In this document: positions 1 through 58,798 of the stretch, one piece after another
Numbering within the stretch: the first letter of the stretch is position 1
Layout: the number at the start of each line of letters is the position of its first letter
DNA from: Paracoccaceae bacterium
GTDB taxonomy: Bacteria; Pseudomonadota; Alphaproteobacteria; Rhodobacterales; Rhodobacteraceae
Reading direction: 5' to 3'
DNA: 58,798 bases
Assembly: GCA_026710155.1 (NCBI GenBank)
Contig: JAPORQ010000055.1
Coordinates: forward strand, 1-58,798
Notes under the pieces: model-generated
Databases searched by the model: none
What the model saw: the letters and a program-made list of their open reading frames with translations, nothing else
Told to the model about the DNA's origin: nothing
Made by a program: the position numbers and the translations under genes

Positions 1-480
1 ATTGACCGGCCCCGGTTTGCCATGGCAACAGCCCCCTAAAAAAAAGACACGCACGAACCCGGGCCGCAAAGGCCAGTGATCACCTGCGAAGCGGGTTCCC
101 CCCCCCCCCCCGCCTCTTGGTCCTGTCCCGCGGCACCTTTCCGTCAACCGGGAAACGGCCACTCCACATCCCGCCGGCACTACTGCCGCCAGGACCATGA
201 CGAACCCGGCAGGCATTGAACCGAACCCTTTCCACTGTCAACGATGCAGCGCAAATGCCGACGCCCTTCCGGTGTCAGACGGACCCGGTGGATATTCCTG
301 CCTCCCTTCAACCGGAACGGGTGCAACCGCCAGGACCGGACCGTTGGTCGAAACGGAAACATTGATGAACTGCCCTTGTTGTGGTGGGTATGGGGCAACG
401 GGGAGGAATTTGCAAACGGCCGGGGGCAATGGAGCATGACCATCATTTCAATATTGGAGGAATACTAGAAGCCTTTGATA
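1..480. other. GC-rich segment without a recognisable intact gene
   Basis: The first 440 or so bases are strikingly GC-rich compared with the AT-rich DNA that starts near 450, and they contain a run of 14 C (98-111). Short open frames exist on both strands. One on the plus strand (197-439) has CxxC pairs and a C-P-C-C stretch, but no frame reads like a complete protein. Composition resembles the second GC-rich patch at 26740-27170, which contains transposase-like debris, so a decayed mobile segment is possible here too. This is inference. No terminal repeats were found because the left edge lies outside the window. Confidence 0.35.
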
Positions 481-566
481 ATTGTTTTTAACAAGATATT
501 GGGTGAATAATTTTTGCTTGTAACTTTTTACCATACTATATTTTGGATTGAATAAAGGGAAAATCC

Positions 567-838
567 ATGAATGAATTTGATAAAATTCTAAAAAATCTGG
601 TTCAGGAACAACTGGCACTCGCTAGGATTATAGATTTGCATTCAGTAGAAGATGAAGATGGTGATCCGATTCTACGAATCAGGGTTGTTTACCAAGCTAA
701 AAAAATGGACTTGATATAAAGAAATTAGGAGGATTAACCCGTCACTTGCTGACGAATCATGGTGATATATTTGAAGACCGTCATCCTATTTTTTCTTTCA
801 TTCTCCCAGAAGAAGTAAAATACTTTGCAGCCAATTGA
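567..838 (+). pseudogene. small conserved protein, upstream partner of a HEPN-like gene, frameshifted at an A7 run
   Basis: An ATG at 567 opens 50 codons ending in TAA at 717. The frame that continues from 719 to the TGA at 836-838 reads on sensibly (KKLGGLTRHLLTNHG, then a PEE segment). Adding one A to the seven-A run at 699-705 joins both parts into about 90 residues. The N-terminal half, with its acidic EDEDGDP stretch followed by a beta strand, resembles small proteins I associate with HEPN-like helical proteins in paired modules. That assignment is from memory and moderate at best. An AAGGG stretch lies just upstream of the ATG. It could be a pseudogene, a sequencing error, or a gene read by slippage on the A run. 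Confidence 0.5.
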
Positions 839-923
839 TCTAATTCCCACAGCCAAGCACCTTGTCAACGAAAGAGGTAAGGGTATACGTCTATTTGAAT
901 ACCTTAATACAAATGAAACCTAA
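837..923 (+). pseudogene. truncated N-terminus of a HEPN-like partner gene
   Basis: Directly overlapping the stop of the preceding gene, a frame reads DLIPTAKHLVNERGKG and then diverges to a stop at 921-923. The start of this peptide resembles the N-terminus of small helical proteins in which a conserved arginine-rich segment and a tyrosine pair normally follow. Those parts are missing here. The gene therefore looks cut off after about 20 residues. No clear start codon is visible in frame (ATT or TTG would be needed). It supports the idea of a decayed two-gene module together with 567-838. Confidence 0.35.
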
Positions 924-939
924 AGCTAGTGGTTTCAAC

Positions 940-1986
940 TTAATCTCGATTATTTTCTTCTATTTTCCTGTCTACCAACTTTACATTTTCATCTACTGAT
1001 TGATACGAAAGGTTAAAGTTACCTGCAATTGCCTGAACCAACTTGTCTACTCTTTCGATTGATTTGGCGCCAGCAAAAACTGCTCGTGCTGCTGATGATG
1101 GTTTGAGGAGAGAGTTTGCAGCATTTGCATATTTCTCGAAGGGTACCTGATCTTCCTTGGCAGCTCCCATGGTTTGAACAACCCTGTCAACCCAGCTGTA
1201 GATTTCCTCCGATAAGGACAAATCACCATGAACTGCTTCTTTGATTGACCGGGGATCTCCTTCGGTAATTGCCCTGTAGTTACCTGTTAGCAACATGCTC
1301 CATTTGGCCATCGGAATGAAGAGTGATTTGTGAATCTTCAACTTGACCGGAATTTCATTACCCTTATACCGTGCTGCCATAATATCATCGGCCAAGGTGT
1401 TGAGAATTGTGTTGTGTTGGGGCTTGGCAAATTTGGAAGCCTTGAAATTGGTGGGCAAACCAACATGCAGGAAATTCAGTTTTTCCTCAGGTGGCCGGAA
1501 TGCCTGTGGATCAGGACTACACAAGGTGAAATTGTCTGGATCAAAATCATCCCAAACCCTTGGTTCAGTATAACATGATCTCAATGGTTCGGTGTCCAGA
1601 CCTGGAATCCTTTTCAAATATACGAGTGGGGGCATGTTCATAATGGATAAACAAGGCTTGCCTGAAGCAGCAATGCGCTTTAGTAGATCCCAAACTGCTT
1701 GGGCCCTGTATTGGGGTTCCTGCATCGCCATGCCAATCATATCGTAATCACTTGGATTTACATTTTCGGGAGTGATTCCCTTTACCTTTCCAGGAAGTTC
1801 TGAGGAGTGGATCAAATCTGGTTCTGATGCTCCACGACGTGTAATTCGAACTATTGTTCCTTCCTTGTTGATTAAATCAGCTTCTTCTGGCAGACATACC
1901 AGGGTCGTATTATGACCTGCCATCAGCAGTTTTGTTGAAAGAAGTGATCCGTAAGAAGCACCTAAAATTAATACATTAAACGACAT
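940..1986 (-). CDS. ketopantoate reductase-like NAD(P)-binding protein
   Basis: This 348-residue protein starts with a Rossmann nucleotide-binding segment (LILGASYGSLLSTKLLMAGH, residues 6-25) like that of ApbA/PanE-type 2-dehydropantoate reductases and opine dehydrogenases. The rest is a long, mostly helical C-terminal part, as expected for this superfamily. It is longer than typical PanE (about 300 residues) and I see no clear PanE catalytic signature, so the substrate is unknown. The gene is monocistronic in appearance, with about 190 bp of AT-rich DNA separating it from the SDR gene on the same strand. The start ATG at 1986 follows a short purine stretch. Family assignment is fairly sure; function is not. 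Confidence 0.65.
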   Translation of the reverse strand: MSFNVLILGASYGSLLSTKLLMAGHNTTLVCLPEEADLINKEGTIVRITRRGASEPDLIHSSELPGKVKGITPENVNPSDYDMIGMAMQEPQYRAQAVWDLLKRIAASGKPCLSIMNMPPLVYLKRIPGLDTEPLRSCYTEPRVWDDFDPDNFTLCSPDPQAFRPPEEKLNFLHVGLPTNFKASKFAKPQHNTILNTLADDIMAARYKGNEIPVKLKIHKSLFIPMAKWSMLLTGNYRAITEGDPRSIKEAVHGDLSLSEEIYSWVDRVVQTMGAAKEDQVPFEKYANAANSLLKPSSAARAVFAGAKSIERVDKLVQAIAGNFNLSYQSVDENVKLVDRKIEENNRD

Positions 1987-2176
1987 TGCTTACCTTATTT
2001 AAAAATTAGAATTCCTCATCCAATCAAGAGTGATTTCTTGATTTATGCAAGGAATTTGTTTCTAGTGATAACTCGCCTTACCCTATTCATTCTGTATGAA
2101 ATTAACAACATTAAATTTACCCATGAATATTCTAGTACAATAGCCAGATTAAATTCATTTTAGATTCATCGGTGAT

Positions 2177-2935
2177 TTAAAACAAATCAGGCCTTATGGT
2201 GGAAATTGAATTCAACCCGCCATCGACATCTATACATTGGCCTGTAACAAATGATGCTTGATCCGAAGCCAGCCACAGGACTAGGTTTGCTATATCCCGA
2301 GGTTTTCCCAATCTTCCCACCGGGTGTCTGGCAATGGCATCTTTCTGGGCATTTTCTGGATTTTTAGCAGTTTCAAATGCTGTTTCGGTCATTTCCGTTC
2401 TTATCCAGCCAGGACAGATTGAATTACAACGGATGTCTGGTCCATGATCAACCGCAATGGCCTTGGTCAAGGAATGGACAAATCCCTTGGAGGCATCATA
2501 AATGGCCAACCCTGGGTCAGCCTTTTTACCGGAAATTGAACCAATATTGATAATTGATCCACCACCTGCACTTTCCATATTTGGGATAAATTCCCGGCAA
2601 ATATTGAATACACCCTTGCAATTGGTACCAATTACCAGATCCCATTCCTCATCAGTAGTATCCACAACCGTCTTTTCCAACTGGATACCTGCATTGTTAA
2701 CAACCAAGGAAACCACCCCAAAATTTGATTCGATATACCTGCAGAGTTCACCGACTTGACATGCCCTTGAGACATCAACTTTTGTCCAAACCAATTCCGA
2801 AGGAAAATCATCCTCTGCTTCATTTCGTCCACAGCAAATTACCAAATAACCATTTTGACTTAATGTTATGGCAATCTCCTTACCTATTCCTCGGCCAGCA
2901 CCTGTAACCAAGGCAATTTTCTTTTGTTGATTCAT
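2177..2935 (-). CDS. short-chain dehydrogenase/reductase (SDR family)
   Basis: A classical SDR oxidoreductase of about 252 residues. The cofactor loop TGAGRGIGKE lies near residue 14 from the chosen start, followed by NNAG in the middle, a catalytic serine in the GSISG region, and the YDASK active-site motif. The C-terminus ends with the common VTGQCIDVDGG signature. I chose the ATG at 2935 (MNQQKKIALVTGAG) over an upstream ATG at 2965 because the glycine motif then falls at the usual distance from the N-terminus. A 17-bp palindrome lies 75 bp upstream and may be its operator. The substrate cannot be inferred. A 3-oxoacyl-reductase-like or sugar dehydrogenase role are both possible. Confidence 0.8.
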   Translation of the reverse strand: MNQQKKIALVTGAGRGIGKEIAITLSQNGYLVICCGRNEAEDDFPSELVWTKVDVSRACQVGELCRYIESNFGVVSLVVNNAGIQLEKTVVDTTDEEWDLVIGTNCKGVFNICREFIPNMESAGGGSIINIGSISGKKADPGLAIYDASKGFVHSLTKAIAVDHGPDIRCNSICPGWIRTEMTETAFETAKNPENAQKDAIARHPVGRLGKPRDIANLVLWLASDQASFVTGQCIDVDGGLNSISTIRPDLF

Positions 2936-3009
2936 TGAATAGCCCAACCCCATTTCAATTCTCAAGCATTCATTGGTCAGGAAACTGGTTCAAGCTTGTA
3001 ACTCCCTCA

Positions 3010-3026
3010 TTACTTACAGTAAGTAA
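3010..3026. promoter_or_regulatory. 17-bp perfect palindrome, candidate operator
   Basis: TTACTTAC, a central A, then GTAAGTAA form a perfect 8+8 inverted repeat about 75 bp upstream of the SDR gene. Such odd palindromes are typical TetR-family operators. It lies just outside the left end of the 3034-3424 element and overlaps its proposed target duplication by two bases. No regulator is assigned. Confidence 0.4.
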
Positions 3027-3033
3027 ATTTTTA

Positions 3034-3058
3034 GGGGCTTATATACATTGGTAACATT
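3034..3058 (+). repeat. left terminal inverted repeat of the 391-bp element
   Basis: GGGG, then C, then the shared 20-mer ending at 3058. It is the inverse of 3400-3424 with one mismatch (C versus A at the fifth base). Confidence 0.7.
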
Positions 3059-3160
3059 GGCTTGCAACAAACTTCTTGACACCATGAAGTTATAAACTTA
3101 TTATTGGTAATGTCTCGTCAGGCCGATGTCTGCGTCCTCGCAGAAATTGACAGGCGGAAT

Positions 3161-3230
3161 TGGTGGGGCTGGTTGTGCACCAGCGAACGGAGTGCGAGTC
3201 GGTTGCGTCTACCAATTTCGCCACAGCCCC
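3161..3230 (-). pseudogene. degenerate tRNA-Leu, internally deleted
   Basis: Read on the minus strand, the segment has an acceptor strand GGGGCTG, a leucine-type D arm (GTGGCGAAATTGGTAGACGC), and a matching 3' acceptor CAGCCCC followed by ACCA. It is only 70 nt long, whereas tRNA-Leu with its long variable arm is normally about 85-88 nt. The anticodon region (CTCGCAC) does not give a leucine anticodon in the expected position, its stem has a C-C mismatch, and no normal T arm with TTCGA is present. I read it as a tRNA-Leu relic that lost the variable and T arms. It lies inside the 3034-3424 element. Confidence 0.5.
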
Positions 3231-3295
3231 AAAATTCCAAGAAACAGATCAAGAAAATTCCAATTAAACTACCAGACCATAATTATCAACCAAGC

Positions 3296-3391
3296 ATGAA
3301 GGAATTGAGGGAAGAGATTCACATACCGGTTTCCCCTGATGAATTGGCTGAATTGGTCGTTAGGGATTATGAAATAGATTATGAGAAGTGA
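3296..3391 (+). CDS. short hypothetical peptide inside the element
   Basis: A 31-residue frame starting MKELREEIHIPVSPDELAE and ending at 3391. The frame is open much further upstream (to 3104), but that part is antisense to the tRNA-like sequence and is unlikely to be protein. The coding-like stretch probably begins somewhere after 3240, with no good start codon and no clear ribosome-binding site. The amphipathic acidic sequence looks like real protein, perhaps the tail of a small antitoxin-like protein, but I do not recognise it. It could be a fragment carried by the element. Confidence 0.3.
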   Translation: MKELREEIHIPVSPDELAELVVRDYEIDYEK

Positions 3392-3750
3392 AAAGGGGTA
3401 ATGTTACCAATGTATATAATCCCCAAATTTATATATCGTTTTGCTGCTCTCCAGATATCCCTTATCCTAGGGCCAAAGTGGATTCTCTTACCTTGTACCT
3501 CAACTCCTGTAGAGGTATCAATAACATCAAGTAATTTGTTCCAAATTTCTTTTTTTGAACTATGAGACAAAATGTTTATGCCATTTTTGCAAATTACTGT
3601 AAAAAACAAAACTGCTTGCTTTGGAAGGAGGTATTGACTCTGAAGCTTCTTGGCTATTACCGCTTTGGATTCGATATATTTGCTTATTTCCTTTTTGGTG
3701 ACCCCTACAAGGGAGGAAATTTCCCCTATGGTAAGATTAGAATCCTCCAT
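3379..3750 (-). CDS. HTH protein, MerR/DUF433-associated type, 3' end altered by the element
   Basis: From the ATG at 3750 the protein has about 123 residues. The N-terminal part (LTIGEISSLVGVTKKEISKYIE) is a MerR/excisionase-like helix-turn-helix of the kind found in front of DUF433 domains in antitoxin-like proteins. The last 15 or so residues are encoded by the target site and by the right end of the 3034-3424 element, so the original C-terminus has been replaced. Skipping the element, the frame would continue for about 15 codons past 3033 and then stop. A purine-rich stretch precedes the chosen start; the longer ATG at 3804 is less likely. It is probably a remnant or truncated regulator. 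Confidence 0.45.
   Translation of the reverse strand: MEDSNLTIGEISSLVGVTKKEISKYIESKAVIAKKLQSQYLLPKQAVLFFTVICKNGINILSHSSKKEIWNKLLDVIDTSTGVEVQGKRIHFGPRIRDIWRAAKRYINLGIIYIGNITPFHFS
3400..3424 (-). repeat. right terminal inverted repeat of the 391-bp element
   Basis: Inverse copy of 3034-3058. The core 20-mer is identical and the outer CCCC mirrors the left GGGG. Confidence 0.7.
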
Positions 3751-4089
3751 TTCTTTCTTCTGGATATTACCAAACGGATAACATAATGATACTGAGTTCC
3801 ACATTGGTCAAGTTCAAAGGGAATCCAGCTTCAAAATACATTTCGCTAGCACCAAGAAAATCACGTTTCAATCATATCCCTTTTTGATTTACCCTACACC
3901 CGACAATTCGTTTATTTTTTTCTTAATGACCGGAATTTTAACGATAAAATATAAGCTAGTATGGTATCAAGAAATCATCGTTGAGTACAAGAAAAATACA
4001 AATATCTCAATCTTCTACTATATGTTTGTACGTGGGAATATTCTTTCAATTAATATACCTACAATAAGGTTTGACGAAATAGTAATGCC
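3751..4089. other. intergenic, AT-rich, no gene seen
   Basis: About 340 bp between the HTH gene and the ATPase gene, which diverge. I see no coding frame with protein-like sequence and no hairpin with a T tail. It should hold the promoters of both genes. Confidence 0.4.
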
Positions 4090-4968
4090 ATGGAAATGAA
4101 TTATCATCAGTCAATAATGTCTGGAAAACAAACAATGATTTATAAATCAAGTGAAGACTGGCTTCAGGCAAAAAGTAAAAGAATAATGCTGTTCGGTATG
4201 TCGGGAGTCGGAAAAACCCATATTTCAAACATTCTCCGCAATACCGGGAATTGGTATCACTACTCAGTCGATTATCGTATTGGTACAAGGTATATGGGCG
4301 AACACATCGTTGACAATTTCAAGTTGGAAGCAATGAAAAACCCCTTTCTTGCAAACCTTTTGAAGTCTGACTCAATATATATTTGTTCGAATATTTCCTT
4401 TAACAACCTGGATCCCCTTTCAACTTTCCTCGGTAAGCTTGGAAGTGGGAAAATGGGGGGGTTATCCCTTGAGGAATATTCAAGAAGACAAAGCATACAT
4501 GGGCGGGCCGAGATCAACTCACTTGAGGATTCAGAACACTTCATTGAAAGAGCAAAAATGATTTATGGATACAATCATTTTGTCTGTGATACCGGTGGAT
4601 CCATCTGTGAAGTCATTGATCCCTTTAATCCAGGGGACTCTTTAATGGAGTTTTTGTCTGGGTTGATGTTACCGGTATTTATTGAACCAACAGAAGGTTG
4701 GAAAGAAAAATTGCTGAAGCGGTTTATCGATTCCCCCAAACCGATGTATTATCGAAAGGATTTTCTGGCCAAAAAGGTTGAAGGGCTTGATATTGAAAAT
4801 CTTAATCCCGATGAATTCAGCAGATCAATGTATCAGGATTTGGTTGAAGAAAGACTTCCAAGATACGAAGCCATGGCCAGGAATTGGGGAATCAAGGTTT
4901 CCGTCGAGGATTTGGCCCAAGTATCGAATGTGGTACAATTTGAAACCTTGATCGCCAAAAAACTATGA
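4090..4968 (+). CDS. P-loop ATPase next to metA
   Basis: A protein of up to 292 residues with a clear Walker A motif, GMSGVGKT (residues 36-43 from the first ATG), preceded by a hydrophobic strand (RIMLF) as in P-loop NTPases. No transmembrane segments or export signal are visible. Four ATGs are possible (4090, 4096, 4117, 4135). The last has a GGAAA stretch upstream and leaves a compact N-terminus ahead of the P-loop. The gene ends 31 bp before metA on the same strand, so co-transcription is likely. Such ATPases recur in alphaproteobacteria as uncharacterised proteins, as far as I recall. A kinase-like or regulatory role linked to methionine synthesis is only a guess from position. Confidence 0.7.
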   Translation: MEMNYHQSIMSGKQTMIYKSSEDWLQAKSKRIMLFGMSGVGKTHISNILRNTGNWYHYSVDYRIGTRYMGEHIVDNFKLEAMKNPFLANLLKSDSIYICSNISFNNLDPLSTFLGKLGSGKMGGLSLEEYSRRQSIHGRAEINSLEDSEHFIERAKMIYGYNHFVCDTGGSICEVIDPFNPGDSLMEFLSGLMLPVFIEPTEGWKEKLLKRFIDSPKPMYYRKDFLAKKVEGLDIENLNPDEFSRSMYQDLVEERLPRYEAMARNWGIKVSVEDLAQVSNVVQFETLIAKKL

Positions 4969-4999
4969 ATATCCCCTACCCCAGTTTCGAGAATCAATT

Positions 5000-5944
5000 A
5001 TGCCTATCGTAATACCTGACAATCTTCCTGCTTTCTCGGTCATGGAGAAAGAGGGTGTACAGGTCATGTCAGAAAAAAAGGCCCTGCGTCAAGATATAAG
5101 GGCATTGGAAATCGGCTTGATCAATCTGATGCCCAACAAGGTTGATACGGAAACCCAATTCATCAGGTTAATTGGTTCAACCCCGCTCCAGATCAATTTT
5201 ACCCTAATTCGAATGACTGATCATGTTTCCAAGTCAACCTCACTGGAATACCTGAATCAATTTTATGTGACCTACGAGGAAATCAAGGATAGGAAATTCG
5301 ACGGGTTGATCATTACCGGCGCTCCCATTGAACATCTGGAATACGAAGAAATCTATTACTGGCAGGAACTCTGTGACGTATTTGATTGGACGCAATCAAA
5401 TGTCCATTCCACCTTTGGTATCTGTTGGGGTGGGATGGCCATGATGTATTATTGGTATAATTTGAAAAAGATCCAGTTTGAACACAAGCTGTTCGGTTGT
5501 TATCCCCAGACCAATCATCAAACAAACTCACCTTTTCTGAGAGGGTTTTCAGATGATATCCACATTCCTGTAAGCCGATGGGCTGGCATGGACCAGAAAG
5601 ATATTGATAAGTCCGAAGGTTTGAAAACCCTGCTGGGTTCCCAGGAAAGCGGTCCTTGTCTCATAGAGGATACCAGGCATCATTCACTTTATATAATGAA
5701 TCATTTCGAATACAGTACGGATACTTTAATGAACGAGTATAAGCGGGACTTGAATGCCGATGGCATAGAAATACAATTGCCCAAATTTTATTTTCCAAAT
5801 GAAAATCCGGCAATGAAACCGATAAACAAATGGCGAAGTAACGGGCATTTGCTATACTCCAACTGGATAAACTATATCTATCAAACCACCGAATACGAGC
5901 TTGCAAAAATCGCAAGCGAAAGGAAAACAGGAATCAAAACCTGA
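5000..5944 (+). CDS. metA: homoserine O-acetyltransferase, MetA family
   Basis: Activates homoserine by O-acylation, the first committed step of methionine synthesis in the cytoplasm. The 314-residue protein has the MetA layout: LMPNKVDTE near the N-terminus, TGAPIE at 106-111, the nucleophile Cys142 in GICWGG, and a catalytic His in MNHFEY near residue 235. Residue 111 is Glu (TGAPIE). In this family Glu111 is known to go with acetyl-CoA and Gly111 (as in E. coli) with succinyl-CoA, so acetyl transfer is predicted. It probably shares a transcript with the upstream ATPase. I see no SAM riboswitch in front of the pair. Family confidence is high; acyl specificity is inferred from one residue. 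Confidence 0.92.
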   Translation: MPIVIPDNLPAFSVMEKEGVQVMSEKKALRQDIRALEIGLINLMPNKVDTETQFIRLIGSTPLQINFTLIRMTDHVSKSTSLEYLNQFYVTYEEIKDRKFDGLIITGAPIEHLEYEEIYYWQELCDVFDWTQSNVHSTFGICWGGMAMMYYWYNLKKIQFEHKLFGCYPQTNHQTNSPFLRGFSDDIHIPVSRWAGMDQKDIDKSEGLKTLLGSQESGPCLIEDTRHHSLYIMNHFEYSTDTLMNEYKRDLNADGIEIQLPKFYFPNENPAMKPINKWRSNGHLLYSNWINYIYQTTEYELAKIASERKTGIKT

Positions 5945-5960
5945 GTACTGGAACTGAAAC

Positions 5961-6604
5961 ATGTCCAAAAAAGATTATCATCATGGTGATTTGATAAATG
6001 CCCTGAAGCAGGCATCCCTGGATTTGGTCGAAGAATATGGACCGCAAGCCTTTACCCTTGCCGCCACTACCCAAACGGGTAGGAGTTTCACCGGCAGCTC
6101 CCTACCGACACTTCAAATCCAAGGAAGAGTTGCTGCAGATGGTGGCAATTGAGGCATTCAAGAATTTCCAGACGATGTTGAATGATGCCTACCAAAAAAA
6201 GAAAAGCAATCCCAGGGAAGCATTTCGTGCCACCGGCAAGGCATATCTGGAATCCACCAAAAAATTTCCCGGTCATTACATCGTCATGTTTGAATCGGGC
6301 ATTTTCCCCAGGGATAATCCGGAACTTTTCATAAAAACCAAGAGTGCCAAGGAAGTCTTACAAAATGCCTTGAACCGAATTACAGACCTCACCAGGAAAT
6401 CCGACCTACCCCCGGCAACCCTGATTTGCGATCACATTTGGGCAGAGTCATGGTATGGTCGAGTTATATGGACAAAAGTCATTTGATGCGGCCAGTACAA
6501 TCGAACCAGAACAAATTCTGGAATCTGGAGTTGGATATTGTCTCAGGGGATTGGGATTATTTTCGAAATATTGCTTGAAAACAATTAATGTTATTTACAT
6601 TTAA
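5961..6604 (+). pseudogene. TetR-family regulator gene with two frameshifts
   Basis: The N-terminus (MSKKDYHHGDL, then LVEEYGPQAFTL) and the helix-turn-helix (KRVGVSPAAPYRHFKSKEELL) are those of a TetR/AcrR regulator, but they lie in different frames. The shift of one base falls near 6066-6077, where the ACCC run could carry one extra C. The C-terminal frame shifts again near 6445-6449, after which a TetR-like tail (HGMVELYGQKSFDAA) continues to TAA at 6602-6604. The full-length reconstructed protein would be about 210 residues, normal for the family. Either the regulator is dead or the consensus has two errors. It follows metA by 16 bp and may once have shared its transcript. Confidence 0.75.
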
Positions 6605-6655
6605 GGATGGAGTTGGATTCTCCGATAAAATGATTTGAGTTGAGGAAGAATAAAC

Positions 6656-7009
6656 ATGGATAAGGTAAAGCAAGCTTGTAACGATTTCATCGGATGGATG
6701 GATAAGCAGGGTGTTTTGGCTTGGGTTGCGGTGATGGTGGTTTCGTTTATCGTCAACTGGATTATCGGGTTGGCAGTTTTGTTTTTCCTGCTGGTCACCA
6801 ATCGATTTGGCAAGGGGCCACAAAAAAGATTCACCAGATCACTACCAAAAACTGAAAATTCCGCATTTGAAAAATACAAGGCAGAAACCCTTAACCGTCT
6901 TGCGAAGGAGCAGAAGGAGTTTGAAGAATTTCTGGAAAATCTCAAGTCCGCAAAAGATCAAAGGGAATTTGACAACTTCATGGAACAGCGAAAACCTCAA
7001 GGTTCCTAA
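6656..7009 (+). CDS. DUF2852 family membrane protein
   Basis: A 117-residue protein with one long hydrophobic region (about residues 20-50) likely forming one or two membrane spans, followed by a charged helical tail (FEKYKAETLNRLAKEQKEFEEFL, then AKDQREFDNFMEQR). This arrangement and the tail sequence match the DUF2852 family, which is typical of alphaproteobacteria and has no known function. The ATG at 6656 is preceded by a GAGGAAGA stretch. It stands alone between the broken TetR gene and the convergent TRAP-operon tail. Confidence 0.7.
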   Translation: MDKVKQACNDFIGWMDKQGVLAWVAVMVVSFIVNWIIGLAVLFFLLVTNRFGKGPQKRFTRSLPKTENSAFEKYKAETLNRLAKEQKEFEEFLENLKSAKDQREFDNFMEQRKPQGS

Positions 7010-7067
7010 AATCAACAAATTTTGCTTTGGGTCTATTCATTGACCTGAAGGAATGGCCTCAATCACT

Positions 7068-7283
7068 TCAATGCGATTGAGGTTTGCTCTTACCTTTCTT
7101 TACACATTCAAGATAATAGTCGGTAAAGGCCAGACCTAGCACAAACAGAACAATCACGAGGAACGGAAGACCGCCCGTAAAGCCAGCAAATCCGGTGATT
7201 ATACTATGGGCCAGACCCAAAATAAAAGTTGCAAACGTGGCCGTTGCCCCCAATCCGATTATGAGTTTAGTCATGTAGTTCAT
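7068..7283 (-). CDS. small two-span membrane protein
   Basis: A 71-residue protein with two hydrophobic segments (about 5-28 and 36-56) and a basic C-terminus (CVKKGKSK). It begins 15 bp after the end of the amidase-like gene, so it is likely the last gene of the dctP-dctQ-dctM transcript. I do not recognise a family. It could assist the transporter, but nothing beyond position supports this. Confidence 0.45.
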   Translation of the reverse strand: MNYMTKLIIGLGATATFATFILGLAHSIITGFAGFTGGLPFLVIVLFVLGLAFTDYYLECVKKGKSKPQSH

Positions 7284-7298
7284 TTGTGAACAGCCTCC

Positions 7299-8513
7299 TC
7301 ATTTCAACTCATCTACAAAATCAAACAATTGATTTATGACCCAGTTGGTGGTTCGCATCAATCGATCATCCTCCCAGTATTTACCAATTAACAACAATCC
7401 TAAAGGATCATCATTCTCATCCTTCAAGACAGGTATTGTTATCATTGGAAGGCCACAAATTTCTGCCACCTTGGCAATGGGTGATATAAAACCATTACCA
7501 TTCATATCCCCTTGTGAAGCAGGCAGGATCAATGCATCATAATCCAAAAAGAACCTCTCGAAATATTTTCCAAGATGAAGAAACATCTCCTCGAACTCTG
7601 TGAGTGTTTGTTCTTTCATAATTTTTTTGTCACCCGGTCGAAAAATTTTCTCATACAAAGATTTTCTGACATGACAGTTGTCGGGATTATCCTTTAATTC
7701 GGTTTCGAACTTGCATACCATTTCGGAAAAATCAGGTAACTCGACTTTATCCTTGGTTGTGTCCAATTCATCAATCAACAAATTGAAATCCTTGACATAA
7801 TCCAATCGAATGCCATTCAGGTCATAAGTGCATAAGGCAGGTGATACCGGCGGATCATCTTTAAATGTTTTCACCAGATTCGGTGGTGGATAAGGTAGGC
7901 TCAGGATATCCCTTGAGTCATAATACGAAACCAAATCACCGAAATAGGCAATGTCTTCAATGAAGTTTGCAAGCAAACCTACCCTGTCGAGTGAATTGAG
8001 ATCATCAGTCAATCCATACCTTGGAACGATACCAAACGAAGGCACATAACCGAACAGACCAAGTTCTGATGAGGTCAAACAAAAATCATGCCCTCTTCCG
8101 ACACCCAGACCAAGGCTTGGCCTACTTTCCAATATCGCCTGCCCGATGGATGAGATTAAAATATTTCTTGAAGCATCTGTGGCGCCAGAATCGGCTTTTA
8201 TCTTGTCTATATTCAGTATGGAAGACAAGGCCCCATGGGTATTCAGTAGATCCTCTACCGAGGAATTACCCGTAAAACCTTCGGGTTTGTTCAAAGCCAG
8301 GGCTACAGGAATACCATGTAAATTACCCAAGGGCTTGCCATGCAATGTCATGAGGTCAAGCACTTTGGCACGATCCCTGTCAACAATGAATTCATCTTCA
8401 CTTGAACTTTCCAATAGACCAGCAAGCAATCGTTCCGAAGTCGTATGCCTATCCTTGATACCGGAAAGCAATGTGGCAACTGTTAGATATTTACTTACTT
8501 CGTGGTCGTCCAT
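7299..8513 (-). CDS. amidase-signature-fold protein lacking the catalytic residues
   Basis: A 404-residue protein with the global pattern of amidase-signature enzymes: LHGIPVAL (residues 65-72) corresponds to the usual HGIPVAIKDN, LFGYVPSFGIVPRYG to the GLVGLKPT segment, and DALILPAS plus GLPMITIPV to the C-terminal part. The catalytic Lys that should follow HGIPVAI is absent (Ala73), and the GGSSGG serine stretch is replaced by a sequence without that pattern (about residues 134-150). An active Ser-cisSer-Lys triad is therefore not visible. It begins 5 bp after dctM in the TRAP operon. Inference: a pseudoenzyme, perhaps a binding or regulatory partner of the transported compound. A shifted active site cannot be excluded. 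Confidence 0.65.
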   Translation of the reverse strand: MDDHEVSKYLTVATLLSGIKDRHTTSERLLAGLLESSSEDEFIVDRDRAKVLDLMTLHGKPLGNLHGIPVALALNKPEGFTGNSSVEDLLNTHGALSSILNIDKIKADSGATDASRNILISSIGQAILESRPSLGLGVGRGHDFCLTSSELGLFGYVPSFGIVPRYGLTDDLNSLDRVGLLANFIEDIAYFGDLVSYYDSRDILSLPYPPPNLVKTFKDDPPVSPALCTYDLNGIRLDYVKDFNLLIDELDTTKDKVELPDFSEMVCKFETELKDNPDNCHVRKSLYEKIFRPGDKKIMKEQTLTEFEEMFLHLGKYFERFFLDYDALILPASQGDMNGNGFISPIAKVAEICGLPMITIPVLKDENDDPLGLLLIGKYWEDDRLMRTTNWVINQLFDFVDELK

Positions 8514-8518
8514 GTTTT

Positions 8519-9880
8519 TCAGGGGATATATTCACCGAAAAGATAGTCGGGAAACCACAAGGCAATTTGTGGGAATTGATACATGAGAACCATGGCAAAT
8601 ACAACAATCGCCAGATAAGGTAGAATACCCTTGAATATGTCAACCAGTTCAATCTGTGACTTGAGTACCCCCTTCAGATAATATGCTGACATTGCCATTG
8701 GAGGTGTCAGGAAGGAGGTCTGCAAATTCAGGGCTACCAGCATTGCAAAAAAATACGGGTTGACATTGAACGTGTCCAGCATGGGAAGAAAGATCGGTAC
8801 GAAGATGATTAAAATCTCCGACCACTCCAGAGGCCATCCCAAAATAAAAATTATCAGTTGTACAAGAACCAGGAATTGCCAGGGTTCAAGATTCAATGCG
8901 AGAACCCAGTTTTCAATAACATCATGCCCCCCGAGATAAGAAAAGACCGAGGCAAAGGTCCAGGAACCTACAAACAGCCAGCAAACCATGGCAGTGGACT
9001 TGGCTGTCAAAAAGACACTCTCCTTCAACCTTGACCAGGTCAGGGATTTATATAAAATGGCCAGTATCAAGCCACCAAGTGCTCCCATTGCAGCTGCTTC
9101 TGCAGGTGTGGCCAAGCCGCCAAGGATCGAACCGAGTACAAGCAGTATAAGGATCGTCAGTGGTACAAAAGAAACCAAAAGATCCCTGATTATTTCCCAC
9201 TGTGGTGGTACTGATTCCAAGACTGGCTTGGGCGCTATACTTGGGTTGATCAAGGATCTGGTCAAAACATAAACAATATATAGACCTGATAACAATAAAC
9301 CTGGAAACACGGCAGCAGCATATAAACGCAACGGTGACAGTTCGGCAATGGCTGCATACACGATCAACATGATTGACGGAGGAATCAGAATGCCGAGTGT
9401 TCCCCCAGCACAAATCACACCTGAAGCGAAGGTCTTGTCATACGAAGCCTTGGCCATTGCTGGAAAGGCCAGCAATCCCATGAGTGTGACCACTGCCCCA
9501 ACTATGCCGGATGCAGTGGAAAATATCGTACAGGTGATCAAGGCGGCAATCGCCATTGAACCCGGCAAATGCCTTGCTGCCATTTGAATTGAATAGAAGA
9601 GGCGATTGACGATATTTGCCCGTTCGACGACATACCCCATCATCAGGAACAGCGGAATTGCCACGAGGGTATCATTTTCCATTACCGAATAGGTATTCTG
9701 ATTGAGAAGGTAAAAGATTTGATTGTTGAAAATATCGAGAAAACTGTCGTATCCACTGTAATAAGCATAAAACCCAAAACCCACACCCATGGCTATCAAG
9801 GTAAAGGCTATGGGAAATCCTAGAAGTACCAAGACGATAAACAAGCACAGCATTAAAATTGCTACTTCGGGATTAGTCAT
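8519..9880 (-). CDS. dctM: TRAP transporter large membrane subunit, DctM-like
   Basis: The 453-residue polytopic protein is the transport channel of a tripartite ATP-independent periplasmic (TRAP) importer, which uses an ion gradient in the inner membrane. About a dozen hydrophobic segments are visible. Recognisable DctM stretches include a PLFLMMGY region near residue 75, the glycine-rich GTLGILIPPSIMLIVYA segment, the TPAEAAAMGALGG segment, and the C-terminal TPPMAMSAYYLKGV. The length is in the range for this family. It lies 39 bp downstream of dctQ and 5 bp upstream of the amidase-like gene. Substrate unknown; see dctP. Confidence 0.92.
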   Translation of the reverse strand: MTNPEVAILMLCLFIVLVLLGFPIAFTLIAMGVGFGFYAYYSGYDSFLDIFNNQIFYLLNQNTYSVMENDTLVAIPLFLMMGYVVERANIVNRLFYSIQMAARHLPGSMAIAALITCTIFSTASGIVGAVVTLMGLLAFPAMAKASYDKTFASGVICAGGTLGILIPPSIMLIVYAAIAELSPLRLYAAAVFPGLLLSGLYIVYVLTRSLINPSIAPKPVLESVPPQWEIIRDLLVSFVPLTILILLVLGSILGGLATPAEAAAMGALGGLILAILYKSLTWSRLKESVFLTAKSTAMVCWLFVGSWTFASVFSYLGGHDVIENWVLALNLEPWQFLVLVQLIIFILGWPLEWSEILIIFVPIFLPMLDTFNVNPYFFAMLVALNLQTSFLTPPMAMSAYYLKGVLKSQIELVDIFKGILPYLAIVVFAMVLMYQFPQIALWFPDYLFGEYIP

Positions 9881-9919
9881 TTCAAAATACCACTTTCAAA
9901 AATCGTGTTTGTTGACCCA

Positions 9920-10471
9920 CTACTTGGTCAACAGTTCTCCAGTCTCATGGACGTCTTCAATTCGGGGAACCCATTGACCTGAAAACATTGCCCTCCAGCA
10001 GCGAAGCGTCTCTGAAATTCCCTGAAGTATCAGCAGAAAGCCGGCAACAGGAATCAAGGTCTTGAAGAAGTAAATCTGTATCCTGGCAGGGCTGTTCCAG
10101 CTGAACTCCTTGTATCTCCAACTGTCCTGGGCAATTTCCCAACCGAACCAAAAGAGGGCCAGCATGCCCGGGAAAAAAAACAGGATGTAAAGTACAAAAT
10201 CTATCCTGGCTTGCCACTTGACCGGAAACAATCGATAAAATACATCACCCCTGACATGTGCATCCTGGGCCAAGGCATAGGGACCTGCCATCAAAAACAA
10301 GGCGCCATACATCTGAACCATCATGTCGAAAACCCAAACTGTCGGGCTATCAAATACATATCGAACAATGACTTCATAGGAAACCGACAGGGTCAGAATC
10401 AGAATACACCACGCGAAGGCCCTGCCTATCCAAAGGCTCAGTCCTTCCATGCCATGAATTATCCGCTCCAA
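9920..10471 (-). CDS. dctQ: TRAP transporter small membrane subunit, DctQ-like
   Basis: The 183-residue protein has four hydrophobic segments and pairs with DctM in TRAP transporters. Conserved DctQ features are the SYEVIVRYVFDSPTVW stretch around residue 30-45 and a later DVFYRLFP segment. The start is a TTG at 10471, chosen because a perfect AGGAGG (minus strand, 10477-10482) sits 5 bases before it. A hairpin with a T run lies just upstream, between dctP and this gene, and probably lowers its expression relative to the binding protein. Confidence 0.9.
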   Translation of the reverse strand: MERIIHGMEGLSLWIGRAFAWCILILTLSVSYEVIVRYVFDSPTVWVFDMMVQMYGALFLMAGPYALAQDAHVRGDVFYRLFPVKWQARIDFVLYILFFFPGMLALFWFGWEIAQDSWRYKEFSWNSPARIQIYFFKTLIPVAGFLLILQGISETLRCWRAMFSGQWVPRIEDVHETGELLTK

Positions 10472-10485
10472 AACTTCCTCCTAAA

Positions 10486-10517
10486 AAAACACGAGGGATT
10501 ACCCTCCCCCGTGTTTT
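10486..10517 (-). terminator. hairpin between dctP and dctQ, likely partial terminator
   Basis: On the minus strand AAAACACG pairs with CGTGTTTT and an inner GGG/CCC-type stem closes a short TAAT-like loop, with a four-base bulge on one side. A run of T follows, then the AGGAGG of dctQ. Such structures between a binding-protein gene and membrane-subunit genes commonly stabilise the upstream message and limit read-through. Confidence 0.6.
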
Positions 10518-10528
10518 ATTCGCTTGTT

Positions 10529-11632
10529 TCAACCACCGAAATAATGGTCGTAGGCCAACTTGTAATCAGGTTGATTCAAGTTCAGGTAATTCATCACACT
10601 CTCAGCGTAGGCTTTCTGGCTTTCAATGACCTTGGCAAAGAAAGGATCCTCATTGCTGAGTCTTTCAACAACGACATCCCATGCGACCAACTGGGCCTTC
10701 ATGACAGAATCGGGAGTACGGTACACATTGACACCGTGATCAGTCTGCAAGGAAACCAAATCTTCAGCGTACTGGGTTGTATTATGCCAATAGAAATTGG
10801 AATTCTCAGCCTCGGCGGCATACTTCAAAATAGCCTGCAACTCAGGAGAAAGCGCGTTGTACTTGTCCTTGTTGACAGTTACTTCAAAAAATTCCTGACT
10901 TTGATGGAATGAAGCCAAATGATAATGCTTGGAAACATCCTGCATGCCGAAATCCTTGTCGGAAGTCGGATTGTTGAACTCAGCGGCATCAATGAGGTTG
11001 GACTTCATGGCAGGCTGAATCTCTCCACCTGGCAACTGAACAACACTCATACCCATTTCAAGCAGAACATCAGCAGCCAATCCGACTGTTCGATACTTCA
11101 AGCCTTCCATTTGACTTGCATCAGTGATTTGTTCCTTGAACCATCCCAGTGGCTGGGCTGGCATCGGTGAAAAGAAGAAGGACACCAAATTCAACTGAAG
11201 AGTATCCATCAACTCATTGAATAGTTCCTGGCCTCCACCGTAATGAACCCAGCCTAGAACTTCCTGGCTGGACCAGCCAAAGCAAGGTCCTGTACCAAAC
11301 AATGAAGCCGTTGGAGATTTAGAATACCAGTAGGCAGGTACATAAAAGGCGGCATCCAGAACTCCTCTATGAACTGCGTCCTGCATCTGGCTTGTCTTGA
11401 CGACAGCATTGACAGGAAGCACCTCGATTTGAAGTGCATCACCGGCCATTTCGTTGACGCGTTTCACATAGTTCTGGGTATTTTCATAAAATATCCCCCC
11501 CCCCCAGGCACTCTGAAGTTTGAGAACTGTGGTTTCCGCCCTGGCAATCGACGGAGCAGCCAATGTACCCGCAGCAGCACCTGCAACTGCAGCCCCTCTT
11601 ATAAAACCTCGGCGATTGATTTTGTCTGACAT
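10529..11632 (-). CDS. dctP: TRAP transporter periplasmic binding protein, DctP/TakP-like
   Basis: A 367-residue solute-binding protein. The N-terminus has a twin-arginine export signal (NRRGFIRGAA, hydrophobic stretch, ASIARA-type cleavage site), so it is probably folded in the cytoplasm before export. The mature part has the DctP-family fold, with GLKYRTVGLAADVLLEMG and a region AAEFNNPTSDKDFG near the ligand-binding helix. Its size and Tat signal resemble the TakP subgroup that binds alpha-keto or other organic acids; this is a weak guess. A strong AGGAAGGAG site precedes the ATG. The sequence encoding WGGG contains 11 consecutive G. The gene is the first of the operon and diverges from the thioredoxin/glutaredoxin gene. 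Confidence 0.92.
   Translation of the reverse strand: MSDKINRRGFIRGAAVAGAAAGTLAAPSIARAETTVLKLQSAWGGGIFYENTQNYVKRVNEMAGDALQIEVLPVNAVVKTSQMQDAVHRGVLDAAFYVPAYWYSKSPTASLFGTGPCFGWSSQEVLGWVHYGGGQELFNELMDTLQLNLVSFFFSPMPAQPLGWFKEQITDASQMEGLKYRTVGLAADVLLEMGMSVVQLPGGEIQPAMKSNLIDAAEFNNPTSDKDFGMQDVSKHYHLASFHQSQEFFEVTVNKDKYNALSPELQAILKYAAEAENSNFYWHNTTQYAEDLVSLQTDHGVNVYRTPDSVMKAQLVAWDVVVERLSNEDPFFAKVIESQKAYAESVMNYLNLNQPDYKLAYDHYFGG
11495..11505. repeat. homopolymer of 11 G (coding strand) inside dctP
   Basis: Plus strand C11; on the coding strand it encodes W-G-G-G near residue 45 of the binding protein. Tracts of this length slip during replication, so it could switch dctP on and off. Confidence 0.75.
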
Positions 11633-11812
11633 ATAATTCTCCTTCCTTAGATTGGTTAATTTTATAAGTCATGGTACTTAATAATTTATTTTTTTGCAAT
11701 TATCCAATAAATTTTTTCCCAATTTTGCTCTTGGTCATGTTCGGATTGAAATTAATCCAAATTAATTTAAATATTTGTATGCAATTGGTACTTGAATTGG
11801 GGATGAGAAACA

Positions 11813-12391
11813 ATGGAAACCACCGACGATTTGAATGCTGTTCCTATAACATTGTATAAATGGGCCGGGGCCTGGGGACCATTTAAGGTAAAAATTCCAT
11901 GTGGGGAATGCACATTAACACTTGATATAATCAAGGATACCATGGATTCGGAACTTGCCGATGTTCCTGTAAAGTTAGAAGTGCGAGAATGGTTGTCCGA
12001 ATGGTGGAAACCATTACTGGTCGGAGGATGGCATGCCCCCATAGTAATCGTTGATGGCAAAATGGTCAATCAGGGCAACGCCCTGAACAGAGGGGTACTG
12101 ACCGAGGCCGTAATCAACGCTTATGTCAAACGAACATCCATCAAGGGCAATAAATTGTTCGGTAAGGTTACCTGCCCGCATTGTACCAAGGCCAAGCAGC
12201 AGTTGAGTGAGTCCAATATTGACTTCACCTATCATGATGTGGTTAAAGAACCCCTGTCACTATATGAAATGCTGGCCAGGGTCAAACCCATCGTAGGACC
12301 AAAGACCCCCATAACCGTACCACAAATATGGCTGGAGGGAAACTATGTTGGGGGCGCCAATGAGCTTTCAAGTCATTTGAAAAACAGCTGA
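11813..12391 (+). CDS. thioredoxin-like / glutaredoxin fusion protein
   Basis: A 192-residue protein with two redox folds in tandem. The C-terminal part (about 112-190) is a glutaredoxin with a CPHC active site (121-124), the cis-proline TVPQIW (168-173) and the GG pair near 180 that contacts glutathione. The N-terminal part (about 10-105) has a CGEC motif (30-33) after a hydrophobic strand and a later APIVIVDG segment with the cis-Pro position, like a divergent thioredoxin fold. No signal peptide is seen, so it should be cytoplasmic. It could carry electrons to NrdJ or other reductases, but no partner is shown. It is divergent from the dctP operon and lies about 110 bp before ilvB. The domain calls are clear for the glutaredoxin and moderate for the N-domain. 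Confidence 0.75.
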   Translation: METTDDLNAVPITLYKWAGAWGPFKVKIPCGECTLTLDIIKDTMDSELADVPVKLEVREWLSEWWKPLLVGGWHAPIVIVDGKMVNQGNALNRGVLTEAVINAYVKRTSIKGNKLFGKVTCPHCTKAKQQLSESNIDFTYHDVVKEPLSLYEMLARVKPIVGPKTPITVPQIWLEGNYVGGANELSSHLKNS

Positions 12392-12502
12392 GTATGCCTT
12401 TACCAACCTTCTGAATTCCCTGTTCAATTTAGTTTTGCAAATCAGAATTTCTTCCACCAAATTTTCCATAATCCTGATGAAATCAAAAAGGTAAATCAAA
12501 CC

Positions 12503-14293
12503 ATGGACCAACTTGAAAATAACAAGGCTCAACACCCCCGAATGACCGGGTCACAAATGGTTGTTCAAGCCCTCAAGGATCATGGTGTGGATACGGTATT
12601 CGGTTATCCCGGTGGTGCCGTCCTACCAATTTATGATGAAATATTCCAGCAAAATGAGATCCGTCATTTTCTGGTTCGGCATGAACAGGGAGCCGTTCAT
12701 GCTGCCGAGGGTTATGCCAGATCAACTGGGAAACCCGGAGTTGTACTGGTTACTTCAGGACCTGGTGCTACCAATACAGTTACGGGATTAACCGATGCCT
12801 TGATGGATTCAATCCCCCTTGTTGTTATTTCCGGCCAGGTTCCAACCTTCATGATTGGCAATGATGCCTTTCAGGAAGCTGATACGGTTGGCATTACCCG
12901 TCCCTGTACCAAGCACAATTGGCTGGTCAGGGAAACCGATGCTTTGGGGCCGGCGTTTCATGAGGCCTTTCATGTTGCCTTGCACGGTAGACCAGGACCC
13001 GTACTCATTGATATTCCCAAGGACGTTCAATTTGCCATAGGTAATTATATCCCTCTCGATGCCGCACCGAAAAGCAAATACAATCCCAGAACCAAGGGTG
13101 ATACTGACGAAATAGGGTTTCTGGTCAGTTTGATGGAAACCGCCGAAAGGCCTATATTTTACACGGGAGGCGGGGTAATAAATTCTGGTATACAAGCATG
13201 CCGGACCCTACAGGAATTGGTTAATGAAACCGGATTTCCGATTACATCAACCCTCATGGGATTGGGCGCCTATCCCGCATCCGGTTCCCATTGGCTTGGA
13301 ATGCTTGGCATGCATGGTACATACGAAGCAAACATCGCGATGTACGAATGTGACCTCATGATCAATGTCGGAGCAAGATTCGATGACCGAATAACAGGTC
13401 GTGTGAGTGATTTCAGTCCCGGTTCGACGAAAGCCCATGTTGATATCGACAGATCGTCAATCAACAAGGTTATTCCAACCGAAATACCCATCGTTGGGGA
13501 TGCTGGAATAGTCCTGCAACAGATTCTTGAACTGTGGCGGTCCAAGGGCAAGAAAACCAACTCGCTTGAAGTTGACAAATGGTGGCGGAAGATCAAACAT
13601 TGGAAAACCCGTGATTGTCTAAGTTATGAGAATTCGGACACCATGATCAAGCCTCAATATGCGATTCAAAGACTGGAAGAACTCACCCAAGGTTATGACC
13701 GGTTCCTGATTACTGATGTGGGCCAGCACCAGATGTGGGCTGCCCAGTTCATGAAATTGGAGGATCCGAATAGATGGATGACCTCTGGGGGTCTTGGTAC
13801 CATGGGTTATGGCCTCCCTGCATCGATTGGCGTACAGGTTGCACATCCTGATTCACTTGTTATCAATGTTTCCGGTGATGCCGGATGGTTGATGAATATG
13901 CAGGAAATGGGAACCGCCGTTCAATACCAGCTTCCCATCAAGCAATTCATTGTCAACAACAAGCGTCTTGGCATGGTTAGACAATGGCAACAAATCCTGC
14001 ATGGCGAAAGGTATAGCCATTCATGGTCAGAGGCGCTTCCGGATTTTGTCAAATTGGCTGAAGCATTCGGTTGCAAGGGGATAGTCATATCCAATCCCGC
14101 GGACCTTGATGAGGCCATAATGGAAATGGTGGCCTTTGATGGTCCCGTTATAGTTGATTGCCAGGTTACAGAACATGAAAACTGTTTCCCCATGATTCCA
14201 TCTGGTGAACCTCATAACAAAATGATTTTTGAAGAGGATATTCAGGCCCAGGAAGATCAGCTGGTTGGTAAGGAAGGATCAATCCTCGTTTAA
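12503..14293 (+). CDS. ilvB: acetolactate synthase large subunit
   Basis: Catalyses the thiamine-diphosphate-dependent condensation that starts valine, leucine and isoleucine synthesis. The 596-residue protein has the expected order of domains: VFGYPGGAVLPIYD and the catalytic Glu in RHEQGAVHAAEGYAR near the N-terminus, the central FAD-binding region with GARFDDRITG, and the C-terminal thiamine-diphosphate site GDAGWLMNMQE followed by an NN pair. Fifteen bases separate it from ilvN, so the two form an operon. I see no leader-peptide attenuator in the 110 bp upstream. Length matches the family. Confidence 0.96.
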   Translation: MDQLENNKAQHPRMTGSQMVVQALKDHGVDTVFGYPGGAVLPIYDEIFQQNEIRHFLVRHEQGAVHAAEGYARSTGKPGVVLVTSGPGATNTVTGLTDALMDSIPLVVISGQVPTFMIGNDAFQEADTVGITRPCTKHNWLVRETDALGPAFHEAFHVALHGRPGPVLIDIPKDVQFAIGNYIPLDAAPKSKYNPRTKGDTDEIGFLVSLMETAERPIFYTGGGVINSGIQACRTLQELVNETGFPITSTLMGLGAYPASGSHWLGMLGMHGTYEANIAMYECDLMINVGARFDDRITGRVSDFSPGSTKAHVDIDRSSINKVIPTEIPIVGDAGIVLQQILELWRSKGKKTNSLEVDKWWRKIKHWKTRDCLSYENSDTMIKPQYAIQRLEELTQGYDRFLITDVGQHQMWAAQFMKLEDPNRWMTSGGLGTMGYGLPASIGVQVAHPDSLVINVSGDAGWLMNMQEMGTAVQYQLPIKQFIVNNKRLGMVRQWQQILHGERYSHSWSEALPDFVKLAEAFGCKGIVISNPADLDEAIMEMVAFDGPVIVDCQVTEHENCFPMIPSGEPHNKMIFEEDIQAQEDQLVGKEGSILV

Positions 14294-14307
14294 TTTGGTG
14301 GAAGAAA

Positions 14308-14871
14308 ATGAATTCTCTAAGATTGAATAAAGGTGTTTCCAGAAAATCTGCTTACGATTTGAGGAACCCAACCGAAGATGTTTTTGAAGTCCATACCCTG
14401 ACCGTTCTGGTGGATAACGAAGCGGGAGTACTAGCAAGGGTCATTGGGTTGTTTTCCGGCCGGGGTTATAACATTGAAAGCCTGACTGTCTCTGAAGTTG
14501 ACCACAAGGGAAAACTGTCCAGAATTACCATAATGACCAAGGGAAAACCAACTGTCATAGAACAAATCAAAGCCCAGTTGGAACGTTTGGTTCCAGTGTA
14601 TGAGGTTCATGACTTGACAACTGAAGGGCCATCCGTTGAAAGGGAGTTGGCCCTTTTGAAAGTCAAGGGTGAAGGCAATCACAGAGTCGAAGCCCTCCGT
14701 CTGGCGGATATATTCAGAGCACGTGTTGTCGATTCAACGCTTGAAAGTTTTGTGTTTGAATTGACTGGACCTCCAGAAAAGATTGACAAGTTTGCCTGCC
14801 TGATGGAACCGCTTGGATTGATTGAAATTGCCCGTACTGGCGTGGTTGGCATTTCAAGAGGCGAATACTAA
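14308..14871 (+). CDS. ilvN: acetolactate synthase small regulatory subunit
   Basis: Regulatory partner of IlvB that conveys valine feedback and raises catalytic activity. The 187-residue protein begins, after a short extension, with an ACT domain (HTLTVLVDNEAGVLARVIGLFSGRGYNIESL, about 29-59) and has the second ACT-like C-terminal domain (ALRLADIFRARVVD). The length is that of the long IlvH/IlvN type. It begins 15 bp after ilvB. No terminator with a T tail is obvious after the stop. Confidence 0.95.
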   Translation: MNSLRLNKGVSRKSAYDLRNPTEDVFEVHTLTVLVDNEAGVLARVIGLFSGRGYNIESLTVSEVDHKGKLSRITIMTKGKPTVIEQIKAQLERLVPVYEVHDLTTEGPSVERELALLKVKGEGNHRVEALRLADIFRARVVDSTLESFVFELTGPPEKIDKFACLMEPLGLIEIARTGVVGISRGEY

Positions 14872-15010
14872 AGGGAACCTCCATTTATTTTTTTGAAGCT
14901 ACAATTCGTTGAATTTGTCACATCCCCGATTTTCTCTATCTGGTTGCAACTGAGACAATGGGCGGCCTTTTGTCAGACCGCCTAATTATATTTGAATTTC
15001 TTTCAGCAGA

Positions 15011-18000
15011 TCAACTGCATCCTGTGGTGGTACCACAAACCGTACAGACCATGCAGGTTCCGCTCCTGACCAAGGAATAGTTGCCACAAGAACCACATAC
15101 ATCACCACTATAATTTGGTGAAGAGATACCCTTCGAACCAGATGGGCTAGTGAAATCCGTCATGGAAATAACTTCCCCTGATACTCTTGGAGAATCACCT
15201 GCAGCAATTTCAGCGGTGTCAGTCATCGATCTCAGATATCCGGTGGATCCTTCATTGACAACCAAGGTATCTTCAAGCGTTTCCTGCATTACGATTTTGA
15301 CATTGGCCAGATCTTCCCGCTCAAGATAACTGACGGCAAGCTCCCTGAAAATATAATCCAGGATGGAACTCGAGTTTTTTATCGTACCATTGCCCTGAAC
15401 CATACCGGCTGGTTCAAATCTTGTACCTACAAAAGCCTCGACGAACACATCAAGTGGTACACCATATTGCAATCCAAGTGACACGGCAATGGCAAAGTTA
15501 TTCATCATCGCCCCGAAACTTGCCCCCTCTTTATGCATATCTATGAAAATTTCACCCAAGGCACCATTCTCATATTCACCAGTTCTGAGATAAACCTTGT
15601 GACCACCAACGGTGGCTTTTTGGGTATAGCCCTTGCGCCTGTTGCTGAGTTTTCTTCTCTTTCCAACCAGCTTTTCGGAAATATTCAGTACTCGAGTGGT
15701 TTGATCCACATCCTCTTCCATGGCCAACTGAACGATTTCATCGCTGTCAACCAGAATGGTGGATAGAGGTTGACTGAGTTTGGAACCATCACGATAAAGT
15801 GCAACAGCCTTCAATCCCAGATTCCACGAAAGATCATAAGCGGACTTGCAATCTTCCACGGTGGCCATTGTAGGCATGTTGATGGTTTTTGAAATTGCAC
15901 CCGATATGAAACTCTGTGCTGCAGCAACCATTTTTATGTGACTGTTGGCACTCAAACTCCTGGTGCCCTTCTTGCCATTCTGGTTGGCACAGTCGAACAC
16001 CGGAAGATCCTTGTTTTCCAGATGGGGTGCTCCTTCGACGGTCTTGGCGCCGCAAATGTATTCATTGGCCTCTTCAATTTGTTCCGGAGCAAACCCCAAT
16101 TCCGAGAGCAAGTCAAAACCCGCCTGATTGATTTTTTCGAGTTTGATTCCAAGTTCCTTGACACAAAATCCTATTCCAAACCGTTCAGGGGTGAAGACAA
16201 ATCGAATGTCCACGAAGGTAGGCAGATCCTCTTCGATTTTATTCAAATCCTCCTTGCGAAATCCCTTTTCACCCAGGGATTCCCTATTGATATGTGGAGC
16301 ACCTTCCAGAGTGGCTTTACCCACTGTATAATCAACAATGTCCTGAATTTGATAATCGGCATAACCCAATGCCTCTAATGCACGAGGAACCGACCGATTG
16401 ACTATTTGAAAATATCCACCCCCAGCAAGTGTCTTTATTTTGACAAGGGCGAATTCAGGCTCGATGCCATTGGTGTCGCAATCCATTACAAAACCGATGG
16501 TTCCGGTTGGTGCAATTACCGATACCTGTGCATTTCTGAAGCCAAACTCCTGGCCGAGTTCAAGGGATGAATCCCATGCTTCCTGGGCCTTTTCGACGAT
16601 TTCCTTGTCTGGACATTCCTCCATCACCAAAGGTATGGGTTTAATCTTCAACCCTTCATAACCAGAAGTATGGCCGTAAGCAGCACGTCTATGGTTTCTG
16701 ATCACCCTCAACATTGCTTCCGAATTGGCATCATATCCCTTGAATGCACCCAATTCTTTTGCCATTTCGGCCGAGGTCCGGTAACTCAAGCCGGTCAAGA
16801 GAGCCGTAATCGCTCCACAGGTCGCCCTCCCCCTTATGGAATCATAGGGGATGCCCATATGCATCAACAGACCACCCAAATTCGCATAACCCAATCCGAG
16901 CGTTCTGAATTTATATGAAAGATCGGCAATTATCTTGGATGGGAATTGAGCCATGTGGACTGAAATTTCCAGCACGATCGTAAAGAGTCTGGTTACATGT
17001 TCAAATTCTCTCGTATCAAATTGACCGTCATGATAGAATTTCAATAAATTCAAGGATGCAAGGTTACATGCCGTATCATCAAGAAACATGTATTCTGAGC
17101 ATGGATTCGAAGCCCTGATCGGACCACTGTTGGGGCAGGTATGCCAAGCATTGATCGTGTCATGAAATTGCACCCCCGGATCGGCGCAGGCCCAGGCTGT
17201 TTCACCGACCTGGTTCCAGAGGTCCGCAGCATTCACCTTTCTGGCAACTTCTCCGCTTGTTCGATATTTCAATTCCCATTCCTGATCGTTTCTGACTGCC
17301 TCCATAAACCCGTCGGTAACCCTGATGGAATTATTGGAATTCTGGCCGGATACGGTTGCATATCCCTCCGATTGCCAACCGGAATCTATTTCGGCAAAAT
17401 CAATCGAGGTATACCCTTGCTTGGCAAACTGTAGAACTCGGTTGATGAAACCTTCGGGCACCATTGCTTCCTTGGCTTCGACCATGGCCTTCCTCAACTC
17501 CTTGTTGGACTGCGGATCACTTGCCTTTGCCAGAGGGAGATCAGAAGAATGGACAGCCCCGAAGAGTTTGTTCAGGTGTTTGGAAATGACCTTTGAACCG
17601 GCAACTAGCGAAGCAACCTTGTGCTCTTCCTTTTCTTTCCAGTTAACGAATTCCTCGATATCAGGATGATCAATATCACAAATGACCATTTTAGCTGCCC
17701 GGCGGGTTGTCCCTCCTGATTTGATGGCTCCAGCTGCACTGTCGCCGATATTCAGGAAACTCATCAGCCCGCTCGATTTGCCACCACTTTCCAGTGGCTC
17801 ATCGGCAGCCCTCAGGTTCGAGAAATTCGTTCCGGTTCCCGAACCGAATTTGAATAGCCTTGCTTCCCGCGCCCACAAATCCATAATGCCGCCTTCGTTG
17901 ACAAGATCATCCTCGACAGACTGGATGAAACAGGCATGCGGTTGTGGTCGATAGTAGGAACTGTCGGATTTTTTAATTTCACGGGAAGTTTCATCATAAT

Positions 18001-18529
18001 AATAATGGCCCTGACCTGCACGTGAGATGCCATAGGCCCAATGGATACCCGTGTTGAACCATTGAGGCGAGTTGGGTGCTCCCCTCTGGGTTGCAAGTAT
18101 GTACCTCATTTCATCAAAGAAGGCCCACGCATCATCTTCCATGGTGAAATAGTTGCCTTTCCAGCCCCAATAGGTCCACGCTCCCGCCAGCCGATCAAAA
18201 ACCTGCTTGGCTGATTTCTCCGGTCCAAACCGCTCGCTTTCCGGAACTTTCTTCAAAGCTTCAAGATCGGGTTCCCTTGATTGAAGAAAATCCGGTATCC
18301 CTGACTCATCCCTTTTTTTCACGCAAAGGGGAACACCCGCCTTGCGAAAATACTTTTGGGCCAGTACATCGACAGCTGTCTGACTCCAGTTTTTTGGAAC
18401 CTCAATGCCCTCGGTTTTAAACACCGCTTTTCCACTGGGATCTGAAATTACCGAATTGACTTTAGTGAATTCTATTCCCTGATATGGGCTCTCGTTTTTT
18501 TCAGTATAATAGCGCTTTATCTGTACCAC
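15011..18529 (-). CDS. nrdJ: vitamin B12-dependent (class II) ribonucleotide reductase
   Basis: Reduces ribonucleotides to deoxyribonucleotides using adenosylcobalamin, without a separate radical subunit. The 1172-residue length is typical of the long alphaproteobacterial NrdJ. Visible features are [11 protein letters not shown] and PHACFIQSV near the N-terminus, the radical-site motif NPCSE followed by CNLASLNL in the middle, the APTGTIGF segment, and a C-terminal zinc-ribbon-like CGSCG/CxxC cluster that probably re-reduces the active site. The start is a GTG at 18529. Two NrdR-like boxes lie upstream, pointing to repression by NrdR. I see no cobalamin riboswitch in the leader. It depends on B12, as does the corrinoid cluster at 24147. 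Confidence 0.96.
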
Positions 18530-18565
18530 CTGGTTAATCCCCCATTTTAGGTATTTTTGTTAAAA

Positions 18566-18613
18566 AACCCTGTATTTGGTTATTTTTTCAAACCATACTA
18601 CAAGATATAGTGT
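18566..18613. promoter_or_regulatory. tandem NrdR-like boxes upstream of nrdJ
   Basis: The segment 18598-18613, read on the minus strand as ACACTATATCTTGTAG, matches the NrdR-box consensus well. A weaker copy lies at 18566-18581, exactly 32 bp away start to start, about three helical turns, which is the usual spacing of NrdR box pairs. The pair is 37-84 bp upstream of the nrdJ start. Confidence 0.6.
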
Positions 18614-18701
18614 CAAAATGGAAATGAACAATCCATAAAAACTAACGGCAGATGTATATTTCTTAAAAAAAAATCAGGGGTAAAACATAAAAATTCCAAA
18701 C

Positions 18702-18734
18702 CGCTTCTATTTGCTTGATGAAGCGATTTTTTTT
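18702..18734 (+). terminator. intrinsic terminator with no visible upstream gene on its strand
   Basis: CGCTTC and GAAGCG form a 6-bp stem around a 12-base loop, followed after one A by eight T. It points rightward, yet no plus-strand gene lies before it since ilvN ended at 14871. It may end a short RNA initiated near nrdJ. Confidence 0.5.
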
Positions 18735-18767
18735 CAACTAAATTCGGGGTTTGGAGGACTGAATTAT

Positions 18768-18776
18768 TTATCCACA
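18768..18776 (+). promoter_or_regulatory. perfect DnaA box
   Basis: TTATCCACA, the consensus DnaA site, about 240 bp upstream of nrdJ. It stands alone, so an origin is not supported. A DnaA effect on nrdJ transcription is conceivable. Confidence 0.35.
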
Positions 18777-18916
18777 ACTTTTTAGCAGAAATGGGTTTTT
18801 GTTGTTGAAAACTGAATTTCAGAATCAGAACAATGAATGTTTTTTTAAGGTCTGATGCCTAAAAAAGAGTACAGCAATCTCAAAAAACGAATCAAAAAAA
18901 TGGATGCCGTCAGGGT

Positions 18917-18993
18917 TGGTCGGGGCGATTGGATTTGAACCAACGACCTACAGTTCCCAAAACTGTTGCGCTACCAGGCTGCGCTACGCCCCG
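18917..18993 (-). tRNA. tRNA-Pro (UGG)
   Basis: The minus strand folds as a 77-nt cloverleaf starting CGGGGCG and ending CGCCCCG-ACCA, with the CCA encoded. The anticodon loop TTTGGGA gives UGG. The T arm has the standard GGTTCAAATCC. It is followed by the 370-bp nrdJ upstream region. Confidence 0.96.
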
Positions 18994-19023
18994 TCCTCAC
19001 TTGGAATAATTAAGGATTGGCAA

Positions 19024-19524
19024 TCAGGATTTACAAGCCCAAGCAGCCAAATCGTGGTTAATTCTAGGGTGTCGAACAAGATCACCTCTCGAAATACCCA
19101 GCTTTTTGGCCAATCCCCCATTAATTTCCAGAACAAAGGAAATGGCACTTCCACCAAAAAATGTGGTGGTTGTCAATGGTTCTGCCTGATGATTTATGGT
19201 GGTAATTTGACCGGATTCATCAATGAAAATCATATCAAGTGGAATCAAGGTGTCTTTCATCCAGAAATGTGCTGGTCTCGGTCTGTCAAAAACAAAAAAC
19301 ATCCCTTGCGACAGACCAAGTGATTCTCTCCCCATCAACCCTTTATTGTGACTTTCCGGAGTATCGGCAATCTCGACCCTGAAGCGAGCCATGCCCCAAT
19401 CACCCTTGATTTCCAACTGGTTATCCTTGCAATTGGCCAGTAATGCTGATGGTTCCGACATTGCCAGCATTGCAACAACAAGGACTAAAAACAACTCTTT
19501 CATTCTCATCTGTTTTGCTTTCAT
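19024..19524 (-). CDS. DUF192 family exported protein
   Basis: From the ATG at 19524 this is a protein of 166 residues with an N-terminal hydrophobic signal (LFLVLVVAMLAMS, then an Ala-rich cleavage region), so it should be periplasmic. The mature part has the DUF192 core: ADTPESHNKGLMGRESLG, then GMFFVF and FWMKDTLIPLDMIFID. Its function is unknown. The start overlaps the pdxH stop in an ATGA, indicating translational coupling with pdxH. That overlap is why I prefer 19524 to the longer frame. Confidence 0.85.
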   Translation of the reverse strand: MKAKQMRMKELFLVLVVAMLAMSEPSALLANCKDNQLEIKGDWGMARFRVEIADTPESHNKGLMGRESLGLSQGMFFVFDRPRPAHFWMKDTLIPLDMIFIDESGQITTINHQAEPLTTTTFFGGSAISFVLEINGGLAKKLGISRGDLVRHPRINHDLAAWACKS

Positions 19525-20120
19525 GGATACAAGCGGATTGAATCCCATTTGGAATTCTGTGGGTTTCTTATCCACCTTATGCGATCGTGTATTCGAAATT
19601 TCCCTTCACTCCAAAATTCTATCTCTGATGGAATAATGCGGTAACCACCCCAAAATTCAGGTCGCGGCGGGGTGTTTCCGAATTTCATGGTGACCTTTGC
19701 CACGGAATGGAACAAATGCTTTTTTGAGGGAAGTTCCCTTGATTGTTTTGAAGCCCATGCACCATATCGGCTGTCAAGCGGGCGCGAGTGAAAATATTCA
19801 TCGGATTTCTCTGGCTCAAGAATTTCTGCCATCCCCTTGACCCTGACTTGTCTCTTCAGGGATCTCCAGTGAAGGGAAAATGCAACATTCGAACGGTGCG
19901 ATATTTCTTTCCCCTTTGTACTGGTGTAGTTGGTATAAAAAATAAATCCCCCGGTATCAATTTCCTTCAACAGTACCATTCTGACATTTGGCATTCCTTC
20001 GGGATCAGAAGTTGCCAAGGCAATGGCATTATGATCCCGGATATTTTTTGATTTGGCAAAATCAAGCCACTCCTGAACCATTGACAGGGGAGTTTTACCT
20101 TTTCCCAGACTGGTTTCCAT
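19521..20120 (-). CDS. pdxH: pyridoxamine 5'-phosphate oxidase
   Basis: FMN enzyme that makes pyridoxal 5'-phosphate, the last step of B6 synthesis and salvage. The 199-residue protein shows PdxH motifs: NAIALATSDPEGMPNVRMVLLKEI near the N-terminus, FYTNYTSTKGKEI, the ASKQSREL region, and the C-terminal RPEFWGGYRIIPSEIEFW and the final RLYP. It overlaps the following DUF192 gene by four bases. With pdxA at 45989 it supports de novo B6 synthesis. Confidence 0.95.
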   Translation of the reverse strand: METSLGKGKTPLSMVQEWLDFAKSKNIRDHNAIALATSDPEGMPNVRMVLLKEIDTGGFIFYTNYTSTKGKEISHRSNVAFSLHWRSLKRQVRVKGMAEILEPEKSDEYFHSRPLDSRYGAWASKQSRELPSKKHLFHSVAKVTMKFGNTPPRPEFWGGYRIIPSEIEFWSEGKFRIHDRIRWIRNPQNSKWDSIRLYP

Positions 20121-20172
20121 GCTTAATCTCCATTATTCTGTGCTTGGGCAAAGACATCAATACCCTCAATTA

Positions 20173-20193
20173 TTTGCAATATGCAAATTGCAT
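20173..20193. promoter_or_regulatory. overlapping palindromes between pdxH and fabI
   Basis: TTTGCA-ATA-TGCAAA (20173-20187) and ATGCAA-A-TTGCAT (20181-20193) overlap in the divergent promoter region. A TATAAG hexamer follows at once. The arrangement suits an operator that overlaps the fabI promoter. No regulator is known. Confidence 0.4.
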
Positions 20194-20255
20194 ATAAGTT
20201 TTTTATTTTTAGAATAAACGACTATGAATAATTACCATTAATCGGGGTTTTCTTT

Positions 20256-21068
20256 ATGAAATTAATGGAAGGTAAACGCGGTCTTATCATGGGTGTGGCC
20301 AATGACAAGTCCATTGCCTGGGGCATTGCCAGGGCTTGTCATGAACATGGTGCGCAATTGGCATTTTCATATCAGAACGAGATTTTTCACAAGCGGGTTG
20401 CGCCCCTTGTTGACTCAATTGGTTCCCGGCATATGATCCAGTGTGATGTAACCAATCCCGAATCACTGGACAAATTGTTTGAGGAATTGAACCTGTCCTG
20501 GGGTAATCTGGACTTTGTTGTTCATGCAATCGGGTTCTCGGACAAGAATGAATTGCGCGGAAGATATGTCGACATTTCGCAAGAGAATTTCACCATGTCA
20601 ATGGATATTTCAGTCTATTCGTTTACCGCTGTAGCCCAAAGGGCCGAAAAACTGATGACCAATGGCGGTTCCTTGCTTACAATGACCTATTATGGTTCTG
20701 AAAAGGTTATGCCTCACTATAACGTAATGGGTGTCGCCAAGGCAGCATTGGAAGCATCGGTTCGTTATCTGGCTACTGATTTGGGAAGCAAGCAAATCAG
20801 GGTAAATGCAATTTCTGCCGGAACCATCAAGACCCTGGCAGCATCAGGGATTGGAGACTTCAGATATATCCTCAAGTGGAATGAATTGAATTCGCCACTG
20901 CAAAGGAATGTAACCACGGAAGATGTCGGTAATTCTGCGCTCTACCTGCTTTCCGATTTGGGCAGATCAGTAACTGGTGAAATCTTGCATGTGGATTCAG
21001 GATACCATGTTGTTGGCATGAAAAGGGTTGATGCTCCGGATATAGACAAAGTGACAGGAAGAAATTAA
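20256..21068 (+). CDS. fabI: enoyl-[acyl-carrier-protein] reductase (NADH)
   Basis: Reduces the trans-2-enoyl-ACP intermediate at the end of each cycle of fatty acid elongation. The 270-residue protein is an atypical SDR with the FabI marks: [13 protein letters not shown] at the cofactor site, CDVTNPESL, the tyrosine/lysine pair in [13 protein letters not shown], and the [14 protein letters not shown] segment. It starts 135 bp from the divergent pdxH gene and its stop lies 2 bp before gpt, so the two share a transcript. Confidence 0.96.
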
Positions 21069-21070
21069 CC

Positions 21071-21574
21071 ATGACCGTATTACCTCATGAAAAAGGATTT
21101 CATGTAAGTTGGGATCAGGTCCACAGAGATTCACGTGCCCTGGCATGGAGACTGGATAATTTTGAAAATGTTGAAAGAAGCTGGAGTTCCATAATCGCTA
21201 TTACCAGAGGTGGATTAACCCCTGCCATGATAATAGCCCGTGAATTGGACATAAGAACTGTTGATACCATTTCCATCAGGTGCTATGAGCACAAAAACAT
21301 TGGAAAACCTCAAATCCTGAAAATGCCACATCCTGAAATATCCAAGGATTCGAAGGATATATTGGTCATTGATGATCTGGTGGACACCGGTACAACCTTG
21401 AAGGTGGTCAGGGAACTCTACCCAAATGCAACTTACTCTACAGTATATGCCAAACCTGAAGGCAAACCTTTGGTAGATGTCTATATAACCGAGGTAAGTC
21501 AGGATACCTGGATTTATTTTCCCTGGGATATGGCGTTGCATTACCAGCAACCCTATCGGGAACTCAGGGATTAG
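21071..21574 (+). CDS. gpt: xanthine(-guanine) phosphoribosyltransferase
   Basis: Salvages xanthine and guanine to nucleotides with phosphoribosyl pyrophosphate. The 167-residue protein has the PRPP-binding motif [11 protein letters not shown] (about residues 97-107), an upstream ITRGGLTPA loop, and a C-terminal hydrophobic WIYFPWD segment that is typical of XGPRT. Its start follows the fabI stop by two bases. The pairing with fabI is probably economical rather than functional. Confidence 0.88.
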
Positions 21575-21652
21575 TCTAGATAGACTTAAACTGTCTTTAT
21601 CAAAGGGGGCAAATTCAATTTGGTGATATGCAATTTCATTCTGATTTAAGCC

Positions 21653-22975
21653 ATGCTTGAAAGATATTCCCTTCCTGAAATGACCAGAATCTGGTCAGAG
21701 CAATTCAAGTTGCAAACCTGGTTTCGCATTGAGATTCTTGCCTGTGAGGGTCGAGCCAAGCTGGGTGAACTAGATGAGAATATTGTCAAGGAATTTTGGG
21801 CCATTGAACCCAAAACATTTGATGAACAAAGGATCAAGCAGATTGAAGCGGAGGTTCATCATGAATCCGTTGCTTTCCAGATGTACATAGAGGAATTGGT
21901 CAATGATAAATGCCATGGTATCTTTCACCGGGGATTAACCTCATCAGATGTATTGGATACGTGCTATAATTACCAACTCAAGAAATCCTCTGACTTGCTC
22001 ATCGCCAAATTGAAGAATTTGGCAGCAGAATTTAAACGACTTGCTCTTGAACATAAGTTGACCCCCTGTATTGGACGCAGCCATGGCATTCATGGCGAAC
22101 CAATTACTTTTGGTTTGAAAATGCTTCGGGCATATGCCGAAACCCAGCGAAATATTACCAGATTGGAACATGCCAAAAAGGAAATTTCAGTTGGCATGAT
22201 CTCAGGTGCCATGGGGACTTATTCCACCATAAATCCCGAAGTTGAAAAACATGTCTGCAAGCAAATGGGTTTGGAGCCTGAAAGTATTTCCTCCCAGATT
22301 GTTCCTAGAGATCGACACGCCATGTACTTTACGATACTGGGAGTTGTGGCTGCTACACTTGAAAGGATATCGATCGAGTTGCGGCAATTGCAAATCACGG
22401 AAATTGGTGAAATCCAGGAACCCTTCTCATCTGGACAAAAAGGATCCTCGGCAATGCCTCACAAAAGGAATCCCATCAAACTGGAAAATGTTTCGGGCTT
22501 ATCAAGATTAATTCAGACCCATGTCTCGGCAGCGTTGGGGAATGTTTCGCTATGGCAGGAAAGGGACATGAGTCATTCCTCGGTGGAAAGGGCTTTGGCC
22601 CCAGATACCACCATAGCCCTCGATTTTGCCATCCATCGCTTGACAGGAATTTTGAAAGGCCTGGTTGTCAATTCCCAACAGATGGCCAGAAATCTGGAAA
22701 AACTGGGTGGAATTGTCTACTCACATCGAATCATGAATACCCTTACCAAAAAGGGAGTTTCCAAGGATGATGCGTATCGGATGGTTCAGAATAATTCCTT
22801 CAAGGCAATGGAAAGCGGTTACAAACTTCATGAAGTCTTGTTATGGGACAAGACTATTCTGAATTGGGTATCCCAAGATGAATTGGCAGATCTTTTTGAC
22901 CTTGAATTTTTCCAAAAGGAAATCAATGGTATTTATGATCGTGTTTTGGGACCTGGCAATAAAGATGCCGATTAG
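21653..22975 (+). CDS. purB: adenylosuccinate lyase
   Basis: Cuts fumarate from SAICAR and from adenylosuccinate in purine synthesis. The 440-residue protein carries the fumarase/aspartase superfamily signature GSSAMPHKRNP near residue 263, a TSSDVLDTC segment that contains part of the active site near residue 95, and GRSHGIHGEP. It converges with the DUF1476 gene, 16 bp away, a neighbourhood often seen in alphaproteobacteria. Fumarate released here is a substrate of FumC (56061). Confidence 0.96.
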   Translation: MLERYSLPEMTRIWSEQFKLQTWFRIEILACEGRAKLGELDENIVKEFWAIEPKTFDEQRIKQIEAEVHHESVAFQMYIEELVNDKCHGIFHRGLTSSDVLDTCYNYQLKKSSDLLIAKLKNLAAEFKRLALEHKLTPCIGRSHGIHGEPITFGLKMLRAYAETQRNITRLEHAKKEISVGMISGAMGTYSTINPEVEKHVCKQMGLEPESISSQIVPRDRHAMYFTILGVVAATLERISIELRQLQITEIGEIQEPFSSGQKGSSAMPHKRNPIKLENVSGLSRLIQTHVSAALGNVSLWQERDMSHSSVERALAPDTTIALDFAIHRLTGILKGLVVNSQQMARNLEKLGGIVYSHRIMNTLTKKGVSKDDAYRMVQNNSFKAMESGYKLHEVLLWDKTILNWVSQDELADLFDLEFFQKEINGIYDRVLGPGNKDAD

Positions 22976-22991
22976 AAAGTGCGGTTTTGAC

Positions 22992-23309
22992 CTAACTTGC
23001 CTCTGATTGAATTTGAACCATTGCCTCGTGGGTTAATTCTTCTGCCTTGGAGCGAATTTCATTTTCACCGGCAATACCATCCAAATCCTTGATTACCTTT
23101 CTGAAAACATCTTCCTGACCGGGTTCCTCAAAATCCGATTTGACAACTTCCAGGGCATAGGAAGAGGCATTTTCTCCAGACAAGCCCAATTTTTCAGCTG
23201 CCCACTGGCCCAATAGCTTGTTCGCCCTGGCCTGAGCCTTGAACGACATTTCTTCATCAAAAGCAAATTTTGACTCATAGGCTTTTTGTCTGTCCTTGAA
23301 TGTATTCAT
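22992..23309 (-). CDS. DUF1476 protein, F1-ATPase zeta inhibitor subunit
   Basis: A 105-residue helical acidic protein (FKDRQKAYESKFAFDEEMSFKAQARANKLLGQWAAEKLGL). It matches the DUF1476 family, shown in Paracoccus to be the zeta subunit, a natural inhibitor of the alphaproteobacterial F1Fo-ATP synthase. It should act in the cytoplasm on F1 by its N-terminal segment. It is convergent with purB. The start at 23309 gives the usual N-terminus. Strong lineage marker. Confidence 0.9.
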   Translation of the reverse strand: MNTFKDRQKAYESKFAFDEEMSFKAQARANKLLGQWAAEKLGLSGENASSYALEVVKSDFEEPGQEDVFRKVIKDLDGIAGENEIRSKAEELTHEAMVQIQSEAS

Positions 23310-23410
23310 CTGATTAGCACTCCAATCTGAATTTTCACAAAGTTGTTTATAGCACTCATGTGGTATTACTGCCAGTCAAGATAAAGACCCAGCACATTAA
23401 AATTGAAGTT

Positions 23411-24040
23411 TTACTGGTCTGGGTGCAGATCGTTAAGGGTTTGTGCCAGATCGCCATAGCCGGTAAATCTTCTTTCAAATTCCAATTCCAGCAGTTTGGC
23501 ATAATCCATTGCAAGACGGGTTAAATCCTGATCTTCCGTTTGCGCAAGATAAACCAGTTTTGCGTAATTGCCGAAATAAATTTCCTTTAAATCCGGTTGC
23601 CTATCAAGGCCAAGCGGCTTGATTATGAACGAATTGAACTGCCGAACCAGAAAATCGGTCAAATAGAAGGAAGTAATTTCCTCTTCTGCAGTCTTGGTAA
23701 ACTTTTCAACCCCTTCAAAGAAGGCATAGCAATGGGGGCCGGGTATCATTTCTATACCAATTTCATCGCATTTCTTCTTGAGCAGCCCACCGGTTCCACA
23801 ATCAGCATAAACAACAAAAACATGTTCAAACTCGGATTTGAATTTGTTGACGGCCTTTTCCACTTCCTCGGGAATCCTGTCAGGATACAGATGAAGTTTA
23901 GCGGGTAAACAGTGCAGGTGGAAATGATCCCAGCCATTCATTCTGATCAGGGCAAGGATTTCGGAAGCTAGTGCACCACATGCCAAAAGAAGTATGTCTC
24001 CCTTGCCCTCATAAACAAACTGGGAATTGCGATCTATCAT
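23411..24040 (-). CDS. DUF1638 protein, linked to corrinoid methyltransferases
   Basis: A 209-residue cytoplasmic protein with ACGALASEI near residue 20, VYADCGTGG in the middle and an MIPGPHCYAFFEG stretch, the recurrent Cys and His positions of DUF1638. The family usually sits beside corrinoid proteins and methyltransferases, as here: the corrinoid protein gene is just upstream on the same strand. From memory, fitness work in Phaeobacter tied a DUF1638 protein to activity of a split B12-dependent methionine synthase. The biochemical role is unsettled. A reactivation or assembly role is an inference. Confidence 0.8.
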   Translation of the reverse strand: MIDRNSQFVYEGKGDILLLACGALASEILALIRMNGWDHFHLHCLPAKLHLYPDRIPEEVEKAVNKFKSEFEHVFVVYADCGTGGLLKKKCDEIGIEMIPGPHCYAFFEGVEKFTKTAEEEITSFYLTDFLVRQFNSFIIKPLGLDRQPDLKEIYFGNYAKLVYLAQTEDQDLTRLAMDYAKLLELEFERRFTGYGDLAQTLNDLHPDQ

Positions 24041-24146
24041 GACAATCTTGGATATCTAATTGAAGCAATTTCACATATTATTCCCCATTCTTATCATAAA
24101 GATGGGTTAATATGTTTCAAAATTGAACCTTCGGTCCAATTGGAAT

Positions 24147-24854
24147 TCAAGCTGTAGCCATCATCTGGTTATGTTTTCGAGCCATAAATTCCTTGGCGGT
24201 CTCTACTGCCACTGCTGCGTCCCGACAATAGGCATCAGCTCCAATTGCCTTGCCAAATTCTTCATTCAATGGGGCTCCGCCAACAAGGACAATGATATCG
24301 TCGCGTAAACCCAATTCCTTCAAGCGATCAATCACCACCTTCATATAAGGCATTGTCGTGGTCAAGAGGGCTGACATTCCAAGTAAATCAGGTTTTTCTG
24401 TATCCATGGCTTCAAGGTAGTTTTCGACAGGGTTGTTGATTCCCAAATCAATGACTTCAAACCCGGCCCCTTCCAACATCATGGAGACAAGATTCTTCCC
24501 GATATCATGAATATCACCCTTGACGGTACCGATAACCATTTTGCCCATTCTGGGAGCACCGGTTTCAGCTAGCAAAGGTTTGAGGATTTTCATGCCGGCC
24601 TTCATGGCATTGGCTGAAAGTAAAACTTCCGGGACAAACAAGATTCCGTCACGAAAATCTATCCCGACAATCCGCATTCCTTCAACCAAGGCCTCGGTGA
24701 GAATTTTGTAAGGCATCCAACCACGTTCCAACAGAATGTTGACACCTTCAACGATTTCTTCATTCAACCCATCGTACAAATCATCGTGCATTTGGGGTAC
24801 GAGTTCATCATCGGGCAATTCCGAGAGAATTATATCATCTTCTTCATCTGTCAC
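24147..24854 (-). CDS. corrinoid (cobalamin-binding) methyltransferase protein
   Basis: A 235-residue B12-binding protein of the MtbC/MetH-like type. The N-terminal half (about 25-105) is the helical cap domain (EGMRIVGIDFRDGILFVPEVLLSANAMKAG), the C-terminal half a Rossmann-like domain with the DIHDIGKN motif that supplies the lower-axial His for cobalt, then GLRDDIIVLVGGAP. An acidic N-terminal extension precedes it. It carries methyl groups between a donor protein and the homocysteine methyltransferase encoded just upstream. DUF1638 follows. Together the three genes look like a disassembled methionine synthase. Confidence 0.9.
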   Translation of the reverse strand: MTDEEDDIILSELPDDELVPQMHDDLYDGLNEEIVEGVNILLERGWMPYKILTEALVEGMRIVGIDFRDGILFVPEVLLSANAMKAGMKILKPLLAETGAPRMGKMVIGTVKGDIHDIGKNLVSMMLEGAGFEVIDLGINNPVENYLEAMDTEKPDLLGMSALLTTTMPYMKVVIDRLKELGLRDDIIVLVGGAPLNEEFGKAIGADAYCRDAAVAVETAKEFMARKHNQMMATA

Positions 24855-24985
24855 CTTGATTTCTCCCTATGTGATTGATTTTATCCAATCAAAAATATTG
24901 AAAACACCACAACTACATAAAACAATTACATTCAATGTAAACAATAACCACGCAATCAAATTAACCTGATTTCAAATCGCAAGCA

Positions 24986-25990
24986 TTATTTTTTCTGTCT
25001 TCTCCTCCTGTTGCCCGCCTTTGCTCTTGTTTTCTCTCCTGGTGTAAAACTAGGTTCACCCAACAATTCCCTTACTTCTTCATGTGAAGGTTTGGATCCC
25101 ATTGGAGTACTTTCCAGCCTGATTTTCATTTGTTCCAGATGCCGGGGAGTTGTGCCACAGCATCCTCCAATTATTCTTGCTCCGGCATTTCGTGCCAATT
25201 CAGCATATATGGCCATAATTTCAGGAGAACCGCTGTAATGGATTTTCCCCTCTTTTATTTGGGGTATTCCAGCATTGCCCTTGGCAATAATGGGTAATTC
25301 CGGATTCAATTCTGAAATCGCCAGGAGTGTCAAGATCAGGTCGGAAGCCCCTGCCCCGCAATTTGCTCCAAAACCCACCGGCTTGTCGTCTATTTCAGAA
25401 ACCAACTCAACAAGATTTCGAGGTGTAAATCCCATCATCGTATATCCGACGGTATCAAAACTCATTGTACCACACCATGGCATACCGGCCAATTGGCAGG
25501 CTTCCTGAGCTGCCAGAAACTCTTCTCTTGCTGAAATTGTTTCTATCCAGAGAACATCTGCACCACCGGATTTCAAGCCTTCTGCCTGTTCATGAAAATA
25601 TTCCACTGCCCGAGCATATGTAAGGGTTCCAAGTGGTTCCATTATTTCACCAGTTGGTCCGATTGAACCGGCAACAAAAGCCTTACAGTTTTGTCTGGCA
25701 ATGGCTTCCTTGGCAAGGGAAGCAGACATCTCAGCCAGTTCAAAGCAACAATCTTCTGAATCGTGGAGACTCAATCTTGATCGATTACATCCAAAGGAAT
25801 TTGTCAGGAACACATCCACGCCTGCCTCAAGGAATGACTCGTAAAGGGCAAGAATTTTTTCCGGTTGATCCCTGTTCCATAGCTCGGGAGCTTCGCCTGC
25901 TGTCAACCCCATATTGAACAAATTGGTTCCGGTTGCACCATCAGCCAGAAGCCAACCTTTTTCCTTCAATAATTCATTAATGCCAGACAC
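24986..25990 (-). CDS. homocysteine S-methyltransferase family protein (Bmt/MetH N-domain type)
   Basis: A 334-residue TIM-barrel enzyme with the zinc-ligand cysteines expected of the family: GFGANCGAG in the middle and IIGGCCGTTPRH near residue 280. The N-terminus ADGATGTNLFNMGL is characteristic. It transfers a methyl group to homocysteine to give methionine. The gene precedes the corrinoid-protein gene by about 130 bp. Some relatives use betaine; others receive methyl from a corrinoid protein. Adjacency favours the latter. The C-terminus is basic (RRRRQKK). No 5-methyltetrahydrofolate-binding domain is present in the cluster. Confidence 0.85.
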   Translation of the reverse strand: MSGINELLKEKGWLLADGATGTNLFNMGLTAGEAPELWNRDQPEKILALYESFLEAGVDVFLTNSFGCNRSRLSLHDSEDCCFELAEMSASLAKEAIARQNCKAFVAGSIGPTGEIMEPLGTLTYARAVEYFHEQAEGLKSGGADVLWIETISAREEFLAAQEACQLAGMPWCGTMSFDTVGYTMMGFTPRNLVELVSEIDDKPVGFGANCGAGASDLILTLLAISELNPELPIIAKGNAGIPQIKEGKIHYSGSPEIMAIYAELARNAGARIIGGCCGTTPRHLEQMKIRLESTPMGSKPSHEEVRELLGEPSFTPGEKTRAKAGNRRRRQKK

Positions 25991-26028
25991 ATTTAACCAA
26001 TCAATTTAAGTTCCAATGAGCAGATTTG

Positions 26029-26508
26029 TCATGAATTGGCACATGCGGATTTTGATTCGAGAGCATTGGTTGATACATTTCTGATTTTTGCAATCATTGC
26101 AACCAAACCATTTGATCTCTGTTGGGACAAATGATTTCTCAAGTCAAGCTTTTGAAGTTCTGAATGTGCATCTGTTTTGGAAACCTGCTCAATGGTCAAG
26201 CCATTGAATAACCTTGACAAGATTGCGATGAGACCCCTTACAATAATGGCGTCACTATCGCCCTTAAAGTGAAATATAAAACCTGAATCTGACGGGATAA
26301 AATCCAAGACAAACCAGACCTGGCTGGCACAACCCTCAACCTTGGTTGCAGGGGTCTTGAATTTCTCTTCCAACCCTGGCATGTCTTTACCCAGATCAAT
26401 TATATACCCATACCGATCTTCCCAGGTTTCCAGAAACTCAAAATCCTGGATTATTTCTTCAAACGCTTCAGTTGCCAATTTCAATCTACCAAAAGAGATA
26501 TAATACAC
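26029..26508 (-). CDS. sufE: SufE-family cysteine desulfurase sulfur acceptor
   Basis: Accepts persulfide sulfur from the desulfurase SufS for iron-sulfur cluster assembly. The 159-residue protein has the SufE core with the acceptor Cys in VEGCASQVW (about residue 60) and the following LSRLFNGLT and a region around LDLRNHLSQQRSNGL. The length is normal. It lies 38 bp upstream of the homocysteine methyltransferase gene. No other suf genes are in the window. Confidence 0.9.
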   Translation of the reverse strand: MYYISFGRLKLATEAFEEIIQDFEFLETWEDRYGYIIDLGKDMPGLEEKFKTPATKVEGCASQVWFVLDFIPSDSGFIFHFKGDSDAIIVRGLIAILSRLFNGLTIEQVSKTDAHSELQKLDLRNHLSQQRSNGLVAMIAKIRNVSTNALESKSACANS

Positions 26509-26739
26509 TAATAATCATGTGAACAACTAGGTGAAAATTGCTTGATTTTCAATTGAAATATGTACTGCAAGTATCACGAAAACAATTCTTTTTTCTTATT
26601 ACGATCAGTAATTCCCGCTTGGATTTATTTACCCCGACAAACAGGGGGATTATGACGCCATGGAAAACCGTTTTTCGCAAACCCCATTGAAACATTTTTG
26701 CCCGCATTGCAGATTTGGTACAAAACACAACAACAATTC

Positions 26740-27170
26740 AATCACCGGGCGGTTCCATGACCACCATCCGCTTTCGCCGGCATCTTTCCCTGCCGGGTCT
26801 CCTGTCCACCGCCGGCAGGGTTTTCGAATCCATCCCTGATCCCGTCAGGCGGCGGGGCCTTGCTGCCGTGCCCATCGGGAAGCCCTGAAGAGACAGGTGT
26901 GCAGGACATGCATGTGGGAAAGGACACAGATGCTGCTCACGCCTGTTCACATCAGGGACTGGGAACACTTCCACCGGTTGCTGCTGTCCGAACCCCGTCA
27001 GAAGATGTTCCCGGAGGCCATCCTGGAGGAACCCTGGCCTGACAACCATGCACCGAATGTGCGCGTGGCTGGTTTTTCAGGGTCGGGAAAAAAGACAGAA
27101 ACAGGAACCATGGGGGCAAGGCCCTTCGATGCCGCCTGCCAATTTGTTTGAGGGCATTGTAAAAAGCCAA
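26740..27170. other. GC-rich segment with transposase debris
   Basis: A sharply bounded patch with much higher GC than its surroundings. Frames on both strands are short and broken. One frame reads like the start of a transposase (see 26757-26888). Another (about 26897-27151, plus) contains a stretch like VHIRDWEHFHRLLLSEPRQ that I cannot place. I see no terminal inverted repeats. It looks like an old insertion that has lost its ends. Confidence 0.45.
26757..26888 (+). pseudogene. N-terminal remnant of a transposase-like protein
   Basis: ATG to TGA, 43 residues. The start TTIRFRRHLSLPGLLSTAGR and then ESIPDPVRRRG resembles the beginning of a widespread transposase group (DDE, ISNCY-like) in which a GLLxxVRxxFxxIPDPxRRRG segment is followed by a conserved ADCLMSGLA helix. 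That helix and everything after it are absent. The assignment is from pattern memory only. Confidence 0.4.
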
Positions 27171-27510
27171 CGGAAAAAACTGGCGGGAATAACTGTATTA
27201 CGATAAAGTATCTTTTAACTTGAGTGTCTTGGTAATAAATGAGGAAGTTTTAGATCAACTTAAAATTATATTTTACTAATTTTAAACGGAATAAACTTTA
27301 ATTCGGAACAGTTTAAAAATTGGGCGTGTGTGGCATATTTCAAGTTAAGTTAATTCATCGAATTTTATATAATCTCAATATGATTTTACCGGAGAATTTG
27401 CAAATAATTCAAAATTCGAATTAAGCATAGATAAATACATAAAATAGTTATCAGAGTATTTCGGTTATGAATTGAGTAATTAAGTTATAGGATTTGTCTC
27501 TATGTACTTT
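27171..27510. other. AT-rich intergenic stretch
   Basis: About 340 bp with no protein-like frame and no clear terminator. It separates the GC-rich debris from the toxin gene. Nothing specific was recognised. Confidence 0.4.
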
Positions 27511-27792
27511 TTACCCAAACCGAACAGCATGAATGATTACTTGATTGGCTTTATAAGAATACAAAACCCATAATTCATTAGTTCCTGCCAACGAGTTGCG
27601 CGGGAAAACATAGATCAAGAAATCACTTGGGTTTTCCAATCGGCGTGGACTCCCCTTTTCAGGAGTCCTGGCAAGCAACCACTCAACACCACGCCATTGA
27701 TCTTCAAAACGGTTGTTCTGGGCACTTGCCTGATCAATGAATTCATGTGCACGTTATTCTAGAACGATTTCACGAAAAACAGTCCAAGGCAC
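27511..27792 (-). pseudogene. toxin-like gene downstream of the Panacea antitoxin, stopped at codon 13
   Basis: A GTG at 27792 overlaps the stop of the Panacea gene (TAGTG), a typical antitoxin-toxin coupling. The frame reads PWTVFREIVLE, then TAA at 27754-27756, then RAHEFIDQASAQNNRFEDQW and on to a TAA at 27511-27513. Without the internal stop it would be 93 residues, compact, with WRGVEWLLARTPEKG and LWVLYSY segments that resemble small RelE/ParE-like toxins. No in-frame start codon follows the stop closely, so the product should be absent unless the codon is read through. Family assignment is tentative; the coding nature is clear from 80 open codons. Confidence 0.65.
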
Positions 27793-28319
27793 TAGGCTAT
27801 CATTCTACTTTGCAATATAGATTCAGCCCATTCAGTCATTTGTTTTGTAATTGCTCCTTGGCCAGCTGCAAGTGTGGCAAACAGGGAAATTTCCTCACCT
27901 TCCTTGGCTACATCCCATACCTCATCATGGGTTATCTCACTGATCTCACTTGCCTTGTGTCGGCATACAAAATCAATAACGCTTTTGACAAGATTTTTTT
28001 CATCTTCATTAAGAATGTCATCATCTGGTTTAGAGAGAAGGATATACCTTCTAGAATCGAACTGATATTCTGGTTCATGAATAAGAATTTTCCTTTCTTT
28101 CTGCAATTCTTCTAGAGTAGCTAAGATTGTCTTCGGAACTGGTCCCCTCATTCTCTTGACATACTTTTCGCCAGTAATAGACGAACCATTCATTTGATAT
28201 GAAATCAGATCTGTAAACCAGAGTGCCTTGTTCAGTCGAACGGAACCCAGTCGTTTTGGGTCGTCCTGACACTCGTGCACTATGTAATGCACCATGGCCT
28301 TAAACTTACCTTTGGACAT
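27792..28319 (-). CDS. Panacea-domain (DUF4065/SocA-like) antitoxin
   Basis: A 175-residue protein whose N-terminal half matches the Panacea domain: RLNKALWFTDLIS, then ITGEKYVKRMRGPVPKTILATLEEL. Panacea proteins are antitoxins that neutralise many unrelated toxins encoded next to them. I chose the ATG at 28319 because GGAGGAG lies four bases before it; an ATG at 28331 is also open. The stop overlaps the GTG of the toxin-like frame. As the toxin carries a nonsense codon, this antitoxin may be an orphan. The gene has about 200 bp of AT-rich DNA upstream, where its promoter should be. Confidence 0.8.
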   Translation of the reverse strand: MSKGKFKAMVHYIVHECQDDPKRLGSVRLNKALWFTDLISYQMNGSSITGEKYVKRMRGPVPKTILATLEELQKERKILIHEPEYQFDSRRYILLSKPDDDILNEDEKNLVKSVIDFVCRHKASEISEITHDEVWDVAKEGEEISLFATLAAGQGAITKQMTEWAESILQSRMIA

Positions 28320-28522
28320 TTGCTCCTCCATCGAAAGTAAGTGTTATTGGGTAACTTAATTTTTTTTCGAAGTGATTTAGAATAACTATAATATTTATTT
28401 GGCCCAATTTACCAAATTATCAAGATTTTGTTCTGCTTGCAAATCTATTACCAGTTATTTTAAGTCAGGATAATACCAATATTTTTAAAATAAACCCATT
28501 TCTGGTTTAAGTAAAAACCTTT

Positions 28523-29704
28523 CTAATCTCCAGAAAGGTCTTCCAATTCGATAACAGTCAATTTTGAATTCTCCAGAGTCAGTGCAATTTTACCCTCACA
28601 TAGCTTCAAGGCATTGTTTCCAAACAATTCCCTTCGCCACCCTTGCAAAGGTCGTACATTGTGATTGCCTTGGGAAATTTCCCGAAGCTCATCTGCGGTT
28701 GAAATTATTTCCTCTGCCACCCCAGATTGTTCGGAGGAGTATTTGAGATATACTTTCAAAAGATCTGTTACCTCCCTGTTTTTATTGACAGGCTTATTCG
28801 TTGCAGCAGTTTGAGGAGGTTGTCGGGGGGTTGATTGTGCTTTGCTGATGACCTCCAACAAACTCAAGTTGAAACCCTTTTGGGCATCTTTACCCGACTT
28901 GAAAAATCTACACCTCTTCAAATCATCAATGGTACTGGGGCACATGGAAGCAAGTTCCAACAAGGCCTGATCGGAAAGTACCCATCTGCGATTAATGTTT
29001 TTGCTTTGAGCCCGAATTTCTCTAAATTCTGCCAATGCATGAACAATTGACCATCTCTTACCCGAAACATCTCTCATTTTGATTTTTTTCCAGGCGTCTG
29101 CCGGATTGTAACTATTTTTACAAATGTCTTTCAGTTCATCAAACAACTCCTCAACCCAGCGTAACCTTCCGGTTTCCAACAATTTTTCATTTATGGCAAG
29201 ATAAATGTGTCGAAGATGGGTGACATCTGAAATTGCATATTTAAGCTGTTTCCCTGCTAATGGTCGGGTTGACCAATTGGAATATTGCTGGGATTTATCA
29301 AGCTTAACTTTACAAATTTCACTTACCAGATTTGAATAGGAAATTTGACTGCCATAACCACAAAGCATGGCCGCTATCTGGGTATCGAACAGGGGTTCTG
29401 GAATCAAGCCGAATTCATGGTGGAAGATTTCCAGATCTTGCTTGGAAGAGTGCAAGACTTTAGTGATTTCATGGTTTTGGAATATTGGAATCAAATTTTC
29501 CAGTTTCAGTTTTGGATTTAATGTATCAATGATAAATTCCGAACCACCCGGCTCATCAGATTCCGGTAAAGCCACCTGAATAAGGCACAATTTGGGAAAG
29601 TAGGTTTTTTCTGATACAAATTCAGTATCCAGGGCAATATAAGGTTTGCTATGGGCTTTGTTGCATAGTTCCGTTAATTCTTGATTGGTTGTAATAACTT
29701 TCAT
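28523..29704 (-). CDS. rnd: ribonuclease D
   Basis: 3'-5' exoribonuclease that trims tRNA and other stable RNA precursors. The 393-residue protein has the DEDDy exonuclease motifs: DTEF (residues 27-30), a central HSSKQDLEI, and YAISDVTHL with the catalytic Tyr and Asp. The HRDC-type helical region follows (about 210-290). The C-terminal 100 residues hold a second HRDC-like part. The length is normal. It diverges from dtd with only 42 bp between the two starts. Confidence 0.93.
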   Translation of the reverse strand: MKVITTNQELTELCNKAHSKPYIALDTEFVSEKTYFPKLCLIQVALPESDEPGGSEFIIDTLNPKLKLENLIPIFQNHEITKVLHSSKQDLEIFHHEFGLIPEPLFDTQIAAMLCGYGSQISYSNLVSEICKVKLDKSQQYSNWSTRPLAGKQLKYAISDVTHLRHIYLAINEKLLETGRLRWVEELFDELKDICKNSYNPADAWKKIKMRDVSGKRWSIVHALAEFREIRAQSKNINRRWVLSDQALLELASMCPSTIDDLKRCRFFKSGKDAQKGFNLSLLEVISKAQSTPRQPPQTAATNKPVNKNREVTDLLKVYLKYSSEQSGVAEEIISTADELREISQGNHNVRPLQGWRRELFGNNALKLCEGKIALTLENSKLTVIELEDLSGD

Positions 29705-29746
29705 GCTTATCTTTTGTTATCTGCAGAATATAATCAGGAGAAAAAA

Positions 29747-30190
29747 ATGAGATGCTTGATCCAAAGAGTGAAATCTGCCTCAGTTGCCATTGATCAAAAG
29801 ACGATTGGCAATATCGGACCGGGTATGCTTGTCTTTGTTTGTGCAACTACTCATGACAATGAACAAATTACCACTAAAATTGCAAAAAAGGTAGCAAACC
29901 TCCGAATTTTTTCAGATGGTGATGGAAAAATGAACCATTCCGTTGCTGATGTTCAAGGTGACATCCTGGTTGTAAGCCAGTTTACCTTGGCTGCTGATCT
30001 TTCTCGAGGAAACCGGCCTGGGTTCTCGAATGCTGCAAAAAATCCCCTTGCAGAAGAGCTGTATCTGTATTTCATAGAATTATTGAAATATATGGGATGT
30101 AATATCAAAACATGAGTATTCGGTGCAGAAATGGAAGTGTCGCTGGTGAACGACGGGCCTGTAACAATTTGGGCTGAAATAAATCAATAG
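29747..30190 (+). pseudogene. dtd: D-aminoacyl-tRNA deacylase gene with in-frame TGA at codon 123
   Basis: DTD removes D-amino acids (and glycine from tRNA-Ala) wrongly attached to tRNA. The frame starts at the ATG with AGGAG six bases upstream and shows the family motifs MRCLIQRVKSASV and VVSQFTLAAD. At 30113-30115 a TGA stands where homologues have Gly; the same frame then continues VFGAEMEVSLVNDGPVTIW to TAG at 30188-30190, 147 codons in all, the normal length. The truncated product (122 residues) would lack the NDGPVT segment that bears the Gly-cisPro motif of the active site. One base change (GGA to TGA) explains it. Read-through or a base-calling error are alternatives. Confidence 0.85.
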
Positions 30191-30201
30191 ATAATAATGG
30201 A

Positions 30202-30276
30202 TGGCTCCGGCGGCAGGATTCGAACCTGCGGCCAATTGATTAACAGTCAACTGCTCTACCACTGAGCTACGCCGGA
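30202..30276 (-). tRNA. tRNA-Asn (GUU)
   Basis: A 75-nt cloverleaf on the minus strand, starting TCCGGCG and ending CGCCGGA-GCCA with the CCA encoded. The anticodon loop CTGTTAA gives GUU. The T arm has GGTTCGAATCC. It converges with dtd, ending only 12 bp from the dtd end. Confidence 0.96.
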
Positions 30277-30414
30277 ATAACAAGCCAAGGATTATCAGGG
30301 AAAATTAGAAACTGTTTTGATTAATTCAATAGTAAAATTTCCACCGCGGTTATTTGGATATTATTTTTTTGGAGTTGAATTTGGTTTGTAATTGCTTGAT
30401 ACTTTTGATGAAGA

Positions 30415-33402
30415 CTAAATATAATTCATCATATCCCTTACGCTGGTAGTTTGAATGTAACGAGCTGGGTTTTTATCGGTTGCAATATCTTCAAAGTGTT
30501 TTTTTCCACACAAAATTTTTGCTCCCTCTTTTGAGCGAAGGTCATCTGTCCAATTACTTTCCTTTGTTTCCACAACAAAATAGAGTCGTTCTTGGCCATT
30601 ATCTTCTATAAGAACAGCCCAATCAGGTATATATATTCCCAGAGGGGTTGGCACTTTGAACCATGATGGAAGCTTGGCATAAACTATAACTGCTTCATTA
30701 GCCTCAAGGTCCTCAGCAAAATTTTTCTCAACACCTGCAGAATCATAGATAATTTGTTCATAAACGGATTTTGTTGCTGGTACTGTATTTTTTAGATAAC
30801 CCTTGAGCTCTTCCTGCTCAAACAACTCTTGAGCATAGTAATCCTGATCACCAATTTTATGATATTTGATACCGTCGACTATGGCTAAACGTTTTGTTCT
30901 ATTGATTGCTTCAGCGGCCATTGTGACAAAGGATTGAGGGTTGCGAATAAAATCTTGTAACTTACGGCATTGTTGAAGTATTTTGACAATACTACCTCGT
31001 GTTAACTGTGTGCTGTCTTGCAACTCAGTTAATATATCTGGAAGATTAATGTCATTATCACTAATTTTCGTAAACTGAGATACATTACCTTTTTCAACAT
31101 CGATACCACCCTTTCCAATCTCCAAACCAGCTTTTTTAAACCTTGCCTTGGTCTTGGTAATTGGCGGGGCATTTTCAATGGCCTTCGCTGCATCTTTGAT
31201 AAGTTTATCGTTATTGAAGTATACACGATAGGTTGTTTTGTATTTGATACGGTCCCATAACTGTTTAAAATCTTCGCCAAGAAACTTCTCTTTATTCAGT
31301 TTAATAATCTTGCGTTCATCAGCATTTTTTATATCCAGTTTACCAGTGAGTTTTTTCAGGATGGTGCTAATCTCATCTTTGTATTTCAGCAACTCTTCAG
31401 GAAGGTCAATTTTCCCATTTTCAAGTGCTTTTTTTAGGTCATTTAGTATTTGCCCTCTATTATCCACCAGGCCTTGTTTGTTTAAGTGATCCCAGATTTT
31501 CTTTGAAATTTCTACTCCAAGGGGCACTGGATTACCGTTTTGATCTTGTATGACAATCGCTGCAAATTGGTGCTTTTCTACAACTCCAAAGCGAATACCG
31601 GTGTCATTTTCAATTTCTTTTTGAAGATTTTCAGCAAATTTTTCATAATCTTCTGTTGCAACAATAGTAAGTGTATTGATATCCTTGCCATGTAAACGAA
31701 GACCTTCTTGATTCACACATAAACGCAAACCACGACCTATTGTCTGACGGCGTTCCAATTCTGTTCCCATGTCACGTAGCGAACAGATTTGAAAAACATT
31801 TGGGTTGTCCCACCCCTCTTTCAATGCGGAGTGAGAGAAAATGAATTTCAACCTAGTATTAAAACTCAGCAGCTCTTCCTTTTTTGTCATTATCAGGTTA
31901 TAAGCACGTTCTGCATTGTCACGACCGGTTTGATTGTTTTCAGTTGTATCAGTCCAGCGTTTCTTCTTGTCAATTGAAAAATAACCATCATGTACTGCTG
32001 AAGCATCGAGGTTTAAATCCACCTTTTCAAAAAGCGATTTATAAGCGTTGCTATTTGCAAGTTTTCTATATTCATCTTCAAAAATTCGAACATATTTACC
32101 AGGGATTACGTTACCCTCAACATCATAACTTCGGTAATGCCGGACACTATCTACAAAAAAAAGGCTTAAAACCTTTATTGGCAGTGATTTACTTGCAAAG
32201 TACAATTCCTTATCCAGATGCTCCTTGATCGTACGGTGGATCATCAAGCGGCTTATTTCATCAGGATTTTCACCGCCAAAAACGTCACCAGGTCTTAATG
32301 AAACATCCAAACCAGGAGCAATTATTTCAACTGTTTGATTTCCTTTACCGCATGTAATCGTTCCAACCTGCATGTTTTCGTAGATTGCTCTGTTGGTAAT
32401 TTTCTCAAGGCTGTCTCCATCTTCAATGGTTGAAAATTCCGGTTTGATTTTTTTTCCACTCTGAATATGCAACTCTACTTTGGCAGTAACAGAACCACGA
32501 TAGTTTTTAGCCTCAATGAGTTTCACATAAGGTTTATTATACGCCCCTTCGACTTCCAAAGAGGCCACTTCAATCTGCTTTACAAGATTACGCTCATAAG
32601 CATCCACAGCATCTAGGCGGTATACCATCTGATACTTATCAATATGAGTAGCAGAATACCGCAATGTTGCCAGAGGATTCATGGCTTCTAGTGCTTGCTT
32701 ACCCATGCCTTTTAACCCCCCGTCAACAGACTGTGGTTCATCAACAATAATTATCGGATGAGTAGCTTTGACAAGATCAATTGGTTTTTCACCACCCGTT
32801 CTCTCATTTGCCTTGTAAAGATTATTGATATCTTTTTTGTTAATTGCACCAACTGTGGTTATCATTATCTGGATATTGGCACTGGTGGCAAAATTGCGAA
32901 CATTACCCAGTTTGCCAGAGTCGTATTGAAAAAACTCATATCCCTTGGCATTCGGATATAATGCTTCAAAGTGCTCCCGGGTAATTTCGAGTGTCTTGTT
33001 CGTACCTTCCTTAATCGCAATAGAGGGCACAACAATTACAAATTTGGTAAAGCCATAATTCTTATTCAACTCAATTATGGTTCTTAGGTAAACATATGTT
33101 TTGCCTGTACCCGTTTCCATTTCAACGGTAAAGTCTCTGCTTACCAGAGTTTCTGATTGGTGTAATCCATTCTTAAGTTGAATTTGTATCAAGTTGTCCA
33201 GAAGCTCTTCGTCACTAAGCAGCAAATGGTTACCGATACCAAGCTGGTTTTCATCATAAATATTAAGTAATGATTTAACTTCTTGCTCAGGGGCGGTAAG
33301 TGTGAATTCTGATTTGGATATCTCTTGTCCTTTAAATAAATCGACAATGGATTGTATTGCCGCTTTTTGATAATCCAGATTTTCTTCAAAATATAGTTTC
33401 AT
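30415..33402 (-). CDS. res: type III restriction enzyme, Res subunit
   Basis: ATP-dependent restriction subunit that translocates and cuts DNA between two inverted recognition sites. The 995-residue protein begins with a superfamily 2 helicase: a METGTGKTYVYLRT Walker A segment near residue 97, IIVDEPQS as the DEAD-like box, and a later GRGLRLC (motif VI-like). The C-terminal part contains the restriction endonuclease core, with a D...E-T-K-like pattern (DWAVLIEDNGQERLYFVVETKES). Size is typical. It starts 13 bp after mod, so they form an operon. Confidence 0.93.
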   Translation of the reverse strand: MKLYFEENLDYQKAAIQSIVDLFKGQEISKSEFTLTAPEQEVKSLLNIYDENQLGIGNHLLLSDEELLDNLIQIQLKNGLHQSETLVSRDFTVEMETGTGKTYVYLRTIIELNKNYGFTKFVIVVPSIAIKEGTNKTLEITREHFEALYPNAKGYEFFQYDSGKLGNVRNFATSANIQIMITTVGAINKKDINNLYKANERTGGEKPIDLVKATHPIIIVDEPQSVDGGLKGMGKQALEAMNPLATLRYSATHIDKYQMVYRLDAVDAYERNLVKQIEVASLEVEGAYNKPYVKLIEAKNYRGSVTAKVELHIQSGKKIKPEFSTIEDGDSLEKITNRAIYENMQVGTITCGKGNQTVEIIAPGLDVSLRPGDVFGGENPDEISRLMIHRTIKEHLDKELYFASKSLPIKVLSLFFVDSVRHYRSYDVEGNVIPGKYVRIFEDEYRKLANSNAYKSLFEKVDLNLDASAVHDGYFSIDKKKRWTDTTENNQTGRDNAERAYNLIMTKKEELLSFNTRLKFIFSHSALKEGWDNPNVFQICSLRDMGTELERRQTIGRGLRLCVNQEGLRLHGKDINTLTIVATEDYEKFAENLQKEIENDTGIRFGVVEKHQFAAIVIQDQNGNPVPLGVEISKKIWDHLNKQGLVDNRGQILNDLKKALENGKIDLPEELLKYKDEISTILKKLTGKLDIKNADERKIIKLNKEKFLGEDFKQLWDRIKYKTTYRVYFNNDKLIKDAAKAIENAPPITKTKARFKKAGLEIGKGGIDVEKGNVSQFTKISDNDINLPDILTELQDSTQLTRGSIVKILQQCRKLQDFIRNPQSFVTMAAEAINRTKRLAIVDGIKYHKIGDQDYYAQELFEQEELKGYLKNTVPATKSVYEQIIYDSAGVEKNFAEDLEANEAVIVYAKLPSWFKVPTPLGIYIPDWAVLIEDNGQERLYFVVETKESNWTDDLRSKEGAKILCGKKHFEDIATDKNPARYIQTTSVRDMMNYI

Positions 33403-33415
33403 GCATCAATTCCGC

Positions 33416-35488
33416 TTACAGGCTGCGGACATGCTGAATGCCGTTTTGGAATAGGATTGCCGCCATATTAGTTTTTACAATATCATCACTGAAGGCAGAA
33501 TCCTTAAAAAATACATGCGTATCAAGTTTCTCGTTGCCCAGCATGTCATTGAGTATTTTATACCAGTCCAAAATACCACTAGCGAGGTTTTCAACATCAT
33601 TTCTTGTAATCAGATCATCAAGGCAAGCAATAATTTTACCGTTTCCTATGTTGTAAACATTCTTGCTGGCAATCTCTTTGGTTTCTATCGGTGTGGTCAG
33701 TTCCACACCGCGCTTAAGTAGAAGTTCATACAATATGTCTTGCTCACTGCACCCCTCAACCAAATGATCCAAGTGATCCAGTAAGCTATTCGCCAGATCA
33801 GTTTGGTCAGGATTCCAGATCCTTATGTTTGAACTGGATAATTTGAACACCTTAAAGCCTAAATCACCATAATATTCTGGTTGTTCAGTTTTTATTTTCT
33901 TTGCGGAGAGGCGGATGCGCTCTTTAGAAATTTCAGCAATGTTTGGATTTAATTTATGTTCTACACAAAAATCGTATGTTTCTTTTTGCTCTTTATTTTT
34001 TGGATCTAATTTTTCTGGGAGTTGAGCTAAAATAAAACGTAAATTGGACTTGTTTTTAACATTTAACTCCATAACAGCCTGAGCAGAACTTCCAGAACCT
34101 GCAAAAAAGTCCATTACCAAATCGTTTTCTTTTGTAGCCATATCAAATATTCGTGAAAGAAGTTTGATGGGCTTTTTACCGTTCCTAAATGGAACAAATC
34201 CCTCGTTATCCAAGCCGGTGGTTTTTATATCTTGCCAAAAATCTCCAATATGGAGCGTAAGGTAATCATCAGCAAAAAGAACCTTACATCTAGGTTCATT
34301 TGAATCAACATTGAAACTACCTTTAATCAAATAGCATTTTCTTTTTGGAGTAACGATAGAGAAAAAGTTGGGGACTTTATCCTCAAATTCTCTTTTCTTG
34401 GCTTTAGCTATATCTCTTGCTCCACCAGTTAGAGCGGCTAATCGAGCTATTCGCCAGGCATTCTTAAACAACCATTCTTGGGAAACTTCTTTTCCTGATT
34501 CTTCTTGGGCAACTTGGTTGATGCTTTTTGTTTCTATATTTTGAACTATCGCATCGAACTCATCCAATTCATCTTGGGTTCTTTCTTCATTGGATAATAT
34601 TTGCTTGACTCGTGCTGTATCAGATTTTGTTAAATTGCATAAAACTGTTCCATATTCCCTGTCCCATCCATTTTTTGGTGTCTTTTCAGGTGTCAGGTTT
34701 CTAATTGTCCCCTTACTTGCCAAAACCACATACTCTTTTAGTTTCGCTAGAGTTCCTTCCTTGTTCACAGATGCCATTTTAACACCTGTGGGTTCACTCA
34801 TTTTGACAGCAATTACCTTGGTGTTTTGTCCAAAAATTTCTTCTAATATTTGAAGCAAATTTGATATCTCATTATCGTCTATGGAAATAGCCAGTATACC
34901 GTCATGTGTAAGAAGGTTTCGAGCCAACCTTAAGCGTGGGTATATCATATTCAACCAGTTTGTATGCCTTCTACCATTACTTTCTCGGGCACTCTCGCTG
35001 ACACTCCAACCTTCATAGCCTTTCTGACCTGTGTATTTTAAATAAGTTTCCAGGCCTTCTGTAAATTTATCTGGATAAATAAAATCATTGTCTGTGTTAT
35101 AGGGTGGATCGATATAGATAACCTTGACCTTATTGGCGTAACTTTTTTGCAAAAGTTTCAAAATTTCAAGGTTATCACCTTCAATAAACAGATTCTGAGT
35201 AGCGTCCCAGTCCATGCTTTCTTCAGGACAAGGTTGAAGAGTGCCATGGGAGGGGGTTAGGGCAATTTGGAGCGCTTGCTTTTTACCATGCCAGTTCAGA
35301 CCGTATTTCTCTTCACCTTCTTCAAGAATCCCAAGATCTCCCAAAAGTTGTCGCAAAGTGTCAAAATTTACACTATTTTCGGTAATGGCTTCGGGAAAAA
35401 CATCTTTAATATATTGCACATTTTGCTGGATAATCTCGGCAGATACACCATCCTTCAATTCTACCCTTTTCATTGTTTCTTCTGTCAA
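33416..35488 (-). CDS. mod: type III DNA methyltransferase, Mod subunit
   Basis: Beta-class adenine N6-methyltransferase that recognises the site and modifies one strand. The 690-residue protein has DPPYN (motif IV, in VIYIDPPYNTDNDFIY, about residue 130), the target-recognition region between, and the motif I segment MDFFAGSGSS after it, the permuted order of the beta class. It is complete and without frameshift or simple repeats, so no phase variation is seen. It precedes res. Together they form a complete type III restriction-modification pair. Confidence 0.94.
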   Translation of the reverse strand: MTEETMKRVELKDGVSAEIIQQNVQYIKDVFPEAITENSVNFDTLRQLLGDLGILEEGEEKYGLNWHGKKQALQIALTPSHGTLQPCPEESMDWDATQNLFIEGDNLEILKLLQKSYANKVKVIYIDPPYNTDNDFIYPDKFTEGLETYLKYTGQKGYEGWSVSESARESNGRRHTNWLNMIYPRLRLARNLLTHDGILAISIDDNEISNLLQILEEIFGQNTKVIAVKMSEPTGVKMASVNKEGTLAKLKEYVVLASKGTIRNLTPEKTPKNGWDREYGTVLCNLTKSDTARVKQILSNEERTQDELDEFDAIVQNIETKSINQVAQEESGKEVSQEWLFKNAWRIARLAALTGGARDIAKAKKREFEDKVPNFFSIVTPKRKCYLIKGSFNVDSNEPRCKVLFADDYLTLHIGDFWQDIKTTGLDNEGFVPFRNGKKPIKLLSRIFDMATKENDLVMDFFAGSGSSAQAVMELNVKNKSNLRFILAQLPEKLDPKNKEQKETYDFCVEHKLNPNIAEISKERIRLSAKKIKTEQPEYYGDLGFKVFKLSSSNIRIWNPDQTDLANSLLDHLDHLVEGCSEQDILYELLLKRGVELTTPIETKEIASKNVYNIGNGKIIACLDDLITRNDVENLASGILDWYKILNDMLGNEKLDTHVFFKDSAFSDDIVKTNMAAILFQNGIQHVRSL

Positions 35489-35515
35489 TGATTCTGCCCT
35501 TTTTAGTAATTATTA

Positions 35516-35875
35516 AATCAGTATCTGTTAACAATTTTAACTTATTGTATAATAAATCCAATACTAATGTTTCTACAGAAAATTAATGAACCAACTTATT
35601 TTTCATTGTCTTGTGTTCGAACACATCAAGATTACCATTCCAGCTTTTCTCACTGCGGCTTTCAAACCTACCAATCTAAACCATCAGCTAAATTAGAAGA
35701 CTGGAAATTTGAGATTATGTTTTTGAGCCTTAAAGGAATCTCTTCAAATAATCTGTTAACTTTGAATAATGTATCATCGATTGGTAGCCTTCGTCTTCTA
35801 ATTGCAATTGTATTGGAGTTAATTGTTGGCATCAAATACAATTTGATACACTGGCCGGCTTGGATATAACCTTTT
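35516..35875. other. 360-bp stretch without an assigned gene
   Basis: Between the divergent mod gene and the kinase gene. Frames of 80-100 codons are open on both strands but none reads like a known protein. One minus-strand frame has a basic stretch IAIRRRRLPID that I could not place. No trace of a response-regulator gene is seen here, although EnvZ-type kinases usually follow one. Confidence 0.35.
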
Positions 35876-37294
35876 GTGGCGATGAACAATACTTTCTCGG
35901 TCAAGAAATTTATCAAATCCTTTTTGCCTTTGGGAATTTATGGCAGGGTTTACCTGATCCTTTTCTTCCCTGTGGTGTTGGTTCTACTGGTTGGTTCATT
36001 TGTCTTCATCCAAAGGCATTTCGATTATGTTACCAGACAGATGATTGCCAATATCAATCCTCATTTCAGCTTGATAATCTCCGAAATTAACGAAGCCGAG
36101 AACAAACACGAAACCCTGGTGAATGTGCTCCCTCTTTCAAAAAGCCTGTCCCTGAATTTTGAATTCCTTGATAAGGGTGATTCAGTCCCCCCGGATCGAA
36201 AACTGATCTATGATTTTTCGGGTAGAATCATCATAACTTCCCTAAAGGAGAAATTTCCAGATATTCAGGCCATTGATTTGTTGGCCAACGATGGCAAGAT
36301 GCTTGAAATCTATATCAGTACCAATTTTGGCAATGCCAGAATCATGGTACCCCGTCAGGCACTATCCCCCTCCAATCCCCACCAGTTTCTTATCCTCATT
36401 GCATTGACGGCCATTTTAACAACACTGATTGCCATACTTTTTCTCAAAAACCAGCTCCGTCCAATCAAGCAACTGTCCGATGCAGCCAATGCATTTGGCA
36501 AGGGGCAGTATTTTCCCCTGCGGGTTTCGGGAGCAACCGAGGTCAAGAGTGCAATTCGTGCCTTTCTGACAATGCAAGACAGTCTGGAGAAGCAAATAAG
36601 CGAAAGATCGTATATGCTGGCCAGTATAAGCCATGATTTGAGAACGCCCTTGACGAGATTGCGTCTTGGAGTAGAATTTCTTGAGGATGGCAAGTACAAG
36701 GATTTGATCATTGATGATATCGAAGCGATGGACAGCATGCTCACCGAACTTCTGGAATTTTCACGTACGGGAAAATCTGAACCCTTTGAGAGTGTCAATG
36801 CCTTTGAACTCGCTAAATCAATCCATGCCGATGCAAGCAGACTTGGAATTAAAATTGAACTGGAATTGAATTCTGAAACAAACGAACCTCCCTCTTTTCG
36901 TGGCAAACCCTCCGGCATCAGGAGATCAATAGAAAATCTCATCCAAAATGCCGAAAAATTTTCAACTGCTTGTCTATTTTCAGTACAGGTCCATCATGAG
37001 TCAATCCAGTTCATCATCGAGGACAATGGTCCTGGTATTGATCATTCGAAGCGGGAGATGGCAAAAACCGCTTTTGTCAAGTTTGACGAAGCACGCAACC
37101 TCAATCATTTCAAGGGTGTTGGGCTTGGACTAGCCATAGTGTCAAATATTGCGAGGGAACACGGGGGAGAATTCATTCTGAAGAAAAGCGAGAATTTGGG
37201 CGGATTGAAAGCCATCCTTTCAGTCCCCAATCTGGATGGTAGGCCTGGAGGGATTCGAACCCCCAACCTAAGCGTTATGAGCGCTCAGCTCTAA
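35876..37294 (+). CDS. EnvZ-like sensor histidine kinase
   Basis: A 472-residue membrane kinase. Two transmembrane segments flank a periplasmic region (about residues 25-45 and 172-192), followed by a HAMP linker (LRPIKQLSDAANAFGKG), a dimerisation and phosphoacceptor motif SHDLRTPLTRL (near residue 252), and an ATPase domain with an IENLIQNAEKF N box, DNGPGI and GVGLGLAIV. The start is a GTG at 35876 or an ATG at 35882; neither has an obvious ribosome-binding site. The last 20 residues come from DNA that is also a tRNA gene on the other strand. No response-regulator gene is adjacent, so its partner must lie elsewhere. Confidence 0.85.
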   Translation: MAMNNTFSVKKFIKSFLPLGIYGRVYLILFFPVVLVLLVGSFVFIQRHFDYVTRQMIANINPHFSLIISEINEAENKHETLVNVLPLSKSLSLNFEFLDKGDSVPPDRKLIYDFSGRIIITSLKEKFPDIQAIDLLANDGKMLEIYISTNFGNARIMVPRQALSPSNPHQFLILIALTAILTTLIAILFLKNQLRPIKQLSDAANAFGKGQYFPLRVSGATEVKSAIRAFLTMQDSLEKQISERSYMLASISHDLRTPLTRLRLGVEFLEDGKYKDLIIDDIEAMDSMLTELLEFSRTGKSEPFESVNAFELAKSIHADASRLGIKIELELNSETNEPPSFRGKPSGIRRSIENLIQNAEKFSTACLFSVQVHHESIQFIIEDNGPGIDHSKREMAKTAFVKFDEARNLNHFKGVGLGLAIVSNIAREHGGEFILKKSENLGGLKAILSVPNLDGRPGGIRTPNLSVMSAQL

Positions 37295-37312
37295 CCATTG
37301 AGCTACAGGCCT
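37237..37312 (-). tRNA. tRNA with CAU anticodon, probably tRNA-Ile2
   Basis: A 76-nt cloverleaf on the minus strand (AGGCCTG to CAGGCCT-ACCA, CCA encoded). The anticodon loop CTCATAA gives CAU. The loop and the CGCTT stem resemble the isoleucine tRNA whose C34 is converted to lysidine more than elongator methionine tRNA. The initiator type is ruled out by the normal first base pair. It overlaps the 3' end of the kinase gene in antisense. Confidence 0.85.
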
Positions 37313-37390
37313 ATACCATTACAGATATTTAATCAATTCGGATATGTCTTCAAGCAACAATACAATGAAATTCCAAAGGACTGTAACAAA

Positions 37391-37810
37391 TTATCCAACT
37401 ATTTCCGTTCCACTGAAAAAGAAGGCAATTTCTTCCCTGGCGGTATCAGGACCATCTGATCCATGAACGGAATTCTCTGTAAAGGAAACAGCAAGCTCCT
37501 TTCTTATGGTCCCGGGTTTGGCTTCCACTGGATTGGTGGCTCCCATGATTTCACGATTCAAGTTAATTGCATCCTTGCCTTCCAAAACCTGTACAACCAC
37601 TGGTCCTGAGCACATGAAATCGCAAAGCTCACCAAAAAATGGTCGTTCTTTATGAACTGCATAGAATTGCTCAGCTTGGCTGCGTGACAAATGTAACCTC
37701 TTTTGGGCAACAACCCTCAATCCGGCTGTTTCAAACATGGCAATGATCTTCCCACAGATGTTTCTTCTTGTGGCATCGGGTTTAATGATGGACAGTGTTC
37801 TTTCTACCAC
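37391..37810 (-). CDS. ndk: nucleoside diphosphate kinase
   Basis: Exchanges the terminal phosphate among nucleoside triphosphates. At 139 residues it is normal. The N-terminus [15 protein letters not shown] and the C-terminal [20 protein letters not shown] include the active-site histidine (HGSD). It lies 78 bp after the tRNA(CAU) gene and begins about 130 bp before holC ends, on the same strand. Confidence 0.96.
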
Positions 37811-37939
37811 TTCGGGCCTCTTTTCTCCTGAATTTCAAATGATCAAGAAATCACCAGTTTTGGCTGGTAATCTTTGTTTGGAGTGAAATAGGTTTCGGAA
37901 TAAATTTTTCCACACCAGGAAGAAGATAATCAAAATGAC

Positions 37940-38418
37940 CTAATCCACTTCCTTTTTCTCCTGATTGACTTCGGCTTTGAGGGTCCATCCATTTCTATCC
38001 TGACAATACAATTGCATGTGATGTCCCAATCCCGAAAGCGATTTCCACTTTTCCCTGGAAGCCGCAAGTTCCTTCTGGTCGTTCCGATTGAAGACAATCA
38101 TGATCCTGGTGAATTTAGTGACAACATCAGCTTCGATTGTACTTTTACCGGTGACGATCATAACTTGGGGGTCGTTGTTAAAAAGGGGCTTTTCAGATAA
38201 CAAAACCGGTTGGAATCGATCAAATTCAGAGCCGGCAATACCTATTCCCAAAAAATGGTCGTCAGGCTGAACCCACAGTTGGTCATGCAAAAACTCCACT
38301 TCATTCTGATCCGAGCAACTCACGAGAATGCTCCAGTTTTGGCTACGTGATTTTTCCAAAAGTGAAAACAGCAGTTTTGTTGGGGGACCATCCGATTGGT
38401 AAAAAAAAATCTTGACCA
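37940..38418 (-). CDS. holC: DNA polymerase III chi subunit (HolC-like)
   Basis: Part of the replisome clamp loader; in E. coli it links the loader to single-strand binding protein. The 159-residue protein starts MVKIFFYQSDG and has the LLEKSRSQNW and VEFLHDQLWV segments expected for HolC (LDxxLWxxxxxxFLPHG is the general pattern). The ATG at 38418 lies 5 bp after the pepA stop; a longer frame from 38440 would overlap pepA. The adjacency pepA-holC-ndk is common in alphaproteobacteria. Confidence 0.85.
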
Positions 38419-38423
38419 TAATT

Positions 38424-39887
38424 TCAAAAGGATTTGCCAATCAAATTAAGGATTGTCCTTACTCCCCACCCAGATGGCCCTTTGGGAGCAAAGTCACCCT
38501 CCTTGGCCGGAAAGGCAACGCCAGCTATGTCCAAATGGATCCATGGTGTGTCCTTTTTGACAAAACGCTGCAGGAACTGGGCTGCTGTAATTGCTCCGGC
38601 ATATGGCCCTCCAATGTTCTTCATGTCCGCAAGTCGTGAGTCAAGCTGCTTGTCATAATTCATGTCAAGTGGCTGACGCCAGGCTTTTTCACCTTCAAAA
38701 TCGGCTGATTTGAGAAACCTTTTGCAGAATTTGGCATCGTTGGAAAACAGGCCGGCATATTCATGACCAAGGCTAACTACGATGGCACCTGTGAGAGTTG
38801 CCAGGTCAATCATCCAAGACGGATTATATTGTTCTTGTACATACCATAAAATATCGGCAAGAACCAACCTTCCCTCAGCGTCCGTATTCAATATCTCGAC
38901 GGTATCACCTTTCATTGATTTGACAATATCACCAGGTCTCTGGGCAGCACTTCCGGGCATATTCTCAACCAATCCTACTATTCCAACGACATTGGCCTTG
39001 GCTTTTTCAAGGGCCAAGGCTTTCATGACACCCGCGACAACTCCGGCCCCGGCCATATCCATTGTCATTTGCTCCATGCCCTTGGCTGGCTTCAGTGAAA
39101 TTCCCCCGGTATCAAAGCAAACCCCCTTGCCAACCACCGCTACAGGATTACCCTCAATTCCCTTCCATTCCATGATGACCACCTTGGAAGGGCTGGCTGA
39201 ACCCTCCCCAACCGCAAGAAGTGTATTCATGCCCAACTGTTTTAATTCTTCCTCTTCCAGCACCTGAACATTTACACCCAATTCATCCAAGGCGCAGAGC
39301 TGATCTGCAAAACTTTCTGTTGTCAATGAATTTGCAGGTTCGTTAACCAGATTTCTGGTGAAGAAGGTGCCTGAAACAGAATTATTCAATGGTTCGAATT
39401 TCCTTCTGGCTTGATCAGATGTCTTGCACAGAATGGTACAACTGTTCGAATTTTCCTTTTCATCAGCCTTTTTTGATTTGAATTTATCAAATTTATATGC
39501 CTTGAGGGCTATGCCTTCGGCGTAGTATTCCGGTTTGGGACGGTCGTATAAAACCAAGATATTGTTACTTATGGCCAAACTCCCCAATCTGGCGCCTGCT
39601 TTTCTCAGGATTTTTTCATTGGCCTTGCCGGGAACTTTTTGAATGACAAGTTTTTTGGCTTTATAATCAGCGGGAAAATCAATTGTTATGAAATCATTTT
39701 CAGACAATTTTTGAAAATCATCCGATTTGAGATATCTATCCTTTTGTGGAAAATCGGCCTTGCTGATCAATTCACAAATTTCGCCCTCTTGAGATGCCAA
39801 AATTACAATCACATCCTCAAACGAGGACATTTGTTGTAGGGTTGCAGGGTTTAAATCTGTAAAATCAATTGGAATCGGGTTTTCCAT
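38424..39887 (-). CDS. pepA: leucyl aminopeptidase, M17 family
   Basis: Cytosolic metallo-aminopeptidase that removes N-terminal residues; it also acts as a DNA-binding protein in some species. The 487-residue protein has an N-terminal regulatory domain and a C-terminal catalytic domain with GKGVCFDTGGISLKPA, MDMAGAGVVAG and the metal-binding NTDAEGRLVLAD. The last third is complete. It diverges from lptF with about 100 bp between starts. Confidence 0.96.
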   Translation of the reverse strand: MENPIPIDFTDLNPATLQQMSSFEDVIVILASQEGEICELISKADFPQKDRYLKSDDFQKLSENDFITIDFPADYKAKKLVIQKVPGKANEKILRKAGARLGSLAISNNILVLYDRPKPEYYAEGIALKAYKFDKFKSKKADEKENSNSCTILCKTSDQARRKFEPLNNSVSGTFFTRNLVNEPANSLTTESFADQLCALDELGVNVQVLEEEELKQLGMNTLLAVGEGSASPSKVVIMEWKGIEGNPVAVVGKGVCFDTGGISLKPAKGMEQMTMDMAGAGVVAGVMKALALEKAKANVVGIVGLVENMPGSAAQRPGDIVKSMKGDTVEILNTDAEGRLVLADILWYVQEQYNPSWMIDLATLTGAIVVSLGHEYAGLFSNDAKFCKRFLKSADFEGEKAWRQPLDMNYDKQLDSRLADMKNIGGPYAGAITAAQFLQRFVKKDTPWIHLDIAGVAFPAKEGDFAPKGPSGWGVRTILNLIGKSF

Positions 39888-39992
39888 CAGTACCTCAAAA
39901 ATACATAAAATTTTGTCATTAAATAGTTTCCTGTTGGCTTTTAGCAGGTCATCATCTTATTTATTCCATTTAAATTAAAATTAATTCGATCA

Positions 39993-41096
39993 ATGCCAAT
40001 AACTTTATTTAGATACACTTACATTCGGCTATTTATCGGATTTATTTTTTTCACGGTCGTTTTCGCCGGTTTGAATTGGGTCAATCTGCTGGCCAGGAAT
40101 ATTGACCTGCTGTTGGCTGAAGTCCAATATCCATCGTACCTCCTGCAACATGTAATTTTGGTTTTTGTTGTTGCCCTTGACCGGGTCATACCAATCTCTG
40201 CCTTTCTTGCAACGGTATATGTTGTCATAAAAATGCGTAACAATCACGAATTCACCATTCAACAATCAATGGGACTTGGCAAACTGGGTATATCATTCCC
40301 AATCATTGCTTTCGCCATGACAGTTGGATTGATTGAGTTTATGCTGAAATTCGAATTTCGTCCGCATAGCGATAACAAAATTGTTGAATTGGTTTCTGAA
40401 CTTGAATGGTCATTGGACAGATACAGAATCAAACCCGGCAGATTTCTGGATTTTCAGGATGGACGCACCATCATCACCGAGGGAGTGGGTGAAGATGGGG
40501 AATTGAATAATCTGGTCATTCACTTTGAATCCCGGGGAAATGAAAATGCAAGGCTATGGGTTACCGCCACAACGGGAGAAATCAATTATTCACCGGGCGA
40601 GAAGGAGTTTGTACTTTCGGATGGACAGGTATTTTCACAGGTACAGATGGAAAAAGAAGTTGAAACAATGGTGGTTATTAAATTCAGGGAATCACTTACT
40701 TTTAGTGAACAACGAATAGCCAAGTCATTTAACAAGAAATTAAGTACAACCGACATTATAGACAGGATTATAAGCGAGGAAGGATTGAGTACCTGGCTGA
40801 TACTGGATGTCCATGAAAGGGTCAACAGGGTTTTCTTTTCGCTCTTAACCGTATTGTGCGGCGGAATTGTCCTTGTCCTTGGTTACAAGAAAAATTGGAA
40901 TGGTTTCATGACCATTTTCATGGCTTCATCTTTGGTATTGGCGAGCTATGTCTTGGGAAAGCAGCTGGAATCTGCTGTGCAACTTACCCAATCATTTCCA
41001 CAAATTCAGTATATTTCTACAATTCCCATGATTCTTTTTTTTCTTGGTTGGACTATAATCAAATGGGAGAAAAAAACCGATCCTTTGTTAGAATGA
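39993..41096 (+). CDS. lptF: LPS export permease LptF
   Basis: Inner-membrane half of the LptB2FG transporter that lifts lipopolysaccharide toward the outer membrane. The 367-residue protein has three N-terminal and three C-terminal hydrophobic segments around a large periplasmic beta domain (about 105-260), the YjgP/YjgQ layout. The N-terminus (LFRYTYIRLFIGFIFFTVV) is typical. lptG follows after about 50 bp, then lptD and surA, so this is an outer-membrane biogenesis operon. Confidence 0.92.
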   Translation: MPITLFRYTYIRLFIGFIFFTVVFAGLNWVNLLARNIDLLLAEVQYPSYLLQHVILVFVVALDRVIPISAFLATVYVVIKMRNNHEFTIQQSMGLGKLGISFPIIAFAMTVGLIEFMLKFEFRPHSDNKIVELVSELEWSLDRYRIKPGRFLDFQDGRTIITEGVGEDGELNNLVIHFESRGNENARLWVTATTGEINYSPGEKEFVLSDGQVFSQVQMEKEVETMVVIKFRESLTFSEQRIAKSFNKKLSTTDIIDRIISEEGLSTWLILDVHERVNRVFFSLLTVLCGGIVLVLGYKKNWNGFMTIFMASSLVLASYVLGKQLESAVQLTQSFPQIQYISTIPMILFFLGWTIIKWEKKTDPLLE

Positions 41097-41148
41097 TGCT
41101 TTCGGATTGAAAACATTCATTTTTACCGAAAACCAGGAAACATTATCC

Positions 41149-42483
41149 GTGACCATTCATTGGTATTTAACCAAAAAGTTCATCAGATCACTATTGATTG
41201 TTCTGACAATCTTCATATGCTTGGGCTATATCCAGGAATTGGCAACCGGTACAGTTGCTTCCATAGGAGGTGAGGGCTCTTTCTCGGGAAAAAAATTACT
41301 CCTTGTTTTCCTTTTTGTACCCCAATTCATTTTTGAAAACCTGCCTATGGTTTTCCTTCTTTCAGCACTTCACTTTTGTATATTCCTTCTCAGAAGCAGG
41401 GAATATTTGGCAATTGTTACCTTTGGCAAAAAAGGTCAAAACGTAACCCGTCTGGCCATGGCATTGTCATTTGTTTTGGGGGTGTTGTGCCTCACACTCC
41501 TTAATCCGCTTGTTGCCTGGACCAATATTGAATCACAACAGTTGCTTACTGCCGATAATGAGATTAAAAAGGTTGAAATTAATCAGGACAGGTTTTGGTT
41601 TCAGGTCAAAATTGCGGAAAACGACGCCATCATAAGGGCAGCACGACTAGATACCAATCAGGAAAATAAGATCCATCTTGATGATGTTGAAATTTTGGTC
41701 AAGAACACTGAGGTTTCGCCGGTGGCGAATTATTGCAAGGCTTCGGAAATCCATATCCACAATCTCTACCTCGAAATTTTCCCAGAGGAACAATGCGATT
41801 TGGGCGCTGAACTCTTCAGGGGCATGGATACTGGTGAAAATGCTTTGTCGGTATTGATACAAACAGATATTACACCAGAGGATTTTGTCGCCCTGATCCC
41901 GCTTGAGCAGACAAACATATGGACGAGTTTGAAAATATCAAAAACCCTGGAAAAACTTGGGCTTTTGGCCAGTGCCCATGAACAAAATGTTTACTTTTTT
42001 TCCCTGATTGCCCTGCCCTTTTTAATTGCTTTCATGGTTGGAATTGGTGTCGGAATTCTACCCTTTTTTGAATTGAATGGCCTTTATGTAGGTGCATTTC
42101 TTATTTTTCTTTTCGGACTTGGTATTTTCTTCATGGACAAGATTCTCTATTCTTTTGTCCTGAATCAGAATTTTCCCTCCCTTATTGCCTCCCTGTTGTT
42201 TCCTGTTCCGATATTAATGGCATTTTGTGTTTTTGCAGGCATAGCCACCTTTCCCAATTTTCAATTACCCAAGTTCGATCTTAAATTCATGACATGCACA
42301 GTGATATTTGCTGCTATCTTCCTATTTAACTTCATTGTAAATTACTTTGTCATCCGCCAATTTTTGACATCTGAATTTGCAATACTCAATTTCTCCCTGA
42401 TTTCATCTCTCTTGCTCTTTGTTATGATGCCTTATTTCGAAAAACAGGGAAAAAATGTTTTCAACCTTAAATTCTTGCCTTAG
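41149..42483 (+). CDS. lptG: LPS export permease LptG
   Basis: Second permease subunit of LptB2FG. From the GTG at 41149 the protein has about 444 residues, longer than usual because of a C-terminal run of extra hydrophobic segments. The N-terminus TIHWYLTKKFIRSLLIVLTIF, the helical pair with LPMVFLLSALHF, and the periplasmic beta domain fit the YjgQ family. I prefer the GTG over a TTG at 41107 because AGGAAA lies 8 bases upstream. It ends 60 bp before a hairpin and 180 bp before lptD. Confidence 0.9.
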   Translation: MTIHWYLTKKFIRSLLIVLTIFICLGYIQELATGTVASIGGEGSFSGKKLLLVFLFVPQFIFENLPMVFLLSALHFCIFLLRSREYLAIVTFGKKGQNVTRLAMALSFVLGVLCLTLLNPLVAWTNIESQQLLTADNEIKKVEINQDRFWFQVKIAENDAIIRAARLDTNQENKIHLDDVEILVKNTEVSPVANYCKASEIHIHNLYLEIFPEEQCDLGAELFRGMDTGENALSVLIQTDITPEDFVALIPLEQTNIWTSLKISKTLEKLGLLASAHEQNVYFFSLIALPFLIAFMVGIGVGILPFFELNGLYVGAFLIFLFGLGIFFMDKILYSFVLNQNFPSLIASLLFPVPILMAFCVFAGIATFPNFQLPKFDLKFMTCTVIFAAIFLFNFIVNYFVIRQFLTSEFAILNFSLISSLLLFVMMPYFEKQGKNVFNLKFLP

Positions 42484-42543
42484 CACAGTCATTTCCTTTT
42501 TGAGTTTTAAAACAAGTGATAGCAATATTTGTGATTTTCAGCA

Positions 42544-42564
42544 AAATTCGGAAACCGGATTTTT
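42544..42564 (+). terminator. hairpin between lptG and lptD, possible terminator
   Basis: AAATTCGG pairs with CCGGATTT (one G-U) around an AAA loop, followed by a short T stretch. It could reduce lptD expression relative to lptFG or separate the transcripts. Confidence 0.4.
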
Positions 42565-42661
42565 CTGATGCATGAGTCCATGGGGAAAATAAAGAATTAG
42601 GGTTAGTCAATGTACAAAATTTCCAAACCTTGCCAACTGTGCTACTGATAATTGTCAGCAT

Positions 42662-44782
42662 TTGCTAAAAGCAATATTTGTGATTATTCGTTCTTTTGTT
42701 AAAAATATTTTGATTATGTCCTTGATTTTCTATTGGACTGTCAATCCGGGTCAGGCACAGGAAGAGCCCAAGGTAAACCTGATTGCTGATGAAATCATCC
42801 TTCACCAAGATGGTCATTATATGGCCGAAGGGAATGTTAAGATATCAACCGAAAATATCCTGCTTCAGGCAACCAAAATTGAATTTGATGCCGATACTTA
42901 TAAATTTCATGGCCCTCTTTACATTTCAGATACCTTTGGGACCAAGGCCGTAGCAGATTTTGCTTCGCTTTCCAATCAGGATCAACGAGGCATCATCGAA
43001 GGGTTGAGAATTCTTTACCGCAATAGGCTGCAAATTACATCCGGGACAGCGAAAAGTTCCAACGGCAGTTTGGTTTTTTTCAATAATTTGATTACAACAT
43101 GTGAGGTTTGTACGCCAGGAGAAAAACCCCTTTGGTATTTTCAGGCTGAATCGATAACGATGAATGAGGATAGCGGCAGAATTCATCTCAAGAATGTCAG
43201 TTTCAAGATTTGGGATGTCCCGATTCTTCATTTGCCCTGGTTTTCACTAGGTCAACCTGCATCTGGCAGGCAAAGTGGATTTTTGATACCCGAGGTTAAA
43301 TATTCTAGTTCTGCTGGAATAGAGGCTAAGATACCATACTATTACGTTCTTAACGATCAGACCGACATAACACTCTCTTTTGGCAGGACTCCCCAGAAAG
43401 AGGCTGGATTTAATTTCGAGTTTCGCAATAATTCGAAAGCAGGCTGGATTTTTTTCGAGGGAGCATATCCGTTCAGGGATGAAAAAGATCTGGGGCTGTT
43501 TGAAAAGGATCTTGTATTCAAAGGTGTCCAGAAGCCAGATGCCACCTCCCAAATCAGCTTCCTTGTAACAGATACCAGTTCGGAAAACACTTCCTATCCG
43601 GCTGGATTGTTTCCAGATGGGAACAAACTGATTTTTCTGGAGGCAACAAAATCTTTGCCCTTGGGGGAATTAAAGTTTAGAACCATCGATATCAACCCTC
43701 TTCATGCGGCGGATAAGATAAACAACAAGGCAAGGTTGGTCAGCATGGGATTGGAAACCAGAGATCTTTTGCCCAATGCCAAACCCCGGCTTACCTTTGA
43801 TCTGGAATTCAATTCCACTTTACAGGATGCCAATTCCGGAAATCCGAAACTTTATGACTTCAAAAATGCATCATTGCAGGGCAAATATTCTGACTCCAGA
43901 ATTTTCGGTGGGGGATTTAAAAGTTCAACAACGGTTTTTCTGCATGGTGAAATATATGATCAAGATACGACTGAGGACAAAAAGGGTGTGGATTATGGTC
44001 GGGCCATGATTGTCAATAACCTGTCATTTCCCCTTGTCCTGTACGGAGGTTCAGGACATCAAACAATTACCCCATTCATCCAAATGGTTTATTCACAGGA
44101 TAACGGTGCTGAACTACCTGAAAGACCCGAGGCAAAACAGGTGATTGACCGCAGCAAATTCTTATCCAACCAGCAGGACATTGCAGAGTCCTTTGTCAGG
44201 GACGGGCGAGAAGTGAGTTTGGGATTGAAATACCATACCGCTTTCCGGGACAGCCAACTCGATTTAATATTGGGGAAAACCATGCTGGATGCTGAAAAAG
44301 ATCCTGAATATGTTCATGCTGGAAACCTGAAAACACATTATTTTGTCGAAAGTATTCTGGAGTTGGGAGAAAATATTGAGGTGAGTTCTTTGTTTGTAGG
44401 TGATAATGATTTAAGGGTGGTCAGTAATTATTCACTCCTGTCAATCGCGAATGATGAGTTTCAAACAGATATATCCTATGGATGGATCAGGGACGGGGAA
44501 AATGACAATGTAAAATCCGAGTCGGCCAGTGCCAAAATCAGCATGCCAATTTCAGATAAATGGACGGGATATACCAATGTTGAATATGACTTTCGTGGAG
44601 AGTCCAAAAGGAAGTTGGAAATCGGTGCAATTTATTACCATCAATGCCTGACAATGGAAATATCCGCTGAAAGGACTTACAAAACCTCAACCACAGCACT
44701 TTCAAAACCTGATTATTCGATTGGAATTTCCTTGATAGGATTTACTTCAGCAAGTACTTTATCTACAAAAAAATGTAATTAG
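42662..44782 (+). CDS. lptD: LPS-assembly protein LptD
   Basis: Outer-membrane barrel that inserts lipopolysaccharide into the outer leaflet. The protein of about 706 residues has a signal peptide (basic start, hydrophobic stretch near residues 10-30, cleavage after GQAQ), an N-terminal LptA-like jellyroll (LIADEIILHQDGHYMAEGNVKI), and a long beta-rich barrel. Cysteines near 145-150 (TTCEVC) and at the C-terminus (HQC, KKCN) may form the disulfides that LptD needs. The start is a TTG at 42662 or the ATG at 42716; no strong ribosome site is visible for either. It is followed by surA, which folds such barrels. Confidence 0.9.
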   Translation: MLKAIFVIIRSFVKNILIMSLIFYWTVNPGQAQEEPKVNLIADEIILHQDGHYMAEGNVKISTENILLQATKIEFDADTYKFHGPLYISDTFGTKAVADFASLSNQDQRGIIEGLRILYRNRLQITSGTAKSSNGSLVFFNNLITTCEVCTPGEKPLWYFQAESITMNEDSGRIHLKNVSFKIWDVPILHLPWFSLGQPASGRQSGFLIPEVKYSSSAGIEAKIPYYYVLNDQTDITLSFGRTPQKEAGFNFEFRNNSKAGWIFFEGAYPFRDEKDLGLFEKDLVFKGVQKPDATSQISFLVTDTSSENTSYPAGLFPDGNKLIFLEATKSLPLGELKFRTIDINPLHAADKINNKARLVSMGLETRDLLPNAKPRLTFDLEFNSTLQDANSGNPKLYDFKNASLQGKYSDSRIFGGGFKSSTTVFLHGEIYDQDTTEDKKGVDYGRAMIVNNLSFPLVLYGGSGHQTITPFIQMVYSQDNGAELPERPEAKQVIDRSKFLSNQQDIAESFVRDGREVSLGLKYHTAFRDSQLDLILGKTMLDAEKDPEYVHAGNLKTHYFVESILELGENIEVSSLFVGDNDLRVVSNYSLLSIANDEFQTDISYGWIRDGENDNVKSESASAKISMPISDKWTGYTNVEYDFRGESKRKLEIGAIYYHQCLTMEISAERTYKTSTTALSKPDYSIGISLIGFTSASTLSTKKCN

Positions 44783-44793
44783 ATCAGTATATT

Positions 44794-46005
44794 ATGACAA
44801 CCAGACTTTTCACCTTTGCAATTCTTTTTTTAATCTTTGTTGCTAAATTCAATTTTGCATTCGGTCAGACCAACCTGTTTGCTACCGCCTTCACGGTTAA
44901 TGGAGCAGCCGTGAGCAATTATGAAATTGACCAGAAAGTACGTTATCTGCGTTTTTTGGGCGAAGGGGGAAACATAAGAAGCAAAGCTGAAGAGGAATTG
45001 ATAAAAGAAAAAATCTACTTGCAGGAAACTGAGAGGGCAGGAATTGATCTTACCCCAAAACAAATACTCACGGCAGCTACGGATTTTGCAGAAAACAGAA
45101 ACAATTCACTCAATGGATTCCTGAATCAGCTTGGACGTTCAGGGGTAAACAAGGAATCCTTCTTTGGTTACATCGAGGCTCAATCGGCCTGGACACAGTT
45201 TGCCAGAGCGTTTTTTGGTCCTGCCATCAGAGATTTGCCGACGCCGGATGTAGATGAAAAACTTTTGCTTGAGTACCGGACTTCAACAAATTTGGTCAAT
45301 CTGCTGGAGATTGTTATCGTCATTGATGACAACAATCCCGACCAAGCCGAGCAAATAGCCCGGGAAATTTATCGAAGCATTCAAACCCAGGAGGATTTCT
45401 CGCTTACTGCAAGGAATTATTCAGCTTCCTCGACAAGAAATGAAGGGGGAGCAGTCGGCTGGTTGAACATTGACAATATCAGCAGTACATTCAGGAATGT
45501 TATCAACAGGACTTCATCCGGCAGGGTCACAGAACCTGTCAGGTTAGATAACCTTTATTATGTGTTTTTTGTTTTGGGAAAAAGAACCGAATCCTCTTCT
45601 GCCAATGTTGTTTCGATTGACTATGCGACCTTGCGAGTTGATGGTCTTGGTGCTGATCAGGTTTCAAATCTTCAAGCCACAGTTGTAAATAATGATCAAA
45701 ACTGTGAAGATTTCTCTGAATTCTCCTCGCAGTTCAATGCTGAAAACTTTGCCAGACAAACGGTGGAAAAGACTAATTTGGGAGCGTTTGCCGATCCATT
45801 GTCAGGGCTGGATAACAACGAGGTTGCCAGTGTGGAACTGGACAATGGATCAAGTTATCTTGTAATGTTATGCAAGCGTAATCTGGTGGTTGATGAGGAA
45901 GTTCGTGAACGGATTTTGAACAACCTGAGAAACAGGAAGTTAGATGACATGTCCAGAAACCACTATTCCAAGATCAGGGCGGCTGCCATTGTCGAAAGGA
46001 AATAG
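44794..46005 (+). CDS. surA: periplasmic chaperone SurA
   Basis: Helps outer-membrane proteins fold and has peptidyl-prolyl isomerase activity. The 403-residue protein has a signal peptide (LFTFAILFLIFVAKFNFAFG), a helical N-terminal domain and a parvulin-type domain (YSASSTRNEGGAVGWLNIDNIS, about 205-240). Only one well-conserved parvulin domain is seen; the second is weak. It begins 12 bp after lptD and its 3' end overlaps pdxA. Confidence 0.88.
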   Translation: MTTRLFTFAILFLIFVAKFNFAFGQTNLFATAFTVNGAAVSNYEIDQKVRYLRFLGEGGNIRSKAEEELIKEKIYLQETERAGIDLTPKQILTAATDFAENRNNSLNGFLNQLGRSGVNKESFFGYIEAQSAWTQFARAFFGPAIRDLPTPDVDEKLLLEYRTSTNLVNLLEIVIVIDDNNPDQAEQIAREIYRSIQTQEDFSLTARNYSASSTRNEGGAVGWLNIDNISSTFRNVINRTSSGRVTEPVRLDNLYYVFFVLGKRTESSSANVVSIDYATLRVDGLGADQVSNLQATVVNNDQNCEDFSEFSSQFNAENFARQTVEKTNLGAFADPLSGLDNNEVASVELDNGSSYLVMLCKRNLVVDEEVRERILNNLRNRKLDDMSRNHYSKIRAAAIVERK

Positions 46006-47008
46006 TTCGGTAATTGCCTTAACTTCAGGTGAACCTTCGGGTGTAGGATTGGAACTTGCCCTCAAGGCCTGGCAAAAGCTGAAAGGGTCACATCCTTTTT
46101 TTCTCATTGCCGATCGCAACCACATAAATTCACTGGAACAACCCTGTCCGATCATCGAAATACAATCACCTGAACACTGTCTGGAAACTTTCGTTCATGC
46201 ACTTCCATTCCTGCACCATCAGTTTCCCACCTCAAGCATACCCGGTCATTACAATCCGGAAAATGCTCCGGGGGTTGTTGGATCAATTGAGACTGCCGTG
46301 CAATTTGCACTGGATGAAAAAATTGCCGGAATCTGCACCAATCCAATCACCAAGGAGGTGTTCAACCATGCTGGCAGGAAGAATTATTCTGGACATACTG
46401 AATTCATTGCCCATCTTTGTGGGAAAGACTGTCCGGTAATGATGCTGGTAGGCAGGAAGTTGAAGGTTGTTCCTCTTACAAGGCATATGCCACTCAGGTC
46501 GGTACATCAAGGTATTTGCAAGAAACTCCTGAAGCAAACCCTTGCAATAAGCCTGCAATCATTGCGTGAGGATTTTGACCTCCAGCAGCCCAGGATAGCA
46601 GTTTCAGGATTGAACCCCCATGCTGGTGAAGGAGGTTTGCTTGGTCTTGAGGAAAAGGAAATTATTGAACCGGTAATCAGGGATTTCCAGACAAGGGGGG
46701 AACATGTTCGGGGGCCCTTTCCGGCAGACAGCATGTTCCACAAGAAGTTTAGAAAGACCTATGATCTGGCAGTATCAATGTATCATGATCAAGCCTTGAT
46801 CCCTATCAAGACACTGGACTTCTACAAGTCAGTGAATGTAACGCTTGGATTGCCAATTGTTCGAACTTCCCCGGACCATGGTACAGCCCTGGACATGGCA
46901 GGCAAAGGCAAGGCCAGGGCTGACAGTTTGATTGAAGCAATCAAACTTGTCAGTACAATCCAGGGAAACAGAATAAAGAATGACATGCACCCTTCCCCCA
47001 CTTCGTGA
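45989..47008 (+). CDS. pdxA: 4-hydroxythreonine-4-phosphate dehydrogenase
   Basis: Oxidises 4-phosphohydroxy-L-threonine in pyridoxal phosphate synthesis. The 339-residue protein has TSGEPSGVGLELALKAW near the N-terminus, CTNPITKEVF, GHTEFIAHLCG and YHDQALIPIKT, the last two carrying metal-binding residues. I start it at a TTG at 45989 with AGGGCGG upstream, which gives the usual N-terminal length; an ATG at 45944 is also open. It overlaps surA by 17 bases and rsmA by 29 bases, so the three are translationally tied. Confidence 0.9.
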   Translation: MSKGNSSVIALTSGEPSGVGLELALKAWQKLKGSHPFFLIADRNHINSLEQPCPIIEIQSPEHCLETFVHALPFLHHQFPTSSIPGHYNPENAPGVVGSIETAVQFALDEKIAGICTNPITKEVFNHAGRKNYSGHTEFIAHLCGKDCPVMMLVGRKLKVVPLTRHMPLRSVHQGICKKLLKQTLAISLQSLREDFDLQQPRIAVSGLNPHAGEGGLLGLEEKEIIEPVIRDFQTRGEHVRGPFPADSMFHKKFRKTYDLAVSMYHDQALIPIKTLDFYKSVNVTLGLPIVRTSPDHGTALDMAGKGKARADSLIEAIKLVSTIQGNRIKNDMHPSPTS

Positions 47009-47849
47009 GGTCATCAAGGAATTCGGACTTTCTGCAAATAAAGCCCTTGGCCAAAACTATTTGCTGGATTTGAACCTGACCGGCAAAATTGCTTGCTCAG
47101 CCGGAGATTTGGCAGGTGCAACAGTCATCGAGATAGGTCCGGGCCCCGGGGGACTAACCAGAAGTTTGCTGGCAAGAAAGCCTTCCAAAGTCATTTCCAT
47201 TGAAATTGATTCTCGATTTGTCCCGGCACTGGAACAGATCAGGAATGCCTATCCTGATAGTTTTGAATATCATTGCATGGATGGTTTGAAATTTGATTAT
47301 TCAACCTTGCCGAACATCCCGCTCAAGATTGTGGCCAATTTACCGTATAATTCGGCTACCAAATTCCTGGTAGACTGGTTGCTGACTGAACAATGGCCCC
47401 CCTTCTGGTCCGGGATTACCCTCCTGTTGCAAAAGGAGGTTGGAGAAAGAATAATTGCCCAGGCAAACTCAAGAACCTATGGACGCTTGTCCATACTTTC
47501 CCAACTTCGTTCAGATGTCAGGATTCTTATGAATATTCCTGCCCAGGCCTTTACCCCGATACCAAAGATTGATTCGGTTGTGGTTCAAATCCTGCCAAAA
47601 CAATCCAAGCTTCCACAAGATGCAATACCACTCTTTGAAAAGCTTGTGGCAATGGCCTTCAATCAAAGGCGAAAGATGATCAAATCGAGTTTAAGGCAAT
47701 TTTCAGGCAATATCGTCGACTGCCTCCGGAAGGCAGAAATCGATCCCAACCTCAGACCCGAACAAATTACCGTTTCGAAGTACATCGAATTGGTTTCAGT
47801 TATCCAATCTCAGCGTCGAGGCTCTGGACTTGAAGAATTAATTGATTGA
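46980..47849 (+). CDS. rsmA: 16S rRNA dimethyladenosine transferase
   Basis: KsgA/RsmA methylates two adjacent adenines near the 3' end of 16S rRNA. The 289-residue protein has KALGQNYLLD at the N-terminus, the SAM-binding EIGPGPGGLT (about 50-59), IEID, and the catalytic NLPYNSAT. The ATG at 46980 gives the usual PPLREVI start and overlaps the pdxA end by 29 bases. It converges with the DUF4167 gene, overlapping it by 12 bases. Confidence 0.95.
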   Translation: MTCTLPPLREVIKEFGLSANKALGQNYLLDLNLTGKIACSAGDLAGATVIEIGPGPGGLTRSLLARKPSKVISIEIDSRFVPALEQIRNAYPDSFEYHCMDGLKFDYSTLPNIPLKIVANLPYNSATKFLVDWLLTEQWPPFWSGITLLLQKEVGERIIAQANSRTYGRLSILSQLRSDVRILMNIPAQAFTPIPKIDSVVVQILPKQSKLPQDAIPLFEKLVAMAFNQRRKMIKSSLRQFSGNIVDCLRKAEIDPNLRPEQITVSKYIELVSVIQSQRRGSGLEELID

Positions 47850-48203
47850 AACTTGTTGGGAAGCATCCGCTTGGGATTCCGCTTCCTTCTTTTCCTTATT
47901 TGAATTTTTCTTGCCGTTTACCATGCGGTGAGCATTATGGGATGACCGTTGTATTTCGAATTCCTTCTGGGACTCAAGCAGACGAATGTAATGTTCTGCA
48001 TGCTGTGTGAAGTTTTCTGCCACAATTCGGTCACCACCCAGCAAGGCATCCCTGGCATGGGCCTGATACTTTTCAATAATTTGAAGTGAGTTGCCTCTGA
48101 CTTTTCCGTCAGGGCCAGAACTCTCAAATACCCGGTTGGTTCCGTTGCCAGTGTTTCCCTTACGCCCTTTTCCCCGGGGCCTTGAACCTCTAGAATTTCG
48201 CAT
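47838..48203 (-). CDS. DUF4167 protein
   Basis: A 121-residue basic protein. The N-terminus (MRNSRGSRPRGKGRKGN) is arginine- and glycine-rich, and the middle (GNSLQIIEKYQAHARDALLGGDRIVAENFTQHAEHYIRLL) is the helical DUF4167 core. The family is alphaproteobacterial and of unknown function. An RNA-binding role is suggested by the basic N-terminus only. Its end overlaps rsmA by 12 bases on the other strand. Confidence 0.88.
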   Translation of the reverse strand: MRNSRGSRPRGKGRKGNTGNGTNRVFESSGPDGKVRGNSLQIIEKYQAHARDALLGGDRIVAENFTQHAEHYIRLLESQKEFEIQRSSHNAHRMVNGKKNSNKEKKEAESQADASQQVSIN

Positions 48204-48353
48204 TTTTACCCATTTCGTCCTCCTAAACCAGTTAAACCATTATCGTGTTGATTTCACTTCATCATCAGGTTCCTTACCCTTTCATGCGGGGTGACCGATG
48301 CTGCAATGAAGCAAGTGTTATACTTTCTGTTTCTAATTGAATTTTGTTTTGAT

Positions 48354-49193
48354 CTATACTTTTCGAAAAACCAGAACTCTCGTTATCCCGCACAAATCCG
48401 GGATTTCATTTTCCAGAGAAAGATTAGTCCGCTCAAATATCCTTTTTACTTGATGATATTTCCCAAAGCCAATTTCGATTATCAACCGCCCGCCACGATT
48501 CAAATATTTGCCAGCTTCCGAAGCTATCTTACGATACGAACCTAATCCGTCATCTTCAAGGGTCAATGCAATCCTGGGTTCAAAATACCTAATTTCGGGT
48601 TGCAGTGTTTCGTATTCGTCTTTACTGATATACGGAGGATTGGAAATAATCAAGTCAAAATTGCAATTTATTTCCGAAAACCAATCAGATGTAATCAATT
48701 TGCATCTATCCTTGAGACCAAATCTTTTGATATTCATTCTGGCGACACTTATGCATGATGATGAAATATCAGAACCAATCCCGTAAGCAGCCGGGTTTTC
48801 TGCCAGGAGTGTAACCAGCAGGCAACCGCTTCCCACACCCAGATCCAGAAATTGCCCAAATTCTTCAGATATTGCCTCCTTTATGAGAATTTCCGTATCA
48901 GGACGAGGATCCAAGACTTCGGTATTGACATGAAATGACCTTCCCCAAAATTCTTTTTCATTGATGATTTTGGCAACTGGCATTCTTTGTTCTCTGAGAC
49001 TGATCAAGTTTTCAAAACTCGACCAAATTTTACCTGGAATGGCATTGATTTCTTCCCTGTTCAGGGAATAAATTCGTTTCCCGAGACAACTCTCAAACAA
49101 TTTGGTTGTATCATACCCAGGGTTTTCCACACCGGCTTGATGCAACCTTAGGGCTGCACTTCTCAATGTGTCTGATGACCAAGATTCCATCAT
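48354..49193 (-). CDS. prmC: peptide chain release factor N5-glutamine methyltransferase
   Basis: Methylates the Gln in the GGQ motif of RF1 and RF2. The 279-residue protein has DPRPDTEIL before the SAM-binding [14 protein letters not shown] and the catalytic NPPYI. The start ATG overlaps the prfA stop (ATGA), so enzyme and substrate are coupled. Upstream prfA makes the substrate RF1, the usual arrangement. Confidence 0.95.
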
Positions 49194-50281
49194 GAGACAA
49201 ACTCGGCAAGTTTATTGGCCTGATCGTCGGTTATAAGGCAATCAATGATTTCGTCCATCTCGCCTTGTATAACTTTCTCGAGGCTGTAAAGTGTCAGATT
49301 GACCCTGTGATCGGTCACTCTTCCCTGGGGAAAGTTGTAGGTGCGAATTCGTTCGGACCTGTCCCCACTGCCAACCTGGGATTTACGATCAGCAGCTCTT
49401 TCACTTCGAGCCTTTTCCGCTTCAATGTTATAGAGCCTTGAACGCAGGACAGTCATTGCCTTGACACGATTGACATGTTGGGATTTTTCTGCAGAAATGA
49501 CCGCAATGCCGGTGGGTATATGGGTAATCCTGACTGCAGAATCCGTCTTGTTGACATGTTGTCCCCCTGCCCCGCTTGCCCTCATGGTATCTATCCTGAG
49601 ATCTTCCGATGCAATGACTATATCAACTTCTTCTGCTTCAGGAAGCACAGCCACGGTTGCTGCCGAGGTATGGATTCTTCCACTTGATTCTGTTTGTGGA
49701 ACTCTTTGAACCCTATGAACACCGGATTCATACTTTAATCTGGCATAAACACCTTTACCTTCAATGGTAACAGTTATTTCCTTGAACCCTCCCAAATCGG
49801 ATTCACTCGCATCAAGGGGTTCAAATTTCCATTTCATGATTTCGGCATATCTCTCGTACATCCTGTACAGTAAACCACAAAACAGGGCTGCCTCTTCACC
49901 GCCCGTTCCTGCCCTGATTTCCAAAACGACAGATTTTTCATCATCGGCATCCTTTGGAATGAGTTCAAGAAGAAGGTCCTGTTCGGTAGTAACCAGCCGC
50001 TGGTTCAAATTTTCCAATTCTTCCAGTGCCAGATCCTTCATCTCGGGATCTGAAACCATACCAGAGGTTTCCTGAATTTCATGTAATAAATTCCTGAACC
50101 TTGTGGCCTTTTCGACAATTGGCTTCAGATTGTTGAATTCACGCGTAAGTTCAATCAATTCATCAACGTTCTTTTCCGTGGTCAACTGGTCCTGTATTTT
50201 GTTGAATTTCCTTTCAACGCCTTCAATTTTTTCCAAGGGTACTCGTGTCTTGAAATCAGATGCGGTTTGCAAATTTACCAA
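49190..50281 (-). CDS. prfA: peptide chain release factor 1
   Basis: Reads UAA and UAG stop codons. The 363-residue protein has [19 protein letters not shown], which is characteristic of RF1 rather than RF2, and the peptidyl-tRNA hydrolysis motif [13 protein letters not shown]. Length is normal. It is followed by prmC with a four-base overlap. Confidence 0.96.
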
Positions 50282-50407
50282 GCTCCTAAATTAAGTCTAG
50301 TTGATTTAGAGTGTTTGAAGGGCTATCCGATATGTTGAATTGATCGGATATCAAATTTTGGAATATCCAAAATGGAATAATATGTCAGGTTGTTCAATTA
50401 CGTGGTT

Positions 50408-51514
50408 CTAACCGTTTTGTATTTCTTCGGCACGGGCAGATACCAATTCAACTATATGGTCAATCATCTCTTCGTTGGAAATCTTTTCCATGGTCTGTCC
50501 AGCCAGATAGACCATACCCGAACCTTTACCCCCACCGGTATAACCAACATCGGTCATCAGAGCCTCACCGGGACCATTGACCACACATCCGATAATCGAA
50601 AGATTAATTGGTGTACTGATATGTTCAAGCCTTTCTTCCAGGATTTTAACGGTTTTTATAACATCAAATCCTTGGCGGGCACAACTTGGGCAAGCAATTA
50701 TATTCACACCCCGGGTCCTCAGTCCAAGCGATTTCAGTATTTCATAACCAACCTTTACTTCCTTTTCCGGATCATCGGCCAAACTAATTCGGATGGTGTC
50801 ACCTATGCCATCAAGCAACAGGCTACCAACTCCCAAAGTGGACTTGATTGTTCCAGGAAGAAAACTTCCAGCTTCAGTTATACCAAGATGGATGGGAGCA
50901 TCCGTTTCCTTTGCCAAACCCTTGTATGCTGCAATGGCCAGAAACACATCGGAGGCCTTGCAACTTATTTTATAATTGGTAAAGCCCAGATCCTCCAGCA
51001 ACCTGATATTGTTAAGTCCCGATTCAATCATGGCTTCGGGACAGGGTTCCCTATATTTTTCCAAGAGATGCCTCTCCAGGCTACCTGCATTTACTCCTAT
51101 GCGAATGGAACATGAATTGTACTTGGCTGCTTTGACAACCTCTGCGACCCTATCTTGGGAACCTATATTGCCTGGATTGATTCGCAAGCAGGCAGCGCCA
51201 GCATCAGCTGCTTCCAAAGCCCTTTTGTAGTGGAAATGAATATCTGCAACCAGTGGAATTTCAACATTTTTTACTATTTCGGAAAAAGCTTTTGATGAGG
51301 CTTCATCGGGTACAGAAACTCTGACAATATCTACCCCTGCCTCGGTGCATCGGTGGATTTGATCAACCGTTGCCTTGACATCTACCGTGGATGTGTTGGT
51401 CATGGTCTGGACAGATATATCTGCCCCACCTCCAACCGGCACGTTGCCGACATGGATCTGCCTGGACTTCCTGCGGGCGATATTTCTCCAGGGCCTTATG
51501 TCATTTTGAAACAT
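50408..51514 (-). CDS. ispG: 4-hydroxy-3-methylbut-2-enyl diphosphate synthase (IspG)
   Basis: Iron-sulfur enzyme of the non-mevalonate isoprenoid pathway. The 368-residue protein has a TIM-barrel N-terminus ([15 protein letters not shown]) and the C-terminal cluster-binding cysteines in CPSCAR and CVVNGPGEA. It lies 11 bp downstream of the rodZ-like gene, a conserved pairing. Confidence 0.96.
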
Positions 51515-51525
51515 GGAAAAACCGA

Positions 51526-52767
51526 TTAATTGTTGTTGGCCAGATTCGAATCAACACTGGTATGTTCCTCTGAAAACTTATTTCCAGTCAAATCAATTTC
51601 AACATCTAACATTGCATAATTTTGTTTCAATACATTATAATCCAGATATATATTATCAACTACACTTGTTCCTGATCCAAATGGTCCGTAACCAATCCCG
51701 CCAACAGTGAAATACAGGCTTCCAGAATTTCCGGCCCGTAATATCAGCCGTTCCCCGATATTTGGGACTTCATATTTTTCTCCTGCAACCAAAACTCTTT
51801 CCAGGAGTACTCTGCCGCTTTCTGTCTTGACTCGAATCCAGGATTCAGAAGTAGTCAGAAGGTAAATATCATTTGAGTTTTCAATTGTGGCATCAATGTT
51901 ATCAGGGGTATCAATGGTAGGGGTATCAGCCAGCCCGGTATCTTCTTCAGGTAGAAAAGACGGTGCTTTAGGCTGGTTTCCAGGTGTATATTTTGAAGTA
52001 ATCGAATCGTGGTTCTCATTGGGAGTGAAGTTAGAACTTGGGTCAACTTCTTCTAATATCAAATCACCAATTTTAGGCAATCCTGTTGTGTTATTGGGTG
52101 TTATGATTTGGGTATCTTCAGAATTTATTGCATCTGATCCATTGTCATTTCCAAATATATTTGTTCCGACTGTAGCGGTTGAGGTGATTTGATCTGGATT
52201 TCCATATATCTGGAAATAAAAGGTCCAAATCAAATAACCACCGCTGAGAAGCAACAATGAAACAAACGAAACCGCAGCTAAACCGGTCAAGGTCGATTTT
52301 TGAATTATCCCCCCTAGAATATGCTCGAACAAACTTATCCTTTTTTTTAAGGTCTTTCCGCTTGACAATTCCTTGGTAATATGAAAGGTGTACCCGGAAT
52401 CATCATTTATTCTACCTACATGTCCGGATTCCTTACAAAACTTGTTATAGGTTTTTTGGGGATCCCAACCAAGGTATTTGGAATATTGCAGAACATAACT
52501 GCCTACCAGGGACTTGTTGGGAAATGCTTCAAGATCACCATTTTCAATGGCAAAGATAATGTATGGTGCCAGCCCCAATTCCTTTTGCACATCCAAAAGC
52601 GATTTGCCCAGACTGGCCCTCTGTCCTCGCATTAAATCGCCTAGGGATGCATTATAATCAACAAAGTCACTGTGTTGAGAAGAATCTTTTAATGAATTAT
52701 TCTCAACAGCAACCCCCACTCTCTCCCAAGTGAAGAATCTACTTTTGTGTTTATTCAAATTAACCAT
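51526..52767 (-). CDS. rodZ: RodZ-like HTH/membrane protein with DUF4115
   Basis: A 413-residue protein with an N-terminal Xre-type helix-turn-helix ([42 protein letters not shown]), a basic linker, one transmembrane segment (about residues 175-195), a long acidic Ser/Thr/Pro-rich stretch, and a C-terminal beta domain like DUF4115 ([22 protein letters not shown]). RodZ anchors MreB and shapes the rod cell. I start at the ATG at 52767; a longer frame to 52812 is open. It precedes ispG. Confidence 0.82.
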
Positions 52768-52926
52768 GGCTTCGTTCACCCATGAATTTTGAGCGAATAC
52801 AAGTGAGAACAATACAACGCATCATTATATTGGTTTATTTACCATTAAAAAGAACGAAAATACTATTATTTTATTGTTTGAATATTATGCTTTGAAGAAG
52901 AAAGCGCCAACAAACAATGAATAATC

Positions 52927-53178
52927 CTATTTGTATTTTTCAATAATTGTTTCGATGATTTGGTTTAAATGGCAAGGTGGGTTTGCATAACCAAACAACC
53001 AATCAGTGATTTCAGGATCTGAAAATTCCAGCAAATTTTCAAAATCCCTTACTCCTTTTTCATCCAAATTGATCAGATTTTTTTTGGCAAAAGTACCCAG
53101 TAATTCGCAAATCTCCTTGGTGCCCCTCAGGTGTGACCTAACCTGCAATTTTTTGATTCTTGCCGGATAATCACTCAT
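52927..53178 (-). CDS. sdhE: succinate dehydrogenase assembly factor SdhE
   Basis: Helps attach FAD covalently to the succinate dehydrogenase flavoprotein. The 83-residue protein has the RGTKE motif (SHLRGTKEICELL) and the helical core ending in DWLFGYANPP. Its start overlaps the end of the Lrp gene by eight bases, an unusual pairing. No sdh genes are in the window. Confidence 0.9.
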   Translation of the reverse strand: MSDYPARIKKLQVRSHLRGTKEICELLGTFAKKNLINLDEKGVRDFENLLEFSDPEITDWLFGYANPPCHLNQIIETIIEKYK

Positions 53179-53668
53179 CTTTCAGAGGTTTTTCCAGATC
53201 GGCAACCGAGGTCAAATTCAATTCATTGGTGGATTTGATTTCCTCCATCGAAATAAGTGCAGTAACGTTGTATATCTTGACCTGCCTAATCAATTCCTGA
53301 TAGAACTTGTCGTAGGCTTTTGCATTTTCCACTCGCACCTTGAGAATATAATCAATATCTCCCGCCAGCCGATGGGCTTCCAATACCTCAGGTCTATTTC
53401 TGATGGCCTTGAGGAATTGTTTTTGCCACGCAGCCTCATGTTCGGATGTTTTGATGAAAACAAAAAAGCAGGCTTCAAAACCGATTTTTTCAAAATCCAC
53501 ATCAACGGTGAATTTTTTGATAACACCCTTTTCTGCCAACCTTTTCATTCTTAACCAAACGGGTGTTTTTGATTTACCGACAGCTTCGGCAATTTGATCC
53601 AGCGGCTGGTTGGAGTTTTTTTGCAGTTCCATCAGGATCATGCGATCAACCAAATCGATTCTTTCCAT
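53171..53668 (-). CDS. Lrp/AsnC family transcriptional regulator
   Basis: A 165-residue regulator with an N-terminal helix-turn-helix (LMELQKNSNQPLDQIAEAVGKSKTPVWLRMKRL) and a C-terminal RAM ligand-sensing domain (about 70-150, with GDIDYILKVRV). It is of normal length. Overlap with sdhE suggests one transcript. Target genes are unknown. Confidence 0.9.
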   Translation of the reverse strand: MERIDLVDRMILMELQKNSNQPLDQIAEAVGKSKTPVWLRMKRLAEKGVIKKFTVDVDFEKIGFEACFFVFIKTSEHEAAWQKQFLKAIRNRPEVLEAHRLAGDIDYILKVRVENAKAYDKFYQELIRQVKIYNVTALISMEEIKSTNELNLTSVADLEKPLKDE

Positions 53669-53701
53669 TGGTTTTCCTTCCAGCCTTTCAATGTTTTTCT
53701 A

Positions 53702-54619
53702 TCAGGAGATTTCCAAATCCAGGGCTTGCGTGAACTCATTCCACTCCCGTTTTGACAGTCCCGTTGCTTCAAAGGTAATTTGCTCACCATTCATTTTCCG
53801 CTTTAACAATTCTATTTGCTGCTTGGAAAGAGAAATCCCTTCAAGCCAGTAATCAACAAAAGCCTGGTGAGTCATTGGAACCCAATCCGCAACAATTTCA
53901 GCCAACTTTTCAGCATAAACCCTGATTTCATATTGTGCATGGGGGTCAATTCTGAGATGAATGAATTTCAGGAGGTTGAGCAAATTGACCTTCCAGTACC
54001 ACTGGGTGTAAACATTGGTGGGCAGGTTAATGCGGGCAAGTTCCCGTGAAAGACCTTCCTGGTTTTCCTGTGATAACATTTTTTCATAATTTTCATAGGA
54101 TGTGTGACTATCTTGCCTAAGGATATCCCGAACCCTTTTTCCCTCTTTGCTAGGAAGAATTTCTCCCCTACCCTGACGATTTACACCTGACTGGGCAGAA
54201 AGATTTTCAAATTCAGGGATATAGAATTCATCTTCAAGTTTCGAGTAGCGGGCTGAATATTCGTTGACCGAAGCTGTTCTATGACGAATCCATTGACGAG
54301 CGACAAAAATCGGCAGTTTTACATGAAACTTTATTTCGCACATCTCAAAGGGGGTTGTATGCCTGTGACGCATCAAATATCGAATTAATCCCTCATCGGA
54401 ACGGGCCTTTTTGGTCCCCTTCCCATAGGAAACCCTGGCTGCTTGTACTACCGAGGAATCATTTCCCATGTAATCGACAATCCGGATGAATCCATGATCA
54501 AGAATGGGGAAAAGGGTGTACAGGTTTTTTTCCATGCCGGGGCTTGTTTCCCTCAGAGATGTTTGGGAAGAATTTCTTTGCTCTTCTATTTGTTTCAGTA
54601 TTTCGGGAGTAATCGTCAT
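53702..54619 (-). CDS. thyX: flavin-dependent thymidylate synthase
   Basis: Makes dTMP with FADH2, replacing ThyA. The 305-residue protein has the ThyX motif RHRTASVNEYSARYS (about residues 127-141), and PHAQYEIRVYAE in the C-terminal part. The length is that of the longer proteobacterial type. It diverges from gloA with 89 bp between starts. Confidence 0.95.
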   Translation of the reverse strand: MTITPEILKQIEEQRNSSQTSLRETSPGMEKNLYTLFPILDHGFIRIVDYMGNDSSVVQAARVSYGKGTKKARSDEGLIRYLMRHRHTTPFEMCEIKFHVKLPIFVARQWIRHRTASVNEYSARYSKLEDEFYIPEFENLSAQSGVNRQGRGEILPSKEGKRVRDILRQDSHTSYENYEKMLSQENQEGLSRELARINLPTNVYTQWYWKVNLLNLLKFIHLRIDPHAQYEIRVYAEKLAEIVADWVPMTHQAFVDYWLEGISLSKQQIELLKRKMNGEQITFEATGLSKREWNEFTQALDLEIS

Positions 54620-54708
54620 TTATTTGTTTTCTGCAATATGTTGGAATTTTGTACTAAAGTTTTAGGATAACCAACCTTAATGGAAATTCAAATTTTAGGA
54701 ATTTAAAG

Positions 54709-55134
54709 ATGGTAAAATATTTACACACCATGATCAGGGTATTGGATTTGGACAGAACAATAGGTTTTTTCAACCTTCTCGGTTTGGTTGAAACGCGCCG
54801 CAATGTCAATGAATCCGGTCGCTTCACATTGGTCTTCCTGGCACCACCTGATCAACCGGAATGTCCGGTGGAACTCACCTACAATTGGGATGGGGATGAA
54901 GGAATGCCCTCTGACAGTCGTCATTTCGGGCACTTGGCCTACGAAGTTGATGACATTTATGAAATCTGCACCAAACTGGAGAAGGCGGGGGTTACAATTA
55001 ACCGGCCTCCGAGAGACGGTCACATGGCATTCGTCAGGTCTCCGGACAACATTTCCATAGAATTGCTGCAAAAGGGCCCTTCCCTGCCCCCGGAAGAACC
55101 ATGGACGAGCAGGCCAAATATCGGCCATTGGTAG
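54709..55134 (+). CDS. gloA: lactoylglutathione lyase (glyoxalase I)
   Basis: Converts the methylglyoxal-glutathione adduct to lactoylglutathione. The 141-residue protein is of normal size and has the metal ligands in the usual places: a His in LHTMIRV, a Glu in PVELTYNW, a His in RHFGHLAYEV and a Glu near SIELLQKG. It is followed at once by the ssrA promoter region. Confidence 0.92.
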   Translation: MVKYLHTMIRVLDLDRTIGFFNLLGLVETRRNVNESGRFTLVFLAPPDQPECPVELTYNWDGDEGMPSDSRHFGHLAYEVDDIYEICTKLEKAGVTINRPPRDGHMAFVRSPDNISIELLQKGPSLPPEEPWTSRPNIGHW

Positions 55135-55183
55135 AGGCAGGGTTCAACTGTTGTAGAATTGTATCATTAAATCCAAGGTGATA

Positions 55184-55209
55184 TTGACAATTTGATCAAC
55201 AAGTATAAT
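55184..55209 (+). promoter_or_regulatory. candidate promoter of ssrA
   Basis: TTGACA (55184-55189) and TATAAT (55204-55209) are both consensus hexamers, but the spacer is 14 bp, short of the usual 16-18. It lies at the expected distance before the tmRNA. Confidence 0.5.
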
Positions 55210-55215
55210 TCTCTG

Positions 55216-55515
55216 TTTGTTCCTTTTGGAACTATGGCGATAAACGTGCTCGAAATAAACGGATCGGACCCGGGGGCGGTACCCGGCGGCTCCACCATAG
55301 ATGATAGGGGGCCGAAATAGGATCGACGAACGCGTAAAGGGGTTAACTTTTGCCCGGTGGGGTACCGCTGTTATCGGTCCAAACTGCACAATTGCCAATG
55401 ACAATCGTGCTCCGGTCGCATTAGCTGCGTAAGCGGTAAAGTGCTCGGATCTGACTCTGGGATTCAATAGCACAGTCCCAGCGGGGTTTGGCAGGTACCT
55501 GGCAACAGAAACCTG
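55216..55515 (+). ncRNA. ssrA: circularly permuted (two-piece) tmRNA
   Basis: Rescues stalled ribosomes and tags the nascent protein. The 3' acceptor piece comes first: a T arm with CCGGG/CCCGG around GGCGGTA, then CGGCTCC-ACCA ending at 55297. Ten bases later GGGGCCGAAATAGGATCGAC begins the coding piece (55308). GGGGCCG pairs with CGGCTCC including a G3-U70 wobble, the alanine identity element. The tag frame at 55394-55432 reads ANDNRAPVALAA and ends in TAA. This gene order is typical of alphaproteobacteria. The 3' end is approximate, placed near a TGGCAGGT/ACCTGCCA hairpin. sspB follows. Confidence 0.9.
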
Positions 55516-55571
55516 CCACTTAATATTGTCATCTCGCCATCCAACTTGGTAAAACGGAAACGATAATTGCC

Positions 55572-56021
55572 TTGAAAGACATCCCCTACCAGGAATTGAT
55601 GCAAAATGCCTTGTTTGGTATCTTTAGGAAGGCATTGGTTATGGTTCAAATGGATGGCATGCCAAGAGTTCCGGGTATAGTCGTTGATTTTGATTTGACA
55701 AATCCGGAAGTGATCATTTCATCAAGATTGCAGGATTTGTATCAGAAAGAAATGACAATTGTCCTTGAGCACTGGTTTGAGGATTTGGAAGTAAAAGAGG
55801 AGGGTTTTTGGGTAACGCTCAATTTCAGTGACATCCCCGAACATCTTTATATACCATATCTTTCAATAATCTATTTTTTTGATCAACAGGCCAATATCGG
55901 CTTTCAAATCCCCAGATATGGGCAGCCCGGTGATGTAGGCCCTGTTGTCGAACTATCCAAAGAAGCACCTAGCCAAACGACCGGCAAGGTTGTTAGTCTG
56001 GATGATTTCAGAACCAAGTAA
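55572..56021 (+). CDS. sspB: ClpXP adaptor SspB
   Basis: Binds the ssrA tag and delivers tagged proteins to ClpXP. The 149-residue protein has the alphaproteobacterial SspB core (MTIVLEHWFEDLEVKEEGF and FFDQQANIGFQI) and a C-terminal VVSLDDFRTK tail that serves as the ClpX-docking peptide. The start is a TTG at 55572 with no strong ribosome site. It lies about 60 bp after the tmRNA whose tag it recognises, a functional pairing. Confidence 0.9.
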   Translation: MKDIPYQELMQNALFGIFRKALVMVQMDGMPRVPGIVVDFDLTNPEVIISSRLQDLYQKEMTIVLEHWFEDLEVKEEGFWVTLNFSDIPEHLYIPYLSIIYFFDQQANIGFQIPRYGQPGDVGPVVELSKEAPSQTTGKVVSLDDFRTK

Positions 56022-56060
56022 TTCTCCAGAAATCAAATTAATTCCAAAAAGGTTTGAAGA

Positions 56061-57458
56061 ATGAAAGACTCCCGCATTGAATCCGATAGTTTCGGTAAAT
56101 TGAATGTCCCGGCAGATAAACACTGGGGCGCTCAAACCCAACGTTCACTAATGAATTTTCCCATAGGGAAAGAAACCCAACCAGCTGTCATCATAAGGGC
56201 ATTCGGGATCATCAAAAAATCATGTGCCCTTGCCAACATGAAATTCAATCTGCTTGATCCCAATATTGGCAATGCAATCTGTGAAGCGGCAGAACTGGTC
56301 AGTTCCGGGCAAATGGACGACAATTTTCCCCTTGTTGTATGGCAAACAGGTTCTGGTACCCAAACAAACATGAACGCCAATGAGGTCATTGCCAATCTGG
56401 CCATCAAATCACTTGGTGGTGAGGTGGGTTCCAAATCACCTGTTCACCCCAATGACCATGTAAACATGAGTCAATCATCAAACGACACATTTCCGACGGC
56501 AATGCATGTTGCCACTGCACTTCTGGTCAATAATGAATTGCTGCCCTCTCTTGACCTCCTGATTAATGCCCTCAAGGAAAAATGTTCTGAATTTGAGGGT
56601 ATAATCAAAATTGGCAGAACCCATACCCAGGACGCCACCCCCCTTACCCTGGCGCAGGAATTTTCTGGTTACCTTAGGCAGATAGAACTATCAGAGAGCA
56701 GGGTTCGGAAGGCTCTGGAGAGCATTTATGAATTGGCCCAGGGTGGGACCGCTGTTGGTACGGGCTTGAATACAATTGACGGATGGGACAGGGAAGTTGC
56801 TAAAAACATTTCTGAATTAACCTCACTTCCATTTGTCACTGCGGAGAACAAATTCGAGGCACTTGCAAGCCATGATGCCATGGTAGGCATGTCAAGCGCA
56901 CTGAGAAGTACTGCCGTCTCCTTGTTTAAAATTGCCAATGACATACGGTTTCTGGCCTCTGGACCAAGAAGTGGGCTTGGAGAACTTCTGCTTCCCGAAA
57001 ATGAACCTGGCTCCTCAATTATGCCAGGTAAGGTAAATCCAACCCAGACCGAGGCATTGACCATGGTATGTGCCCAGGTGATGGGGAATGATGCAGGTGT
57101 AGGCTTTGCAGGCAGTCAGGGACATTTTGAGCTCAATGTCTTCAAACCGATGATTGCCCATAGTGTCATCCAGTCAATCCAATTGCTCTCAGACAGTACC
57201 AAATCCTTTGTTGAAAGGTGTGTTTCAGGCATAAAGGCCAATGAGACCAGGATTAATTTCCTCATGGAAGAATCGCTTATGCTGGTAACAGCACTATCTC
57301 CTGTAATCGGTTATGACAAATCCACAAAGGTAGCCAAGCTTGCGCATTCCAAGGGCACAACATTGAAAGAAGCGGCCTTGGAATTGGGGTATGTTACTTC
57401 CGATGAATTTGACCAGATTGTCAATCCAGCTCTAATGCTGGGACCAGATTCAAGATGA
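56061..57458 (+). CDS. fumC: fumarate hydratase, class II
   Basis: Interconverts fumarate and malate in the citric acid cycle. The 465-residue protein has the superfamily signature [13 protein letters not shown] (about residue 315), the [14 protein letters not shown] segment and [10 protein letters not shown]. Length is normal and no iron-sulfur cluster is needed. It follows sspB by about 40 bp. Confidence 0.97.
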
Positions 57459-57588
57459 TGTTGCTTTTTTTGGTGGGTTCAGATTATTTGTTTTTACCTG
57501 TTTGAATCATGTGAACCCGATAATAATTCTCTTGTTAATTCTGGAATGAAGCAGTTCATCATTTACTTGATGAAACATATTGATACTG

Positions 57589-58464
57589 TTATCCCAAAGC
57601 TCCGAAGTAAGTGGTGGATTGGGCTGCTGCAAAATTTGCCTTCCTGGTCGCTTGCTTGAAGCATTTGGTTTGAATCCAGGTAGCTATAAAAGCCCCGTTA
57701 AAACAATCTCCAGCACCTGTCGCATCCAGAGCTTCAACCTGATGTCCGGAAAGTTGTGTTTCACTCCCCTCTTCCGACAGAAAAACCCCATTCATGCCAA
57801 GGGTCAGTACAACTGTTTTTGGCCCTAAGTCATGATAAAACCCACAAATCTCCTTAGGTGAAGTCAACTTGGTCAAATGTTGAGCATCTTCAAAACTGGG
57901 CAAAGCTATGTCGCAGTATTGCATGGTTTCGTGTATAACCTGTCTTGCCCTATCGGTCGGCCACAATGCCGGTCTCAGGTTGGGATCAAAGGCAACAGTG
58001 GTTGAATCATCCTTGGCCAATTTCATTGCAACAAGTGTTGCTTCCTTCATCGATTCGCTAATTGCCAAATTGATACCCGATGCGTAAAATACCGAACTAG
58101 AGGTAATTATGTTTTGGGGCAAATTCGATGCGTGATATTTGCTGGCTGCGGAATTGGATCTTCGATAACTGAATTTATGTCCACTTTCGTCATGTGTGAC
58201 AAAGTAAATCCCCGTCTCCTCATTGGGAGAAACTTCAACATTGGTATAATCGATACCTTCAAAATTCCATTTATTTATGATTTCCGAGCCAAAAACATCA
58301 TCTCCGACCTTGCTTATAAAACCTGCCGTAATTCCGTGTCGCACTGCGGATATTGCAACATTGGATACATCACCGCCTATCCCAATTCGAAACATTCCCC
58401 CGGGTTGTTGATTGAACTCAACCAAAGGCTCTCCGAGACAAATTAAATCAAAAGCGTTAACCAT
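57589..58464 (-). CDS. PfkB-family sugar kinase, probably 2-keto-3-deoxygluconate kinase
   Basis: A 291-residue kinase. The N-terminal LICLGEPLVEFN and GGDVSNVAISAVRHG and the C-terminal DATGAGDCFNGAF (with the catalytic Asp) define the PfkB/ribokinase family. The GEPLVEFN start is close to that of KdgK. The gene converges with fumC. No other sugar genes are in the window, so the substrate is uncertain. Confidence 0.8.
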   Translation of the reverse strand: MVNAFDLICLGEPLVEFNQQPGGMFRIGIGGDVSNVAISAVRHGITAGFISKVGDDVFGSEIINKWNFEGIDYTNVEVSPNEETGIYFVTHDESGHKFSYRRSNSAASKYHASNLPQNIITSSSVFYASGINLAISESMKEATLVAMKLAKDDSTTVAFDPNLRPALWPTDRARQVIHETMQYCDIALPSFEDAQHLTKLTSPKEICGFYHDLGPKTVVLTLGMNGVFLSEEGSETQLSGHQVEALDATGAGDCFNGAFIATWIQTKCFKQATRKANFAAAQSTTYFGALG

Positions 58465-58798
58465 TTGAACTCATTCATGAAATGCCAAAAACAATCAGCA
58501 CCAATTGATAAATTATTATTGGGAACTCCTAGAGCCTGTTCCATAAGTCAAAAATTTAGCAAATTTCAGCCATGAATACCGTTTTTGGTTCAAAATACAT
58601 TCTTATATGGTATCTATTCAGGTATCAAAAAAAAATCAACATATGGATGATTAACATTGCACATGTTGACATTTTGAAAGCCAGGCCCAACCATGGGCTT
58701 GCAAGCAAATCGGCCGAAGCCTACCATATTCACACATTTTTTTCGGGATTATATACTTGAATCTACAAAATTAAATACTATATTTGCAATAACGAATA
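58465..58798. other. window end, no gene recognised
   Basis: About 330 bp of AT-rich DNA. A 62-codon plus-strand frame (58572-58760) does not resemble a protein. No RNA fold was recognised. The first part should hold the promoter of the sugar-kinase gene. Confidence 0.35.

Follow-up and report, generated by a model that had tools for sequence, protein, structure and literature searches.

An apparent IS1595-family derivative that carries a tRNA-Leu-derived module and no transposase in a Paracoccaceae bacterium

Structured RNAs that lie opposite the leader of the gene they control, such as RNA-OUT of IS10 and RNA I of ColE1, have their specificity in exposed loops. The RNA considered here differs in that it would be derived from a tRNA gene and would end 99 nt short of the start codon. 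Allo-tRNAs (Mukai et al. 2017, as summarized in the available part of the review PMC7609411) are serine-type tRNAs with many non-serine anticodons; their acceptor branches are of the 8/4 or 9/3 type and they bear the identity elements for serine, whereas the molecules described here have a 7/5 branch and a leucine-type body. The same part of that review reports a transposon-linked allo-tRNA pseudogene, which is the nearest precedent for our locus, and suggests that odd tRNAs travel with transposable elements. Nematode nev-tRNAs have a Leu-like variable arm and a glycine or isoleucine anticodon, and are charged with leucine in vitro, according to the accessible sections of PMC4300185. They share with the bacterial copies a leucine-type body with a foreign anticodon, the bacterial copies being known by body features (A73, a 24-26-nt variable region) only; however, nev-tRNAs are eukaryotic and are not described as transposon cargo in those sections. 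In Alphaproteobacteria, the tRNA-Sec gene can be nested in or overlap selB, and an effect on selB expression has been proposed (PMC8124441, in the portion available). There too a tRNA sequence overlaps another gene, but it overlaps a coding sequence and not a transposase leader, and the same portion does not describe it as mobile. For the IS1595 family, one member is stated to make A/T-rich 8-bp duplications in the part of PMC12561309 at hand. Neither cargo of the tRNA-Leu type in IS1595 elements nor a transposase regulator derived from a tRNA turned up in a literature search that covered few subscription papers.

The window, meaning the whole stretch of DNA analyzed here (58,798 nucleotides), is contig C17 of a 3.13 Mb genome assembled into 83 contigs. 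An earlier note had described a 391-bp element in it with near-perfect inverted ends, no transposase and a tRNA-Leu relic as cargo, and all three points hold. The two 25-bp arms agree at 24 of 25 bases (a repeat finder reports 28 nt, 93% complementary), and the 20-mer TTATATACATTGGTAACATT that they have in common occurs twice, once on each strand; 100 shuffles gave no match to it, even when three mismatches were allowed. The open reading frame list of the 391-bp segment contains no transposase, and the class-II, leucine-type body of the relic is confirmed, though its anticodon is CGC (Ala). The features of the element and its flanks are as follows.

2970-3029, minus strand: tail of a DUF5615/PIN-like gene, residues 116-134 and stop, by comparison with relative G008
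3025-3033, no strand: left 9-mer AAATTTTTA, native, where the DUF5615-type gene ends; no target duplication
3034-3058, plus strand: left terminal inverted repeat GGGGCTTATATACATTGGTAACATT, 20/25 identical to the corresponding end of the IS1595 element on contig C65
3076-3104, plus strand: sigma-70-like candidate promoter TTGACA-17-TATTAT, matching the consensus at 11/12 bases and directed into the strand antisense to the relic
3153-3166, plus strand: 5' arm of the predicted 14-bp closing helix of the leader strand
3161-3230, minus strand (3230 to 3161): tRNA-Leu-type relic, 70 nt, with acceptor, D-arm, anticodon arm and 3' CCA kept
3209-3222, plus strand: 3' arm of the closing helix, complement of the relic's D-arm
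3239-3391, plus strand: small ORF module KKQIKKIPIKL...DYEIDYEK, stop at 3389-3391; the ATG of some relatives is absent here
3379-3804, minus strand: truncated HTH+DUF433-type gene, with its last 14 codons and stop inside the element
3400-3424, minus strand: right terminal inverted repeat GGGGATTATATACATTGGTAACATT, 20/25 identical to the other C65 end
3425-3433, no strand: right 9-mer AAATTTATA, native, within the DUF433-type gene; not a target duplication

The search for further copies of the ends that had been proposed for this genome places them among IS1595 elements. Related ends bound elements on contigs C65 and C21 whose transposases match both IS1595 domains, PF12762 and PF12760. The end motif occurs at 9 places in the genome at up to two mismatches, compared with 1 for a reversed control, and PF12762 has 16 matches in the genome, some of which are parts of one gene. 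Two other mini-elements with related ends also exist in this genome (181 bp on C70 and 184 bp on C1), both with exact 8-bp duplications and neither with space for a transposase. In the loci examined, eight other elements with both ends were found by a strict end pattern (a ninth, on C2 of G005, runs to the contig edge and was not scored), and in the best register an exact 8-bp duplication flanks five of them, a 7/8 match flanks two, and one, on C42 of G005, has none. The likeness to the IS1595 family includes ends that start with GGG, related elements that carry DDE_Tnp_IS1595 and zinc-ribbon transposases as well as passenger genes, and duplications of 8 bp that are mostly A/T-rich. In contrast, the window copy has neither transposase nor duplication, and it carries, together with some of its relatives, the tRNA-derived RNA module. 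On this evidence the 391-bp element is most simply classed as a non-autonomous derivative of an IS1595-family transposon. Because each of its ends is 20/25 identical to a window end, the C65 element encodes the best candidate mover seen. The passengers on C65 (L085 1760-5244) are restriction-modification genes for an N6/N4 methyltransferase and a CfrBI-like endonuclease, and the passenger on C21 (L093 1146-4174) is a methyltransferase with HNH domains. A small ORF module of the kind found in the window is sited just within one end of several related elements, and that of the window (3239-3391) is similar to the N-terminal part of a DNA methyltransferase on contig C280 of G003 (L051 136-1641). 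A palindrome, TTTGTTACT...AGTAACAAA, is present in two transposase promoters that are without the tRNA module (L085 about 5170-5210, L102 about 1315-1355); it has GTAAC in common with the terminal repeats, and self-regulation is possible.

The locus had also been read as a MITE-like, non-autonomous element. The non-autonomous part of that reading stands, since the element is short (391 bp), has terminal repeats that are related to those of transposase-bearing elements, and lacks a transposase ORF. The multi-copy part does not: among the candidates scored in 41 genomes (in this genome, 16 of 60 first-look candidates), the whole element gave one match over both ends, which is the window itself. 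It looks like a one-off derivative rather than a member of a multi-copy MITE family.

A 9-bp target duplication had been proposed from the 9-mers AAATTTTTA and AAATTTATA, which do agree at 8 of 9 letters. Most of the family makes duplications of 8 bp; at that length the flanks of the window element agree at no more than 5/8 positions, whereas at least 7/8 agree in seven of the eight other paired elements. Comparison with relatives decides the matter. At locus L347 of G008, the left flank aligns at 52-283 (89%) and the right flank at 836-1208 (91%), with 552 bp between them that hold the end of the HTH+DUF433 gene and most of the DUF5615/PIN-like gene. The gene pair is whole in G008 and the element is absent, so the two 9-mers belong to native sites 552 bp apart, a true target duplication is ruled out, and the likeness of the 9-mers comes down to A/T-rich DNA. 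Residues 1-112 of the first gene (HTH+DUF433, in stop-to-stop frame numbering) remain to the right of the window element, which sits across a 552-bp deletion of the DUF433/DUF5615 gene pair and therefore has no true target duplication. In the comparison with relatives that had been proposed, the element is missing at this site in G008, G006 and G005, the latter two having neither gene pair nor element, with 87 and 253 bp, respectively, between matching flanks. The contig of G001 stops short of the site, and the left flank was unaligned in G003, G002, G004 and G007. G008 is the only relative with the whole gene pair, and on account of its complete DUF433 domain we regard its arrangement as the ancestral one. 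The comparison with an empty site is a caution, in that an A/T-rich 8/9 flank match resembled a target duplication and was none.

The relic within the element has lost most of its variable arm and T-arm, so its cloverleaf is incomplete and it does not qualify as a functional tRNA. Its anticodon loop is CUCGCAC, with the anticodon CGC set in a class-II, leucine-type body. Neither ARAGORN nor Rfam at the gathering level calls it; a covariance model built from five intact relatives scores it at 62.4 bits, which is within the range of ordinary tRNA-Leu genes. The module is present as seven copies in two genomes of the genus, this one and G003, the assembly of the latter being fragmented (420 contigs, 6% contamination). 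All six relatives of the relic have non-leucine anticodons: in this genome, C59 has GCC (Gly) and C26 has CGC (Ala), with a duplication in its anticodon arm, and in G003, C96 has ACC (Gly), C322 has CGC (Ala), and C40 and C45 have GTC (Asp). The C40 and C45 copies look like one duplicated segment, their flanks also being common, and G003 is therefore counted as three lineages; C59 and the window copy, which have the same tRNA/small ORF junction, look like sister copies. C59 passes Rfam RF00005 (46.7 bits against 29), and ARAGORN calls it and the four G003 copies. Parsing of C59, C96, C322 and C40 gives full arms, A73, CCA and a variable region of 24-26 nt; C45 can be aligned to these four. The acceptor branch is 7/5, with 6/7 pairs in C59 and 7/7 in C96, C322 and C40, and is not the 8/4 or 9/3 branch of allo-tRNAs. 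By these features the module is evidently derived from a class-II tRNA-Leu. The C26 copy (L092 7460-7581) lies near a transposon end at 7633 that is oriented opposite to the ends of the other copies.

The arrangement of the module is best seen on C96 of G003. Here the tRNA lies between paired ends with 7/8 flanks and on the strand opposite the DNA that precedes an IS1595 transposase gene, with a promoter-like site at 2804-2832 (plus strand of L087), the tRNA at 2995-2898 (minus) and the transposase from 3095 (plus). There are 99 nt from the end of the tRNA to the transposase start codon, so the tRNA leaves the ribosome site uncovered. The transposase gene contains an in-frame stop, and a weak partial match to a DNA methyltransferase follows behind it. 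A promoter-like site located between the left end and the tRNA, and pointing into the tRNA, is found in all five copies scanned, scoring 11/12 in the window and 10/12 in each of C59, C96, C322 and C40; the scan, which left out C45 and C26, matched consensus only, and shuffled regions average 0.5 to 1.4 sites. C96 and C322 have a second promoter-like site (11/12) between the tRNA and the transposase side, in C96 at 3022-3051 (plus) of L087, and the transposase mRNA may therefore lack the tRNA complement. No terminator-like site was found by a scan of the window copy, C59, C96, C322 and C40. Between the tRNA and the transposase, at about 3000-3030 of L087, the sequence ATTATATACTCATTAAC resembles a further terminal repeat on the inner side, which would fit addition of the tRNA unit outside an older left end; on its opposite strand there is a TATAAT shortly ahead of the tRNA, with no -35 partner listed.

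Folding was predicted for both strands. The 3' trailer of the tRNA is complementary to its own D-arm, such that a 14-bp helix can close the leader strand in 7/7 copies. The window leader still forms this helix in a full-range fold; folds of the window copy that cut the helix give z-scores of -0.49 and -1.21. Each of the 10 non-Watson-Crick cells of the closing helix is a G.U pair in the leader and would be A.C in the tRNA. These cells reflect perhaps 4 to 6 independent changes, so the strand argument is a moderate one. The helix also includes a double change, GGCG/CGCC versus GGUG/CACC. Over the full structures, wobbles favor each strand's own fold (leader 15 G.U to 2 A.C; cloverleaf 11 to 4). 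Leader-strand z-scores are -5.06 (C59), -5.01 (C96) and -4.90 (C40), and the corresponding tRNA strands score -4.30, -2.89 and -2.02; the values for an ordinary tRNA-Leu of the genus are -2.05 and, on the complementary strand, -2.77.

Variation among the copies is concentrated in two loops, at least within G003. In C96, C322 and C40, 4/7 positions of the anticodon loop and 3/7 of the variable-arm loop vary, that is 7/14 loop positions compared with 7/174 elsewhere (Fisher p = 6e-6), whereas the rest of the tRNA varies at 1/84 positions, with 0/11 in the D-loop and 0/7 in the T-loop. With C45 included the figures are 7/14 and 13/175 (p = 1e-4), and with the distant C59 included they are 10/14 and 68/181 (p = 0.02), the anticodon loop alone giving p = 0.44. 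Between the window and C59, 4/7 positions differ, compared with 5/63 other aligned tRNA positions. U33, C36 and A37 are constant in all seven copies. The T-loop is invariant in five copies, with one change in C26, and because the leader structure alone would not need it, this suggests a tRNA-like fold on the minus strand.

The reading that we prefer, at a probability of about 0.45, is that of a decayed IS1595 derivative with a tRNA-derived RNA module whose function would be control of transposase expression. An IS1595-family transposon would have lost its transposase while keeping both terminal repeats, the left-end promoter-like site and leader, the RNA module and the terminal small ORF, and an IS1595 transposase such as that of C65 could have mobilized it in trans; the element now lies across the deletion of the gene pair. 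For the window copy, past mobility in trans is inferred from the ends and from the relatives without the element, since only a single copy of the 391-bp element turned up and no target duplication flanks it. With regard to the module, the transcript from the left-end promoter-like site would be an exact complement of the tRNA, continuing in C96 into the transposase gene, and a stable tRNA-shaped RNA might use its exposed loops, those of the anticodon and the variable arm, to pair with the structured leader that is complementary to it. We favor transposase control because antisense placement, retention of the closing helix and variability of the tips would all follow from it. Its weak points are the second promoter-like site and the 99-nt gap to the start codon. 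The more specific proposal, that a class-II tRNA-Leu gene has turned into an antisense RNA against an IS1595 transposase leader, with elbow and stems fixed and loops diversifying as recognition tips so that co-resident copies avoid cross-silencing, is rather unlikely. The window copy itself probably does nothing specific now, given that most of its T-arm is gone and it has no transposase.

Several observations speak against this reading. The better of the two promoter-like sites in C96 and C322 is the one downstream of the tRNA; the tRNA ends short of the start codon; the scan gave no terminator-like site; the complement of an ordinary tRNA-Leu likewise folds better than shuffles; the contrast between loops and the rest weakens once C59 is added; and only two genomes, one of them in a fragmented assembly, carry the family. 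A working passenger tRNA, of which the window would be a dead relic, could account for the sequences as well: leucyl-tRNA synthetase would charge it by its body (A73, long variable arm), and with its foreign anticodon such a tRNA would place missense leucine at Ala, Gly or Asp codons, an outcome at one time expected of nematode nev-tRNAs too. The Rfam score of C59, the ARAGORN calls, the full arms with A73 and CCA in the four parsed copies, and the T-loop and D-loop invariant in five copies beside a variable anticodon loop are all in keeping with this, as is the occurrence elsewhere of Leu-type tRNAs with non-Leu anticodons and, in the sections of PMC4300185 noted above, the leucine charging of nev-tRNAs in vitro. 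However, the gene lies antisense to a promoter-like site, its 3' trailer complements its own D-arm, and in the 5 copies folded the precursor is predicted to prefer another structure over the cloverleaf. There is in addition an A.C mismatch in each of C40 and C45, placed in the D-stem by our reading, and a U1.U72 mismatch in C59; mistranslation should also be costly, and the proteome study of nev-tRNAs, as given in the accessible sections of PMC4300185, detected none. We regard a missense tRNA as unlikely, yet as a rival to be taken seriously.

Chance capture of a tRNA-Leu gene in the left end of one transposon lineage, followed by drift with unconstrained loops and no function on either strand, is also rather unlikely in our estimation. 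It would fit the visible breakage of 2/3 copies in this genome (the deletion in the window; the duplication and mismatches in C26) and a family confined to one genus within the searches made. It sits poorly with three near-identical G003 copies that vary mainly in two loops while T-loop and D-loop stay constant, and with a closing helix that remains possible in every copy and includes a double change. That the inverted repeat is a host regulatory or structural repeat and not a transposon end is very improbable: a single copy of the whole element and the missing target duplication would agree with it, but ends of the related kind enclose transposases and also flank mini-elements that have 8-bp duplications, and the sequence is absent at this place in three relatives. 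If either functional reading is true, whether transposase control or a working tRNA, a bacterial transposon lineage carries leucine-type tRNAs with varying anticodons, which would mean either that bacteria have missense tRNAs of natural origin or that the tRNA fold has been put to new use in antisense control. For the idea that transposable elements carry odd tRNAs along, as worded in the available part of PMC7609411, the locus family provides a concrete example, in which the ends are paired, the flanking duplication is near-perfect and the copies are several.

Wider searches place the module family in one genus, none being seen outside it in the class-genome pattern search, the plasmid and phage records, or the covariance loci inspected. 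The pattern search of 385 genomes of the class, which is blind to the shortened window copy and did not have G003 in its list, matched only this genome, twice. A phage or plasmid home for the module was rejected, with 0 matches in plasmid/phage records; two IMG/VR matches to the tRNA 3' end and trailer have no ARAGORN-called tRNA and look like chance. The covariance model applied to 394 genomes of the family (two of this genus) gave matches in at least 169 genomes, and among the covariance matches listed, 30 loci were inspected, comprising C59, 27 ordinary tRNA-Leu genes and two others, L354 (Leu-like with Gly ACC) and L374 (Val AAC by ARAGORN). Pattern scans for Leu-type D-arms with non-Leu anticodons returned at least 80 loci in each of two scans; many of these look like group I introns or decayed tRNAs, and an arm parser dropped those without fitting arms.

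Several loci met in these searches are of separate interest. In another genus of the family, the Leu-like tRNA with Gly ACC at L354 1061-1146 has a tRNA-like sequence directly before it by eye, which ARAGORN does not call. G004 has a Leu-type tRNA with the Ala anticodon CGC (L091 400-497), and the same contig has a DNA methyltransferase as well as a gene pair of the AbiE type. In Gammaproteobacteria, Leu-type tRNAs with 29-30-nt variable regions and the anticodons CGC, GGC and GGA are located at L138 1464, L167 452 and 712 (in tandem) and L127 2873, with ARAGORN calling only that of L138. The ORF upstream of the L167 tRNAs is one that we take to be comEA-like, and the DNA upstream at L138 resembles that of L167 by eye. 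Finally, the window has at 55180-55520 a permuted alphaproteobacterial tmRNA of the ordinary type.
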